Notes under the pieces: model-generated
Told to the model about the DNA's origin: nothing
What the model saw: the letters and a program-made list of their open reading frames with translations, nothing else
Databases searched by the model: none
Source of the DNA: Candidatus Saccharimonadia bacterium
GTDB taxonomy: Bacteria; Patescibacteriota; Saccharimonadia; Saccharimonadales; Saccharimonadaceae
DNA: 48,018 nt
Reading direction: 5' to 3'
Assembly (NCBI GenBank): GCA_023257815.1
Contig: JALRBJ010000007.1
Location: 1 to 48,018, forward strand
Shown here: in pieces, positions 1-48,018 of the stretch
How positions within the stretch are numbered: the stretch's first letter is position 1
Layout of the letters: each line of letters begins with the position of its first letter
Translations under genes and position numbers: made by a program

Positions 1-2138
<2,138 letters not shown>

Positions 2139-2142
<4 letters not shown>

Positions 2143-3668
2143 TGCTTGGCTTCCTTAGTTTCTGATTTTTTAGAGTCATCTTTAGATTTTTTTGAATCAG
2201 ACTTTTCTTCAACGGGTGGTTCGGCTTCTACCTGTTTTACCTCTTCGATTTTTTTGGCACCAAATTGCTCAAGAAGTTGAGCCTCCAGTGCATCGTACTG
2301 ATCTTCGCTGCCAACTTGCTTTGCTACTTCTTTAACAGCTTTTCGCAAAGCAGTTACGTCGATTGCTCTGTCGTCGGTAGGTAGCATTATGGTTTCGAGC
2401 ATAAGTTGTTGTTCAACAAGGCTGAATAGTTCCTCCGGTGTTTGCCCCAAAGCCTGATAAAGGTGCTTACCGCGTTGTAAATCAAGTCGAGTTTCGGCTG
2501 ATAATTGTGATGAGAAGTGGCTGAATTCCTCGGCTTGTTTGTATTTGGCAAGCGCCTTGAATAGGGCGGTTGAAAGCTGTTTTTGCCGCCTAGTTTGTGC
2601 CTGACCGCCCACGCGACTCACCGATAGACCAGCGTTTACGGCTGGTCGGATACCCTTACGAAAATAGCCAAGATCGAAGATAATCTGGCCATCGGTAATA
2701 GACATAATATTGGTTGAAAGGTATGCGGTGATATCGTCGTTTGGTGTTAGTACGACTGGTAAGCTAGTAAGGGTTTTTTCGTTTGTTAATAACTTTCCGG
2801 CTCGTTCTAGCAGTGAAGAGTGGGTGTAAAAAATGTCACCAGGATAAGAGTCGCGACCAGGATCAACCTCTTGAAGTAGGCTTAACTGACGGTAGCTTTC
2901 GGCGTGGCTACTTAAATCGTCATATATGATGATTACATCACGGTTGCCGTTATACCATAGCTCTTCCGCCATCGCACAAGCGGCGTAGGGTGCCAAGTAG
3001 CTCTGCGTAAGTGAATCGAAGATATCGGCCATCACCACGATAGTATTACTCATGGCACCTGACTCATTGAGGCCGCGTAGTAATCGTTCAACATCTACCT
3101 TACGTTTACCAATTAATACATAGACAACAATACGTTCAGTATTTTGTTGATTGGCACTTAGCTGGCTTAAAAAGGTACTTTTACCAGACTTTGAGTCACC
3201 TAGGATTGCGATACGCTGGCCTAACACGATAGGGAAGAAGCTATCGACTGCTGTAACACCGCTTGCCAGCTGCTCGTCAAGCATCTTCCTGTCCATGATG
3301 CCTGGTGCGGGTGTGAAAATACCGGATTTTTTACTGGCCTTAACCGCACCTTTGCCGTCAAGTGGTTGGCCCATTGGATTCACCACACGGCCAATCAAAC
3401 CCTCACCAACTGGTACGCTTAATACATCATTTTCAACTACCGCTAATACTCCAATTGGTAGCTCTTCAGTGTCAATGTTATATAGAATCACGCGGTTACC
3501 ATAGGCTTCACGTACTAGGCCGCGCTGGCCATTCTCGAATAGTATCTGTGCACCAATACGTACACCTTCTAAGCCTTTTACTTCAACCAAAAAGCGGTTT
3601 ACTGCGGTTACTTCGCCAGTTAAATTATCGGCTTCGACAAGCTTTTGAAACTGAGAGTTATCAAACAT
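2139..3668 (-). CDS. atpA: F1-type ATPase alpha subunit, with variant P-loop and charged tail
   Basis: This is the non-catalytic nucleotide-binding subunit of F1, 509 residues. Conserved alpha signatures are present: GRVVNPMGQPLDGKG (93-107), GRDSYPGDIFYTHSSLLERAGKL (from 271), and SVSRVGGQAQT with the arginine finger R352 that reaches into the beta active site. Three points are odd. The P-loop is GDSKSGKST (157-165) instead of GDRQTGKT. The roughly 25-residue N-terminal extension that normally binds subunit delta is absent. A tail of about 35 residues rich in Lys, Glu, Asp and Ser (from KKIEEVKQ) follows the normal end. The start overlaps the atpH stop by 8 bases. The alpha identity is firm; the variant P-loop and tail suggest specialisation. 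Confidence 0.94.
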
Positions 3669-4146
3669 TAACTAACACCTCTGAAAACCGCGTGTTTGAT
3701 TCAAGCAGCTTACGCCTAAATGACCAATCGTGAATATGGCTGCCATATGCCACAACGAGGCCACCCAGAATGTTGCGATTTAGTCGAAAACTCACCAGTA
3801 TGTTCTGGTTTAATTCTTTTCTGCACCATGCAACCAGCTTTTTTTTAACATCACCTGACGGAATAGCCGCTAGAGTAATCGTAATCGTGGGGGCGGATTT
3901 CCTGTAGGCTTCAAGTGCCTCCAGTAGCTCATCGATTGAGGCTTGGGTCATTGGCTTGCCCGCACTCCAGGCTCTAATAATTTGAGTTGCGTCTTCGGAT
4001 AGAATAGGCTGAGCACTTGTGGACTTTCCGGCTACTTTTTGTTTGATGAGTTCGCGCGAGGCCCAGTTGCTATAACTTTGTACGTCGCGTAGTATAATCG
4101 CCAAATCTTGTGAAGAAGCGACACTATCGGGCATTACAAGCTTCAT
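3661..4146 (-). CDS. atpH: F-type ATPase delta (OSCP) subunit
   Basis: This 161-residue protein is the stator subunit that links the b subunit to the top of F1. The family signature is near the C-terminus: NRNILGGLVVAYGSHIHDWS, matching the usual DPSLIGGIVVRVGDKVIDGS pattern, followed by FRRKLLE. The N-terminal helical domain is weakly conserved, as is typical. The start (ATG at 4146) overlaps the b-subunit stop by ATGA, and the stop overlaps atpA. A delta and a b subunit together imply a peripheral stalk, although no subunit a is encoded nearby for that stalk to anchor. Confidence 0.88.
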   Translation of the reverse strand: MKLVMPDSVASSQDLAIILRDVQSYSNWASRELIKQKVAGKSTSAQPILSEDATQIIRAWSAGKPMTQASIDELLEALEAYRKSAPTITITLAAIPSGDVKKKLVAWCRKELNQNILVSFRLNRNILGGLVVAYGSHIHDWSFRRKLLESNTRFSEVLVNV

Positions 4147-4841
4147 GTTTTTGATCCTTGCCTTGGCATGGTGGTCTCGGTTGCCGATTGAATAAGACTA
4201 GCTTTGTTAGCTTCTAGGGTTGCTAGTAGGTAATCGCTTTGAGCTCCTAGATCGACATCATGACCAAGAGTCTCGAGTAAAAAGCCTAGAACTGCGTCAT
4301 TCATTTTATTGTTTAACTGATTAGTTAAATTTTCTTTTTGTACCGCAAAGCTTTGATCCATCTCGGCTTCGAGCACGGCTTGACGTTGAGTAAGCTTAGC
4401 ATCAAGTTCAGCTTGGCGTACGGCCAAACTTTTTAATATTTCAGTCTGTTGGGTGACGATTTGCTCCTGAGCTCCGGTGAGTGAGCCTTGAGTAGTGCTG
4501 CGAATATCGGCTACGTTGGCCTTGAATAGCTTAATCTCGTCATCAAGCACTTCACCGCCAAACTTTTCGAGTAGCTTGTTGAGCTCTGTTGTAGTGTCAC
4601 CAAGATCGTGTTGGAGTTGTAGGGCAGAACGATTTACGATCCCTTGGAAATTTGCCTCGGCTTGCTTGGTGATTCTTTCGCGGGCCGCCGGCGAAACGGG
4701 CGCCACTTCACTTGCAGTAGCCTGTGTGGCTTGCTTTTTCGCTTTACTACGTCTGTGCTCCGCGAAATACTGCACGGCCAACGTAACCACCACGCCTAGT
4801 ATAAAGGCGTTTATGACCAAAAAGATTTGAAGAAGACTCAT
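4143..4841 (-). CDS. atpF: F-type ATPase b-like stator subunit (long form)
   Basis: One N-terminal membrane segment (about residues 4-26, FLVINAFILGVVVTLAV) is followed by a long, charged, heptad-rich coiled coil, which is the architecture of subunit b. At 232 residues it is longer than the usual 155-175. The ATG at 4841 is preferred over the GTG at 4850 because it leaves a 16-base gap after the upstream stop, holding a purine-rich GCGGAG/GGTGGG stretch. The C-terminus (LLETLGHDVDLGAQSDYLLATL) is a compact helical end. The gene lies between the c-like gene and delta, where b belongs. The assignment rests on architecture and position more than on residue identity. Confidence 0.75.
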   Translation of the reverse strand: MSLLQIFLVINAFILGVVVTLAVQYFAEHRRSKAKKQATQATASEVAPVSPAARERITKQAEANFQGIVNRSALQLQHDLGDTTTELNKLLEKFGGEVLDDEIKLFKANVADIRSTTQGSLTGAQEQIVTQQTEILKSLAVRQAELDAKLTQRQAVLEAEMDQSFAVQKENLTNQLNNKMNDAVLGFLLETLGHDVDLGAQSDYLLATLEANKASLIQSATETTMPRQGSKT

Positions 4842-4857
4842 GCCCACCACGCTCCGC

Positions 4858-5691
4858 TCACAACTTTGTTAACACCAGATAAATTGTTACTAATCCAACT
4901 CCTAGAATACCAAGTACAAGCCCAGAAAGTTGTATCAAATCACGATAAATCGCTGATTGACTTAATGGATTACGTCCAACCGATATAATACTGGAGCGAA
5001 TCATAGAGTAGATTAAGCTAGCTACAATAATGAGCATAATCAAGAAAATGGCACCAGATATCAAGATGGGTACAGTGCCTACTTCTTTACCGGCAAGACT
5101 ATTGGCAACATTTTGTAAGGCTGCTGGTACGATTGTTTTCTCTGGCTCTTTAAAATAGTAAGCAACGTTAACGAGTACTGGCACCTCGCCAACTTTAACT
5201 TTTTTTTGATTGCCGTCAGTATCTTTATAGGATTCTTCACGTACGTTAGTCATGTCTCCTTGAGCCACTCCTACAACGCGGACATTGGCACTTGCGCGCA
5301 TGCCTACGCCTTTGAACGGTGATCCTGTTATGTGGTCGCCACGCACCACTGGACCGTTGACATCGCTAACCAGTACCGGTAGCGTGCCAGTGGTTGCAAC
5401 TTGTACCTGGTTGTCCTGGCCACTAGAAAACGTAAGCAACGAACTGCCCGAAGCGATCACCACGCCGAGTAGATTATCTACGTTGTTGCTTTCGGAAGCC
5501 ATTACGATATCAGTCTGATCATCCAGCACACTGACGAGTGAGCCAATCGAAAGTTTGTCCTTCGTGGTGTAACTTTCAGATATGGCGGTAACTGCAAAAA
5601 CTGATGAAGGCAACGCGACAAGTCCAATCAAAAGAAGGCAGATGTAAAGAATCTGCACCCTAGTTTGCCTCAGACCCCCAAAAAATCTCAT
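4858..5691 (-). CDS. Exported ectodomain protein with C-terminal c-subunit-like hairpin lacking the carboxylate
   Basis: This is the first gene of the ATPase operon, 277 residues. Residues 12-33 are a signal peptide or anchor. Residues 34-195 form a beta-rich domain with repeated phrases such as GTLPVLVSDVNGPVVRGD and GVGMRASANVRVVGVA, predicted outside the cell. Two membrane helices follow (about 207-229 and 252-274), joined by a polar loop with GRNP at 239-242. That hairpin resembles subunit c, whose loop reads GRNP or ARQP and whose second helix carries the ion-binding Glu or Asp 18 residues after the Pro. Here that position is L260, and the helix has no acidic residue. The predicted topology (termini outside, loop inside) matches a c subunit that could touch gamma. 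What I see is a c-like hairpin without proton chemistry; a coupling role to F1 is inference. It could also be an unrelated two-helix anchor. Confidence 0.6.
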   Translation of the reverse strand: MRFFGGLRQTRVQILYICLLLIGLVALPSSVFAVTAISESYTTKDKLSIGSLVSVLDDQTDIVMASESNNVDNLLGVVIASGSSLLTFSSGQDNQVQVATTGTLPVLVSDVNGPVVRGDHITGSPFKGVGMRASANVRVVGVAQGDMTNVREESYKDTDGNQKKVKVGEVPVLVNVAYYFKEPEKTIVPAALQNVANSLAGKEVGTVPILISGAIFLIMLIIVASLIYSMIRSSIISVGRNPLSQSAIYRDLIQLSGLVLGILGVGLVTIYLVLTKL

Positions 5692-5718
5692 ATTATTTTC
5701 TGTTTTATCCTTAGGGCG

Positions 5719-5724
5719 AGTATA
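5719..5724 (-). promoter_or_regulatory. Candidate -10 box of the ATPase operon
   Basis: On the minus strand the hexamer TATACT lies 27 bases upstream of the first ATG of the operon (5691). A TTGACA lies only 13 bases further upstream, too close to be a normal -35 partner, so the -35 element is unclear. Confidence 0.45.
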
Positions 5725-5775
5725 CCAAAAAAGCTTATGTCAAGCTACTATTTCAAAAGAGGTAGATAGTGGTAG

Positions 5776-5781
5776 TATGCT
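5776..5781 (+). promoter_or_regulatory. -10 box for the mini-prepilin gene, leaderless spacing
   Basis: TATGCT is followed by 7 bases and then the ATG at 5789, so the transcript is predicted to begin at or next to the start codon. No Shine-Dalgarno motif is present. Confidence 0.4.
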
Positions 5782-5788
5782 ATATAGT

Positions 5789-5899
5789 ATGAAACATTCA
5801 AATCGCGAGGCTGGATTTACATTGCTTGAGCTGTTTGTGGTGATCGTGGCAATTATTATCCTACTGCTTATTGTGTTCTTTATGCGTGCAGGTAATTAA
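5789..5899 (+). CDS. 36-residue type IV prepilin-like peptide
   Basis: This short ORF encodes MKHSNREAGFTLLELF followed by a hydrophobic stretch and ending FFMRAGN. The first part is a textbook class III (type IV pilin) signal: a short basic leader, a Gly-Phe junction (G9/F10), then TLLE with the glutamate at mature position 5, and a single hydrophobic helix. A normal pilin has a globular head of 60 or more residues after the helix; here only about five residues remain. It may be a minor structural subunit, a regulator of pilus assembly or a decayed pilin. It lies divergently from the ATPase operon and 18 bases before the nucleotidase gene. Saccharibacteria are known to carry type IV pili. 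Confidence 0.55.
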   Translation: MKHSNREAGFTLLELFVVIVAIIILLLIVFFMRAGN

Positions 5900-5917
5900 T
5901 CCTAGAATTATTAATCT

Positions 5918-6763
5918 ATGGCAAAAAATCTCGTATCCGGTCTAGAAGTCTTTAATAAGAGTCGTTTTAATGATAAGCTCCGTGATTTTGGTGCTGCTGG
6001 TTTAAGCTCCGTTCATTTCGTGCTTGATTTTGATTACACCCTTACAACGCTGTTTACCGCTGATGGTGACCGGGCATCGTCTAGTTGGGGAGTACTTGAG
6101 CGACATTTGCCACCCGCCGCTCAAAAAGAGTGTCAGGACATGCACGACTACTACGTAGTTAAGGAACGTGCTGGCACGCTTACAATCGATGAAGCTGAAA
6201 CTTGGTGGGCGAAAGCGCTTGCAGTTCAGCGTGACAACCAAGTCAACTTAATGGAAGTCGAAGCCAACTTTATGTATCAGGCTAATATTCGCCCAGGTAC
6301 GCATGAGCTTTTTGATGAGCTGAATACTCACGCAATTCCAAGCATCATATTGTCTGCTGGCATAAAGAACGTCATAGATATTTGGTGTGCCGCTTATAAA
6401 ATCTCGCCTAGCTTAGTGGTTTCAACCGAGCTTACTACCGACAAAAAGGGTAGAATGACAGGTTGGAACACAAATAGCGTGATACATGCGCTCAATAAAG
6501 ACGAAGCTGATCATCCCGAAATGAGCCAGCTAAAAGAAGGACGTCCATATACCATCTTGCTTGGCGACAGTATTCATGATGCCCAAATGGCAGCTGGTGA
6601 TGATACGGTTATTCGCATTCGAATCGTTGATACTCAGCCTGATACTGATATGGTTGAAGTTGCAGGGATTACTTCTCAGGCATTTGACGCAATGATTACG
6701 AATACAGATTTACTTCCAGTAGTCGCATTGCTACAACGAATCAAGAGCCTGCAAACAAAGTAG
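5918..6763 (+). CDS. HAD-family pyrimidine 5'-nucleotidase (UMPH-1 type)
   Basis: This 281-residue HAD phosphatase is predicted to dephosphorylate nucleoside monophosphates in the cytosol. Motif I is DFDYTLT (D37 nucleophile, D39, T41), motif II lies in ILSAGI (about 144-149), and motif IV is GDSIHD (216-221). A helical cap of about 100 residues is inserted after motif I, with the pattern of the eukaryotic-type UMPH-1/NT5C3 group (HLPPAAQKECQDMHDYY, then ERAGTLTIDEAETWW). The length fits that family. Nucleotide salvage makes sense in an organism with limited biosynthesis. The ATG at 5918 is preceded by TAGAAT nine bases upstream. The exact substrate is not visible from the sequence. Confidence 0.82.
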   Translation: MAKNLVSGLEVFNKSRFNDKLRDFGAAGLSSVHFVLDFDYTLTTLFTADGDRASSSWGVLERHLPPAAQKECQDMHDYYVVKERAGTLTIDEAETWWAKALAVQRDNQVNLMEVEANFMYQANIRPGTHELFDELNTHAIPSIILSAGIKNVIDIWCAAYKISPSLVVSTELTTDKKGRMTGWNTNSVIHALNKDEADHPEMSQLKEGRPYTILLGDSIHDAQMAAGDDTVIRIRIVDTQPDTDMVEVAGITSQAFDAMITNTDLLPVVALLQRIKSLQTK

Positions 6764-6800
6764 ACTTTAATCTTTCAGATACGTTCTACATCCGATCTGC

Positions 6801-6806
6801 TATACT
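6801..6806 (+). promoter_or_regulatory. -10 box upstream of the small membrane protein at 6816
   Basis: TATACT ends nine bases before the ATG at 6816, implying a leader of at most a few bases. Confidence 0.4.
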
Positions 6807-6815
6807 ACGTGCATT

Positions 6816-7229
6816 ATGACGGTTAGGCTTCGTAAACTGCCAAAAGTCGTTATTGCTCTGCTAAGTTTATGTGTATTGTTGGTATGGCTCATTTTTCTGG
6901 CTGGTCCACTGTATAATCTCGCAACTCATCAAATAGCATTTGGTCGTGTTGTTCACGCTGATTCAAGTAGTTCTTCTGTACTTATCAAAGAAAATATATA
7001 TCCATTTTCAAACGACTGTGTTGATGTGTGGGTATCTGGCTCTTGCAGGCTCAAAGAAGGTGATACCGGTTTGTTCTTAATAACTACGCCAAATCAGACC
7101 GGATTCAGGCTTGATCAAATAGCTTTATCGATCAGTTTCAGCTTACTTGGTACGCTAGTTTTTGTGGGCTTTGCACTTGATGTACGCATTAGGAGGCCGC
7201 AGTCTGCTATCCATCACCATCATCATTAA
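6816..7229 (+). CDS. Small membrane protein with natural penta-His C-terminus
   Basis: This is a 137-residue protein I do not recognise. It has two predicted membrane helices, about residues 10-33 (VIALLSLCVLLVWLIFLAGP) and about 104-126 (LSISFSLLGTLVFVGFAL). Between them is a segment of about 70 residues with two cysteines, probably outside the cell. The last five residues are all histidine, encoded by mixed CAC/CAT codons, which could bind a metal. It stands between the nucleotidase and CorA genes, and a metal-related role beside CorA is only a guess. Confidence 0.6.
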   Translation: MTVRLRKLPKVVIALLSLCVLLVWLIFLAGPLYNLATHQIAFGRVVHADSSSSSVLIKENIYPFSNDCVDVWVSGSCRLKEGDTGLFLITTPNQTGFRLDQIALSISFSLLGTLVFVGFALDVRIRRPQSAIHHHHH

Positions 7230-7250
7230 CATGAGTGGTATCATGGTGAT

Positions 7251-8168
7251 ATGCTGCAATATCTTCGTTCCTCATCTTCAAATCCTATTATTGAACCAAA
7301 AGAGAATCTTTTAACAGGCACATGGGTACGTTCAGAGCGGCCAAGTGACGAAGAGAAAATTACCCTGCTACGTCTTGGTGTCGATGAAGATATATTAAGT
7401 GATGCCCTTGATCCCCACGAAGTACCGCGTGTAGAACTGGATGATGGCTGGACATACTTTATTACTCGTTTGCCTGATACCGATGATGACTTCAATGACT
7501 TTACAACCCCAATTTTGTTTGCAATTAGTGATGAACATCTGTTTACAATTAGTCGCGATTCGCTTGGTCGATTATGGCAACCATTCATAGATTCGGCTCA
7601 GGTACCGACTGCCGATCGTACTCGACTTTTTATGCGCATGATGGAAGCGATTACGAATCAGTATCAACGACGAGTTGCCATCATAAACCGTCAGATGCGG
7701 GCGGCTACTTCAGATGTAGTCAAGTTGAGCGCCCGTGATATCGCTACACTCACTGAATATGAACGTAAGCTCAACGATTATCTTGACGCGCTTATTCCTA
7801 CCAATACCGCAACCGAAAAATTACTTGGTGGTCGGATTTTAAAACTAACCGCAGACGATAAGGATTTAGTAGAAGATCTTTCAATTGATTTCGAACAGTT
7901 GATCGCTCGTTGTAAGTCACTACTTCGTACCATTACGAACTTGCGCGATTCTTACCGTGCAGTTATGGACACACGCCTGAACGAAACCATTCGATTACTG
8001 ACCGTAATTACGTTGGCACTTACTATTCCAACGATGATTGCTGGGCTATTTGGTATGAATGTTCCACTGCCATCTGGCTCTGAGTCGCCCTTTATGTTCT
8101 GGGCCGTCATAATATTCAGCCTACTTTCGGCTGGATCGCTTAGTATTTATTTCTTACGCAAACGCTAA
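7251..8168 (+). CDS. corA: CorA-family divalent cation channel
   Basis: This 305-residue member of the CorA Mg2+/Co2+ channel family consists of a soluble N-terminal funnel domain, a long helix and two C-terminal membrane helices. The hallmark GMN is at 268-270, followed by VPLP. The second helix is FMFWAVIIFSLLSAGSLSIYF, followed by a basic tail (LRKR). It is paralogous to the gene at 26056. TATCAT ends six bases before the ATG, a spacing repeated across this window. Mg2+ import is the usual function; the ion is not resolved by the sequence. Confidence 0.9.
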   Translation: MLQYLRSSSSNPIIEPKENLLTGTWVRSERPSDEEKITLLRLGVDEDILSDALDPHEVPRVELDDGWTYFITRLPDTDDDFNDFTTPILFAISDEHLFTISRDSLGRLWQPFIDSAQVPTADRTRLFMRMMEAITNQYQRRVAIINRQMRAATSDVVKLSARDIATLTEYERKLNDYLDALIPTNTATEKLLGGRILKLTADDKDLVEDLSIDFEQLIARCKSLLRTITNLRDSYRAVMDTRLNETIRLLTVITLALTIPTMIAGLFGMNVPLPSGSESPFMFWAVIIFSLLSAGSLSIYFLRKR

Positions 8169-8173
8169 TTAGT

Positions 8174-8842
8174 CTAATTCTTAATCTCAACACCACCCAT
8201 TACGCAAGTGGCGTTAACATTTAAGATTGGAGCATTCTTGCCCTCTGGTTTAGCTGTTTTGTTTTCCCAGCCGCCAAGGATTGGTGTTCCAGATACGTTT
8301 ATATGCCAGTTTTCGGGCACTTTCAGTTCTACGCCGCCCATGACTGTGAGTAGGTCGAGTGTGGCTGTGCCTTTAACGGTTGCTTTACGAAGATCAAGTG
8401 AAATACCACCTAGGATTGCGGCTGCTTTACCACCTTGGTAGTCGATCGCAGTCACTTTAGTATCTACGCCACCAAGCGCGGCAAATAAATCAGTCTTCTT
8501 ACCAGATGTTTCTTGGGGGCGACCGAACCCTTGCTTGAGTAGTAGCGATAGCCCCACGCCAATCACGATGATTGGCCAAACCAAACTACCAACATTCACA
8601 TCAATGACTTCAAGATTATTCAGCTGTACCAATACGCCCACTAATATAAAACCAAGCGGCAAGATGTAATGTCGTGGATTGCTAATGAACGCACCAACCC
8701 CACCGATTACAAGTAGTAGTGGCCACCATGTTGCAGCAACACTGTCGAACTCAATTACTGTTAAGGCATCAAGCAAAAAGCCAACACCAAGTACTAATAT
8801 TCCAATACCCCATATAATCCGTGATAACGATTCTTTTTTCAT
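8174..8842 (-). CDS. LiaF-like membrane protein
   Basis: This 222-residue protein has four short N-terminal membrane helices (for example WGIGILVLGVGFLLDAL and LVWPIIVIGVGLSLLL), as in the LiaF transmembrane domain. A C-terminal cytosolic beta domain follows, with GGVDTKVTA, ILGGISLDLRKA, VMGGVELKVP and MGGVEIKN, the repeating pattern of the LiaF C-terminal family. In Firmicutes, LiaF restrains an envelope-stress histidine kinase. Here no LiaRS pair is adjacent, so the partner is unknown. An AAGGAG lies upstream of the ATG and a TATATT -10 about 45 bases upstream, so this gene has a normal leader. It converges on corA with a 5-base gap. Confidence 0.72.
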   Translation of the reverse strand: MKKESLSRIIWGIGILVLGVGFLLDALTVIEFDSVAATWWPLLLVIGGVGAFISNPRHYILPLGFILVGVLVQLNNLEVIDVNVGSLVWPIIVIGVGLSLLLKQGFGRPQETSGKKTDLFAALGGVDTKVTAIDYQGGKAAAILGGISLDLRKATVKGTATLDLLTVMGGVELKVPENWHINVSGTPILGGWENKTAKPEGKNAPILNVNATCVMGGVEIKN

Positions 8843-8954
8843 ACGATCTGCTACTCCTTAGTTAGCTTGGTGAAAAACTATTCACTGCTTTTAAATATAC
8901 CAAAGTTCATAGTGATAGGCAGGAAGTAACAAGAAAGGGAACTAACCATGAAAA

Positions 8955-9623
8955 CTACAACTCAAACGTCGCCTCAACGAACTGCCCAGGCTCGCTTGCG
9001 CACATTTTGTGAAGTGTTCGAATGTTCGGTAGCATATCAGGGCTCTCGAAGTTCGGTGTTTGTTGCCAAAAGTAGCCGGCCGATTCCGCTGTTTCAAGCA
9101 GCTTACCTGTCGGATTCTGGCCCAGTAGGAGTGTAAAGTGAATAAAGCTCTCCAGCTCCCCGGCTCGATACACCCTAAAGTATCCGTGGCCATGTACCTG
9201 AAAGTCGACCGTAAGGCCAGTCTCCTCAAAGCACGTCTTTTGGGCCGTACTGCGTGCGTCGGTTTCGGCGACGGGCTGGGCTTGCATAAAACCCTTCAGT
9301 CCGAGCAGCGGCTGGGTTTGCCGTTTATAGAGTAGCCAAGCATCGTCTTCAATGTTTCTGACTGCGAGCAGAAGGATTGAATAGGCACGGTCAAGCAGTC
9401 GGCTCTCTTTCTTTAAGGCACCTTTACCAACTCGTCGGCCCTTCATTGTTAGTGTGTATCTACCGTCATCAAGCTTCTGTACCAATCCAGCTTTCATTAC
9501 CTTTTTTAAATGGTAGGTAAATGCCTTATTTTCCATATCATCCGGCTTCAAATCACTAAACCTAAGACTCTCAGCGAACGCCAGGTCATACACTATAGAT
9601 TTTTGAATATGGTGATCTAGCAT
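8955..9623 (-). CDS. Winged-helix protein with degenerate Nudix domain
   Basis: This protein has 222 residues. The first 70 or so form a winged-helix-like domain (FSDLKPDDMENKAFTYHLKK, then a GRYTLTMKGRRV wing). The rest has the Nudix-fold pattern, with a box at TAQKTCFEETGL. In a functional Nudix box this reads R-E-x-x-E-E-x-G; here K and T replace R and E while the metal-binding EE pair is kept. Catalysis is therefore doubtful and a ligand-sensing role, as in NrtR-like regulators, is plausible. It follows the DUF2200 gene by 5 bases and is probably co-transcribed. Its target is not evident. Confidence 0.6.
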   Translation of the reverse strand: MLDHHIQKSIVYDLAFAESLRFSDLKPDDMENKAFTYHLKKVMKAGLVQKLDDGRYTLTMKGRRVGKGALKKESRLLDRAYSILLLAVRNIEDDAWLLYKRQTQPLLGLKGFMQAQPVAETDARSTAQKTCFEETGLTVDFQVHGHGYFRVYRAGELESFIHFTLLLGQNPTGKLLETAESAGYFWQQTPNFESPDMLPNIRTLHKMCASEPGQFVEATFEL

Positions 9624-9628
9624 TTAGG

Positions 9629-9979
9629 TTACTTCCTGAGTATCTTTTCCATCGCCTTGCCACGAGCAAGTTCGTCAATCAGTTTATCTAGGTAGCGAAT
9701 TTCTTGCATAGTAGGGTCTTCGATTTCTTCCACCCGCATGCCACAAATTACGCCGGTAATGAGCTTTCGATTTGCGTTTAACTTCGGTGCCTGCGCATAG
9801 AACGTTTCAAGATCAACTTGTTTTTCAAGCGCTGCTGCAAAGCTCTGTTCATCATAGCCTGTTAGCCAATAAATTATTTCGTCCACTTCTTGTTTCGTAC
9901 GTCCTTTTTTCTCCGCTTTTTGGATATAAAGAGGATAGACGCTAGCGAAGGGGATAGTATATACACGGTGCTTTGCCAT
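9629..9979 (-). CDS. DUF2200 family protein
   Basis: This 116-residue protein matches the DUF2200 pattern throughout: [20 protein letters not shown], then [13 protein letters not shown], then [20 protein letters not shown] and [19 protein letters not shown]. The function of the family is unknown. I chose the ATG at 9979 over the one at 9985 because the minus-strand hexamer TAAGAT ends six bases upstream, as at other genes here, and because relatives begin close to this methionine. It is the first gene of a pair with the wHTH/Nudix-like gene. Confidence 0.82.
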
Positions 9980-10009
9980 AGTCATATCTTATCATGAGGT
10001 TTCACTTGC

Positions 10010-10015
10010 TATGAT
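10010..10015 (+). promoter_or_regulatory. -10 box, leaderless, for the DUF4365 gene
   Basis: TATGAT is followed by 6 bases and then the ATG at 10022. Confidence 0.5.
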
Positions 10016-10021
10016 AGATGT

Positions 10022-10795
10022 ATGACAGTCACCGCCAGCGAAATTACCGGAAAAGATGGCATTAACACATGCAAAGCTTTGTTTGAGCATCATGGTCATC
10101 TTGTTCAAGAGATATCAAGTAGCGCAGATCACGGCGAAGACCTCTTAGTGGTATTTACAAAAGGCGGTAACAGGACAGGGGACTCTGTATATGTCCAAGT
10201 AAAGTCAGGACCTTCATACAAACGTAAAACGGACTACTTTATACCTACAAAAGGTCACATCGACTTTTGGAGGAAGAGTAACGCACCTGTTTTTGGGGTT
10301 GTTTACGATCCAGATACAAAATCCTTGTACTGGACGAATATCACTGGATATGTTCAGGCAAAGGACCCACCGGCTCGCATCCCAGTAGGACCGACCTCCG
10401 TTCTGTCCGATAGTACAATGAGTGATTTTGTTGATGAAGCCATAGAGTATATCGCTAAAAAGGGTAATTTACATAAAGCACTATCGGCTCTCGTCGGTGT
10501 GGATGCAAAACTATTTGACTACGGCGACTACGTGTCTTATTTTGTAAACGAGTTTGGTGAAAAGATGGTATTTCAACAAAAAGTCGGCAATGAAAGCGCC
10601 GTGCTCTATCATACAGACGCACTCATCGATAGTCCAGTCATATTCCGCAAAACTGACATCAAGATTGACTATAGCTTATTCAATCCCGACCGCACATATG
10701 TAGTCGGTAATTGGATATTGGGTACAGAAGAGTTTGGTTGGCTAGTGGCTTCAATGAAAGCCAGTAACCACTTAACACGCGTAAAACCGCGATGA
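10022..10795 (+). CDS. DUF4365 domain protein, PD-(D/E)xK nuclease-like fold
   Basis: In this 257-residue protein, residues 1-140 match the DUF4365 pattern: an N-terminal helix (GKDGINTCKALFEHHGHLVQ), then SADHGEDLLV, then VYVQVKSG. The spaced Asp/Glu and Q-x-K residues are those expected of a restriction-endonuclease-like active site. The following AP-V-FGVVYDPDTKSLYW is also typical. The C-terminal 110 residues are not recognised. DUF4365 domains often occur in mobile or defence contexts, and the neighbours here are defence-like. A nuclease role is inference from the fold. Confidence 0.7.
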   Translation: MTVTASEITGKDGINTCKALFEHHGHLVQEISSSADHGEDLLVVFTKGGNRTGDSVYVQVKSGPSYKRKTDYFIPTKGHIDFWRKSNAPVFGVVYDPDTKSLYWTNITGYVQAKDPPARIPVGPTSVLSDSTMSDFVDEAIEYIAKKGNLHKALSALVGVDAKLFDYGDYVSYFVNEFGEKMVFQQKVGNESAVLYHTDALIDSPVIFRKTDIKIDYSLFNPDRTYVVGNWILGTEEFGWLVASMKASNHLTRVKPR

Positions 10796-10911
10796 AATAA
10801 AGCAGAGTTTTCCGATGAATAAATGAGTGTGCGAAGACTGAGGGGTTTCATAGGGCTATTCTACTGATAGTATTTACTGGATTTAACCTTGAAGCTGCTC
10901 GAATGACTAAA

Positions 10912-11676
10912 CTAGGTGTTTTTAGTAACATTCTTATAGATATTTGTAAACGAAGTAGTCAGCCTTTTCGATTGCTCACTGTCGATACGCACCACAATTG
11001 CAGGCGCGTTGACAGTTGCATCTTTTAGCGAGGGCCCGACGACAAAACCGATCCCGTCAATCACAATGTAGCGATCATGCAATTTTGGGTAATGCCCGTA
11101 GTTAAATCCCGGATATTGAACCTTGAACCGCTTCGCCCTAGCATGGAATGTTGCAGTGGCACCATTATTGTACATCAGGTCTATGCGTACAAGCGAGGGA
11201 ATCACGCCGAGCAAAGTGTCAAAAATCGTGTCGTCAACATATGAATCTGCGATCATAACGTATGCCGTTGCTGCTGCTAGTGCCTTACGGATAAGACTAT
11301 CGAAGTCATGAGCCTGCTTGGCCGAAAAGACGAGTAGCTCAGTGCTATTAGAAAGAGGTAGTGCTGTTGCTGTGTTAATCGGATAGATAAGCTCATTCAA
11401 GTGGGCCATACCCTCATCAGTTAATGCGTATTGACCCGTCTGAGGTCTCTCAATCCAGCCAGAGTCTTCACATTCCTGGACATATTTTGAATGGTAAGTC
11501 ACGGCGAAAAGTGTCTTTGGCCATCGCTGCTTAATGATACCGACCCGAACTGGTTCACCAACTATGCCCTTCGAAAGACTTGCGGTGACGAATAGCACTT
11601 TTTCGGCATGTGATGGATTCTTATCACGCAAAAATTTAATAAAATTGGCACGCAGTGATGACTCGTAATTAATCAT
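10912..11676 (-). CDS. wHTH plus PLD-like domain protein, third gene of a three-gene module
   Basis: In this 254-residue protein the N-terminal part (about 1-95) looks like a winged helix, ending in QTGQYALTDEGMAHLNEL. The C-terminal part resembles a single phospholipase-D-type domain: KLHDRYIVIDGIGFVVGPSLKD gives an H-x-R-x4-D variant of the HxKx4D motif followed by the G-S/P-S-L-K-D strand. PLD-like domains of this kind can be nucleases, but the Lys-to-Arg change leaves activity uncertain. The start overlaps the upstream gene by 8 bases, so the three genes 12670 to 10912 are a tight operon. I do not know the system. Confidence 0.55.
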   Translation of the reverse strand: MINYESSLRANFIKFLRDKNPSHAEKVLFVTASLSKGIVGEPVRVGIIKQRWPKTLFAVTYHSKYVQECEDSGWIERPQTGQYALTDEGMAHLNELIYPINTATALPLSNSTELLVFSAKQAHDFDSLIRKALAAATAYVMIADSYVDDTIFDTLLGVIPSLVRIDLMYNNGATATFHARAKRFKVQYPGFNYGHYPKLHDRYIVIDGIGFVVGPSLKDATVNAPAIVVRIDSEQSKRLTTSFTNIYKNVTKNT

Positions 11677-12070
11677 CTTTCTCCATCATCGATCTAACGA
11701 AATCTTCTCCTGTATTGGTGAGAACCCATGTCTTATTGCGTCCTGATCGACTACCATCTTCCATGATGAGGCCTTTTCTTGCATTCTGAGCAACCACATC
11801 TGATAGATTTTTTGGTCCTATAATCTTTGCCTGGATAAAGCCAGATTTGAGGTCATCGTTAGTAAAAGAGCCTTTTCCGAGTACTTGTTCATAGAAGTAG
11901 CCAATAATAATAACCCGATCATTTTGTGTCTCAGGTTTTGCGCTATTGATAAATTCCCGAATTGACATTGCTTTTGTTGGTTTTGTCGCGCTCGGATTGC
12001 TCGGATTTAATGCGTGCTCAAGTGCCGTAACACGTAACTCAAGCTGTCGAACATCATCTTCAACGCTCAT
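11669..12070 (-). CDS. Small helical protein with wHTH-like C-terminus, second gene of the module
   Basis: This 133-residue protein starts with a short coiled coil (VRQLELRVTALEHAL). After a Pro/Ser/Thr linker it has a compact domain, MSIREFINSAKPETQNDRV, followed by IIIGYFYEQV, FTNDDLKSGFIQAKI and a C-terminal KTWVLTNTGEDFV that resembles a winged-helix wing. This phrase pattern is familiar to me from uncharacterised bacterial and archaeal proteins, but I cannot name a function. It begins immediately after the stop of the upstream gene and overlaps the downstream gene by 8 bases, so all three products are probably made together. Confidence 0.6.
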   Translation of the reverse strand: MSVEDDVRQLELRVTALEHALNPSNPSATKPTKAMSIREFINSAKPETQNDRVIIIGYFYEQVLGKGSFTNDDLKSGFIQAKIIGPKNLSDVVAQNARKGLIMEDGSRSGRNKTWVLTNTGEDFVRSMMEKDD

Positions 12071-12670
12071 CTATTTGTTCTCCAGATAGCCAGTTGCTAT
12101 TTCACCAGCAATTTTGAACGCGCCGTTTGTAAGCTCAATAGTTACAGATGAATTGGATCCGTCAAAACGAAATTTCGAGCCTAATTGACGCGTGTACTTC
12201 ATAAAATTCTTACTGTCATAGACACGATAATGCTCACATGCACTACGGACAACCTCTATTGCGGTTACACGCTCTATGCCCATTGCTTGTCGCCCGCCCG
12301 TTATAAGTGCGGCTATGTGCTGTGTGGATTTAGAATTTGTTTTCGGCAGATCCTTACCCTCGATTATCAGTTCGACGATACCTTCATCGGTGAAATGATA
12401 AATCTCTGCAACTTGTTCGGCAGTGATGTTAAGTTTCGACGCAATAGTATTTTGCCAATCACTTGGGGTCGGTTGTTCTTTACTGAGAGCTGTACCACCG
12501 GTACCTGTTTGTGGTACTGGCAGCTGGCTCACCGCTGGCGCGCCTGGCATTAATGATTTCAATACGATTCGGAACCCCGCGAGCCTGTACTCGTCCGTTG
12601 CATCAAGTTCCTTGACAGCATCGTAGGCCACCTGAACTAGTTGTTTGCTATTTTCTGGCTGTTGTGACAT
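12071..12670 (-). CDS. Unknown protein, first gene of the three-gene module
   Basis: This is a soluble, mostly helical protein of 199 residues with a low-complexity linker (about residues 45-70, rich in Pro, Gly, Thr). The C-terminal half (WQNTIASKLNITAEQVAEIY, then HIAALITGGRQAMG and YDSKNFMKYTRQL) resembles a recurring uncharacterised domain that I cannot name. It has no membrane segment or signal peptide. A GGGAG ribosome-binding site lies just upstream of the ATG, and a promoter at 12699-12727 drives the operon. Confidence 0.6.
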   Translation of the reverse strand: MSQQPENSKQLVQVAYDAVKELDATDEYRLAGFRIVLKSLMPGAPAVSQLPVPQTGTGGTALSKEQPTPSDWQNTIASKLNITAEQVAEIYHFTDEGIVELIIEGKDLPKTNSKSTQHIAALITGGRQAMGIERVTAIEVVRSACEHYRVYDSKNFMKYTRQLGSKFRFDGSNSSVTIELTNGAFKIAGEIATGYLENK

Positions 12671-12698
12671 ATAAAACTCCCTCTCTTATACAATCGCT

Positions 12699-12727
12699 AG
12701 AATATCAAAGATGTAGAAGCTAGTCAA
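12699..12727 (-). promoter_or_regulatory. Promoter of the three-gene module
   Basis: On the minus strand TTGACT (12727-12722) and TATTCT (12704-12699) are separated by 17 bases. The start codon at 12670 is preceded by a GGGAG ribosome-binding site, so this operon has a normal leader. Confidence 0.5.
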
Positions 12728-13110
12728 TTTATTATAACGCATAATCTGTTGAAATGCATCCAAATATGCCTATCGATAGAATGAATCTAAAGATGCGTCT
12801 AATTTGCTTATATTTATGTAAACAGATTAGAAACAATCCTTAAAAACTAAATATAAAGAGGTTATAGCTGAAGCAGGCATTTAATAGTTTAATTTCACAG
12901 ATAAATAACTAACTATAGATAGAATTAATATATGCGTCGCTTTTATTCTTAATATATTTTATATAATACCTTACAAAACAATACATTTACAGGAAGATGT
13001 ATAAATAGACGCAAGGTATATATTATATATCTTATACTGAGCGCTTCCCGATAAGTATATCTGCACCTCTAATAGATTACCTACGAAAACCCGTAATCGC
13101 GATACAATAA
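12728..13110. other. AT-rich intergenic stretch
   Basis: No gene is supported here. Composition is far from the surroundings: only 11 of 60 bases in 12901-12960 are G or C. It contains many short A/T tracts and TATA-like words (for example around 12950-12970 and 13019-13035). It could be a spacer left by insertion, a phage or nucleoid-protein binding region, or simply decayed sequence. No inverted repeat long enough to call was seen. Confidence 0.5.
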
Positions 13111-13420
13111 GTGAGTCTAACTCTCATAACAAACCGGAACCCATTTTATGTGGTTTGCCGATTAGAAATGGCACCGCATAAACAACTCGGCGAAAGCCAG
13201 TTTGTGAATGGAAGTAAGACACCTTGCGGTGTCGTCCTTTACTGTTGCGACACTTGCAATAAAGATGTCGATGGCTCAAAAGAGTTTACGCATAGCAAAG
13301 CAATAGAAACTGACGAATTTTATATACAGATTGGCGATATCGGGTCGCGGTATTGCCAGCGGTTCAAAAGCAAAATAATTTTCCTGAATTGTGATGATCT
13401 GGTGGAGTGTAGCTTTTTAA
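13111..13420 (+). other. Possible coding remnant, GTG start, open into the restriction gene
   Basis: The reading frame starting at the GTG at 13111 has a purine-N-pyrimidine-rich codon pattern typical of real genes up to about 13420. It encodes a cysteine-rich segment (TPCGVVLYCCDTCNKDVDGS). It then runs on to 13596 antisense to the restriction endonuclease gene, where it is almost certainly not real. The open part may be the 5' remnant of a gene truncated when the restriction-modification genes arrived, or chance. No domain is recognised. Confidence 0.25.
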
Positions 13421-14230
13421 TTATTTCTCCAAGGAGAGAGATGGATAATCTACAACAACCTCCACGTTTTCGTATAAGTCAGCGAAGTGATGCTGACGCA
13501 AGCGGAATTTTGTTCCGTGATTATGACCAGTTCTTGCATCAAAGTCGATTAAGACGTTGCCTTGTTCAATTTGATTCAAAAAATTATCGAAATTAAACTT
13601 ACTCAATTTGGTAACGCGACGATAATGATAGTATTCGATACCGTCCAACTTTTTTACGTTAGCCTGAACATAAAAGCAATTCAGCAATTTTGTACCTGCT
13701 TTATTTCGCAGATCGTCAAATCCCCAATATGGCTGTGGATCAAGCGCTAAGTGGGGAACGTGTTTATTCTCATTGGTCCATGCTGCATGTTCGGTACTAA
13801 TGAGGGAGTGCTCGAAAGTTATCTTTACTTTTTGCTCAACACGGTCTACGACGACACCAAAACCGCGACTTGTTGGTCCTAAACCAGAAATTGTTTGTCG
13901 GAAACTTCGCTCATCTGCGCTATACTTCTTGCCGGCTTCTTGGTGTGGCCAGCCGTAGTTTGGCAGGAATATTTGAGGAACAAACTTTATGGCTGTTGGC
14001 GAGGGCTCCATATGAAAAAGAGTAGTAAGGGATGTGGTAGAGAGTCTTTGTGTCTTTAGCTCCCATTCCGCAGCATTGGGTATGGGTAGGTTATTTTCTT
14101 CTATTCCAAGGTAGTCCTCTAAAGTATTACCGATACCTCCATGATTGCCAAAGCGACCATTAATAATCCAGCCCATTTTTGCGAGTTCTTCTAGCTGCTT
14201 TATCAAGCTATCTTTTGTGAATGTCTTCAA
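13421..14230 (-). CDS. Type II restriction endonuclease, MvaI/BcnI family
   Basis: This 269-residue protein strongly resembles MvaI/BcnI enzymes: RFGNHGGIGNTLEDYLGIE, then NAAEWELKTQR with the E-x-K catalytic pair, SLTTLFHMEPSP, FVPQIFLPNYGWPHQEAG and FRQTI. These enzymes have a MutH-like fold, act as monomers and cut CC^WGG (MvaI) or CC^SGG (BcnI). The start is a TTG at 14230: a GGAGG stands seven bases upstream, inside the methyltransferase gene, and the TTG shares three bases with that gene's stop (TTGA). An upstream ATG at 14308 would overlap the methyltransferase much further and has no such signal. The coupled TTG start should keep nuclease expression behind methylase expression. The exact recognition sequence is not determinable here. 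Confidence 0.9.
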   Translation of the reverse strand: MKTFTKDSLIKQLEELAKMGWIINGRFGNHGGIGNTLEDYLGIEENNLPIPNAAEWELKTQRLSTTSLTTLFHMEPSPTAIKFVPQIFLPNYGWPHQEAGKKYSADERSFRQTISGLGPTSRGFGVVVDRVEQKVKITFEHSLISTEHAAWTNENKHVPHLALDPQPYWGFDDLRNKAGTKLLNCFYVQANVKKLDGIEYYHYRRVTKLSKFNFDNFLNQIEQGNVLIDFDARTGHNHGTKFRLRQHHFADLYENVEVVVDYPSLSLEK

Positions 14231-14988
14231 GGTTTTTCCTCCAATTGCAGTAAAGGTAGTTTTGTCTGTGCAACGTGCTTCTTGATTCTTTGGTCTGCCA
14301 TTTCGCAATAGGCTGGAGCGATATCAACTCCAATATATTCACGTCCTAGATTGAGCGCTGCTAGGGCAGTGGTACCCGAACCCATAAAAGGATCTAAGAT
14401 AAGCTTTGCCTCTGTGGCGCCTATGCAGCGCTCGGCAAATGCCACTGGAAATGGTGCTGGGTGAGGATTGTTCAGTTCTTGGCCAATCTCCCAAACATCG
14501 CCGAGTGCATTCGCTTTTGAGGCGAGTTTAAATTTAGGCTTTGCTATCAAGTAAACTACCTCGTAGGTCGGTAGAAAATAACCAGGGTTAAAGTTAATTC
14601 CTCCTTTGCGTCTCCATATGATAATTTGTCGGACTGGAAATCCCTCGACTATATCTGACCGATCTTGAAGCAAACCTCCCTGTACACGCCACTTGTGATT
14701 ATAGAAAATTGCACCGTCTTCTTTTAGTACTCTCATCATTGCGGTTAGGCATTTTCTTTGCCATGCAACATATTCATCATGTGGCATGTTGTCGCCATGA
14801 TCCGCGTAACCATTCATAAGTGCTGCGTTTGACCATTTGCCACCCCGACCATCTTTCATGCCATTCCCAGTAGAGTTCTTCAAATTGTAGGGTGGACTTG
14901 TCACGATTAAATCTATAGACCCTGGAGGCATCGAGCTCATAACTTTAATACAGTCTCCGGCAATATTCCTGTTAATAAAGTCAGACAT
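14227..14988 (-). CDS. Site-specific DNA methyltransferase, beta class, probably N4-cytosine
   Basis: This 253-residue protein is the protective partner of the restriction enzyme. The catalytic motif IV is TSPPYN near the N-terminus and the AdoMet-binding motif I is DPFMGSGTT near the C-terminus, the beta-class order. SPPY is typical of N4-cytosine enzymes, in line with M.MvaI and M.BcnI. The ATG at 14988 gives the normal family start (INRNIAGDCIKVMSSMP...) and has a GAGAG nine bases upstream. An in-frame ATG at 15021 and GTG at 15042 are alternatives, the latter falling almost on the predicted transcription start. The stop overlaps the TTG start of the endonuclease. Confidence 0.9.
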   Translation of the reverse strand: MSDFINRNIAGDCIKVMSSMPPGSIDLIVTSPPYNLKNSTGNGMKDGRGGKWSNAALMNGYADHGDNMPHDEYVAWQRKCLTAMMRVLKEDGAIFYNHKWRVQGGLLQDRSDIVEGFPVRQIIIWRRKGGINFNPGYFLPTYEVVYLIAKPKFKLASKANALGDVWEIGQELNNPHPAPFPVAFAERCIGATEAKLILDPFMGSGTTALAALNLGREYIGVDIAPAYCEMADQRIKKHVAQTKLPLLQLEEKP

Positions 14989-15051
14989 ATTCGGTGACTC
15001 TCTACTAACACTTAACGACATATCCTTCTGTTTTCCACTCACGATATGCTC

Positions 15052-15080
15052 ATTATACTTTCAAAACAAGGGGTTTACAA
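15052..15080 (-). promoter_or_regulatory. Promoter of the restriction-modification operon
   Basis: On the minus strand TTGTAA (15080-15075) and a perfect TATAAT (15057-15052) are spaced by 17 bases. Transcription should start near 15045, upstream of both candidate ATG starts of the methyltransferase. Confidence 0.6.
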
Positions 15081-15186
15081 TTCATGGCATCGGTCAAGGT
15101 TCATATATGAATATGGTAAGTTGTCGCAGAGGTAGTAAGTAAAGCATTACTAATTTTTGCGGTAATTTCGCAAACTCTCTTTTTGC

Positions 15187-15192
15187 TATAAT
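15187..15192 (+). promoter_or_regulatory. -10 box upstream of the tRNA gene
   Basis: A perfect TATAAT lies 28 bases before the first acceptor base of the tRNA. No convincing -35 was found at the usual distance. Confidence 0.45.
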
Positions 15193-15220
15193 AAGTATAG
15201 GAGGAAATGTGTATTCTGTG

Positions 15221-15293
15221 GGGGCTCTAGCTCAGTGGTTAGAGCGGTTGGTCGAAAACTGAAGGGTGAGGAGTTCAAATCTCCTGGGCTCCA
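15221..15293 (+). tRNA. tRNA-like gene, anticodon position reads GAA (Phe), aberrant anticodon arm
   Basis: A 73-base cloverleaf can be drawn: acceptor GGGGCTC/GGGCTCC, D stem GCTC/GAGC, T arm AGGAG-TTCAAAT-CTCCT. The anticodon arm is GTTGG-TCGAAAA-CTGAA, which gives GAA at positions 34-36. It has a mismatch at 27-43, two wobble pairs, and C instead of the near-universal U at position 33. CCA is not encoded after the discriminator A. The flanks TCTGTGG (15215-15221) and CCACAGA (15291-15297) are perfectly complementary in a register shifted by one base. It may be a decayed tRNA-Phe, an integration scar or a specialised tRNA. The start of the HEPN-motif gene is 23 bases downstream. Confidence 0.6.
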
Positions 15294-15315
15294 CAGAGTA
15301 CGTATACAATGTACG

Positions 15316-16680
15316 ATGAAAAAACCAAAAAGCCTTTACGTAGGCAAGCTGCACATATTGAACCTTAAAACTAAAAAGGTTCTGTGTGAGGGCACTGGTT
15401 CGTTTGATGTAGAAAAAAAGCGGCTAGAATTACTCGTAAAGAACAGCGATATACATCAGAATATACTATGGATTCCAATTCTTGAAACCGAAGATGGATA
15501 TTTTGCTCCCGCGCAAGTCTTTAGTTCTGATATTGTACCAATTGGTTTTGAAACTTCAAGGCGCAGTTCGTACGGCATGTCATCATATTTTAACTGGCCT
15601 TTAGCACAGGGATTAGAGCATATAGCAACTGATTTTGATAGCGTAACGATTGATGTTGCATCGCTACCACAAGGTACGTTAGTTTTTAATAAAGAAGATC
15701 ACTCAGCTAAGGTAACAGTAGAAGGCAGCCAACGAGATATTGAGACGGCAAAATCAAAGAGCATCAATACTTCGGCAAGTTTGCTGTATTCCACCAAAGG
15801 ACTTTCACTTAATCCAGCCATACGTTTTAAGGTCTCAAATGTTAACAAGTATGAGTCGCAAGAATGGCTACAGGTTGTTCACGCATTTAGACTGTATTGG
15901 ATACTGCAGCTTGATAATATAAACTGCCGCGTTATTAATTTCTATTTTGGTAATGAACTTTCGCTCACAACAGATTTATTAGAATTTTCGGGCTATACCG
16001 ATAATACATACGCCGTGCAGGATGCAATTCATGCAAACGAAAAACTAAATGTAAAGTTGCTAGCTAGCACTTTGAACTTCTTTTCTGAAGCAGCAGATGG
16101 CGGTAAGGATCTTAGAAAAATAGAAAGTTCTTTGTATCGTTTTATGAAAATTCGCTTTGGCAAAGGTACAAAGTATGTTGGCGACGAAGCACTTGATATT
16201 ATATTTTCGCTCGATGGCTTTGCAACAACAATTACTAAAGGTATTGTGAGCAGTCAACTTAATGCTAGCAAAGCTAAAGATTCAATCAAACTAATTTTGG
16301 ATTATGTAGCTGATAAAAAAGATGAGCTTTACAAGGAGGTGTTTGATTTTTACAGCCAAGATGTTGATAAAGTGTACGCGATGTTATCGCAAAAACCTTT
16401 TAAAGAATCAGTTAGGCTGTGCTTTGAAAAACTAAGCATCGAACATAAACTACACAACGCTACAATTAATCAACTAAACACAATTAGACAAACATTCGTT
16501 CATGGAAAAGGCTACAATACTCAGAAAATGGCAAAAGAGCTTTATACACACGGCACTCATGACATTACTAACGATAAAGAAGGTAACACTATTCAAATAG
16601 TCTTTGGGCAGAAGAATGGTTTAGTTGATGATGGCTACAAAATGCTACGTGAACTATATGCAGCTTATTTTAAGCAATAA
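15316..16680 (+). CDS. HEPN-motif protein, candidate abortive-infection ribonuclease
   Basis: This is a 454-residue protein. The N-terminal half is beta-rich (KPKSLYVGKLHILNLKT, then GTGSFDVEKKRLELLV), and the C-terminal half is helical. Near the C-terminus, IRQTFVHG contains R391-x4-H396, the ribonuclease motif of HEPN domains, in the expected helical setting. This layout (beta N-terminal part, C-terminal HEPN) resembles ApeA-type and other abortive-infection proteins, but I cannot assign a family. The start at 15316 is chosen because TATACA ends seven bases upstream and because an earlier in-frame start would lie inside the tRNA. Its place next to restriction-modification genes supports a defence role; that is inference. 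Confidence 0.55.
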   Translation: MKKPKSLYVGKLHILNLKTKKVLCEGTGSFDVEKKRLELLVKNSDIHQNILWIPILETEDGYFAPAQVFSSDIVPIGFETSRRSSYGMSSYFNWPLAQGLEHIATDFDSVTIDVASLPQGTLVFNKEDHSAKVTVEGSQRDIETAKSKSINTSASLLYSTKGLSLNPAIRFKVSNVNKYESQEWLQVVHAFRLYWILQLDNINCRVINFYFGNELSLTTDLLEFSGYTDNTYAVQDAIHANEKLNVKLLASTLNFFSEAADGGKDLRKIESSLYRFMKIRFGKGTKYVGDEALDIIFSLDGFATTITKGIVSSQLNASKAKDSIKLILDYVADKKDELYKEVFDFYSQDVDKVYAMLSQKPFKESVRLCFEKLSIEHKLHNATINQLNTIRQTFVHGKGYNTQKMAKELYTHGTHDITNDKEGNTIQIVFGQKNGLVDDGYKMLRELYAAYFKQ

Positions 16681-16686
16681 TCGCTA

Positions 16687-18420
16687 TTAGTGTGCTTGTT
16701 GCAGTACTTCTGGTCGAATATGGCGAGGAAGCAAGAAGCTGAGTGCAAATACTAAGCCTAAAATACTCATCTGGTAAATCAGTGCGATCTTGAAGCCGCT
16801 AATGAAGTTATTAGTATTGGCTTCTTTTACATTCTTGGTAATGGTATCACCAATCTTTTGTTGTGCTGCTAATTGAGCGGGTGACATAGCAGCCTGCTGC
16901 TCTTTGCTTGGAGTAAGCTTTTTACAGCTATCAGGTGTAATAGTTGAATCTTTTTCAGTATTGCGGTCAACAAAACATGTTTTTGCGCCAGCGATGATCG
17001 TGTCTTGCGCCTGAGCTGGCACATGCACGGCAGTTAAATCGCTACGAATCGATGCGGCGGTTGTGTCAAAACTTGTAGCGGCATGATGTGTAAGTTGACC
17101 GAAAAAGAATACACCGATTAGAGCCACGCCAACTGCGCCACCAAGTTGCTGAACAGCATTTAGTACACCAGAAGCAGCGCCGGCGTGCTTGTGATCAACA
17201 TCATTCAACGCAACGGCGAATACTGGCGACATAATAAGCCCCATTCCCATACCGGTTATGAACAAGCCTGGAATGAATTGCCACGGTGTCGTATCAAGTC
17301 CACTACCTTGTACAAAGAAGTAAATTGTCCATAAACCGATTGCCATAATAACCGTACCGAGTGTGAGAGCGTAGCGACCAAGCTTTGGTATAAGTTTTTG
17401 TCCCAAGACTGCGATAGTAACTGAAATACCAATTGCGATCGGTATGCCGGTAAGTGCCGCCTTGATGATTTCGTAACCAAGACCAATCTGGAGTAATAAG
17501 GTGAATGGTAGGAAGAACCCAGCCATGGCCGCTTGGAACACTAGATTGATAATAATACCAGTCACGAACGTGCGAGTTTTGAACAGCGCAGGTGGAATAA
17601 GCGGTGACTTATCTTTCTTGTTCTTACGAATCAGCCACCAACCAAATAATGCAATCGCAGGTGCAGCCGCAGCCATCATGCTGAATACCCATAATGGCCA
17701 ATCAAGTTCACGACCTTGAATAAGCGGGAACACGAGGAGCAAGAGAGCAACGATAATAATACTAGTACCAACTAAGTCGAGTTTAAGAGGGTGCGCAGAT
17801 TTACCATCGGGCAAATAGCGCCAGCCCATGAACAGCGCGAATAGTCCAACTGGTACATTGATTAGGAACACAGGTCGCCAATCAAGTCCCCATATATTGA
17901 AGTGGATTAATATACCGCCAATGACTGGTCCGAGGCTTGCGGCAATACCAGCAAGCGCACCGAATATGCCCATTACGCCAGCCCGTTCGGCTGGCTTATA
18001 CATAATCTGCATCATGCTCATTACCTGCGGCACCATTAATGCCGCCATGGCACCTTGAATTAAGCGTGCTGCCACTAGCACTTCAGGATTCCAGGCGAGT
18101 CCACACAGCAGTGAAGCAATCGTAAAACCACTTACGCCAATCATGAAAAGTTTTTTATAGCCAAATACGTCACCCATGCGACCGCCGGTGATAAGGAGAG
18201 TGGCGAAAGCAAGTGAATAGCCAGCGATTAGCCACTGAATCATGGCATAACTTGCGCCAAGATTATTTTGAATTGATGGTATAGCGATGTTTACGATCGT
18301 GGTATCGAGCAGATCCATTACGAAGGCAAGCGCCACGATAATAAGGGCAATAGTTCGCCCACGGCTGGTTAATTTACTAGCGTGGTGGTGAGCAGAATTG
18401 GTTGGATGGGCATTTGCCAC
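16687..18420 (-). CDS. MFS multidrug exporter, DHA2 (EmrB/QacA) type
   Basis: This 577-residue protein has 14 predicted membrane helices. The first carries the DHA2 signature MDLLDTTIVNIAIPSIQ, and motif A appears as GGRMGDVFGYKKLF. Motif C-like GPVIGG is also present. A 110-residue segment rich in Ala and Lys with two cysteines precedes the last helix and is probably extracellular. Proton-driven export of drugs or lipophilic compounds is the usual function. The start is the GTG at 18420, supported by AAGGAG seven bases upstream; a TATAAG lies further upstream. A paralogous exporter is at 24325. Confidence 0.88.
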   Translation of the reverse strand: MANAHPTNSAHHHASKLTSRGRTIALIIVALAFVMDLLDTTIVNIAIPSIQNNLGASYAMIQWLIAGYSLAFATLLITGGRMGDVFGYKKLFMIGVSGFTIASLLCGLAWNPEVLVAARLIQGAMAALMVPQVMSMMQIMYKPAERAGVMGIFGALAGIAASLGPVIGGILIHFNIWGLDWRPVFLINVPVGLFALFMGWRYLPDGKSAHPLKLDLVGTSIIIVALLLLVFPLIQGRELDWPLWVFSMMAAAAPAIALFGWWLIRKNKKDKSPLIPPALFKTRTFVTGIIINLVFQAAMAGFFLPFTLLLQIGLGYEIIKAALTGIPIAIGISVTIAVLGQKLIPKLGRYALTLGTVIMAIGLWTIYFFVQGSGLDTTPWQFIPGLFITGMGMGLIMSPVFAVALNDVDHKHAGAASGVLNAVQQLGGAVGVALIGVFFFGQLTHHAATSFDTTAASIRSDLTAVHVPAQAQDTIIAGAKTCFVDRNTEKDSTITPDSCKKLTPSKEQQAAMSPAQLAAQQKIGDTITKNVKEANTNNFISGFKIALIYQMSILGLVFALSFLLPRHIRPEVLQQAH

Positions 18421-18524
18421 GGATGAACTCCTTACTTTACTTATACAAGTGTAGTTCTTTGTACCAAAACCGGCAAGCCGTATTTATGTAGCGTCAGCTC
18501 TAAAGCTTGGGAACGTGCCTTTGC

Positions 18525-18530
18525 TATAAT
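18525..18530 (+). promoter_or_regulatory. -10 box, leaderless, for the 67-residue membrane protein
   Basis: A perfect TATAAT is followed by six bases and the ATG at 18537. This excludes the upstream in-frame start at 18507, which lies 5' of the promoter. Confidence 0.6.
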
Positions 18531-18536
18531 AGAAGT

Positions 18537-18740
18537 ATGCAAAAAATAGCTACACGCATATTCATCTATGCCTCGTTAGTATTTGGTATCTTAGGGGTAT
18601 CCCTAGTGCTTACATTACCAGACAACGACAACGATAGATCTGATCTAAACATGATTATTATGAGACTTCTGATGGCAACGGTATTTATTATACTGCCATC
18701 ATTTGCGCTAAGCGTTGCGGGTAAATACCTTAAACGCTAA
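18537..18740 (+). CDS. Small two-helix membrane protein, unknown
   Basis: This 67-residue protein has two hydrophobic helices (IFIYASLVFGILGVSLVLTL and LLMATVFIILPSFALSVAG) joined by an acidic loop (PDNDNDRSD) and ends in a basic KYLKR. It has no recognised family. Its stop overlaps the convergent stop of the next gene by four bases (18737-18740). Confidence 0.6.
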   Translation: MQKIATRIFIYASLVFGILGVSLVLTLPDNDNDRSDLNMIIMRLLMATVFIILPSFALSVAGKYLKR

Positions 18741-19057
18741 GATGCTTGATTAGCAACTGGTTCATCTTTGACCTCATTTGCAGATAGGACAGTTGTCTGT
18801 ACTTTTTGAACTGTGAGTGATTGTTTAATCTCGGCAACATCCTTTTGCATGCGTAGTATTGCTGACTGCACCTTCCATTTGCGGATGAGGCTTATGACGT
18901 ATACCACTGTAAGTGCGACAGCTATTACATTAAGCATGACAAACGTAATAGTAATCGTGGTAACGAGCGACTCAGGAATCAAACTACCACCCGAATTGTT
19001 TAATAAGCTTTGTAGTGTTGATTGATCTTGTTGACTGAGCTTGTCTAGACTATCCAT
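18737..19057 (-). CDS. Small membrane protein with cytosolic coiled coil, unknown
   Basis: In this 106-residue protein a Gln/Ser-rich N-terminus (DKLSQQDQSTLQSLLNN) precedes one long hydrophobic helix (about 29-52, TITITFVMLNVIAVALTVVYV). A charged segment with coiled-coil character follows (LRMQKDVAEIKQSLTVQK). No family is recognised. It may tether a partner to the membrane. Confidence 0.6.
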   Translation of the reverse strand: MDSLDKLSQQDQSTLQSLLNNSGGSLIPESLVTTITITFVMLNVIAVALTVVYVISLIRKWKVQSAILRMQKDVAEIKQSLTVQKVQTTVLSANEVKDEPVANQAS

Positions 19058-19084
19058 ATAAGTAGTATAGCAATATGCTTATGA

Positions 19085-19588
19085 TTACTTTGCACCGAGT
19101 TTGAGCAAAATGATCGCACTGGCAATTACGGCTTGGATCCCAATCGAGATTAGAGCGGTTACGAATGAATTTGAACTAGTTTTGGCCGATCGCATGATTG
19201 TAATAGTAATGGCAACAATGGCTAGGCTTATATCTATTATGATTGCAGTATGAATTTCTATTAAGCCAATTGCAGCTAAGCTGAACATAATAATTGATGA
19301 TGTGCCGGCTAACAATAGACCGCGATGAATGCCGAGTTCTTTAATAAATTGCTTGCGTGACATGTTTTCATCGTGCACAACTCTGTGTGAAAGTACCGAG
19401 GCGAATAAGCCAGCTAACCATAAACCGACAACTGTTGAAATGATGGCGATGAAAGCATGCTTAACAGTTAAATCGTCTTTTAATAGCAGACCGATATTGA
19501 CCGCTAGTACGGTAACGCTACCGTAAATACGTTCTTTTATGATCGCAGCGATATACTCACGATTCTCAAGGGGCAACTTATTTCTCAT
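19085..19588 (-). CDS. Four-helix integral membrane protein, unknown
   Basis: This 167-residue protein begins at the ATG at 19588 (MRNKLPLENREY). It has a short cytosolic N-terminus and about four membrane helices, including AFIAIISTVVGLWLAGLFASVL and AIIIDISLAIVAITITIM. The frame stays open upstream to 19882, but that part lies across the terminator and the GC-rich regulator gene and reads as low-quality Arg/Ser/Pro sequence, so I exclude it. No family is recognised. Confidence 0.65.
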   Translation of the reverse strand: MRNKLPLENREYIAAIIKERIYGSVTVLAVNIGLLLKDDLTVKHAFIAIISTVVGLWLAGLFASVLSHRVVHDENMSRKQFIKELGIHRGLLLAGTSSIIMFSLAAIGLIEIHTAIIIDISLAIVAITITIMRSAKTSSNSFVTALISIGIQAVIASAIILLKLGAK

Positions 19589-19608
19589 ATACTGTAAGTT
19601 TACACCAT

Positions 19609-19640
19609 AAAAAAGAAATCCCCCGAAGGGGGTTTCTTTA
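19609..19640 (-). terminator. Rho-independent terminator of the XRE/zinc-ribbon gene
   Basis: On the minus strand AAGAAA and CCCCC pair with GGGGG and TTTCTT across a TTC loop (one unpaired base), followed by a run of six T. It lies just after the stop of the regulator gene at 19662. Confidence 0.8.
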
Positions 19641-19661
19641 TCTCCTTCGGGGGTAGGTTGT

Positions 19662-20048
19662 TCAGCATTGACCGCAGATGCCAATGATCGGCAATTCCAC
19701 GAAACACACAGGGCATATGTTGCCCGAGCGCTTGTGAGTGACCGTGTAGGTCTCGGTAACACCTTCGTGGGTAACCGAGAGGCTGAACGATGCGGTGATG
19801 CTGGTGCCGGTGAGCGGCGGTCGTCCGAGGTGGGACAGCTCCTCGGGTGCGAACAGATCGCTGATCTTGCAACCGAATGCATCGGCCAAGATCAGTGCAA
19901 CGCCTTCATTCGTTTTGAAGCGCGAGCTACCGTTCTCGATACCGCGGATCGTGCCGGCTGCCAGACCGGTGTACTCCGCCAGCTCGTCGACACTGAAGCC
20001 GACTTCCTTGCGGAATTTCCTGACCGGATGTATGGTCAAGGCGATCAC
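19662..20048 (-). CDS. XRE-type HTH regulator with C-terminal zinc-ribbon-like Cys pairs
   Basis: In this 128-residue protein, residues 7-62 form a Cro/CI-type helix-turn-helix (RKFRKEVGFSVDELAEYTGL, then AGTIRGIENG). A short beta segment (ITASFSLSVTHEGVTETYTV) follows, and the C-terminus has C112-x2-C115 and C125-x2-C128, a likely zinc ribbon. The start is a GTG at 20048 with GGA just upstream. The gene is much richer in GC than its neighbours (42 of 60 bases in 19801-19860), which suggests recent transfer. It has its own terminator. It may be a DNA-binding or antitoxin-like regulator; no toxin gene is visible beside it. Confidence 0.75.
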   Translation of the reverse strand: MIALTIHPVRKFRKEVGFSVDELAEYTGLAAGTIRGIENGSSRFKTNEGVALILADAFGCKISDLFAPEELSHLGRPPLTGTSITASFSLSVTHEGVTETYTVTHKRSGNICPVCFVELPIIGICGQC

Positions 20049-20131
20049 TCCAATCTATGTAGAAGAACAATCCTTAATTTAATATTAACATAAAATTGTA
20101 AATAAGTCAATAAACTACTCTCGAAGCGATG

Positions 20132-20137
20132 TATAAT
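20132..20137 (+). promoter_or_regulatory. -10 box, leaderless, for the rRNA methyltransferase gene
   Basis: A perfect TATAAT is followed by seven bases and the ATG at 20145. Confidence 0.55.
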
Positions 20138-20144
20138 AACAGTA

Positions 20145-20876
20145 ATGCCACGACTTCACGCATACTCACAGCATTTCCTACGCGGTCCGCGCATCGTTGC
20201 CGAGCTCATAGGTCACTCAAATATTCGCAAGAATGACTACGTGTATGATCTTGGTGCCGGTAGTGGTGTAATAACCAGTGTGTTGGCGAATCGTTGCAAA
20301 AAGGTAATCGCGGTAGAAGTAGAGCCGAATGCACTTAAGACGTTACGTAAAAACGTAGGGAATGTTTTAAATATCGATATTGTAGAACAGGATATTTTGA
20401 AGCTTAAAATTCCTGAAGGTCGATACAAGATATTCTCGAACATCCCATTCAGCCAGAGCGCAGCAATTGTACGTAAATTTACAGAAGCCGGTAATCCACC
20501 CATTACTACGTACTTGATTGTGCAAAAACAGTTCGCACGTAAGTTGGTGCCAAGCGATACTCATTTTACTGCGCAGTTGGGTGCACAAGTTGCTCCACTG
20601 TTTACCACGCGTATTCGCAAACCGCTTCGAAAAACCGACTTTACACCACCGCCCGGAGTAGACACTGTGCTACTTGAAATAAAACTACGTGAAGAACCGC
20701 TGCTTGCTACCAAACAAATGCAGCACTATCGTGAGTTTGTGGAGCGCTGTTTTGCCGAACAAAAGTTCTTTATTAAATTGCCACGCGCGGCCGCTGGGAT
20801 ATCTACCGAAAAAGTACCATCCCAACTAAGCGTTGAAGAATGGATACGGCTGTTTACTAAGTTAAGCGAACGCTAA
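20145..20876 (+). CDS. rRNA adenine N6-dimethyltransferase, Erm-type
   Basis: This 243-residue member of the KsgA/Erm family of AdoMet-dependent rRNA dimethyltransferases has QHFLRGPRIVAELI at its N-terminus (the KsgA/Erm opening QNFL). The AdoMet site is DLGAGSG (35-41), the acidic end of strand 2 lies in VEVEP, and the catalytic motif is NIPF (99-102). NIPF/NIPY is typical of Erm, while KsgA usually has NLPY, and the length fits Erm. Erm enzymes methylate A2058 of 23S rRNA and give macrolide-lincosamide resistance. The assignment to Erm rather than to a divergent KsgA is likely but not certain. It overlaps the convergent yaaA gene by 20 bases at its 3' end. Confidence 0.78.
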   Translation: MPRLHAYSQHFLRGPRIVAELIGHSNIRKNDYVYDLGAGSGVITSVLANRCKKVIAVEVEPNALKTLRKNVGNVLNIDIVEQDILKLKIPEGRYKIFSNIPFSQSAAIVRKFTEAGNPPITTYLIVQKQFARKLVPSDTHFTAQLGAQVAPLFTTRIRKPLRKTDFTPPPGVDTVLLEIKLREEPLLATKQMQHYREFVERCFAEQKFFIKLPRAAAGISTEKVPSQLSVEEWIRLFTKLSER

Positions 20877-21642
20877 GACCGATTCCTTTGAATTCTTTAC
20901 ATACGAACACGGGAACCTCGGATGTACTAAGTGATAAATCGTACTTATAACCAATATTATTAAACTTAGTAATTGCTGATTCATCGTCAATTTTATTTTG
21001 AATAAGCCAGCGAGCGAATGCACCACGAGCAACTTTGGCATGTACCGTTACGAACGTTGGCTCACCAGTCTTAGGACTAATTGTCATAAACTTTGGAGTA
21101 ATAACGCGTGAATCTTTATGGTGGGGGAGCACTGCTTTGGTGTATTCAACTGCCGAAAGATTAATGATGGTACTTGGGTTAGGGATCTGCTTAGCGATTG
21201 AATCCCCCCAGAATTTGTACAAATTCTTGTATGGCTCATCGGGCAGATGGTATCCCATTTCTAGTCGGTAGGGATGAATGCTATCAAGAGCGCGTAACAC
21301 GCCGTAAAGCCCCGACAGAATAAATAAATGGTTGTTGGCATAGTTTCGATCATCTTGCGAAAACGATTGAACTTGCAAGCCGCTATAAATATCACCCAAA
21401 AACGCATCGATAGCCGGACGTTGCAACGATTGTTCCATCGACCATGTGCTCAGTAGTTCATGAGTTTTTACGGCCATGGCGGGCGAAAGCTGCATAGCTG
21501 TTTGCAGTTGCTTCGGGTTAAGCGTCGTAAGGTAGTCTGCAAGTTCGATTGCTTGCTCAAGCAGTGCTGGCTTTTGATATGACGTAAATTTAGCGCTTGG
21601 TGGCCGCATTGTTTTGGATGAATGAAGCAAGATGGCCAGCAT
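20857..21642 (-). CDS. yaaA: YaaA family (UPF0246) protein
   Basis: This 261-residue protein is full length for the family. The pattern LLHSSKTM, YSGLQV, then LFILSGLYGVLRALDSIHPYRLEMG, INLSAVEYTKAV and FVTVHAKVARGAFARW is that of YaaA. In E. coli, YaaA limits intracellular iron and DNA damage during peroxide stress. Here it stands a few bases downstream of an FKBP gene. In this window it joins MsrA, MutY and AlkA as damage-related functions. Confidence 0.88.
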   Translation of the reverse strand: MLAILLHSSKTMRPPSAKFTSYQKPALLEQAIELADYLTTLNPKQLQTAMQLSPAMAVKTHELLSTWSMEQSLQRPAIDAFLGDIYSGLQVQSFSQDDRNYANNHLFILSGLYGVLRALDSIHPYRLEMGYHLPDEPYKNLYKFWGDSIAKQIPNPSTIINLSAVEYTKAVLPHHKDSRVITPKFMTISPKTGEPTFVTVHAKVARGAFARWLIQNKIDDESAITKFNNIGYKYDLSLSTSEVPVFVCKEFKGIGLSVRLT

Positions 21643-21648
21643 AACAGG

Positions 21649-22023
21649 CTACGCTAAAGCAACGAGTTCAATATCAAACACTAAATCACTATTTGGTGGA
21701 ATGTTTGCAGCGGCTCGGACTGAACCATACGCCATATCAGAAGGAATCACCAAGCGGCGCGTACCGCCAACTTTCATGCCAGGCACGCCCTGTGTCCAGC
21801 CTTTAATTACTTGCGTTAAGCCAAATGTAACTGGCTCACCAAAGTCGTGGCTACTTTGAAAAATCGTGCCGTCTTTACACAAAGCTCCGGTATAATGTGC
21901 TGTAATGTGGGCGTCTTGTGGCACAACATCGCCAGTGCCTTCAACCACGTCGATTACCTGTAGGTCAGTAACCGAAGCTACTGGTTCAAAATTAGCAAGT
22001 TTTGTTCCTTCAAGTTGACTCAT
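21649..22023 (-). CDS. FKBP-type peptidyl-prolyl isomerase
   Basis: This 124-residue protein is a single FKBP domain without signal peptide, so probably cytosolic. Key features are ITAHYTGALCKDGTIFQSS, VIKGWTQGVPGMKVGGTRRLVIP, the AYG motif in SDMAYGSV, IPPNSDLVFDIELVAL, and the conserved Trp of the binding pocket. The start ATG overlaps the stop of the DUF4342 gene (22020-22023), so they form an operon. It catalyses cis-trans isomerisation of prolyl bonds. Confidence 0.92.
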   Translation of the reverse strand: MSQLEGTKLANFEPVASVTDLQVIDVVEGTGDVVPQDAHITAHYTGALCKDGTIFQSSHDFGEPVTFGLTQVIKGWTQGVPGMKVGGTRRLVIPSDMAYGSVRAAANIPPNSDLVFDIELVALA

Positions 22024-22292
22024 TTCTTTTCCTCGTTGCGCTCAACAATGATTGAACACTCAGTTACTAATGCTGCAATTGCACCAACTGCCGCCAGTAC
22101 TGGCGCTATAACGATACCAACCACACCACCAACAACGCCCACGGTAAGTGGAATTTCAATCAATGTTTTGCCGTCCTTATCTTTAATAATAAGACGACGA
22201 ACATTGCCCTCACGAACAAGTTCTTTTACCTTAGCAAGAAGTTCCTCGCCGTTAACTTTAAATTCTTCTTTAGTGGATTTTGAATCAGTCAT
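22020..22292 (-). CDS. DUF4342 domain protein
   Basis: In this 90-residue protein the first half is charged (ELLAKVKELVREGNVRRLII, then KDGKTLIEIP) and the second is a hydrophobic Gly/Val-rich helix pair (LTVGVVGGVVGIVIAPVLAAVG), the DUF4342 pattern. Its function is unknown and it is probably membrane associated. The ATG at 22292 is chosen because the minus-strand TATAAT (22305-22300) ends seven bases upstream; the alternative ATG at 22301 overlaps that -10 box. It is the first gene of an operon with FKBP. Confidence 0.8.
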   Translation of the reverse strand: MTDSKSTKEEFKVNGEELLAKVKELVREGNVRRLIIKDKDGKTLIEIPLTVGVVGGVVGIVIAPVLAAVGAIAALVTECSIIVERNEEKK

Positions 22293-22299
22293 ACTATCC

Positions 22300-22307
22300 A
22301 TTATACT
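22300..22307. promoter_or_regulatory. Overlapping divergent -10 boxes for the DUF4342 operon and the metK leader
   Basis: The 8-base word ATTATACT reads TATACT on the plus strand (22302-22307), for the metK leader, and TATAAT on the minus strand (22305-22300), for the DUF4342 gene. The minus transcript is predicted leaderless; the plus transcript carries the riboswitch. Confidence 0.6.
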
Positions 22308-22329
22308 AGGTATCAGTACACTAACAATT

Positions 22330-22440
22330 ACGCGTATCCAGAGTGCAGCGAGAGAACTAGCTCAACGACCTGCCAGCAACCAGCCTCTTACGAAAGTAAT
22401 GCATAAACGGTGCTCCTTCTAGCCCATTATGGGAAGATAA
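22330..22440 (+). ncRNA. S-box (SAM-I clan) riboswitch in the metK leader
   Basis: The core of the S-box can be read in order: a P1 5' strand with TATC (22335-22338), CAGAGTGCAGCGAGAGAACT, GACCTGCCAGCAACC, a P3/P4 hairpin region, then ACGGTGCTCCTTC, a short CCC-ATTAT-GGG hairpin and AAGATA closing P1. GCCAGCAACC and GGTGCT..TTC are near-invariant parts of SAM-I/SAM-IV class aptamers. The gene downstream is SAM synthetase, the expected target. SAM binding should favour the terminator at 22452-22501 and reduce metK expression. Confidence 0.8.
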
Positions 22441-22451
22441 GGCTTTGTTTT

Positions 22452-22502
22452 AACTCCTTTTCTTTCCGAAATGGTCGGAAGATACGAAAAAGGAGTTTTT
22501 TA
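22452..22502 (+). terminator. Riboswitch-controlled terminator just before metK
   Basis: AACTCCTTTT (from 22452) pairs with AAAAGGAGTT, enclosing a second stem CTTTCCGA/TCGGAAG, and is followed by a T run that ends directly before the metK ATG. The GGAG of the 3' arm would also be the ribosome-binding site of metK, so the same hairpin could block both transcription and translation. Confidence 0.75.
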
Positions 22503-23477
22503 ATGCCAACATATAGAACTGCCGAAAGCGTTTCGCCTAGGCACCCAGACAAGATTTGCGACCGTATCTCGGATGCGATACTTGATGCACATTTGTCACA
22601 AGATCCGGTAGCTCGTGTAGCTGTGGATGTAGCAGGGGGGCACGGTAAAGTATTCGTAACTGGTGAAGCCACATCTAAGGCTAAGCGTATAGACATTGAA
22701 GCCATTGTTAAGCGGATTGCTGGCGATGTAGAAGTTATCGTTCACCTTGCAGAGCAAAGCCCAGAGATCGCTTATGGTGTAGATGCGGGTGGCGCCGGTG
22801 ATCAGGGAATTATGGTTGGCTATGCTTCGAATGAAACTCCGGAATTCTTGCCGCTTGAAGTCGTATTAGCACGCAAATTAAATCAATATTTGTATGAACG
22901 TTGGCCGCATGATGGCAAAACCCAGGTAACGTTAAAAGACGGAGCGGTAACAAGTATTGTAGCCAGCTTTCAGTTTGCAACCAAAGATAAGCTTGCCCAG
23001 GCTGTTCGTGATTGGATTCTTGCAGAAGATGTACTAGTGAATCCGGCCGAGCTAAAGTTACATATAAATCCGGCAGGCGACTGGATATTAGGTGGCTTTG
23101 ATGCTGACGCCGGACTGACTGGTCGTAAGTTAGTGGTTGATAATTATGGCCCACGAATTCCAGTCGGTGGGGGAGCGTTCAGCGGTAAAGATCCAAGCAA
23201 AGTCGATAGATCAGCTGCATACGCCGCACGCAAAATCGCGATTGACTATTTAAAGCAGCATGGGGCAAAGGAAGTCTATGTATTTTTGGCATATGCAATT
23301 GGGTACAACCAGCCACTTGAAGCGACTGTTGTGATTGATGGGAGAGAAGAAATAGTCGAAGGCTATGACTTAACACCAAACGGTATTATTACTGCACTCA
23401 ATCTTAAACAGCCAATTTACGAAAAGACTGCTGAATATGGTCACTTCGGCCATGACAGTTTCAATTGGGAGCAGTAG
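22503..23477 (+). CDS. metK: S-adenosylmethionine synthetase, short bacterial type
   Basis: This enzyme makes SAM from methionine and ATP. It has 324 residues, starting at MPTYRTAESV, compared with about 380-400 in most bacteria. Conserved motifs are SVSPRHPDKICDRISDAILD (ATP/Mg site), GAGDQGIMVGYA, and GGGAFSGKDPSKVDRSAAY (the second MetK signature). Shortening appears spread over loops, not a truncation, since both the N- and C-terminal motifs are present. The ATG at 22503 is set by the GGAG in the terminator arm; earlier in-frame starts fall inside the riboswitch. Regulation by the S-box leader is strongly suggested. Confidence 0.92.
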   Translation: MPTYRTAESVSPRHPDKICDRISDAILDAHLSQDPVARVAVDVAGGHGKVFVTGEATSKAKRIDIEAIVKRIAGDVEVIVHLAEQSPEIAYGVDAGGAGDQGIMVGYASNETPEFLPLEVVLARKLNQYLYERWPHDGKTQVTLKDGAVTSIVASFQFATKDKLAQAVRDWILAEDVLVNPAELKLHINPAGDWILGGFDADAGLTGRKLVVDNYGPRIPVGGGAFSGKDPSKVDRSAAYAARKIAIDYLKQHGAKEVYVFLAYAIGYNQPLEATVVIDGREEIVEGYDLTPNGIITALNLKQPIYEKTAEYGHFGHDSFNWEQ

Positions 23478-23501
23478 CTTGAACTTAAGAGCTGTTGAGA
23501 G

Positions 23502-23507
23502 TATATT
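23502..23507 (+). promoter_or_regulatory. -10 box, leaderless, for the gene at 23514
   Basis: TATATT is followed by six bases and the ATG at 23514. Confidence 0.5.
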
Positions 23508-23513
23508 TCTGAC

Positions 23514-24020
23514 ATGACACAACTTGTGAAGGGTTTGGAGCCTCAGCCAAATTTCCCTTTTGAGGATATAGCTGCCGATAATGCAGATATCCTCGAACTA
23601 CTGCTTGCCAGTGATCTAGTGATCGATGCCGGTCATCGTACGGCCGAAGAAATGCATCAATTATTTCAACTTGGCCACAGTTCGATTGATGCTGCATCTA
23701 AACGTGTAGGTTATGATGCGGATCAACAGAACGCTATAAGTACTGGCGTAGCAACAATGGAAACGATAAGAGGTTTACTAAACGGGATTCCTAAGGTTGA
23801 GATGCGTGCTTTACACATTAACACTACTGCAATTGGCGTAACGATGAAAACACCAAAGCTGCAGAGCTACGCAAATCAGGCATATGAAGAATTTATGACT
23901 GAGCTGCCGAGGACTGCTGAGTTGGTGTGTCAGGCGAATCGCAGGAGGCACTCGTATCTTGTGACGTATGCGGTGCTTGGTGCAGCACTAACGTATCAGC
24001 TTGAGCGAGACTGTACATAG
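23514..24020 (+). CDS. Uncharacterised soluble helical protein
   Basis: This 168-residue protein is rich in helix-forming residues, with no membrane segment, signal or recognised motif. Acidic N-terminal half (ADNADILELLLASDLVIDAG), basic spot near the end (CQANRRRHSY). It has its own predicted leaderless promoter and is followed by the AbrB-type regulator 42 bases downstream. I do not recognise it. Confidence 0.55.
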   Translation: MTQLVKGLEPQPNFPFEDIAADNADILELLLASDLVIDAGHRTAEEMHQLFQLGHSSIDAASKRVGYDADQQNAISTGVATMETIRGLLNGIPKVEMRALHINTTAIGVTMKTPKLQSYANQAYEEFMTELPRTAELVCQANRRRHSYLVTYAVLGAALTYQLERDCT

Positions 24021-24026
24021 TCATAC

Positions 24027-24056
24027 TTGACATACATTTCATACTTAGGCTACAAT
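24027..24056 (+). promoter_or_regulatory. Promoter of the AbrB-exporter operon, leaderless
   Basis: A perfect TTGACA (24027-24032), an 18-base spacer and TACAAT (24051-24056), then six bases to the ATG at 24063. It is one of the best promoter matches in the window. It excludes the upstream in-frame start at 24027. Confidence 0.75.
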
Positions 24057-24062
24057 CATACT

Positions 24063-24317
24063 ATGAGTCACTCTCTTCATGACAAAAAATTATATGGAAC
24101 AGCTACGGTTGGTACTAAGGGCCAGATCGTCATTCCGTCTGATGCCCGTGAAGAACTGGGAATTGAACCAGGTGACAAGCTATACATCGCCGGCTCACCG
24201 TCAAAGAAAGTAATCTTCTGTTTGAAAGAAGAGCAATTACGGGCTTTGATCGAGCACTTAACAGGTGATGTAGACGCTGCTAAAGCATTAATAAACCAAT
24301 CAAACAAAGAGGGATAG
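24063..24317 (+). CDS. AbrB/SpoVT-type DNA-binding regulator
   Basis: In this 84-residue protein, residues 10-55 form the swapped-hairpin AbrB fold: [31 protein letters not shown] and [11 protein letters not shown] short helical C-terminus follows. Such proteins bind DNA as dimers, often at their own promoter. The exporter gene starts seven bases after its stop, so it probably controls that exporter. Confidence 0.88.
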
Positions 24318-24324
24318 GAGCACT

Positions 24325-26013
24325 ATGCACCATCATTTAAGCCTGCGAGGCAAATTAATTATCATGCTGTCGGTCATGGCCAGCCTATTTTTGGTGGCAC
24401 TTGATCAGACCATCATTTCAACTGCACTCGGTAAGATTGTTGAAGAATTCAACGCGTTTAGCAGCCTAAGCTGGATTGTAACGGCATACCTACTTACCAC
24501 TACCGTAACAGTTCCAATCGCAGGTAAGTTGTCTGACTTGTTTGGGCGTAAAATCGTTCTATTAACAGGTGTAGCTATCTTTGCTATTGGTTCGTTACTT
24601 AGTGGCTTAGCTGGTAATGTTGATGCACTTATTTGGGCACGTGCCTTCCAGGGAATTGGTGGTGGTATCATTACGGCCAATGCCTTTACGATCGTTGGTG
24701 ACTTATTCGAAGCTCGCGAACGTGGCAAGTGGCAAGGACTAATTGGTGCGGTCTTCGGTATATCATCTGTAATCGGGCCACTACTTGGCGGCTGGTTAAC
24801 TGATGGTCATGGTATATTTGGCATAACAACTGACTGGCGCTGGACATTCTTTATTAACGTACCAGTGGCTATACTTGCCTTTGCGTTGATCTTTATCTTT
24901 AGCCCTAGTTTGCGCCATGCAAAAAAACCGAAAATTGATTATGTTGGTGCTGGACTACTAACGGTTGCTCTTGCTACGTTAGTGCTTGCAGTAGATAATA
25001 CCGAGGTAATCTTTAAGGATCTAATGGACGCGACTGGGCTCAGCTTAGTTGGACTGCGTGTCATCATGGGTACGATCGTAGCTTTTGCAACTGCCCTGTT
25101 CGTTCATTTTGAGCGCAAAGCAGAGCAGCCAATCCTGCCACTTAAGTTTTTCAAGAACCATAACTACAGGTTAGTGATGGGCGTAGCAACTTTATTCGGT
25201 GTTGGGTTCATGGGTTCGATTTTGTACCTAACTCAGTTCAATCAACAGGTGTTCGGTGCTAGCCCAACCGAAAGTGGTTTAATGCTACTACCGATGATAG
25301 GGGGCTTAATGGTTGCAAGTATTAGCTCTGGGCAGATTATTTCTAAAATTGGTAAGTACAAGATATTCATGCAAATTGGTACGATAATTGCTGCAGTAAT
25401 GGTAGCATTACTTACTACGCTTACTCCCGAAACCCCTTATTACTACGAAGCAATACTTATGGCATTCCTAGGATTTGGGTTAGGATTTGTTATGCCGGTC
25501 ATGAACATTGCTGTGCAAAACGAATTTAAGCAAGCTGAACTTGGTGCTGCTACCAGCTCTGTACAATTATTCCGTGGACTTGGATCGACTATCGGCATAG
25601 CAATCTTTGGCTCAATGCTTACTAGTGGCATCATAGCAAACCTAACAAACATCCAGTCAGACCCTTACCTTAAATCCATCTCAACTTCACCAGCTGTTCA
25701 GAAGATTGGTAAAGTTGACGATGCCAATACACTACTAACTCTAAACACACCAGATATCAAAGCAAAGATTCATGACGGCGTAGAGAAGAATGTGTCAAAA
25801 CTTCCTCGCCCACTTGAAAAAGAAGCCATGAAGGCGTTCGACGGTGACCAAAGCGATTACTCCAATAAGATTGTGTACGCTTTTTCAGATGCCTTGCGTG
25901 ATATATTTATCGTATCCGCTGTTACTATGGGCGCCTCGGCAGTACTTGTGTTTGGACTAAAGGAACGTGAATTAGCAAAAGCTTCGGCTGAAGCTACACC
26001 TGGCGAGATGTAA
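24325..26013 (+). CDS. MFS multidrug exporter, DHA2 type, AbrB-linked
   Basis: In this 562-residue, 14-helix protein the first helix has [18 protein letters not shown] (DHA2 signature), motif A is [13 protein letters not shown], and motif C-like sequence appears as [28 protein letters not shown] is the usual short segment of the family. It is a paralogue of the exporter at 16687 but under separate control. An AGGAG before the ATG provides translation within the operon. Substrates are unknown; resistance to host- or community-produced compounds is plausible. Confidence 0.9.
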
Positions 26014-26041
26014 TACGCTAGTGCTTAGGGCAAAAACACGC

Positions 26042-26047
26042 TATACT
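26042..26047 (+). promoter_or_regulatory. -10 box for the second corA gene, near-leaderless
   Basis: TATACT ends eight bases before the ATG at 26056. Confidence 0.5.
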
Positions 26048-26055
26048 GACTGCAA

Positions 26056-26991
26056 ATGTTAGCGTATTATACAAAACGCTCACCGGGTGAGGATTTTGAA
26101 CGGATTAATGCTCCACTTAAAGGGGCAAGTGTGTGGGTTGATGGTTCAAATCTGAGTGATGAAGAGATTAATCTACTCATTAAAACCTACAACTTAAACA
26201 CAAACATCATATATGACGTTCGCGATCGTGGAGAGTTACCCCGCGTTGAGTATGCGGACGATACAGCATATGTCTTTCTGCGCTTGCCGCATCTTAGTAA
26301 GACTAGTCATGTTATAAGTCTGCCCTTACTTTGTGTAGTTAAAGAGAATGTTTTTCTTACCTTAAGTATGGGTGATGGTATTTCGCCCGAGACAGTTGCA
26401 CTTTCAACCTTACCTATTACAACTGACCATACCCAAACATTATTGCTGGGAGTTATGGCTGCAGTGGTTGATACATTCGGCGAGATGATAGCTCATACGG
26501 CTCGCTCAATTACAGATACTGCGAATCGTTTAAAAACACATGATGTGACTAATCGAGATTTTATTCACTTTGTTACAGTAGAAGCGAATCTTAACCAGAG
26601 TCGCATGAACCTTGATAGTACGCTTGCAATGGTACATCGGCTTCGTGAAAATAAGCATGATTCATTGGATGATGAGAGTATTGAAGCAGTTGAGGACATT
26701 GCTCTGCACGTTCAGCAATTACTTGTATCTATTGAAAGTCATTTGAGTAGTGTTGAAAGTATTCGTAATGCGTATAGTACAGTTGCTAATAATACTTTAA
26801 ATCAGCGTATGAAAACTCTAACAGTATTTACTGTATTGATCGCTTTACCCAATGTATTTTATGGAATGTACGGTATGAATGTGCCGCTGCCATTTCAGAA
26901 TGACGTTTGGGCATACGGGGCTATAGTGGGGTTTACAGTTGCGCTTATTTTTATAGTCTATCTCATAGCAAAAAAGCTTCGAATCTTTTAA
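26056..26991 (+). CDS. CorA-family divalent cation channel, second copy
   Basis: This 311-residue protein has the N-terminal soluble domain with the family phrase RGELPRVEYADDTAYVFLRLP, a long helical stalk, and two C-terminal membrane helices with YGMNVPLP (GMN at 273-275). It ends in a basic KKLRIF. It differs strongly from the copy at 7251 in the soluble domain, so the two may have different ion preferences or gating. Confidence 0.9.
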   Translation: MLAYYTKRSPGEDFERINAPLKGASVWVDGSNLSDEEINLLIKTYNLNTNIIYDVRDRGELPRVEYADDTAYVFLRLPHLSKTSHVISLPLLCVVKENVFLTLSMGDGISPETVALSTLPITTDHTQTLLLGVMAAVVDTFGEMIAHTARSITDTANRLKTHDVTNRDFIHFVTVEANLNQSRMNLDSTLAMVHRLRENKHDSLDDESIEAVEDIALHVQQLLVSIESHLSSVESIRNAYSTVANNTLNQRMKTLTVFTVLIALPNVFYGMYGMNVPLPFQNDVWAYGAIVGFTVALIFIVYLIAKKLRIF

Positions 26992-27030
26992 ATAACAGAG
27001 GTGCAATTAGCATAAGCAACCCTATAGTGC

Positions 27031-27059
27031 TTGACCAGAAAGCTTGTTTTTGATACGAT
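27031..27059 (+). promoter_or_regulatory. Promoter upstream of the small gene at 27113
   Basis: TTGACC (27031-27036), a 17-base spacer and TACGAT (27054-27059). Transcription should start near 27066 and end at the terminator at 27302-27340. Confidence 0.45.
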
Positions 27060-27112
27060 GGCTCTTGTGCTCTTTTCGCGCAGTAACTCATAAATAGTAA
27101 TTTAAAGGTCGA

Positions 27113-27265
27113 ATGCGCCAGATGAAAAGAGCAGAGCATACCCCTAAAGAGTATGCAGGGAGCATAAACTACATGCCAATCGCAATCGAGTTTGCACCAT
27201 CACGGAGCAAACGGGTCGCAGTGGATGTGGTGCCTGCCGAATGGCAAAAGTATATTGAACAGTAA
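27113..27265 (+). CDS. 50-residue hypothetical protein with its own promoter and terminator
   Basis: The ORF runs from the ATG at 27113 (an in-frame ATG at 27122 is the alternative) to TAA at 27265. It begins MRQMKRAEHTPKEYAG and ends VVPAEWQKYIEQ: basic N-terminus, amphipathic end, no membrane segment. A weak AAAGG lies upstream. A promoter and a strong terminator frame it, so the transcript is real by sequence logic even if the product is unknown. It could also be a small regulatory RNA. Confidence 0.45.
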   Translation: MRQMKRAEHTPKEYAGSINYMPIAIEFAPSRSKRVAVDVVPAEWQKYIEQ

Positions 27266-27301
27266 TGTTCGACTCGTAGTTACGTGTTAGCTACATCCAA
27301 G

Positions 27302-27340
27302 AAAAAATCATCCCAAGGCACCGGGATGATTTTTGGTTTT
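27302..27340. terminator. Bidirectional terminator between the small gene and dsbA
   Basis: AAAAATCATCCC (27303-27314) and GGGATGATTTTT (27323-27334) form a perfect 12-bp stem with an 8-base loop. A T run follows on the plus strand and an A run precedes, so it can serve both the small gene and the convergent dsbA gene. Confidence 0.85.
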
Positions 27341-27353
27341 TAGTGTAAGAGTA

Positions 27354-28067
27354 TTACGAAGCAGATTTTGAATCAGGAACAGTAACGCCTTGGTTTTTAA
27401 ACTCATTAAGTAATGTCTTTTCGAAAGCTTCCTCACCATTGTAAGCATTACCTTCAAGTTTTTTGCCGTTCAAATAGAAGGTTGGCGTTGAGTTAACACC
27501 CAACTTGTTGCCGAGTGCTCGGTCGAAGTCAATCTTTTTACTAATGCGTGTAGATTCTTTTTTTAATACGCTATTAAATTCATTCTTATCTAAGCCTACT
27601 TTTTCGGCGTAACTTGCAAAAATTGCACCACGATCGGCAGTTGAAGAACTCGACCATTCATCCTGGCTTTCAAATATAAGATTATGTAATTCCCAGTATT
27701 TACCCTGAAGTCCTGCTGCCTCAACAGCGGCTGCGCCAGCGCGGGCGTTTGGATGAATTTGTGTAAGAGGGAAGTTCCGGAATACAAATAACATTTGATC
27801 TTGATACTTTTCGGTTAGTTTACGAACAGTTGGGTGTGCACTACCGCAGGCTGGGCACTGAAAGTCACCATATTCAACAAGTACTACCTTGGCATTCTTG
27901 TTGCCAAATGTGTGGTCACCAATATCTCCCGATACATCTGCGCTCGACTGTACCTTATTGGTATTAACTTTTGACACATCAACTCGATCTCGTCCTGACC
28001 AGATTACAAGTCCACTAAACACAGCCACACAAATGACTGCAAAAATAATCCACGCTTTTGTGCTCAT
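27354..28067 (-). CDS. DsbA-like thiol-disulfide oxidoreductase, membrane anchored
   Basis: In this 237-residue protein an N-terminal helix (about 5-24, AWIIFAVICVAVFSGLVIW) anchors it, with the rest outside the cell. The thioredoxin-like domain begins VVLVEYGDFQCPACGSAHP with the active site C71-P-A-C74, and PLTQIHPNARAGAAAVEAAG matches the DsbA/BdbD-type helical insert. The cis-Pro loop is STPTFYLNG. It probably introduces disulfides into exported proteins such as pilins. No DsbB or VKOR partner is adjacent. Confidence 0.9.
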   Translation of the reverse strand: MSTKAWIIFAVICVAVFSGLVIWSGRDRVDVSKVNTNKVQSSADVSGDIGDHTFGNKNAKVVLVEYGDFQCPACGSAHPTVRKLTEKYQDQMLFVFRNFPLTQIHPNARAGAAAVEAAGLQGKYWELHNLIFESQDEWSSSSTADRGAIFASYAEKVGLDKNEFNSVLKKESTRISKKIDFDRALGNKLGVNSTPTFYLNGKKLEGNAYNGEEAFEKTLLNEFKNQGVTVPDSKSAS

Positions 28068-28151
28068 TTACTGTCTCTCCTTTAACTACTACTATTGTAC
28101 TAGAAATTTTGGATTCCTGCCGCTTCCTCGTTTACAATAGGCGTAAGAACA

Positions 28152-29180
28152 ATGACAGAATTTTTATTTATAGTCGCGCTTGGACTTTTTGCAGCACTTA
28201 TTTTAGTGGCTTCAATTTCACCTAATGTCACTACAATTAGCAGCTTTGAACTAAAGCGTCGTAAGAAGACTGGTGACACTCATGTCGAAATTGATTATCT
28301 CCGTGAATTACTATTTCGCGACGTACTTTCGCTACAAAAAGTATTGCAAGCCACCTTTCTTGTGCTATTTGTCTTAGCAAGCGTTGGAGCTTTTGGCTGG
28401 TTTAGCGGTTCTATCACGGCAGTTCTAATTGCCCTTTGGTACGGATCAATTGCGCGCTTATCGTTCGTTTCGTCATTTGGACAGAAACAGTATGATAAAT
28501 ACGAATTGGTAATACTTGGTTTTTTGCAAAAGCACATTAATATCATAAAGTGGTTGCGTTCGGTTATTCCAACCATTAAAGAGATCCACCTCACATCCAA
28601 GGATGAATTGGAATATCTTGTAAAAGATGCGCACAATGTACTTAGTCCTGATGAGCAAAAGTTGATTATTAGTAGTCTTACTTTCAAAACCAAATTGGTA
28701 CATGACATTATGACTCCAAAGAGTGTGATAGATTCGGTTGGCCAGAATGAATTGCTTGGCCCACTTGTTCTAGATGGGTTGCACAAAACAGGACATAGTC
28801 GTTTTCCTGTAATTAATGGTGATATTGATCATGTGGTCGGTATCTTACATTTAAGAGATGTACTTACTATTGATGCAAGTCGTAAGCACACTGCGCGGGT
28901 AGAGTCGGCTATGTCAAAGAATGTTTACTATATTCGCGAAGACCATAATCTTGAGCAAGCGCTATCTGCATTCTTAAAAACTCACCATCACTTATTCATT
29001 GTTATTAACGAATTTCGCGAGACAGTCGGCATTCTTACGCTTGAAGACACACTTGAGGCGTTACTGGGTCGAAAGATAGTTGATGAGTTTGATGCTCATG
29101 ACGACATGCGTGCTGTAGCAGTGCGCCAAGCGAGTGCACGTTCAGCTATCAACCACACAGCCAGTAGCAAAGATATTTAA
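28152..29180 (+). CDS. Membrane protein with CBS pair, HlyC/CorC-like
   Basis: In this 342-residue protein there is an N-terminal helix and a second hydrophobic region (about 65-95, TFLVLFVLASVGAFGWF). A Bateman (CBS-pair) module follows, with KLVHDIMTPKSVIDSV, SRFPVINGDIDHVVGILHLRD and VINEFRETVGILTLEDTLEALLG. That module is typical of CorC/CNNM-type proteins, but the usual DUF21 membrane domain is reduced here. The CBS pair probably binds adenine nucleotides. Its stop overlaps the convergent antiporter gene by four bases. Confidence 0.8.
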   Translation: MTEFLFIVALGLFAALILVASISPNVTTISSFELKRRKKTGDTHVEIDYLRELLFRDVLSLQKVLQATFLVLFVLASVGAFGWFSGSITAVLIALWYGSIARLSFVSSFGQKQYDKYELVILGFLQKHINIIKWLRSVIPTIKEIHLTSKDELEYLVKDAHNVLSPDEQKLIISSLTFKTKLVHDIMTPKSVIDSVGQNELLGPLVLDGLHKTGHSRFPVINGDIDHVVGILHLRDVLTIDASRKHTARVESAMSKNVYYIREDHNLEQALSAFLKTHHHLFIVINEFRETVGILTLEDTLEALLGRKIVDEFDAHDDMRAVAVRQASARSAINHTASSKDI

Positions 29181-30871
29181 TTTGCGTGTTCTTTAACGGC
29201 GGCACGGCCAATACTTACGATGTGTCGTGTTCTAAAGCCTTCAAAAGCTTTCTTATCAATACCGTATCGTTTAATGTGAGTAGTAATATATTCCGACCCA
29301 AGGAAGCGTGGCAAAATTACGTAAGCAGCACCATGCTCATATAATTCAAGAGCATCTTCGTATGTTCTGGCATGGCAGATAAACACGATATCAGTTGAGT
29401 AGCGGTGTAAGTACGTAAGTAATAATAGATTTATACGGCGATCAATAATTGTGCTGGCAACAAACTTAGCGTGGCCGGCATTGATTTCTTCTAAGAATTC
29501 GGTATCCGTAGCGTCACCATATGCGTGGCGAATACCTTGTGATTCAAGGTGTTCAATAATTTCAGGATCGTAATCAACTACTAAGTAGCGCTGTTTTGTG
29601 TCGCGAAATAGGCTCAGAAACTCATGACCACCATGTTGGTAGCCGAATAGAATCGCACTATATAGGCCGCGTTTTTGACGTTGTTCACTGGGTTGTTTAC
29701 GCTCAAATATTCCTAATACCTTATGTAGGCGACGATACAACTGATCGTCATATTTCATAAGGTACGAGCTGACCCCGATCGTAATAAGGGCTACGAGTGT
29801 AATTATGCTGGCTGCTTTATTATTGATTAAACCGGTTTGGGTAGCTAGAACAACAAGTACGATCGAGAATTCACTCACCTGGCTAAGATGAATACCCGCT
29901 TTAAAGCTAGTAAGTTTTGTGTAGCCAAGCGCACCAAGGCTGGCTATTGTGAATAACGGCTTACCGATTAACACAATTGCAGATAGCAGTACGGCAGGCA
30001 GTAGTGTTGATGATAAATCACTGAATACGAATGTTTCGCCGAGCGACACGAAGAACAGGACTACAAAGAAATCACGCAGGGGTTTGAGTCGCGTGCTCAT
30101 CTCGGTTGCATAGGGCAGTCCCGCTAGTGCCACGCCTGCGAATAGAGCGCCGACCTCATGGGAAAAACCAGCTACGCCAAATAAGTTTGCTATACCGAAT
30201 CCCCAGGCAACTGCAAATACGAATAACAATTCTTGGCTTTTAGCGAGTGCTTTCGAAAACTTTGGAATCAAATATGCGCCAGCTAAATAAAGTAGTAAAC
30301 CTAGGCCAACCGCTTTAGCAAGCATTGGTAGAATGTCATCAACTGTTAAACCCCCGGATGATGCCGCTCCAACGGCTACAATCGCAAGTGTTGCAACAAT
30401 ATCGTCTACCAAAATCACACCAATTGCGATCTGTCCATGAAGTCGACTAATCTCGCGTTTATCAGATAGTACCTTTAAGATAACAATCGTACTAGAGAAG
30501 AACAGGGCAACGCCCATTACTAGCGCCGATATAATGTCGAAACCAAGTAAATATAATGTGGCTATACCCAGGCCACCCACTAAGGTTAGTATTGCCGCAG
30601 CGGTAACGATCGAAACTTTACCCAGACTTTTAATAACACCAGCGTTCATACCAAGTCCGATAATGAATAGCAGCAGGGCAATACCAATCTGGCTAAAGCC
30701 TTCAAATGCTTCCTTGGCATGAATAAGATTAAGTAGGACTGGCCCAACTAATATACCAGATAGAATGTAACCTAAAATAAGTGGCTGACGCAGCAATCGC
30801 ATCACAACCGAAATAGCCGCTACTACTACAAGTACCAGGCTTAATTCAGTGAAGATTTCTTGGCTATGCAT
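29177..30871 (-). CDS. Kef-type cation/proton antiporter with RCK (TrkA-N) domain
   Basis: In this 564-residue protein the first 390 residues form a CPA2 Na+/H+ exchanger domain with about 12 helices (LILGYILSGILVGP, LLFIIGLGMN, FFSSTIVILKVL, then FSHEVGALFAGVALAG). The C-terminal part is a Rossmann RCK domain: AILFGYQHGGHEFL, YLVVDYDPEIIEHLE, AYGDATDTEFLEE. It lacks the full GxGxxG but keeps the NAD-binding Asp. It is likely to export K+ or Na+ in exchange for protons, gated by nucleotides. Confidence 0.88.
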   Translation of the reverse strand: MHSQEIFTELSLVLVVVAAISVVMRLLRQPLILGYILSGILVGPVLLNLIHAKEAFEGFSQIGIALLLFIIGLGMNAGVIKSLGKVSIVTAAAILTLVGGLGIATLYLLGFDIISALVMGVALFFSSTIVILKVLSDKREISRLHGQIAIGVILVDDIVATLAIVAVGAASSGGLTVDDILPMLAKAVGLGLLLYLAGAYLIPKFSKALAKSQELLFVFAVAWGFGIANLFGVAGFSHEVGALFAGVALAGLPYATEMSTRLKPLRDFFVVLFFVSLGETFVFSDLSSTLLPAVLLSAIVLIGKPLFTIASLGALGYTKLTSFKAGIHLSQVSEFSIVLVVLATQTGLINNKAASIITLVALITIGVSSYLMKYDDQLYRRLHKVLGIFERKQPSEQRQKRGLYSAILFGYQHGGHEFLSLFRDTKQRYLVVDYDPEIIEHLESQGIRHAYGDATDTEFLEEINAGHAKFVASTIIDRRINLLLLTYLHRYSTDIVFICHARTYEDALELYEHGAAYVILPRFLGSEYITTHIKRYGIDKKAFEGFRTRHIVSIGRAAVKEHAN

Positions 30872-30960
30872 TGTTGATATTACTGCTTATGGTTTACTTT
30901 TAGTATGACAGTAATTAAACCAACTGGCAATCACCTCTGGTGATAAGAGGTAAAGCGCGC

Positions 30961-30966
30961 TATAAT
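30961..30966 (+). promoter_or_regulatory. -10 box of the aspS gene
   Basis: A perfect TATAAT is followed by ten bases (including AGGAAG, a possible ribosome-binding site) and the ATG at 30977. Confidence 0.5.
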
Positions 30967-30976
30967 ATCAGGAAGT

Positions 30977-32284
30977 ATGGCAAGAACACTTATTCGGGAT
31001 ATCCCACAACACATTGGCAAACAAGTAACGATTGAAGGTTGGCTGCACAAAAAGCGCCTGCTTGGCGGACTAAATTTCTTAACTGTTCGTGACAGATCTG
31101 GTGTTGCGCAGAATCTTATTCAAGATAAGGATGAAATTGAAAAACTGCGTGGCATGCAAATTGGTACGGTAGTTCGTTTTACTGGTACAATTGTTGCCGA
31201 TGAACGCGCACCAGGCGGTGCAGAGCTACACGAAGTAACTGTAGAGATTCTTAGTCCGGTTAGTGATGAACCACCAATCGAAGTCGATAAGCCAATTCCT
31301 CATAAGTCAGAAAACCTCGACACATTATTTGAGTATCGCGTGTTAAATCTACGCAATTTACAGGAACAAAAGATTTTCAAAATCCGTGCTAGCTTAGTGC
31401 GTGAGATTCGTAACTATCTTCATCAAAATGAATTTGTCGAAATCGATACACCAAAGCTACTTGCCGGTGCAACCGAGGGTGGTGCCGAAGTGTTCAAGTT
31501 AGATTATTTTGGCCAAACAGCAACTCTTGCACAAAGCCCACAATTCTATAAGCAAATCATGGTTGGTGTGTTTGAGCGAGTGTACGAAATTGGTCATAGC
31601 TACCGTGCCGAACCATCGGCAACGACGCGCCACTTGACTGAGCTTACTATGCTGGACATCGAGATGGGTTTTGTTGAAAGTCATCAGGAAGTCATGGACA
31701 CTGTAGCTAACATGACAAAGCAAGTGTTACAAAATGTATATGAATCACACGCAGACGATCTAAAAAGCCTTAATGCACCAGAACTTAAACTCTCTGGTGA
31801 TGTACCAAAGTTTACTATCGCCGAAATTCACGAAATGTACACTAAGGCAACTGGTACTGATACAAGGAATGAAAAAGATTTGATTCCAGATGAAGAGCGT
31901 TGGATTGCTGACTACGCCCGCAAGCAACTTGGAAGCGATTTAGTATACGCAACTGATTTCCCTAAAGAAGCTGGCAAGTTTTACCATAAGTTCAAAGATG
32001 ATGGCACGGTTGCCTGGGCCGATCTTTTATTCCGCGGTCTAGAAATTGCCACAGTACCGCTACGTGAAAACAATTACGATAAGATGATTGAACAAATGAC
32101 TGCAGCAGGTGTCGATGTAACCGCCGATGGTTTCAAGTATTACCTACAAGCCTTTAAGTTCGGCCTTCCGCAGCACGGTGGTTGTGGCTTTGGAATAGAT
32201 CGTTTAGTTCAAAAAACTATCGGTTTAAGTAACGTCAAAGAAGCCACCCTCTTCCCACGTGATATTAATCGACTAGCACCGTAA
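30977..32284 (+). CDS. aspS: Aspartyl-tRNA synthetase, archaeal type (possibly non-discriminating)
   Basis: This 435-residue class IIb synthetase has an OB-fold anticodon-binding domain (1-105, QVTIEGWLHKKRLLGGLNFL, then VRDRSGVAQ), followed by a catalytic domain with motif 2 (RAEPSATTRHLTELTMLDIEM, split) and motif 3 (GGCGFGIDRLVQ). It lacks the large GAD insert of bacterial AspRS, so it is of the shorter archaeal/eukaryotic type. In bacteria these often charge both tRNA-Asp and tRNA-Asn, with Asn then made by GatCAB. That last point is not testable in this window. Confidence 0.9.
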   Translation: MARTLIRDIPQHIGKQVTIEGWLHKKRLLGGLNFLTVRDRSGVAQNLIQDKDEIEKLRGMQIGTVVRFTGTIVADERAPGGAELHEVTVEILSPVSDEPPIEVDKPIPHKSENLDTLFEYRVLNLRNLQEQKIFKIRASLVREIRNYLHQNEFVEIDTPKLLAGATEGGAEVFKLDYFGQTATLAQSPQFYKQIMVGVFERVYEIGHSYRAEPSATTRHLTELTMLDIEMGFVESHQEVMDTVANMTKQVLQNVYESHADDLKSLNAPELKLSGDVPKFTIAEIHEMYTKATGTDTRNEKDLIPDEERWIADYARKQLGSDLVYATDFPKEAGKFYHKFKDDGTVAWADLLFRGLEIATVPLRENNYDKMIEQMTAAGVDVTADGFKYYLQAFKFGLPQHGGCGFGIDRLVQKTIGLSNVKEATLFPRDINRLAP

Positions 32285-33078
32285 TGAAACAACGCATCTC
32301 AATAGTAAATCGCAACGGCTTAAAACTTGTAATTCAACTTGATGGCAATACTGATGATTCAAAACTTGTATTTATTGCGCATGGGCAAGGTGGGTTTATT
32401 GAGCAAGTCCACATTGAAGCATTTGCACAGGCGTTCCTTGCAAATAACTATAGAGTTGTGCGATTCGACGCTACTCATGCGCTTGGCGAGAGTGAGGGTG
32501 ACATAGCAGATGTTACGTACGATACATATGTTAGTGACCTTGAAGATGTGATTAATTGGGCAAAGCAGCAAGACTGGTTTGTATCGCCATTCGCATTGTG
32601 TGGTCATAGCATGGGTGCTCAGTCAACAACTTGGTATGCTGAGCATCATCCCGAAGAAGTGTCATTGCTACTTCCTATGGCGCCTGTTATTAACTATGAC
32701 TTACACACGCAAACAATGGCTGAAGATGAGCTGCAAGCGTGGCGACAAACAGGCATTAAAGAGATGAGCAGTCGCAGTAAGCCTGGAGTGAAAAAGCTTT
32801 TGAAGTGGCAAGTTGAAGAGAGTTTAAAAAAGTTTGATATTTTACCAGTGGCGGGTAAACTTACCATGCCCGTATTTCAAATTGTTGGCAGCAACGACAA
32901 GCCCTGCCCACCGAAGCACCAAGAAGTATTTATGAAACACGTTGGTAGCTCAAACAAGCAATTGATTGTTCTTGAAGGTTTGGAGCATAGCTACCGCGAA
33001 GCAAAAACTGATGAATGGGGTGTAGGCATTAAAAAAGTTCAAGAACTTATGACCAATTGGCTTAAAAGTTTAGAATAG
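32284..33078 (+). CDS. Alpha/beta hydrolase
   Basis: In this 264-residue protein the oxyanion-side HGQGG is at 33-37, the nucleophile elbow is GHSMG (S109), a late acidic residue lies in GSNDKPCPP, and the catalytic His is in EGLEHSYREAK. It resembles serine esterases or lipases without a signal peptide, so it is probably cytosolic. The ATG shares one base with the aspS stop (TAATG), so it is translated in an operon with aspS. The substrate is unknown. Confidence 0.85.
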   Translation: MKQRISIVNRNGLKLVIQLDGNTDDSKLVFIAHGQGGFIEQVHIEAFAQAFLANNYRVVRFDATHALGESEGDIADVTYDTYVSDLEDVINWAKQQDWFVSPFALCGHSMGAQSTTWYAEHHPEEVSLLLPMAPVINYDLHTQTMAEDELQAWRQTGIKEMSSRSKPGVKKLLKWQVEESLKKFDILPVAGKLTMPVFQIVGSNDKPCPPKHQEVFMKHVGSSNKQLIVLEGLEHSYREAKTDEWGVGIKKVQELMTNWLKSLE

Positions 33079-33516
33079 CTTTTCAAGCTCTAAATAATCG
33101 CGCTTTAAGCTAGCCGAATCTTGAATGAATTTTTTGATTGTTGTGATGTCGCGGTAAAACAAAATATCTTTTATACAAATTAGTACGATGATTGGTATCG
33201 GCGTCGCTCGTGCTTCGAGCAGCCCCCACAACTTATCAATAAAGCTATTTAATGCTTTACGCTGAACTTTGCTCATCCGTTCGCTATGAATCTGCTTGAT
33301 CATCAAAACAAGAATCATACGAATAAGTAAGAATACGACAAGCCAGCCGACAAAAGGAATAAGCAGCAGCCACCACCACGCACTAAAAAAGTAAGCCAAT
33401 ACTCCGCATAGAATAACAATTATCACAAATACAGCAATCGTAATAATGGTAGCGATATGAATGACTCGGCGTGCAATCAGTGCAGTTAACGCCCTAGCTA
33501 CAGTTAGTGTACTCAT
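33070..33516 (-). CDS. Two-helix membrane protein, unknown
   Basis: In this 148-residue protein two strongly hydrophobic helices (about 18-42 and 45-72, IITIAVFVIIVILCGVLAYF and LLLIPFVGWLVVFLLIRMIL) are followed by a basic, helical cytosolic part. The minus-strand TACAGT ends six bases before the ATG (33516), giving a predicted leaderless transcript. No family is recognised. Its 3' end overlaps the convergent hydrolase gene by nine bases. Confidence 0.65.
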   Translation of the reverse strand: MSTLTVARALTALIARRVIHIATIITIAVFVIIVILCGVLAYFFSAWWWLLLIPFVGWLVVFLLIRMILVLMIKQIHSERMSKVQRKALNSFIDKLWGLLEARATPIPIIVLICIKDILFYRDITTIKKFIQDSASLKRDYLELEKLF

Positions 33517-33537
33517 ACATTAACTGTAGCACGCTGC

Positions 33538-33543
33538 TATACT
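33538..33543 (+). promoter_or_regulatory. -10 box for the gene at 33553
   Basis: TATACT ends nine bases before the ATG; the leader is at most two or three bases. The divergent gene (33516) has its own -10, TACAGT, at 33528-33523. Confidence 0.45.
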
Positions 33544-33552
33544 TCATATTGT

Positions 33553-34095
33553 ATGAAGACGCACATAATCTACATTCCAGGTTTGGGCGATCGATACGAT
33601 GGCTTTCGTCGTGTCGTACTTAGTTTTTGGAAACTGTGGGGAGTTAGCATGGAGTACGTGCCAATTACGTGGTATGACGAGGGTAGTTTTGATGAGAAGA
33701 TGCAGCGTATTGAACGTGCGGTAAAGCGTGCAAAGGATAGACGTATCGTACTTGTAGGCGAGAGCGCCGGCGCCTCTTTGGCTCTGCATGGCGCAAGCCG
33801 CTTCGGGGTTAAAAAAGTCATTACGCTGTGTGGAGTGGCTCAGTCTAAAACACCGATCTCTAACTACTTACGCGCCAAAGCACCAGCCCTACACACGGCA
33901 GCGAGTACGTTACCGTCAAGGTACCCTGTCCCAGTTGAAAGTCTACGGGCTTTTAAAGACGGGGTAGTAGGTGAGCGTTGGAGTAAAACTAATGATGCGA
34001 CCGTGCACACTATATGGATGGTCGGCCACATGACTACAATTGTTATATGCTTAACGATCCTGGCATCGCTTATGGTTACTATTGCAAAAAAATAA
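33553..34095 (+). CDS. Alpha/beta-hydrolase-like protein with C-terminal membrane helix
   Basis: In this 180-residue protein, IIYIPGLGDRYDGFRRVV opens the fold, and the nucleophile elbow is GESAG (69-73, S71). The chain then shortens: no clear acid or His partner is visible in the usual place, and the last 25 residues form a membrane helix (MTTIVICLTILASLMVTIA) with a KK end. A possible His is in MVGHM near the membrane. It may be a reduced, membrane-tethered esterase or a non-catalytic relative. The protein at 42647 is similar in style. Confidence 0.65.
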   Translation: MKTHIIYIPGLGDRYDGFRRVVLSFWKLWGVSMEYVPITWYDEGSFDEKMQRIERAVKRAKDRRIVLVGESAGASLALHGASRFGVKKVITLCGVAQSKTPISNYLRAKAPALHTAASTLPSRYPVPVESLRAFKDGVVGERWSKTNDATVHTIWMVGHMTTIVICLTILASLMVTIAKK

Positions 34096-34096
34096 A

Positions 34097-34147
34097 AACT
34101 GTGCTATAGTATAAATATAAGCAAATATAATACAAAAAGGCACAGTT
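34097..34147. repeat. Inverted repeat flanking the promoter of the YtxH operon
   Basis: AACTGTGC (34097-34104) and GCACAGTT (34140-34147) are perfect inverted repeats enclosing a TATAAT -10 (34126-34131). This could be an operator pair or a transcript hairpin arm; the spacing of 35 bases is long for a simple hairpin. Confidence 0.45.
34126..34131 (+). promoter_or_regulatory. -10 box of the YtxH operon
   Basis: TATAAT lies 21 bases before the ATG at 34153. A second possible promoter, TTGCAA-N17-TATAGT (34082-34110), lies just upstream. Confidence 0.5.
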
Positions 34148-34152
34148 AAAAA

Positions 34153-34368
34153 ATGGACATCAATATGCTTATTACGCTACTGACCATTACAGTGATTTTG
34201 CTCTCAGCCGTCATCATTGCATTGCTTGTAGTGGTAGTAATGGTTATTATTAAAGTAAACCGAATAGCAAAGAATATTGATAAACTTATGCAAAATGTTT
34301 CGGCTGCCAGTGACTGGCTAAGTCCGGCAAAAGCATTCGCAAGTTTTGTTAAAGCATTTCGTAAATAA
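34153..34368 (+). CDS. Single-helix membrane protein upstream of YtxH
   Basis: In this 71-residue protein one long N-terminal membrane helix (about 5-33, LLTITVILLSAVIIALLVVVVMVI) precedes a basic, helical tail (KVNRIAKNIDKLMQNV). It resembles small proteins paired with YtxH in Gram-positive bacteria, though residue-level identity is low. It is co-transcribed with the next gene, 13 bases apart. Confidence 0.65.
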   Translation: MDINMLITLLTITVILLSAVIIALLVVVVMVIIKVNRIAKNIDKLMQNVSAASDWLSPAKAFASFVKAFRK

Positions 34369-34381
34369 GGAGAAAAAGATT

Positions 34382-34774
34382 ATGAGTAAATTAGTAAAAG
34401 TTGCCTTCGCTGCAGTAGCTGGTTTTGTAGCCGGAGTACTGGTAGCTCCAAAGAGTGGCAAAGAGACTCGCGATGACATTAAAGCTAAAGCTGAAGATGC
34501 TAAAGAGCAGGTTGCCGAAAAAGCCGAACAAGCTAAAGCTGCGGCTGGTGCTGCTGCTCAGTCGGTCAAAAAAGGCGCTGCCAAAGTAGAAAAAGAAGCC
34601 AAAGGTTTCGCAAAAAGCGCAGCGAAATCTGGTAAGAATGTTGCCAGTGAAGCCGAAAAACTTGCCGGCGAAGCTAAAGTACGTGCAGGCCGTGCGGCAA
34701 AAGATGCTAGTAAAACAATCAAGCAAGTTGAAGCATCAGCAAAACGCGAACTTAGCAATAAGAATAAGCGATAA
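34382..34774 (+). CDS. YtxH domain protein with Lys/Ala-rich helical tail
   Basis: In this 130-residue protein the N-terminus KVAFAAVAGFVAGVLVAPKSG is the YtxH signature: a Gly-rich membrane helix followed by APKSGKETR. The rest is low-complexity, Lys/Ala/Glu-rich, with an 11-residue-like periodicity (KAEDAKEQVAEKAEQAKAAA), predicted as an extended helix similar to LEA-type stress proteins. The start at 34382 is set by AAGGAG eight or so bases upstream, not by the earlier in-frame ATG at 34346 inside the previous gene. A stress-protective role is suggested by composition only. Confidence 0.8.
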   Translation: MSKLVKVAFAAVAGFVAGVLVAPKSGKETRDDIKAKAEDAKEQVAEKAEQAKAAAGAAAQSVKKGAAKVEKEAKGFAKSAAKSGKNVASEAEKLAGEAKVRAGRAAKDASKTIKQVEASAKRELSNKNKR

Positions 34775-34794
34775 CCTATTTAGTTCTGACCAAG

Positions 34795-34825
34795 ACTCCA
34801 GTTACGTATTAGTAGCTGGAGTTTT
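34795..34825 (+). terminator. Probable terminator of the YtxH operon
   Basis: ACTCCAG (34795-34801) pairs with CTGGAGT (34816-34822), followed by TTT. It overlaps the stop codon of the convergent response-regulator gene. Confidence 0.55.
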
Positions 34826-35236
34826 AGGTGTGTCTTGTTGTTCTTCGTTGCTGGGCTGATCGCCACGTATGAGTGCAAGTGCCTTTTCGAGTACTTCGAC
34901 CGCCGGTGTTTGACCTTTTATTGTGTAGTCGTTAGCGCCAAGTGCCATAGCACGGTCTACCTGTTCTTTTTCGGCAATGACCGAATATACTAAAACTGGC
35001 GTCGCTTGAGTAGATTGATTGCTACGTATGAATTCAAGAACATCAAGCCCACTCATGCCAGGTAGTATCACATCTAGTAGCACAAGACACGGAACTGTAG
35101 ACGAAAGAACATTTTTTGCATCTTCGGCAGTATCGCATACGATTACCTCAAAACCTTTTGATTCAAAGATATCGCGGTAGATTTCTTGGAACGGTGGTTC
35201 ATCTTCTATGATAAGAATGGGTTGATTTTGATTCAT
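34802..35236 (-). CDS. Single-domain response regulator (receiver only)
   Basis: In this 144-residue CheY-like receiver the acidic pair is E11/D12, the phosphorylation site is D55 (LLDVILPGMSG), the switch residue is S85 in LVYSV, and the conserved lysine is K107 (DYTIKG). No output domain is present; the C-terminal 20 residues are a polar tail. It starts in an ATGA overlap with the histidine kinase stop, so the two are translated together and are likely cognate partners. Output must come through protein-protein contact. Confidence 0.9.
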   Translation of the reverse strand: MNQNQPILIIEDEPPFQEIYRDIFESKGFEVIVCDTAEDAKNVLSSTVPCLVLLDVILPGMSGLDVLEFIRSNQSTQATPVLVYSVIAEKEQVDRAMALGANDYTIKGQTPAVEVLEKALALIRGDQPSNEEQQDTPKTPATNT

Positions 35237-36942
35237 GTTTTCTCCTCTTTATCTGTTATTGCGATAGGAAGTTCTATTCTAAAAGTAGTTCCATGGTCGA
35301 CTGCTGTATTGGATTTTGCAGTAAGTGTGCCGTTTTGCAATCGACAAAACTCATGTGCTAGATAAAGTCCAAGGCCAGTGCTTTTGCCAGATTCTGGGGC
35401 ACCATCAATAAGTGTGTTCTTGTGAAAGAATGACTGTAATTCATCAGGGTCAATACCTTGTCCTTGGTCGGATATTTCAATAACGCCGTGTATATCTTCT
35501 TGAGTAGCTTTTAATTCGATAGCGCCTTTATTCGTGTACGTAATTGCATTGTTTACGAGCGAGCTAATTACTTCACCGAGCATGGTCTCGTCACCAATAA
35601 TAGTAAGGTCTGAACTTCCAACAACTCGTAAAGATAATCCTTGCTTTTCGGCAGTTTCTTTGTAACGTTCGGCAACTTTTCGGAGCAGTGGTGCTACATC
35701 TATTGGCTGTAGGTTTGCCTGGGCTTCGCCACGCTCAAGCATTGAAAGGTCAAGTAAGTAACTTACAAGCCGATTACATCTAGCGGCGATATCACGCATA
35801 TGTTCTACATAGCCAGCTTGCTTGACCGATAGGTTACCAAATGTTCCATCCAGCAAACTTTCGGCATAATTTTTAATCTCGCCGATTGGGGTTTTAAGTT
35901 GGTGAGAGGCTAGGGCAATAAAATTATTTTTAAGCTTTTGAACCTCGTGCATAGCACTAGCATCTTCAAATACTATGGTGGCACCCACAACTAAGTCACC
36001 AATACGTATTGGTGACAAGTAGCCAAGATATGGGAAACTTGAGCCGTTCTTCCGTTTCATGAAAGTCTCGCTCAAAACGTAGGGCGTTCGAGTAATATGA
36101 TCGGATAAGCTGGCAGTCAGTGCTCTAGTAAGATCATCGGTGGGTTGACCCGATTCGTCAGTAAGTTGCAGCACCTCTTGAATTGGCTTGCCAGTTATCT
36201 CGCTACTGTACCAGCCTGTTAAGCGTTCAAAGGCATCATTGGACATAGTAACGTTATGCTTCTCGTCAATTGCGATTAGGGCATTCCCCATTGCTTGCAA
36301 GATGGCATTAATCTGAGCCTGCTCTAATCGTATTGATTCTATTTCATTCGATAATCTAGTGTGCTGTCGTGCAAATCGGGCAACAAAATCGGCAATAAAT
36401 GTAATTACAAGCAGTGTGGCAGCAGTAGTGATAATATTTGATAAATCACCAAGACTTCCATCGTGCAGACTAGGTGCAAACGTATTGCTGGGCTCAAGTA
36501 TATTGAAAAAATCAAGCAAGCTTAGCCATAAAAATACTGCTGTGGCGGCAAAGCCTGTAAATAATAGCGCTCCTCGACTAAGCAAGACACCAGACATCAT
36601 TATAGGAATACAAAACAGCATTACGAGCGGTGTTTCAATGCCTGCGTTTAACTGAAATATTGCCGTTACTAATACAAGATCGACAATAATCTGCAGCACT
36701 GCCAGCAATTCAAGGTATCGTTTCCATCTAACGGTTACGAACGAAAGACTTAACAACACGCCATTAAAGGAAAGTACGCTTAGTATGATGATAATGTTAA
36801 CGATGACTTGCTGATCGATACCTCTGTCGAGAATCAACGTAGTAATGCCGGGAATGGCAATTGCCAGCACAAATATAAACCGGATAACAATATACACGCG
36901 AACGCGCTCAAGGAGTTGTGTTGCCGAAAAAAGCGACCCCAT
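35233..36942 (-). CDS. Membrane histidine kinase with PAS domain
   Basis: In this 569-residue protein about six N-terminal helices (residues 20-200) form a sensor module of unknown ligand. A PAS domain follows (about 215-335, ILQAMGNALIAIDEKHNVTM). Then comes the dimerisation/phosphoacceptor helix with FIALASHQLKTPIGEIKN (the H in ASHQLKTP) and a HATPase domain with the N box (SLVNNAITYTN), DQGQGIDPDEL and GKSTGLGLYLAHEF. The ATG at 36942 is chosen because the -10 TACAAT (36959-36954) lies downstream of the alternative GTG at 36963. The kinase gene is upstream of its receiver. Confidence 0.9.
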   Translation of the reverse strand: MGSLFSATQLLERVRVYIVIRFIFVLAIAIPGITTLILDRGIDQQVIVNIIIILSVLSFNGVLLSLSFVTVRWKRYLELLAVLQIIVDLVLVTAIFQLNAGIETPLVMLFCIPIMMSGVLLSRGALLFTGFAATAVFLWLSLLDFFNILEPSNTFAPSLHDGSLGDLSNIITTAATLLVITFIADFVARFARQHTRLSNEIESIRLEQAQINAILQAMGNALIAIDEKHNVTMSNDAFERLTGWYSSEITGKPIQEVLQLTDESGQPTDDLTRALTASLSDHITRTPYVLSETFMKRKNGSSFPYLGYLSPIRIGDLVVGATIVFEDASAMHEVQKLKNNFIALASHQLKTPIGEIKNYAESLLDGTFGNLSVKQAGYVEHMRDIAARCNRLVSYLLDLSMLERGEAQANLQPIDVAPLLRKVAERYKETAEKQGLSLRVVGSSDLTIIGDETMLGEVISSLVNNAITYTNKGAIELKATQEDIHGVIEISDQGQGIDPDELQSFFHKNTLIDGAPESGKSTGLGLYLAHEFCRLQNGTLTAKSNTAVDHGTTFRIELPIAITDKEEKT

Positions 36943-37008
36943 ACTAATTACAAATTGTAGCACACAATGCCTATGCTTATTGATGAGTAGAAGGACGTGC
37001 TGAACAGA

Positions 37009-37617
37009 TTATTTAGGCGTATTGTCTAGGGTTTGCCAAATATACCAGCTAGCGACTGACTCGTATGGGTGCCAGTTATTTTTTTCGGCGATCAATTCGA
37101 CTTCGCGCTCTGAAGGGACATTGTTGAGATCATATAGTTTGGCTATACCATTTCGAATCCCTAAATCACCTGTGGGCAGTACATCGAGCCTGGCCATACA
37201 AAACATCAAAAACATGTGAACTGTCCAGACACCGATGCCTTTTACTTTGGTGAGTTCAGCGATGATCTCGTCGTTTGAAAGTGAATCGATAGTATCAAAG
37301 TTTACTGTGCCATCAATTATTTTCAGTGCTAAGTCTTGAATATAACGACCTTTTGGTCGACTTAATCCAACATTACGCAACTCCTCAATATCTTTTTCTA
37401 GGATCTGTTCTGGTGCGGGAAATGAGCCGCCAAATAAATCCTTAAAACGAGTTTCGATTGCTCTTGCTGCTTTTACGCTCAATTGCTGAGAGATAATACT
37501 ATCGACAAGTTCGTGGTAGTAGTTTGTGTGCTTTTTAAATTCTGGCTTGGGAAAGCGTTCGATCAAGTCCTTCAGAATAGGGTCATGACTTCTAAGATGC
37601 TTTAAGGCATTTTCCAT
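37009..37617 (-). CDS. DNA-3-methyladenine glycosylase, AlkA/HhH-GPD type
   Basis: This 202-residue protein is a base-excision glycosylase for alkylated purines. FKDLFGGSFPAPEQIL, LRNVGLSRPKGRYIQDLA and the helix-hairpin-helix LTKVKGIGVWTVHMFLMF are followed by PTGDLGIRNGIAKLY. The catalytic aspartate of the GPD loop is the D in PTGDLG. It is shorter than E. coli AlkA (282) because the N-terminal TBP-like domain is missing. The start follows directly on the stop of the MBL gene (TAGATG). Confidence 0.88.
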   Translation of the reverse strand: MENALKHLRSHDPILKDLIERFPKPEFKKHTNYYHELVDSIISQQLSVKAARAIETRFKDLFGGSFPAPEQILEKDIEELRNVGLSRPKGRYIQDLALKIIDGTVNFDTIDSLSNDEIIAELTKVKGIGVWTVHMFLMFCMARLDVLPTGDLGIRNGIAKLYDLNNVPSEREVELIAEKNNWHPYESVASWYIWQTLDNTPK

Positions 37618-38250
37618 CTAGATTTCAATCGAACCTTCAATGCGCTGATAAGTAATTCCATGCTTTTCGGCAGCCATACTGTGCCAGCGATCATAGAGCT
37701 GAATGCCATTTTCATTCAAAAACGCATCATGTGAGGGAAATGCAATTTCTGGTTTGACAGCAATCAGGAAATCAACTGATTCAGAAACTTTCTCCCACGG
37801 TGCGATGATCGGAGTAGACAGTACTTTGACGGCTCGACCCGGAAGCTCGAGACTATCTCCAGGATGGTAGAGGGTGTCATTTACAATTACGCCAACATTC
37901 TCAAATGGTTGGTGAAGTTCTGCGTGAATTGTAGCGTGCTTGCCCCCGACAAATTCAAGAGAGAAAGTACTGACATTGACTTGTTCACCGGGCTTTGCTG
38001 TCTGAATAGGCAAGTCGCCGGCTTGATCGACAACTGCTTGTGGCGCGTAAATTACCACTTCAGGATTTTTGGCGATAATTTCTTGTAATTTTTCTGGATC
38101 AAAGTGATCAAAATGTTCATGACTAACGACAACTACAGTAACATTTTCTGGAGCAACAAAATCTGTCGCCCATGCACCCGGATCAATCACCAAAACCTTG
38201 CCATCTTTTTCGAGCGTGAAGCACGAATGCTTATACTTTGTTAGTTTCAT
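37618..38250 (-). CDS. Metallo-beta-lactamase fold hydrolase (UlaG-like)
   Basis: In this 210-residue protein the metal site is VVVVSHEHFDHFDP (HxHxDH), with a further His in GGKHATIH, Asp in HPGDSLELPG and a late His in FPSHDAFLNENG. The compact form without accessory domains resembles UlaG/YfnB-type hydrolases. The ATG has a very strong AAGGAGGTG seven bases or so upstream, and a palindromic -10 lies further upstream. The substrate is unknown; it may be a phosphodiester or a lactone. Confidence 0.85.
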   Translation of the reverse strand: MKLTKYKHSCFTLEKDGKVLVIDPGAWATDFVAPENVTVVVVSHEHFDHFDPEKLQEIIAKNPEVVIYAPQAVVDQAGDLPIQTAKPGEQVNVSTFSLEFVGGKHATIHAELHQPFENVGVIVNDTLYHPGDSLELPGRAVKVLSTPIIAPWEKVSESVDFLIAVKPEIAFPSHDAFLNENGIQLYDRWHSMAAEKHGITYQRIEGSIEI

Positions 38251-38268
38251 GGCACCTCCTTAGATTTA

Positions 38269-38283
38269 CTATACTTAGTATAG
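38269..38283. promoter_or_regulatory. Palindromic promoter word upstream of the MBL gene
   Basis: CTATACTTAGTATAG is a perfect 7-bp palindrome around one central base. It holds a TATACT -10 on each strand. The minus-strand one serves the MBL gene; the plus-strand one would fire antisense into msrA. Confidence 0.5.
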
Positions 38284-38286
38284 CAT

Positions 38287-38814
38287 TTATTTATCCTTGA
38301 ACCAAACGCTGTATGCTTTGCGGGCCTTTACAATCTTCGGTGCAATTACGATTGAGCAGTAACCATTTGCAGGGTTATTATTGAAATAATCTTGATGCTC
38401 TGGCTCGGCTTCATAAAATTTCTCGAGAGGAGTGAGTTCCGTTACGATGGGATCGCTCCAATGCTCTTTGGCGCGCTGGATTGCTGCTTCAAAGTCGGCT
38501 TTTTGCTCATCATTTTCATAAAACATTACGCTTGCGTATTGTGGGCCGACGTCATTGCCTTGACGGTCTTTTGTGGTCGGATCATGGATCAAGAAAAAGA
38601 TGTCCAAGATTGTCTCTTTTGGAATAGTACTTTCATCAAAAGTTACCTCTACACTTTCCGCGTGGTCAGTTGTGCTGCTTGCAACTGTATAATAATCTGC
38701 TGTATCGGCTGTTCCACCTGCATAACCGCATAGTGATGATTCGACACCTTTTAGCCTACGAAATACCGCATCGAGGCACCAGAAACATCCACCAGCCAGT
38801 ACATAAGTCGTCAT
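38287..38814 (-). CDS. msrA: Peptide methionine sulfoxide reductase A
   Basis: In this 175-residue protein GGCFWCLDAVFRRLKGV contains the catalytic Cys in GCFWC, and GYAGG, HAESVEVTFDE, FFLIHDPTT and GPQYASVMFY are all in family order. It reduces the S-form of methionine sulfoxide in proteins. The start at 38814 is fixed by a minus-strand TATAAT six bases upstream; the frame stays open for 37 more codons into the divergent gene, but those lie upstream of the promoter. Divergent from the MutY-like gene. Confidence 0.93.
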   Translation of the reverse strand: MTTYVLAGGCFWCLDAVFRRLKGVESSLCGYAGGTADTADYYTVASSTTDHAESVEVTFDESTIPKETILDIFFLIHDPTTKDRQGNDVGPQYASVMFYENDEQKADFEAAIQRAKEHWSDPIVTELTPLEKFYEAEPEHQDYFNNNPANGYCSIVIAPKIVKARKAYSVWFKDK

Positions 38815-38820
38815 ACTTTT

Positions 38821-38838
38821 ATTATACGCCGCTATACT
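38821..38838. promoter_or_regulatory. Bidirectional promoter between msrA and the mutY-like gene
   Basis: Minus-strand TATAAT (38826-38821) serves msrA with six bases to its ATG. Plus-strand TATACT (38833-38838) serves the mutY-like gene with seven bases to its ATG. The two ATG codons are only 31 bases apart, so each -35 lies in the opposite gene. Confidence 0.65.
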
Positions 38839-38845
38839 AAGGGGA

Positions 38846-39640
38846 ATGAATATTGAAGAATTCAGACATTTACTAAAGCAAATGGGTGAAGAACTATATC
38901 GTGATATGCCGTGGCGTGAGGACACGCGGCCGTATTACGTGCTGGTGAGTGAGCTCATGTTGCAGCAGACGCAGGTAGCGAGGGTGATCCCAAAGTTTAA
39001 TGAGTTTATACAAAGATTCCCAGACAAGAAAACATTAGCAAATGCAAGCTTGGCTGATGTCCTAAAACAATGGCAAGGTCTTGGCTACAATCGCCGCGCG
39101 AAATTTTTGCACGAAGCAGCAAAATTAATCGTTGCTACAGGTAGATTCCCAGATTCGTACGATGAGCTTACTAAATTGCCTGGTATTGGCAGAAATACTG
39201 CAGGTGCAATTCTTGCATATAGTTTCAACCAACCATGTATTTTTGTAGAGACGAATATTCGCACGGTATATATCCATCATTTCTTTAACGACGAGTTTGA
39301 TGTAGATGATAAGCAGATCATTGAATTGCTCGAACAAACGATTGATAATCAGAATCCACGTCGCTTTTATCAGAATCTTATGGATTACGGCAGCTGGCTT
39401 AAAGCAAACGGCGTGCGAAACAATCACAGCAGTAAGCATTACAAGAAGCAATCTATGCTTGAAGGTAGTGTTAGGCAAGTGCGCGGCCAAATTATTCGTG
39501 CATTGACGCAAGGGGATTTGCCAAAAGCTAAGCTAATGAAAGCGGTAACGGCTGATGAGCGATTCGAGAGTGCGTTTGCCGGCCTCGTGAGGGATGGGCT
39601 GATCAATGAATCAAATAGTGTAATTCATTTGACCAAATAG
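38846..39640 (+). CDS. MutY-like adenine DNA glycosylase lacking the Fe-S cluster
   Basis: This 264-residue HhH-GPD glycosylase closely follows the first domain of MutY: PWREDTRPYYVLVSELMLQQ with catalytic E36, TQVARVIPKFNEFIQRFP, then LPGIGRNTAGAI (HhH, 111-122). MutY normally has an Asp in (L/V)DGN/TNV; here E135 in VETNIRTV takes that place. The four cysteines of the 4Fe-4S cluster are absent (the only Cys is C131), and the C-terminal Nudix-like domain that reads 8-oxoG is missing. It probably still removes A opposite 8-oxoG, but with altered chemistry. Divergent from msrA. Confidence 0.8.
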   Translation: MNIEEFRHLLKQMGEELYRDMPWREDTRPYYVLVSELMLQQTQVARVIPKFNEFIQRFPDKKTLANASLADVLKQWQGLGYNRRAKFLHEAAKLIVATGRFPDSYDELTKLPGIGRNTAGAILAYSFNQPCIFVETNIRTVYIHHFFNDEFDVDDKQIIELLEQTIDNQNPRRFYQNLMDYGSWLKANGVRNNHSSKHYKKQSMLEGSVRQVRGQIIRALTQGDLPKAKLMKAVTADERFESAFAGLVRDGLINESNSVIHLTK

Positions 39641-39657
39641 CGCCTAACTCGCATACT
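39629..39657 (+). promoter_or_regulatory. Promoter of the secreted-protein pair, leaderless
   Basis: TTGACC (39629-39634), a 17-base spacer and CATACT (39652-39657), then six bases to the ATG at 39664. The -35 lies inside the end of the mutY-like gene. Confidence 0.6.
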
Positions 39658-39663
39658 TGAACT

Positions 39664-40194
39664 ATGAGATTTCGTCCCATTTTGTTAATAGTAGCTGTCG
39701 TTGGCGGTGTCATCTTCTTGGCATCGCACCAAGCTAGTGCTGCAACTACTATTACACCAGAAATGATCACACGCATAAAAGAGCATTGTGTAGAGAACCT
39801 GGCAGGTTTGAATCGTCTTCACCAAACAGACGCATTTTTGCGTAACAACAGGGGTAACTTATATAGGGAAATAAGCGATAAACTGATGGTTCCGTTTAAC
39901 CGTCGAGTTGCCTCGAATCAGCTTGATCCGGGTAATTTACTTACGATCGCTGCTGAATATAACAGTGAATACAACAAGTTTTATAGTACGTATATTGCAT
40001 ACGACAACGCTTTATCACAAGTTTTGGATATCGACTGCAGTCGCGAACCGGTTGCGTTCTACAATGCTCTTTTAGAAGCACGCGATAAGCGTCAAGAATT
40101 GTCGAAGATCAATACGACGATCAAGGATTTGGTTTGGCGCTACGGTAAGGAATTTGGTGAATTTAAGACTAATTACGAGAAAGAGCATTCATGA
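39664..40194 (+). CDS. Secreted helical protein, unknown
   Basis: In this 176-residue protein residues 1-26 form a signal peptide (ILLIVAVVGGVIFLASHQASA) with a likely cleavage after ASA. The mature part is helical with two cysteines (EHCVENL and DIDCSRE) that could form a disulfide, and it ends with a charged helix. No family is recognised. It overlaps the next gene by ATGA and both probably act together at the envelope. DsbA at 27354 could oxidise its cysteines. Confidence 0.7.
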   Translation: MRFRPILLIVAVVGGVIFLASHQASAATTITPEMITRIKEHCVENLAGLNRLHQTDAFLRNNRGNLYREISDKLMVPFNRRVASNQLDPGNLLTIAAEYNSEYNKFYSTYIAYDNALSQVLDIDCSREPVAFYNALLEARDKRQELSKINTTIKDLVWRYGKEFGEFKTNYEKEHS

Positions 40195-40556
40195 ACGAAG
40201 CACATTCCGACCATCATGATTCAACAAGTCTAGAGTCGATTAAGAGCCATCGATTCTTTTGGATGATCACGTTTGTTATCGCTATTTCGCTATTCTTGGT
40301 GTACGTGGCCCTAAGCTTATATCAGAGTAGCGGTACCTTACAGCTTGACTTATCACGTCCAGGCTACGATAGCGCTCGTAAAGAAGCGATCAAGGATACC
40401 GAAGTATTCAAAGGTTTTGCGGCGGACGGAGCGATTAGCCAGCCAACTCTAGAAGAATTTAATAAGTTATACAGTCAGAAGGCAAGCGAAGCGCTTATTA
40501 ACATCGATGCTTTTTCGGGTGACGCGTTAAGCGATCAGACACTTGGTCTTAATTAG
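40191..40556 (+). CDS. Single-pass membrane protein paired with the secreted protein
   Basis: In this 121-residue protein a His/Asp-rich N-terminus (HSDHHDS) is followed by one membrane helix (about 25-46, MITFVIAISLFLVYVALSLY) and an outside domain of about 70 residues. The start is in an ATGA overlap with the upstream gene. No family is recognised. Its 3' end overlaps the convergent mscS gene by eight bases. Confidence 0.7.
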   Translation: MNEAHSDHHDSTSLESIKSHRFFWMITFVIAISLFLVYVALSLYQSSGTLQLDLSRPGYDSARKEAIKDTEVFKGFAADGAISQPTLEEFNKLYSQKASEALINIDAFSGDALSDQTLGLN

Positions 40557-41439
40557 GACGACGCCTAGTTGATTGCTGGTTTGGGAAAGGTGTGATCGCT
40601 AGGCGAATCTGCTTGTGCTCAAACTCTTCCAGTAAACGTCGTCGCATTTCAGATGTCACACTCCATTGATCGCTTGGTTGAGTTTTGCCGGCCACGATCA
40701 CTTCGATTGAGCTGCCCGTGATTTCGCCTACCGAAACAAAAGCTGGTGCACTGAGTACTTTATCTTTCCATTTTTCTTCAAGACTCAGCTCTTTACCGGT
40801 TGCATCAATAATCTCTGATGCTTCATCAATATCAGTATCGGGATGAAGTAGTACTGTAAATCGTGACATGCTATAGCCCATGGTTTTGTTAATTACATGC
40901 TGTACCATGCCGTTAGGAAAGTAATGAACATTGCCATCTACATCGCGGAGTACAGTGCTGCGTGTACCGATTCGCTCGACTGTACCGGAAAAGCCTTCAA
41001 TATCTACGACATCACCAACTCGGTACTGATTTTCGCTAATGATAAATATTCCAGATAAAAAATCTTTAATAAGCGATTGAGCCCCAAACCCTAGGGCTAC
41101 ACCGATAATGCCGGCGCTTGCAAACAAAGGAGCAAGAGCGGCACTTATATTTGGAACGAAAACTGCCAGCAGTGCATAGAAGGTAGTAAAGAAAATCACG
41201 ATACGCCAGATGTTTACAAACAGGCTTACAAGTGTATTCTGCCGTTTTTCAATATCCTTCTTGTGCCATTCGCGGTGACGTGCACCTTTAACAGCTCGTT
41301 TAACGACGAAACTTACGATTCGTGTTCCAACAAAGTAGGCAATTAGCGCGCTTACGATAATAATCGCCAGCTCAACCCAGTTCTTATCAAGCCAATCAAG
41401 TATGTTTCCGTAAAGCTGTTGGTTTTTGAGGTGTTCCAT
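40549..41439 (-). CDS. MscS-family mechanosensitive channel
   Basis: This 296-residue protein has two or three N-terminal helices, then the pore helix region (FASAGIIGVALGFGAQSLIK, followed by DFLSGIFIISENQYRVGD) and the MscS beta domain (VVDIEGFSGTVERIGTRSTVLRDVDG, YFPNGMV). It opens under hypo-osmotic stress. The ATG at 41439 is chosen because the minus-strand TATACT (41452-41447) ends seven bases upstream. The longer reading frame reaches into the divergent tsaC gene. Confidence 0.9.
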   Translation of the reverse strand: MEHLKNQQLYGNILDWLDKNWVELAIIIVSALIAYFVGTRIVSFVVKRAVKGARHREWHKKDIEKRQNTLVSLFVNIWRIVIFFTTFYALLAVFVPNISAALAPLFASAGIIGVALGFGAQSLIKDFLSGIFIISENQYRVGDVVDIEGFSGTVERIGTRSTVLRDVDGNVHYFPNGMVQHVINKTMGYSMSRFTVLLHPDTDIDEASEIIDATGKELSLEEKWKDKVLSAPAFVSVGEITGSSIEVIVAGKTQPSDQWSVTSEMRRRLLEEFEHKQIRLAITPFPNQQSTRRRPN

Positions 41440-41445
41440 ATGTGG

Positions 41446-41452
41446 TAGTATA
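41446..41452. promoter_or_regulatory. Overlapping divergent -10 boxes between mscS and tsaC
   Basis: The word TAGTATA reads TAGTAT on the plus strand (ten bases before the tsaC ATG) and TATACT on the minus strand (seven bases before the mscS ATG). Confidence 0.55.
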
Positions 41453-41461
41453 GCACGTGAT

Positions 41462-42019
41462 ATGACAGTATTTACATCTGTAAATGATCCCCGAGTCGTG
41501 GCCATGCTAAACTCTGGAGCGATCGGTATTATTCGCACCGATACGCTATATGGAGTTCTTGCACGTGCCAACGATGAGGCAGCGGTCAACAAAGTCTATG
41601 ATCTGAAAAGTCGCGATGAAAAGAAATCGCCAATCGTGCTTATAAACGACATAGCTAGTTTGTTTGATACTGTAAACGACGCTCCTATTTTAGACGTACT
41701 TAAGTCTGTATGGCCTGGTGCAGTGAGTGTAATATTGCCGTCTACTCAGGCTCCGATTTGGATCCGGCGAGACAACGATTCGGTTGCATATCGTATTCCA
41801 GCCAACGATTCACTTCGAACAGTGCTTAAACAAACTGGCCCATTGATTGCCCCAAGCGCTAATCCAGAAGGTCAGCCTCCAGCCATGAATCTTAGCGAAG
41901 CCCAGGTATATTTTGGCGATAGGGTAGATTTTTATGTTGATGGTGGCCAGGTAATAAGTACCGCCCCCTCGCAACTACTTCAGGTTCATGCAAATGGTGA
42001 GGTAACGCGCTTACGATGA
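41462..42019 (+). CDS. tsaC: Threonylcarbamoyl-AMP synthase (Sua5/YrdC/TsaC)
   Basis: This 185-residue enzyme makes L-threonylcarbamoyl-adenylate, the precursor of t6A37 in ANN-decoding tRNAs. Family features are GAIGIIRTDTLYGVLARAND (PTDTVYGL-like), LKSRDEKKSPIVLI (K-x-R), VWPGAVSVILP, and IAPSANPEGQPPA. It is the short TsaC form without the C-terminal Sua5 domain. The ATG at 41462 fits the family start and the promoter; the frame extends upstream but would cross the promoter. It overlaps trmB by ATGA. Confidence 0.92.
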   Translation: MTVFTSVNDPRVVAMLNSGAIGIIRTDTLYGVLARANDEAAVNKVYDLKSRDEKKSPIVLINDIASLFDTVNDAPILDVLKSVWPGAVSVILPSTQAPIWIRRDNDSVAYRIPANDSLRTVLKQTGPLIAPSANPEGQPPAMNLSEAQVYFGDRVDFYVDGGQVISTAPSQLLQVHANGEVTRLR

Positions 42020-42663
42020 TTGACCCGAACGATTTTGTGATTACTAGGAAGCGTAAAAAATACAAGTTTGCTAAGTTTAGTAACTCGCCACTTTGTTTTG
42101 AGTTTGATGATTGGAATAAACAAGTGACCGATGTTATTGAGCTGGGTGCTGGTACTGGCTTATTCAGCGTTGAACTCGCTCAGCGCCATCCCGATAAACA
42201 ATTTGTGGCAGTTGATGTAAAGGCCGATCGTTTACAAAAAGGTGCTTACGAAGCTGCTGCTCGCAAACTTACCAATATTCGTTTTCTTCGCGCTCGTGCT
42301 GATCAAATTGATGAGTGTTTTAAAGAAAAATCCGTTGAGACGATATGGCTTACATTTGCCGATCCATTTCCAAAAAGTCGATCAAGCGGTCGTCGCATGA
42401 CACATCCGAATTTTCTAAAAAAATACCAACAGCTCCTGCATCCAAAAGGTTCATTTATTGTTAAACACGATTCATTAGATTTTTTTAACTGGAGCCTGGA
42501 ACGGCTGGTGCAAGAAAAATGGCACATTATTGAATTAACGTTCGATTTGCACGAATCAGACTACAGCAACGATTACAAGATTATGACTACTTATGAACTT
42601 CGCTGGTCTGGCGAGGGTAAATCGACTAAGTTGGTGCGGGCTACCCATGAACAATCAGATTGA
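42016..42663 (+). CDS. trmB: tRNA (guanine-N7)-methyltransferase TrmB
   Basis: In this 215-residue class I methyltransferase the SAM site is VIELGAGTGLFSVELAQRHP, then QFVAVDVKADRL. The TrmB catalytic region is WLTFADPFPKSRSSGRRMTHPNFL (with the D of FADPFPK). It makes m7G46 in tRNA. The start overlaps the tsaC stop, so the two tRNA-modification genes are coupled. Confidence 0.93.
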   Translation: MIDPNDFVITRKRKKYKFAKFSNSPLCFEFDDWNKQVTDVIELGAGTGLFSVELAQRHPDKQFVAVDVKADRLQKGAYEAAARKLTNIRFLRARADQIDECFKEKSVETIWLTFADPFPKSRSSGRRMTHPNFLKKYQQLLHPKGSFIVKHDSLDFFNWSLERLVQEKWHIIELTFDLHESDYSNDYKIMTTYELRWSGEGKSTKLVRATHEQSD

Positions 42664-43348
42664 TTTTTTTCTTGGTTTAGGTCAAGGAAGCTGGTCGGTT
42701 AAGTGGCTGAGTAAAAGACTGCCAACAATCACATTTCATGCAGCACCTCACTATTTGCATTCTAAGAATAATGCAGCATTTGAAGAGAACGCGCTTGATT
42801 GGGTTGAGCGGGCATATGCCAAGACCGAACCAGGCATAGTAATAGCTGAATCACAGGCAGCACCAGCTGTAGTAGCTGCTATCAAGGCGGGGCGAATTAC
42901 TTTGCCAAGCCGTCTCATCTTGCTCCAACCACTTGGGCTTAACTACGGATCCTTTGGAAAAACCAAGCGCGAACGGTTTGAGTCTCTCATGCGGCGTTCT
43001 CGTCTTTTTTGGCTTCACAAGAATCAAGCACTATTTATACCTGGTAATTTTGTAACGTTTATTAGCATTGCTATAGATACGATAATGTTTAAGCGAAATC
43101 TTAAGGCGGCGCTTATATTCGCAGCTAATCAAAATATAGTACACGACGTTGAAATGCTAGCTCAGCGTTTACCAATAGATATCTATGCCTGCACTAGAGA
43201 TAGCTTATTTCCGTATGATGAGCTAAGATCAAGGCTAAGCCCTGATCTTGGGTTGCGCACTATTGAAGGTACGCATCTGAATCGTGCAACGCCTAAGGGT
43301 CTCAATCAGCTCAAAACTATTCTTCATGAAATTGGTACAATAAAATAA
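42647..43348 (+). CDS. Putative alpha/beta-hydrolase-like protein, unknown
   Basis: In this 233-residue protein IVIAESQAAPAVVAAI contains a GxSxG-like elbow reduced to E-S-Q-A, followed by LILLQPLGL, the usual strand after the elbow. A late acid is in CTRDSLFPYDE, and a late His in EGTHLNRA. The architecture fits an alpha/beta hydrolase without the first glycine of the elbow, so activity is uncertain. It starts inside trmB (17-base overlap) and its stop overlaps the mazG-like start. Confidence 0.6.
   Translation: MNNQIDFFLGLGQGSWSVKWLSKRLPTITFHAAPHYLHSKNNAAFEENALDWVERAYAKTEPGIVIAESQAAPAVVAAIKAGRITLPSRLILLQPLGLNYGSFGKTKRERFESLMRRSRLFWLHKNQALFIPGNFVTFISIAIDTIMFKRNLKAALIFAANQNIVHDVEMLAQRLPIDIYACTRDSLFPYDELRSRLSPDLGLRTIEGTHLNRATPKGLNQLKTILHEIGTIK
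43336..43341 (+). promoter_or_regulatory. Internal -10 box, leaderless, before the MazG-like gene
   Basis: TACAAT lies at the end of the upstream gene, followed by six bases and the ATG at 43348. It would allow separate transcription of this gene. Confidence 0.4.
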
Positions 43349-43677
43349 TGAACTTGAACGATTATCAAAAATTAGCTCTGCGAACTGCTAGGTCTACAGA
43401 TGCAAAAGACGAATTATTTCACTTACTACTTGGGTTATGTGGCGAAGCTGGTGAAATTGCCGAAAAGATGAAGAAGGTGGTAAGAGATAAAAATAGTGAT
43501 TTTGCGAGTATAGATGTTGAAGACTTAAAAAAAGAACTTGGCGATGTCTTGTGGCATATTGCCGCAATTGCGAATTACTTCGATATCTCGCTTGACGACA
43601 TCGGCGAGACTAATATCAAGAAATTAGCTAGCCGCTTGGAGCGCGGTACACTTGGCGGAAGCGGAGATAATCGCTAG
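43348..43677 (+). CDS. MazG-like nucleotide pyrophosphohydrolase
   Basis: In this 109-residue single-domain MazG-fold protein LGLCGEAGEIAEKMKKVV gives the E-x-x-E pair and LKKELGDVLWHIAAIANYF gives the E-x-x-D pair that bind magnesium. These enzymes hydrolyse nucleoside triphosphates to monophosphates and may remove abnormal or phage-derived nucleotides. The start shares bases with the upstream stop (TAATG); the stop overlaps the convergent HD-domain gene by four bases. Confidence 0.88.
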   Translation: MNLNDYQKLALRTARSTDAKDELFHLLLGLCGEAGEIAEKMKKVVRDKNSDFASIDVEDLKKELGDVLWHIAAIANYFDISLDDIGETNIKKLASRLERGTLGGSGDNR

Positions 43678-44543
43678 GCAGTTGTACGTTTGTATTCTCT
43701 GTAGCGTTCAATCTCGTCTAAGTAAGGCTCAATCTCCTTTGCGATAAGTGCGTATTGACTGGCTAGCTTAGGTAGCGTGTCGCAGTTAGATAATAAGACA
43801 GCACGGTGTAGACCAAGCAGGCCCGAACGTCGAGCGCCGTTCTGGGTAGCAATATCAATAACATCTCCCTTATGTATGTTTACAAAGTAACTTTGTGAAT
43901 GTTCAAACGCGCGACGAGCCGTGTCAAAAGTTTGTAACCCATGGGCTGCCTCGAAAAGTTCATGGACTATGATATCGTTAACATCTGGCTCGTGAGCAAT
44001 GATATTTTCAACACGACGTAAGAAATTAGTCTCTACGTCTGGCAATAAGGTTTCATAAATATGCTGGCGCACGCGTTTTTCAACAAGTTTATGCTGTCGA
44101 GTTTTTCGCCCTGCAGGGATATCACCTATGACCTCCCCCGTAGCTTCTGTTATGCGTGGATGCATAGCTTCTCCCATGTCATGCATGGCACATACAAACA
44201 TTAGTAGGGAGGCTTGCTCGTCATCAAGTGTGATGGGTGCGCGAGGTAGGGCACTGCCAGCAAGTAATAGTTCACCCGCCCATCGAGCTGTCTCATTCTG
44301 GTGGCCTATCGGATGAAGGTCTGGTCCAAGATCTTCAAGCATCGATTTTCGATCATACTCAAAGGATGCGCCTTCACCGCAGTATCTTAGCTTCTGAGAC
44401 TCCATATAGCTGCCATAGTCGCTGTTTTGTAAGCGAGCAATAAGTTCCTGATATCTTACTAAGCTTCCATCTTCAAGAGGAATCCTGGCTGCAAACGGTC
44501 GCTTAGAATAGGATTCAAGCGGATTTTGATTTTCTCGTGACAT
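43674..44543 (-). CDS. HD-domain protein, unknown substrate
   Basis: In this 289-residue protein HQNETARWAGELLL supplies a first His, LMFVCAMHDMGEAMHP gives the HD pair, and a further HELFEAAHG and late Asp (SNCDTLPKL) fit the HD metal-dependent phosphohydrolase fold. The first 60 residues are polar and may form a separate element. The ATG at 44543 (MSRENQNPLESY) is preferred; the frame open further upstream runs into the end of murC. It could be a nucleotide or cyclic-nucleotide hydrolase. Confidence 0.65.
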   Translation of the reverse strand: MSRENQNPLESYSKRPFAARIPLEDGSLVRYQELIARLQNSDYGSYMESQKLRYCGEGASFEYDRKSMLEDLGPDLHPIGHQNETARWAGELLLAGSALPRAPITLDDEQASLLMFVCAMHDMGEAMHPRITEATGEVIGDIPAGRKTRQHKLVEKRVRQHIYETLLPDVETNFLRRVENIIAHEPDVNDIIVHELFEAAHGLQTFDTARRAFEHSQSYFVNIHKGDVIDIATQNGARRSGLLGLHRAVLLSNCDTLPKLASQYALIAKEIEPYLDEIERYREYKRTTA

Positions 44544-44577
44544 TATTGTATAAAATAATACATCACGATATAGAGGA

Positions 44578-45819
44578 CTACAAGTGTGTTCGTAGCCAAC
44601 CGTCAATCGAGCCGGCACCCATGCAAAGAACCAGATCTCCTTTTTGGCGATGTGATTGTATTTCGCTCCACAGATGATCATCTAGATCGACCACCGTAAT
44701 CGTATCTTTATTAACGATATCTTCGGTTAGCTCAGCAGGGCTAAGGATTGGTAAATCGGGATTTTCGCGACTTAGATAAGTCGGCAACCAATAGATTTTG
44801 TTTGCATCTTTAAAGCAATTACGGTACAGATTTTTAATTTCATGTTGACGAACGTTCTGGTGCGGCTGGTATACAAGAACTACGTTATTGGATAACTCAC
44901 GCGCCATTTGCAGTGTAGCTGCTATTTCTGTTGGATGGTGGCCGTAATCGCTGTAAAGATTATCGGCAAGTTTTTCGAAGCGCCGATTAGTACCAGGGAA
45001 TGATTCAAGCAATGCTGGCTCATGCCCTAAACCAAGGTATTCTAAAGATTTTAGAACGAGTGTTGCATTTCTTCTATTGTGTTCGCCAGCTAGCGTAATC
45101 AATGCTACTTCATTATCGCCAAGCTGCCACAGCTTGTCTTGATCCGGAGAGGGCAATTGCTTTAAGTCATGTCGCCAACCAATCGTATGGCTTGATTGGT
45201 TGATAAAATCGCTGAATGCTTGCTGATACTCTTGCTTTGTAGGGTAAGTATCTGGGTGATCGTAGCCCAGTGACGTAATTAGCGATAGAAATGGGTGAAA
45301 GTGTAAGAAATTACGATCAAATTCATCGCATTCATATATAAAGTAATCGCTGCCAGGCACATAACGGGCACTTGGCCCAAAGTTAATAGTTGTGCCGATA
45401 CTGTAGCTAACTGGAATACTAAGTTCTTTGAAAGCCCATATCAACATACCGGTAGTCGTGGTTTTGCCGTGTGTTCCGCTAACTGCTACGAGTTTAAGAT
45501 TCTTTTCCGTAAGGATGTGCTGCAATAATTCGTCACGCTTGGTGCATTTTATACCAAGCCTTTTAGCTGTAGCTAGTTCTGGATGATCTTCAGAGAGTGC
45601 GGCAGTATAAACAAACCAATCAATCGGCTCTAGCGTATGCTGTACTTCCAGCCAATTTGGGTCTTGGCCGATGTGAACAGAAATAGATTGTTCTTTGAGT
45701 GCTTGAGTAGTTAAACTTTCGTGCGCATCGCTACCTAGTACCTTATGTCCGGCATCGCGAGCCAGTTGTGCAAGCGGGCCAATACCGACACCTCCTATGC
45801 CAGAGAAGAAAATGTTCAT
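44578..45819 (-). CDS. murC: Mur ligase, UDP-N-acetylmuramate-alanine ligase type
   Basis: This 413-residue cytosolic enzyme of peptidoglycan precursor synthesis has an N-terminal Rossmann-like domain (FFSGIGGVGIGPLAQLARDAG, then VLGSDAHES) and the ATP-binding P-loop GTHGKTTTT (115-123). ECDEFDRNFL corresponds to the EADESD motif, followed by SLGYDHPDTYP. LAGEHNRRNATLVL and YGHHPTEIAATL complete it. It is shorter than most MurC (450-490), and Mpl is a less likely alternative. The ATG at 45819 is fixed by TATACT six bases upstream; the longer frame lies upstream of the promoter. Confidence 0.88.
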   Translation of the reverse strand: MNIFFSGIGGVGIGPLAQLARDAGHKVLGSDAHESLTTQALKEQSISVHIGQDPNWLEVQHTLEPIDWFVYTAALSEDHPELATAKRLGIKCTKRDELLQHILTEKNLKLVAVSGTHGKTTTTGMLIWAFKELSIPVSYSIGTTINFGPSARYVPGSDYFIYECDEFDRNFLHFHPFLSLITSLGYDHPDTYPTKQEYQQAFSDFINQSSHTIGWRHDLKQLPSPDQDKLWQLGDNEVALITLAGEHNRRNATLVLKSLEYLGLGHEPALLESFPGTNRRFEKLADNLYSDYGHHPTEIAATLQMARELSNNVVLVYQPHQNVRQHEIKNLYRNCFKDANKIYWLPTYLSRENPDLPILSPAELTEDIVNKDTITVVDLDDHLWSEIQSHRQKGDLVLCMGAGSIDGWLRTHL

Positions 45820-45825
45820 GTTTGT

Positions 45826-45833
45826 AGTATAAT
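45826..45833. promoter_or_regulatory. Overlapping divergent -10 boxes between murC and the MFS gene
   Basis: AGTATAAT reads TATACT on the minus strand (45831-45826, six bases before the murC ATG) and TATAAT on the plus strand (45828-45833, for the transporter at 45877 with a leader of about 37 bases). Confidence 0.6.
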
Positions 45834-45876
45834 AGAGCCAAGCTATAAACCACAAACACCAACAGCTAACCAAGTA

Positions 45877-47091
45877 ATGATACAGGCAATTATCCACACC
45901 CTATTCAAGCGGCGCCATTTTTGGCGTTATGCTACTTTTGGTGAGATCGCTGAACTATACGCCTCTCGTATGATGACAGTATTTAGCATTAGAATCGTGC
46001 TAGTATTTGTGTCTGTATATCTGTATAAGATTGGGTATAGCCTCGAATTTATTGCTCTTTTTTGGGCGATTTACTACGGCTTGAAGACACTTTCTGTGCC
46101 GTTTGCAGCATTTATTGTTGCTCGCTTTGGTCCTAAGCATGGGGTGCTCTATGCTAACTTGCTCTTTGCTGTGGGAATGGTGTTCTTATTTTTTACCGAG
46201 CAAAACGGTTTCGTGGCACTAACTGGTTGGTGTATCTTCCAGGCCTTTGCAAGTACGCTTAATAATCTTTCGTATATGACCGATTTTTCAAAGGTAAAAA
46301 GTACTAAGCACGCAGGCAAAGAGCTTGGTTATATGAATATAGTAGAAAAGATCGCAGGCGCTCTTAGTCCACTACTCGGGGGAATTATTGCGAGTATATT
46401 TGGTGCGCCGAGTACGATGGCTCTAGCGGGTGTATTCTTTCTATTGTCGGCTATACCTCTTTTTAAAACAGCAGAGCCAACTAGACTGCGCCAAAAGTTA
46501 ACGCTGGTTGGTTTTCCGTGGCGACAAACTTGGCGTAATTTTAGGGCACAGTTTGGAGTTGGCTTTGACTACTTTACCAGTACTATGGCATGGGTACTGT
46601 TCATTACCATTGTTGTATTTGCTGCCGACGGCTCAGACATCTATGCCAAGATAGGTATACTGAGTTCAATCGCATTCGTTGTAGTGTTGGTAGTACCATA
46701 CATTTTTGGTCGCTTAATTGATCATAGCAAGGGTTACTTATTGCTTAAAGTTATGGTTATCGCCAACTCTATAACACATTTACTCCGACCTACTATCAAT
46801 TCTACGTTGGGTGTCGTAGTTAATAATGTTGTCAATGATGTTGTAACAATGGGCTACAGTATGGCCTTTAACCGTGCTGAATTTGACACTGCAGACAGCA
46901 CAGGCTTTAGGATTGTGTATTTATCAATTCGTGAAGCAGCACTTAATACTGGCGCAGCTTGTGGGGGTTTACTACTTGCGGCTCTTGCCGCAGCAGCAAG
47001 TCCTAAAACGGCTTTATCAACTTATTTCGTAGTCGCTGCGTTGGTAGTATTAATTATTGCTACGCCTCGTTTCGCCATGTATAAGCGTTAG
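45877..47091 (+). CDS. MFS-family transporter
   Basis: In this 404-residue protein about 12 membrane helices are visible. After a basic N-terminus (FKRRHFWRYATFGEIAELY) the first helices are MMTVFSIRIVLVFVSVYLY and FIALFWAIYYGLKTLSVPF, followed by RFGPKHGVLYA, a motif-A-like loop. GELGY-like segment KELGYMNIVEKIAGALSPLLGG matches central MFS parts. Substrate unknown. The start at 45877 follows from the predicted leader; the frame extends upstream into murC. Confidence 0.8.
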   Translation: MIQAIIHTLFKRRHFWRYATFGEIAELYASRMMTVFSIRIVLVFVSVYLYKIGYSLEFIALFWAIYYGLKTLSVPFAAFIVARFGPKHGVLYANLLFAVGMVFLFFTEQNGFVALTGWCIFQAFASTLNNLSYMTDFSKVKSTKHAGKELGYMNIVEKIAGALSPLLGGIIASIFGAPSTMALAGVFFLLSAIPLFKTAEPTRLRQKLTLVGFPWRQTWRNFRAQFGVGFDYFTSTMAWVLFITIVVFAADGSDIYAKIGILSSIAFVVVLVVPYIFGRLIDHSKGYLLLKVMVIANSITHLLRPTINSTLGVVVNNVVNDVVTMGYSMAFNRAEFDTADSTGFRIVYLSIREAALNTGAACGGLLLAALAAAASPKTALSTYFVVAALVVLIIATPRFAMYKR

Positions 47092-47144
47092 CACGCATGG
47101 TATACTAAAGCCAAGTTAAAGGGTGAGGTTGAACGTCTTAAATA

Positions 47145-47771
47145 GTGGCAAATAAGCGACAAATCAAGCGAAGCATAGGGTGGCTGCAGCGCATTAAAAC
47201 GTGGCAGCTTATCTTGGTATTAATTATAGCAATGCTTATTACTGCAACATTTTTGCGGCTTAATAATATCGGTATGATCGAACGACGCGCGGCAGTGATT
47301 AATGCCGACAAAGCCGGTGATGCCGAAACGGTGCGAGCACGATTATTTGATTTACAGCGCTATGCAGCGGTACATATGAATGCTGATAGCGGCACTGTAT
47401 ATCTCTCGGAGCAGTATCGACGCGACACCCAAGCTGCGATTGAAGCTGCAAGTGCTCGTCAGTCGGCTGACAACATTAATGTTAAGGCTGATCAGGCTTG
47501 CAAGGCACAATTTTCGGGCTATTCTCAGGCCTATGTGCAATGTTTTGCTAGTGAGCTAGCAAAATACCCATCCCAAGCCGATACGCTTGATAAGGCGAAT
47601 TTGCCAAGCCCAAGCCTATATAGGCATGATTTTTCAAGCCCAACTTGGTCGCCTGATTTTGCGGGCTTTGGTGTGTTGATTTGCTTGCTCATAACACTAG
47701 TAATTGTCGCTAGATTATTGAGTTTACTGCTGCTTCGCGTACTCCTGCATCGTCACTATAATAGCGTTTAA
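47145..47771 (+). CDS. Two-helix membrane protein with helical ectodomain, unknown
   Basis: In this 208-residue protein a GTG start is used (no in-frame ATG nearby fits). The first helix is about 22-40 (LILVLIIAMLITATFL), then an ectodomain of about 130 residues with two cysteines (ACKAQ and QCFAS), and a second helix near the C-terminus (FGVLICLLITLVIVARLL). It ends in a short basic tail. A TATACT lies about 40 bases upstream. The family is not recognised; the layout is like the secreted pair at 39664-40556. Confidence 0.65.
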   Translation: MANKRQIKRSIGWLQRIKTWQLILVLIIAMLITATFLRLNNIGMIERRAAVINADKAGDAETVRARLFDLQRYAAVHMNADSGTVYLSEQYRRDTQAAIEAASARQSADNINVKADQACKAQFSGYSQAYVQCFASELAKYPSQADTLDKANLPSPSLYRHDFSSPTWSPDFAGFGVLICLLITLVIVARLLSLLLLRVLLHRHYNSV

Positions 47772-47774
47772 GTG

Positions 47775-47804
47775 TTGACAGAGGCCACCTCTTAGGCGTA
47801 CGCT
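47775..47804 (+). promoter_or_regulatory. Promoter with internal hairpin for the last gene
   Basis: TTGACA (47775-47780), an 18-base spacer and TACGCT (47799-47804). The spacer holds AGAGG-CCA-CCTCT (47780-47792), a small inverted repeat that could be an operator. Confidence 0.5.
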
Positions 47805-47840
47805 TACTTTTGTAAGAACTAATAGGAGGTATAAAAACCA

Positions 47841-48018
47841 ATGGCTTACAGTCACACTAATTCAAAGGGCATTACATACTACTTGCACAAAACTGAAGTT
47901 ACACTTCGCGGCGGCAAGCCTCAAACAATCTACTTCTTCGCTAAAGTAGAAAAAAACGCTAAGGGTGAACCAGTAGATCTACCTGAAGACCGCGTAGTTA
48001 AAGAAAACCCACGTAATG
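47841..48018 (+). CDS. Small conserved hypothetical protein, partial at window edge
   Basis: The ATG at 47841 follows a strong AGGAGGT ten bases upstream. The visible 59 residues start MAYSHTNSKGITYYLH and include TLRGGKPQTIYFFAKVEK and LPEDRVVKENPRN. This resembles a short (about 65-80 residue) basic-acidic protein that I have seen in CPR genomes without known function. High expression is likely from the near-consensus ribosome-binding site. The C-terminus is outside the window. Confidence 0.7.
   Translation, partial: MAYSHTNSKGITYYLHKTEVTLRGGKPQTIYFFAKVEKNAKGEPVDLPEDRVVKENPRN

Follow-up and report, generated by a model that had tools for sequence, protein, structure and literature searches.

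A second F1-like ATPase in Saccharibacteria with a c-like subunit fused to an exported domain: possibly a motor for surface fibres

Introduction

What can an F1-like ATPase do if the slot of subunit c in its gene cluster is occupied by an exported protein that lacks the ion-binding carboxylate? This question is raised by a locus of a Candidatus Saccharimonadia bacterium, whose 0.86 Mb genome is 98.5% complete. The window, i.e. the whole stretch of 48,018 nucleotides analysed here, is contig C34 of this genome. A reading made from the sequence alone (sequence-only reading) had proposed that one of its proteins, here designated X, combines a surface-exposed domain with a c-subunit-like hairpin and might pass motion from F1 to the surface. 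Below, the cluster, X and their relatives are described, and the possible functions are weighed.

The F1-like cluster of the window

The minus strand of the window carries, in this order, X, b-like, delta, alpha, gamma and beta genes, whose ends overlap from the b-like gene onward. X (4858..5691) has an ATG start and encodes 277 aa. The b-like peripheral stalk subunit (4143..4850) begins with GTG 7 bp past the X stop codon. It has no Pfam b match; its family aligns with canonical b in hhalign (91.9%, E 7e-7; controls 0.1-0.2%). A delta/OSCP-like subunit (3661..4146; Pfam OSCP 3e-6, over the cut-off; hhalign to canonical delta 96.4%) is followed by F1-like alpha (2139..3668) and gamma (1285..2142; Pfam ATP-synt 6e-27) and by an F1-like beta (2..1288), which is truncated by the contig end. 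Across the cluster, Pfam finds OSCP, ATP-synt_ab and gamma. Alpha retains its P-loop GDSKSGKS and the arginine finger SVSRVG, beta the P-loop GGAGVGKT and the catalytic Glu (GVGERIRE). Alpha matches TIGR00962 with 8e-119, which is under the cut-off, and in NCBIfam it remains far under the cut-offs of both the canonical models and the mycoplasma alpha models (306.6 vs. 600 for NF045863, 267.1 vs. 520 for NF045936).

The same genome also has canonical a and c on contig C35 and canonical alpha and beta on contig C18. This means, the window cluster is a second F1. The sole subunit a gene (PF00119) of the genome sits with canonical c on that other contig and not in the X cluster. Just upstream of X, on the opposite strand, a short pilin-like reading frame (GFTLLELFVVIVAIIILLLIVFF) is located at 5790-5900 (plus strand). 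A similar frame is present in another locus (L039, 7700-8002, minus strand).

X combines an exported domain with a c-like hairpin

X begins with a signal peptide or first hydrophobic segment (residues 1-33, 5593..5691), for which AlphaFold2 predicts a helix at residues 5-25 and which is probably cleaved at an AxA-like site at VFA. The hydrophobic segment is found in 92 of 92 homologues, and an AxA-like site behind it, judged by eye, in most of them. This agrees with the export proposed in the sequence-only reading. Residues 34-175 (5167..5592) form the exported domain, which, according to X profile matches, is kin to a domain within giant fibre proteins. This large domain is conserved across Patescibacteria. 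The full-length AlphaFold2 model has low confidence (pLDDT 52.5), with values below 50 at residues 27-102 and strands at 103-174. No significant Foldseek match was obtained with this model; several of the matches belong to phages, where they decorate the capsid or act as head fibres. The phage minor capsid family PF23982 weakly matches 6 of 27 sequences. Pfam and NCBIfam searches with X alone yielded no useful match.

The C-terminal part (residues 206-276, 4864..5076) is a helical hairpin. For residues 186-277, AlphaFold2 predicts two helices (206-240 and 242-276) connected by a one-residue turn, with a pLDDT of 86.7. A fold other than a tight helical hairpin, which the sequence-only reading had named as a refutation, was not predicted. 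The predicted topology comprises a signal peptide, the exported domain, a helix leading in, the loop GRNP (residues 239-242, 4966..4977) and a helix leading out, which places the loop on the cytosolic side, as suggested before. Among 92 homologues, the loop reads GRNP in 82, SRNP or ARNP in 7 and otherwise (IRNP, GRTP, GSNP) in 3. Eighteen residues after Pro242, where subunit c carries its ion-binding Glu/Asp, X has Leu260 (4912..4914). In the 89 of 92 homologues readable at this position, the residue is never acidic (only L, I, F, V, M, A, G and T), so that the proposed loss of the carboxylate holds for the family. The additional claim that helix 2 has no acid applies to its membrane core (252-276) and fails at its cytosolic end, where Asp251 is located.

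A profile comparison with subunit c had been suggested. In hhalign, 92 X hairpins from across Patescibacteria align with c at 88% with a score of 33.0, compared to 23.2 +- 2.4 (maximum 28.1) for controls in which the flanking columns were shuffled and GRNP was kept; three of the c sequences were those of E. coli, Bacillus PS3 and spinach. With Saccharibacteria c sequences alone, 86% and a score of 32.0 were obtained. When GRNP was masked, the score was 11.7 versus 7.4 +- 1.1 in controls. In an earlier run with 48 homologues, the score came mostly from GRNP and shuffled controls were close. A Foldseek search of the hairpin against 350,542 PDB chains ranked c-ring chains first, and they make up most of the best 50 (probability up to 0.97), with E-values all >=0.6 and hence individually not significant. 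The best match of the X profile among PDB sequences is a subunit c, ungapped through the hairpin (E 0.89). PF00137 matches X only in two genomes and below the Pfam cut-off (E 0.0075 and 0.037). The hairpin is c-like by predicted fold and, more weakly, by sequence. With subunit c (PF00137), X shares the two-helix hairpin, the GRNP loop, the predicted location of both ends outside and the slot before b. In contrast to c, it has no carboxylate and about 200 additional residues outside. It is highly probable that X descends from ATP synthase subunit c.

Distribution of X and the X-type F1

X is present in 36 of 61 Saccharibacteria-type genomes. The X-type F1 occurs in the same 36 and in 0 of the 25 others (Fisher 1e-17, a value inflated by the relatedness of the genomes, as holds for all Fisher values in such comparisons). 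Of 380 Patescibacteria genomes, 151 were matched by the X profile, many of them solely via the N-terminal domain within giant ORFs; full-length X was found in at least 57. F1 genes are present in 43 of 43 X-bearing Patescibacteria genomes examined. The only exception regarding the X-type F1 is G166, where a canonical F1 but no X-type F1 was found. Its X (L165:3288-4088) has the loop GSNP and sits on a 5.8 kb contig (C62); the cause may be decay or a gap in the assembly. Homologues in genomes devoid of F1 genes had been named as evidence against a connection with F1. None were encountered among the 36 relatives and the 43 Patescibacteria genomes: Candidate genomes with 'X without F1' were rejected, as a second F1 is present elsewhere in them. 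A weak match in G025 was discarded as well, as it comes from several small T4SS pilin-like proteins in a row, which are not homologues.

The order X-b-delta-alpha-gamma-beta-epsilon is conserved across Patescibacteria with local variations. Of 87 X genes, 53 are directly followed by b. The proposed linkage to atpF is supported, but the adjacency is not strictly constant: In three relatives (G037, G043, G054), X and the fibre gene described below are gone from the F1 cluster and X adjoins a giant fibre gene. In one genome family (L146-L149), two different X genes flank a single F1 cluster. Three X copies located away from F1 (L074:1095-1955, minus; L075:11622-12500, plus; L083:9065-9934, minus) carry a Glu in helix 1, which in each of them precedes the loop Arg by exactly 17 residues. 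This position corresponds to residue 24 of E. coli c, at which an Asp is functional in second-site mutants.

Catalytic residues, stator and ion-translocating parts

The X-type complex has alpha, beta, gamma, delta and epsilon as well as the catalytic residues of F1Fo, with epsilon observed in relatives, since the window contig stops within beta. P-loop and catalytic Glu of beta are kept in 65 of 65 sequences; this set was picked by the Glu motif, so that only the P-loop provides an independent test. In an alpha set with a few mislabelled beta sequences among its members, about 92% retain the arginine finger. X-type epsilon comprises 82-110 aa versus 135-149 aa in the canonical subunit and consists of the beta-sandwich only, without the C-terminal arm. 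Profile comparison connects both delta and the b-like protein with their canonical counterparts, which indicates that a stator is retained. In outgroup-rooted trees, canonical alpha forms a fully supported clade apart from X-type alpha, and the canonical beta clade includes a single sequence with an X label. These trees do not fix the order in which X-type and canonical subunits branched.

The X-type F1 is the only F1 in 22 genomes with a completeness of 92-100%, several of which consist of a single contig. Subunit a was found in 0 of 22 and canonical c also in 0 of 22, while positive controls matched. Ten of the 22 contain a third, weak PF00006 match of about 105-109 bits, which may be Rho. 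Since the hairpin core is acid-free, ion-driven synthesis by the X-type complex is very unlikely. That the complex works without ion coupling is well supported.

Surface fibres are linked to X

A fibre gene in convergent orientation usually lies behind the cluster in Saccharibacteria and encodes 310-415 aa. Its product has a tail in the cytosol, a single TM segment, a beta-rich stalk and a head of about 110 aa, which also terminates several giant ORFs. The head occurs in 32 of 36 genomes with X versus 1 of 25 without X. In three of the four headless X genomes (G000, G029, G039), the contig stops before the F1 cluster is complete. No fibre gene was found in the genome of the window either, where the contig breaks off within beta. 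The co-occurrence agrees with the link to a surface structure suggested before. In addition, the exported domain of X recurs within giant fibres (profile matches in L062_0 with an i-E of 1e-19, L060_12, L091_2, L093_5 and L095_8), where it precedes stalk and head near the C-terminus. As X adjoins a giant fibre gene when it is off the F1 cluster and its domain recurs in such proteins, X is tied to fibres independently of F1. Many Saccharibacteria clusters also encode a secreted protein of 240-260 aa after the fibre gene (L039:15062-15841, plus, and equivalents), which belongs to no Pfam family.

A giant protein lies within three genes of 36 of 87 X genes, which is a raw count without a matched random-locus control. 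The fibre linkage is strong in Saccharibacteria, and other Patescibacteria have different giant proteins as neighbours of X. Five of these giant ORFs outside Saccharibacteria (L169:1-2770, L151:1-2641 and L159:1-2291, all minus; L155:666-9119, plus; L181:4266-9665, minus) start with a MerR-type helix-turn-helix (PF00376, 2.9e-14 in L169), usually followed by a TM segment and a long part rich in Gly, Ser, Thr and Asn. Those of L155 and L181 additionally have a Peptidase_S74 domain. A cytosolic head of DNA-binding type on a surface fibre is odd.

Discussion

The findings suggest that the X-type motor works on surface fibres rather than making ATP. We moderately favour the view that X is a c-derived rotor-ring subunit of a second F1-like ATPase that hydrolyses ATP, moves no ions and drives a surface crown and fibres. 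In the membrane, several X hairpins would assemble into a ring, with their GRNP loops attached to gamma and to the short epsilon on the cytosolic side, while the stalk of b-like protein and delta would keep alpha3beta3 still. As subunit a and the carboxylate are absent, ATP hydrolysis could only turn or strain this ring against the b-delta stator. The motion would be transmitted to a crown of X outer domains and from there to membrane-anchored beta-fibres, small or giant, resulting in attachment, surface movement or fibre reset. The exported domain of X may act as a base plate or a cap for fibres. What we infer from the evidence above is that a ring forms, that it contacts gamma and rotates, and that fibres are the target of its work. 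The wider proposition that across Patescibacteria an ATP-driven rotary motor cranks a crown of c-derived subunits and thereby moves giant fibres is tentative and, on balance, doubtful.

The main alternative, which we consider unlikely, is that the F1-like complex powers export, folding or anchoring of the fibres. X would then serve as a platform in the membrane, with an outer domain that caps fibres or guides them, and a mechanical output at the surface would not exist. FliI/SctN ATPases energise type III secretion, and type III ATPase models do match the window alpha, although more weakly than F1 models. The recurrence of the X outer domain inside giant fibres near the C-terminal head and the joint relocation of X and fibre genes would fit as well. 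However, a full stator of b-like protein and delta along with a c-like hairpin is retained, and export ATPases are not known to have these parts. Furthermore, no channel gene was seen in the X-F1 cluster, and many fibres carry their own TM or signal segment.

X might also be a static anchor or assembly scaffold for F1 at the membrane, with an intracellular or regulatory output of the ATPase. Rotation cannot be demonstrated by sequence alone, and no partner is known that would hold b against the ring when subunit a is absent. The fully conserved catalytic residues in 65 beta sequences, the missing inhibitory arm of epsilon and the phylum-wide conservation of a large exported domain nevertheless make such a purely structural role improbable. 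The least probable reading has the complex translocate ions, as an ATP synthase or a pump, by way of an unusual ion site and a subunit a that escaped recognition. The helix 1 Glu in L074, L075 and L083 might provide such a site, but these three copies are unlinked to F1, no readable X has an acid 18 residues after the Pro, and subunit a is missing in all 22 genomes with the X-type F1 only.

The rotor-ring reading has a functional parallel. In mycoplasmas, F1-like X0 ATPases are known as Type 3 (MIB-MIP) and Type 2, the G1-ATPase of M. mobile gliding (PMC3369863, PMC12994834, PMC11864180). The Type 3 ATPase is required for a surface antibody-cleavage system, and a Walker-A mutant of beta loses function (PMC12994834). 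By analogy, this result supports the principle of the X-type mechanism, not its details. The mycoplasma systems are the closest functional parallel, with other membrane subunits. Like the X-type complex, they are second F1-like ATPases besides a true F1Fo, lack the ion subunits a and c and are tied to surface proteins. Their clusters encode a 12-TM protein and no b, c or delta recognisable by sequence, whereas delta, b-like and c-like proteins are present in the X-type cluster. Protein 5 of mycoplasmas has the same layout as X, a comparison based on described layout alone. Compared to canonical F1Fo ATP synthase, the X-type complex has homologous subunits and the same b-delta-alpha-gamma-beta-epsilon order with X where c stands. 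It differs in the absence of subunit a, in a c-like subunit that is acid-free and carries an exported domain, and in an epsilon without C-terminal helices. The X-linked giant fibre proteins resemble the giant surface proteins of Patescibacteria such as Vampirococcus, very long membrane proteins that are thought to form fibres and mediate attachment (PMC8080830). In the literature searched, which excluded most subscription journals, neither a connection between such genes and an F1-like cluster nor a paper on an 'F1-like ATPase' in Saccharibacteria or Patescibacteria was found.

Part of the F1 genes in Patescibacteria belong to an X-type complex without ion-translocating parts, which in 22 genomes checked is the only F1. 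X represents a case in which a c subunit was probably redirected when it lost a single carboxylate and acquired a single exported domain, while the stator was kept. If the proposed mechanism is true, a rotary machine unrelated to flagella arose from ATP synthase by loss of ion transport. In bacteria thought to be host-attached, it would be an ATP consumer acting at the surface.
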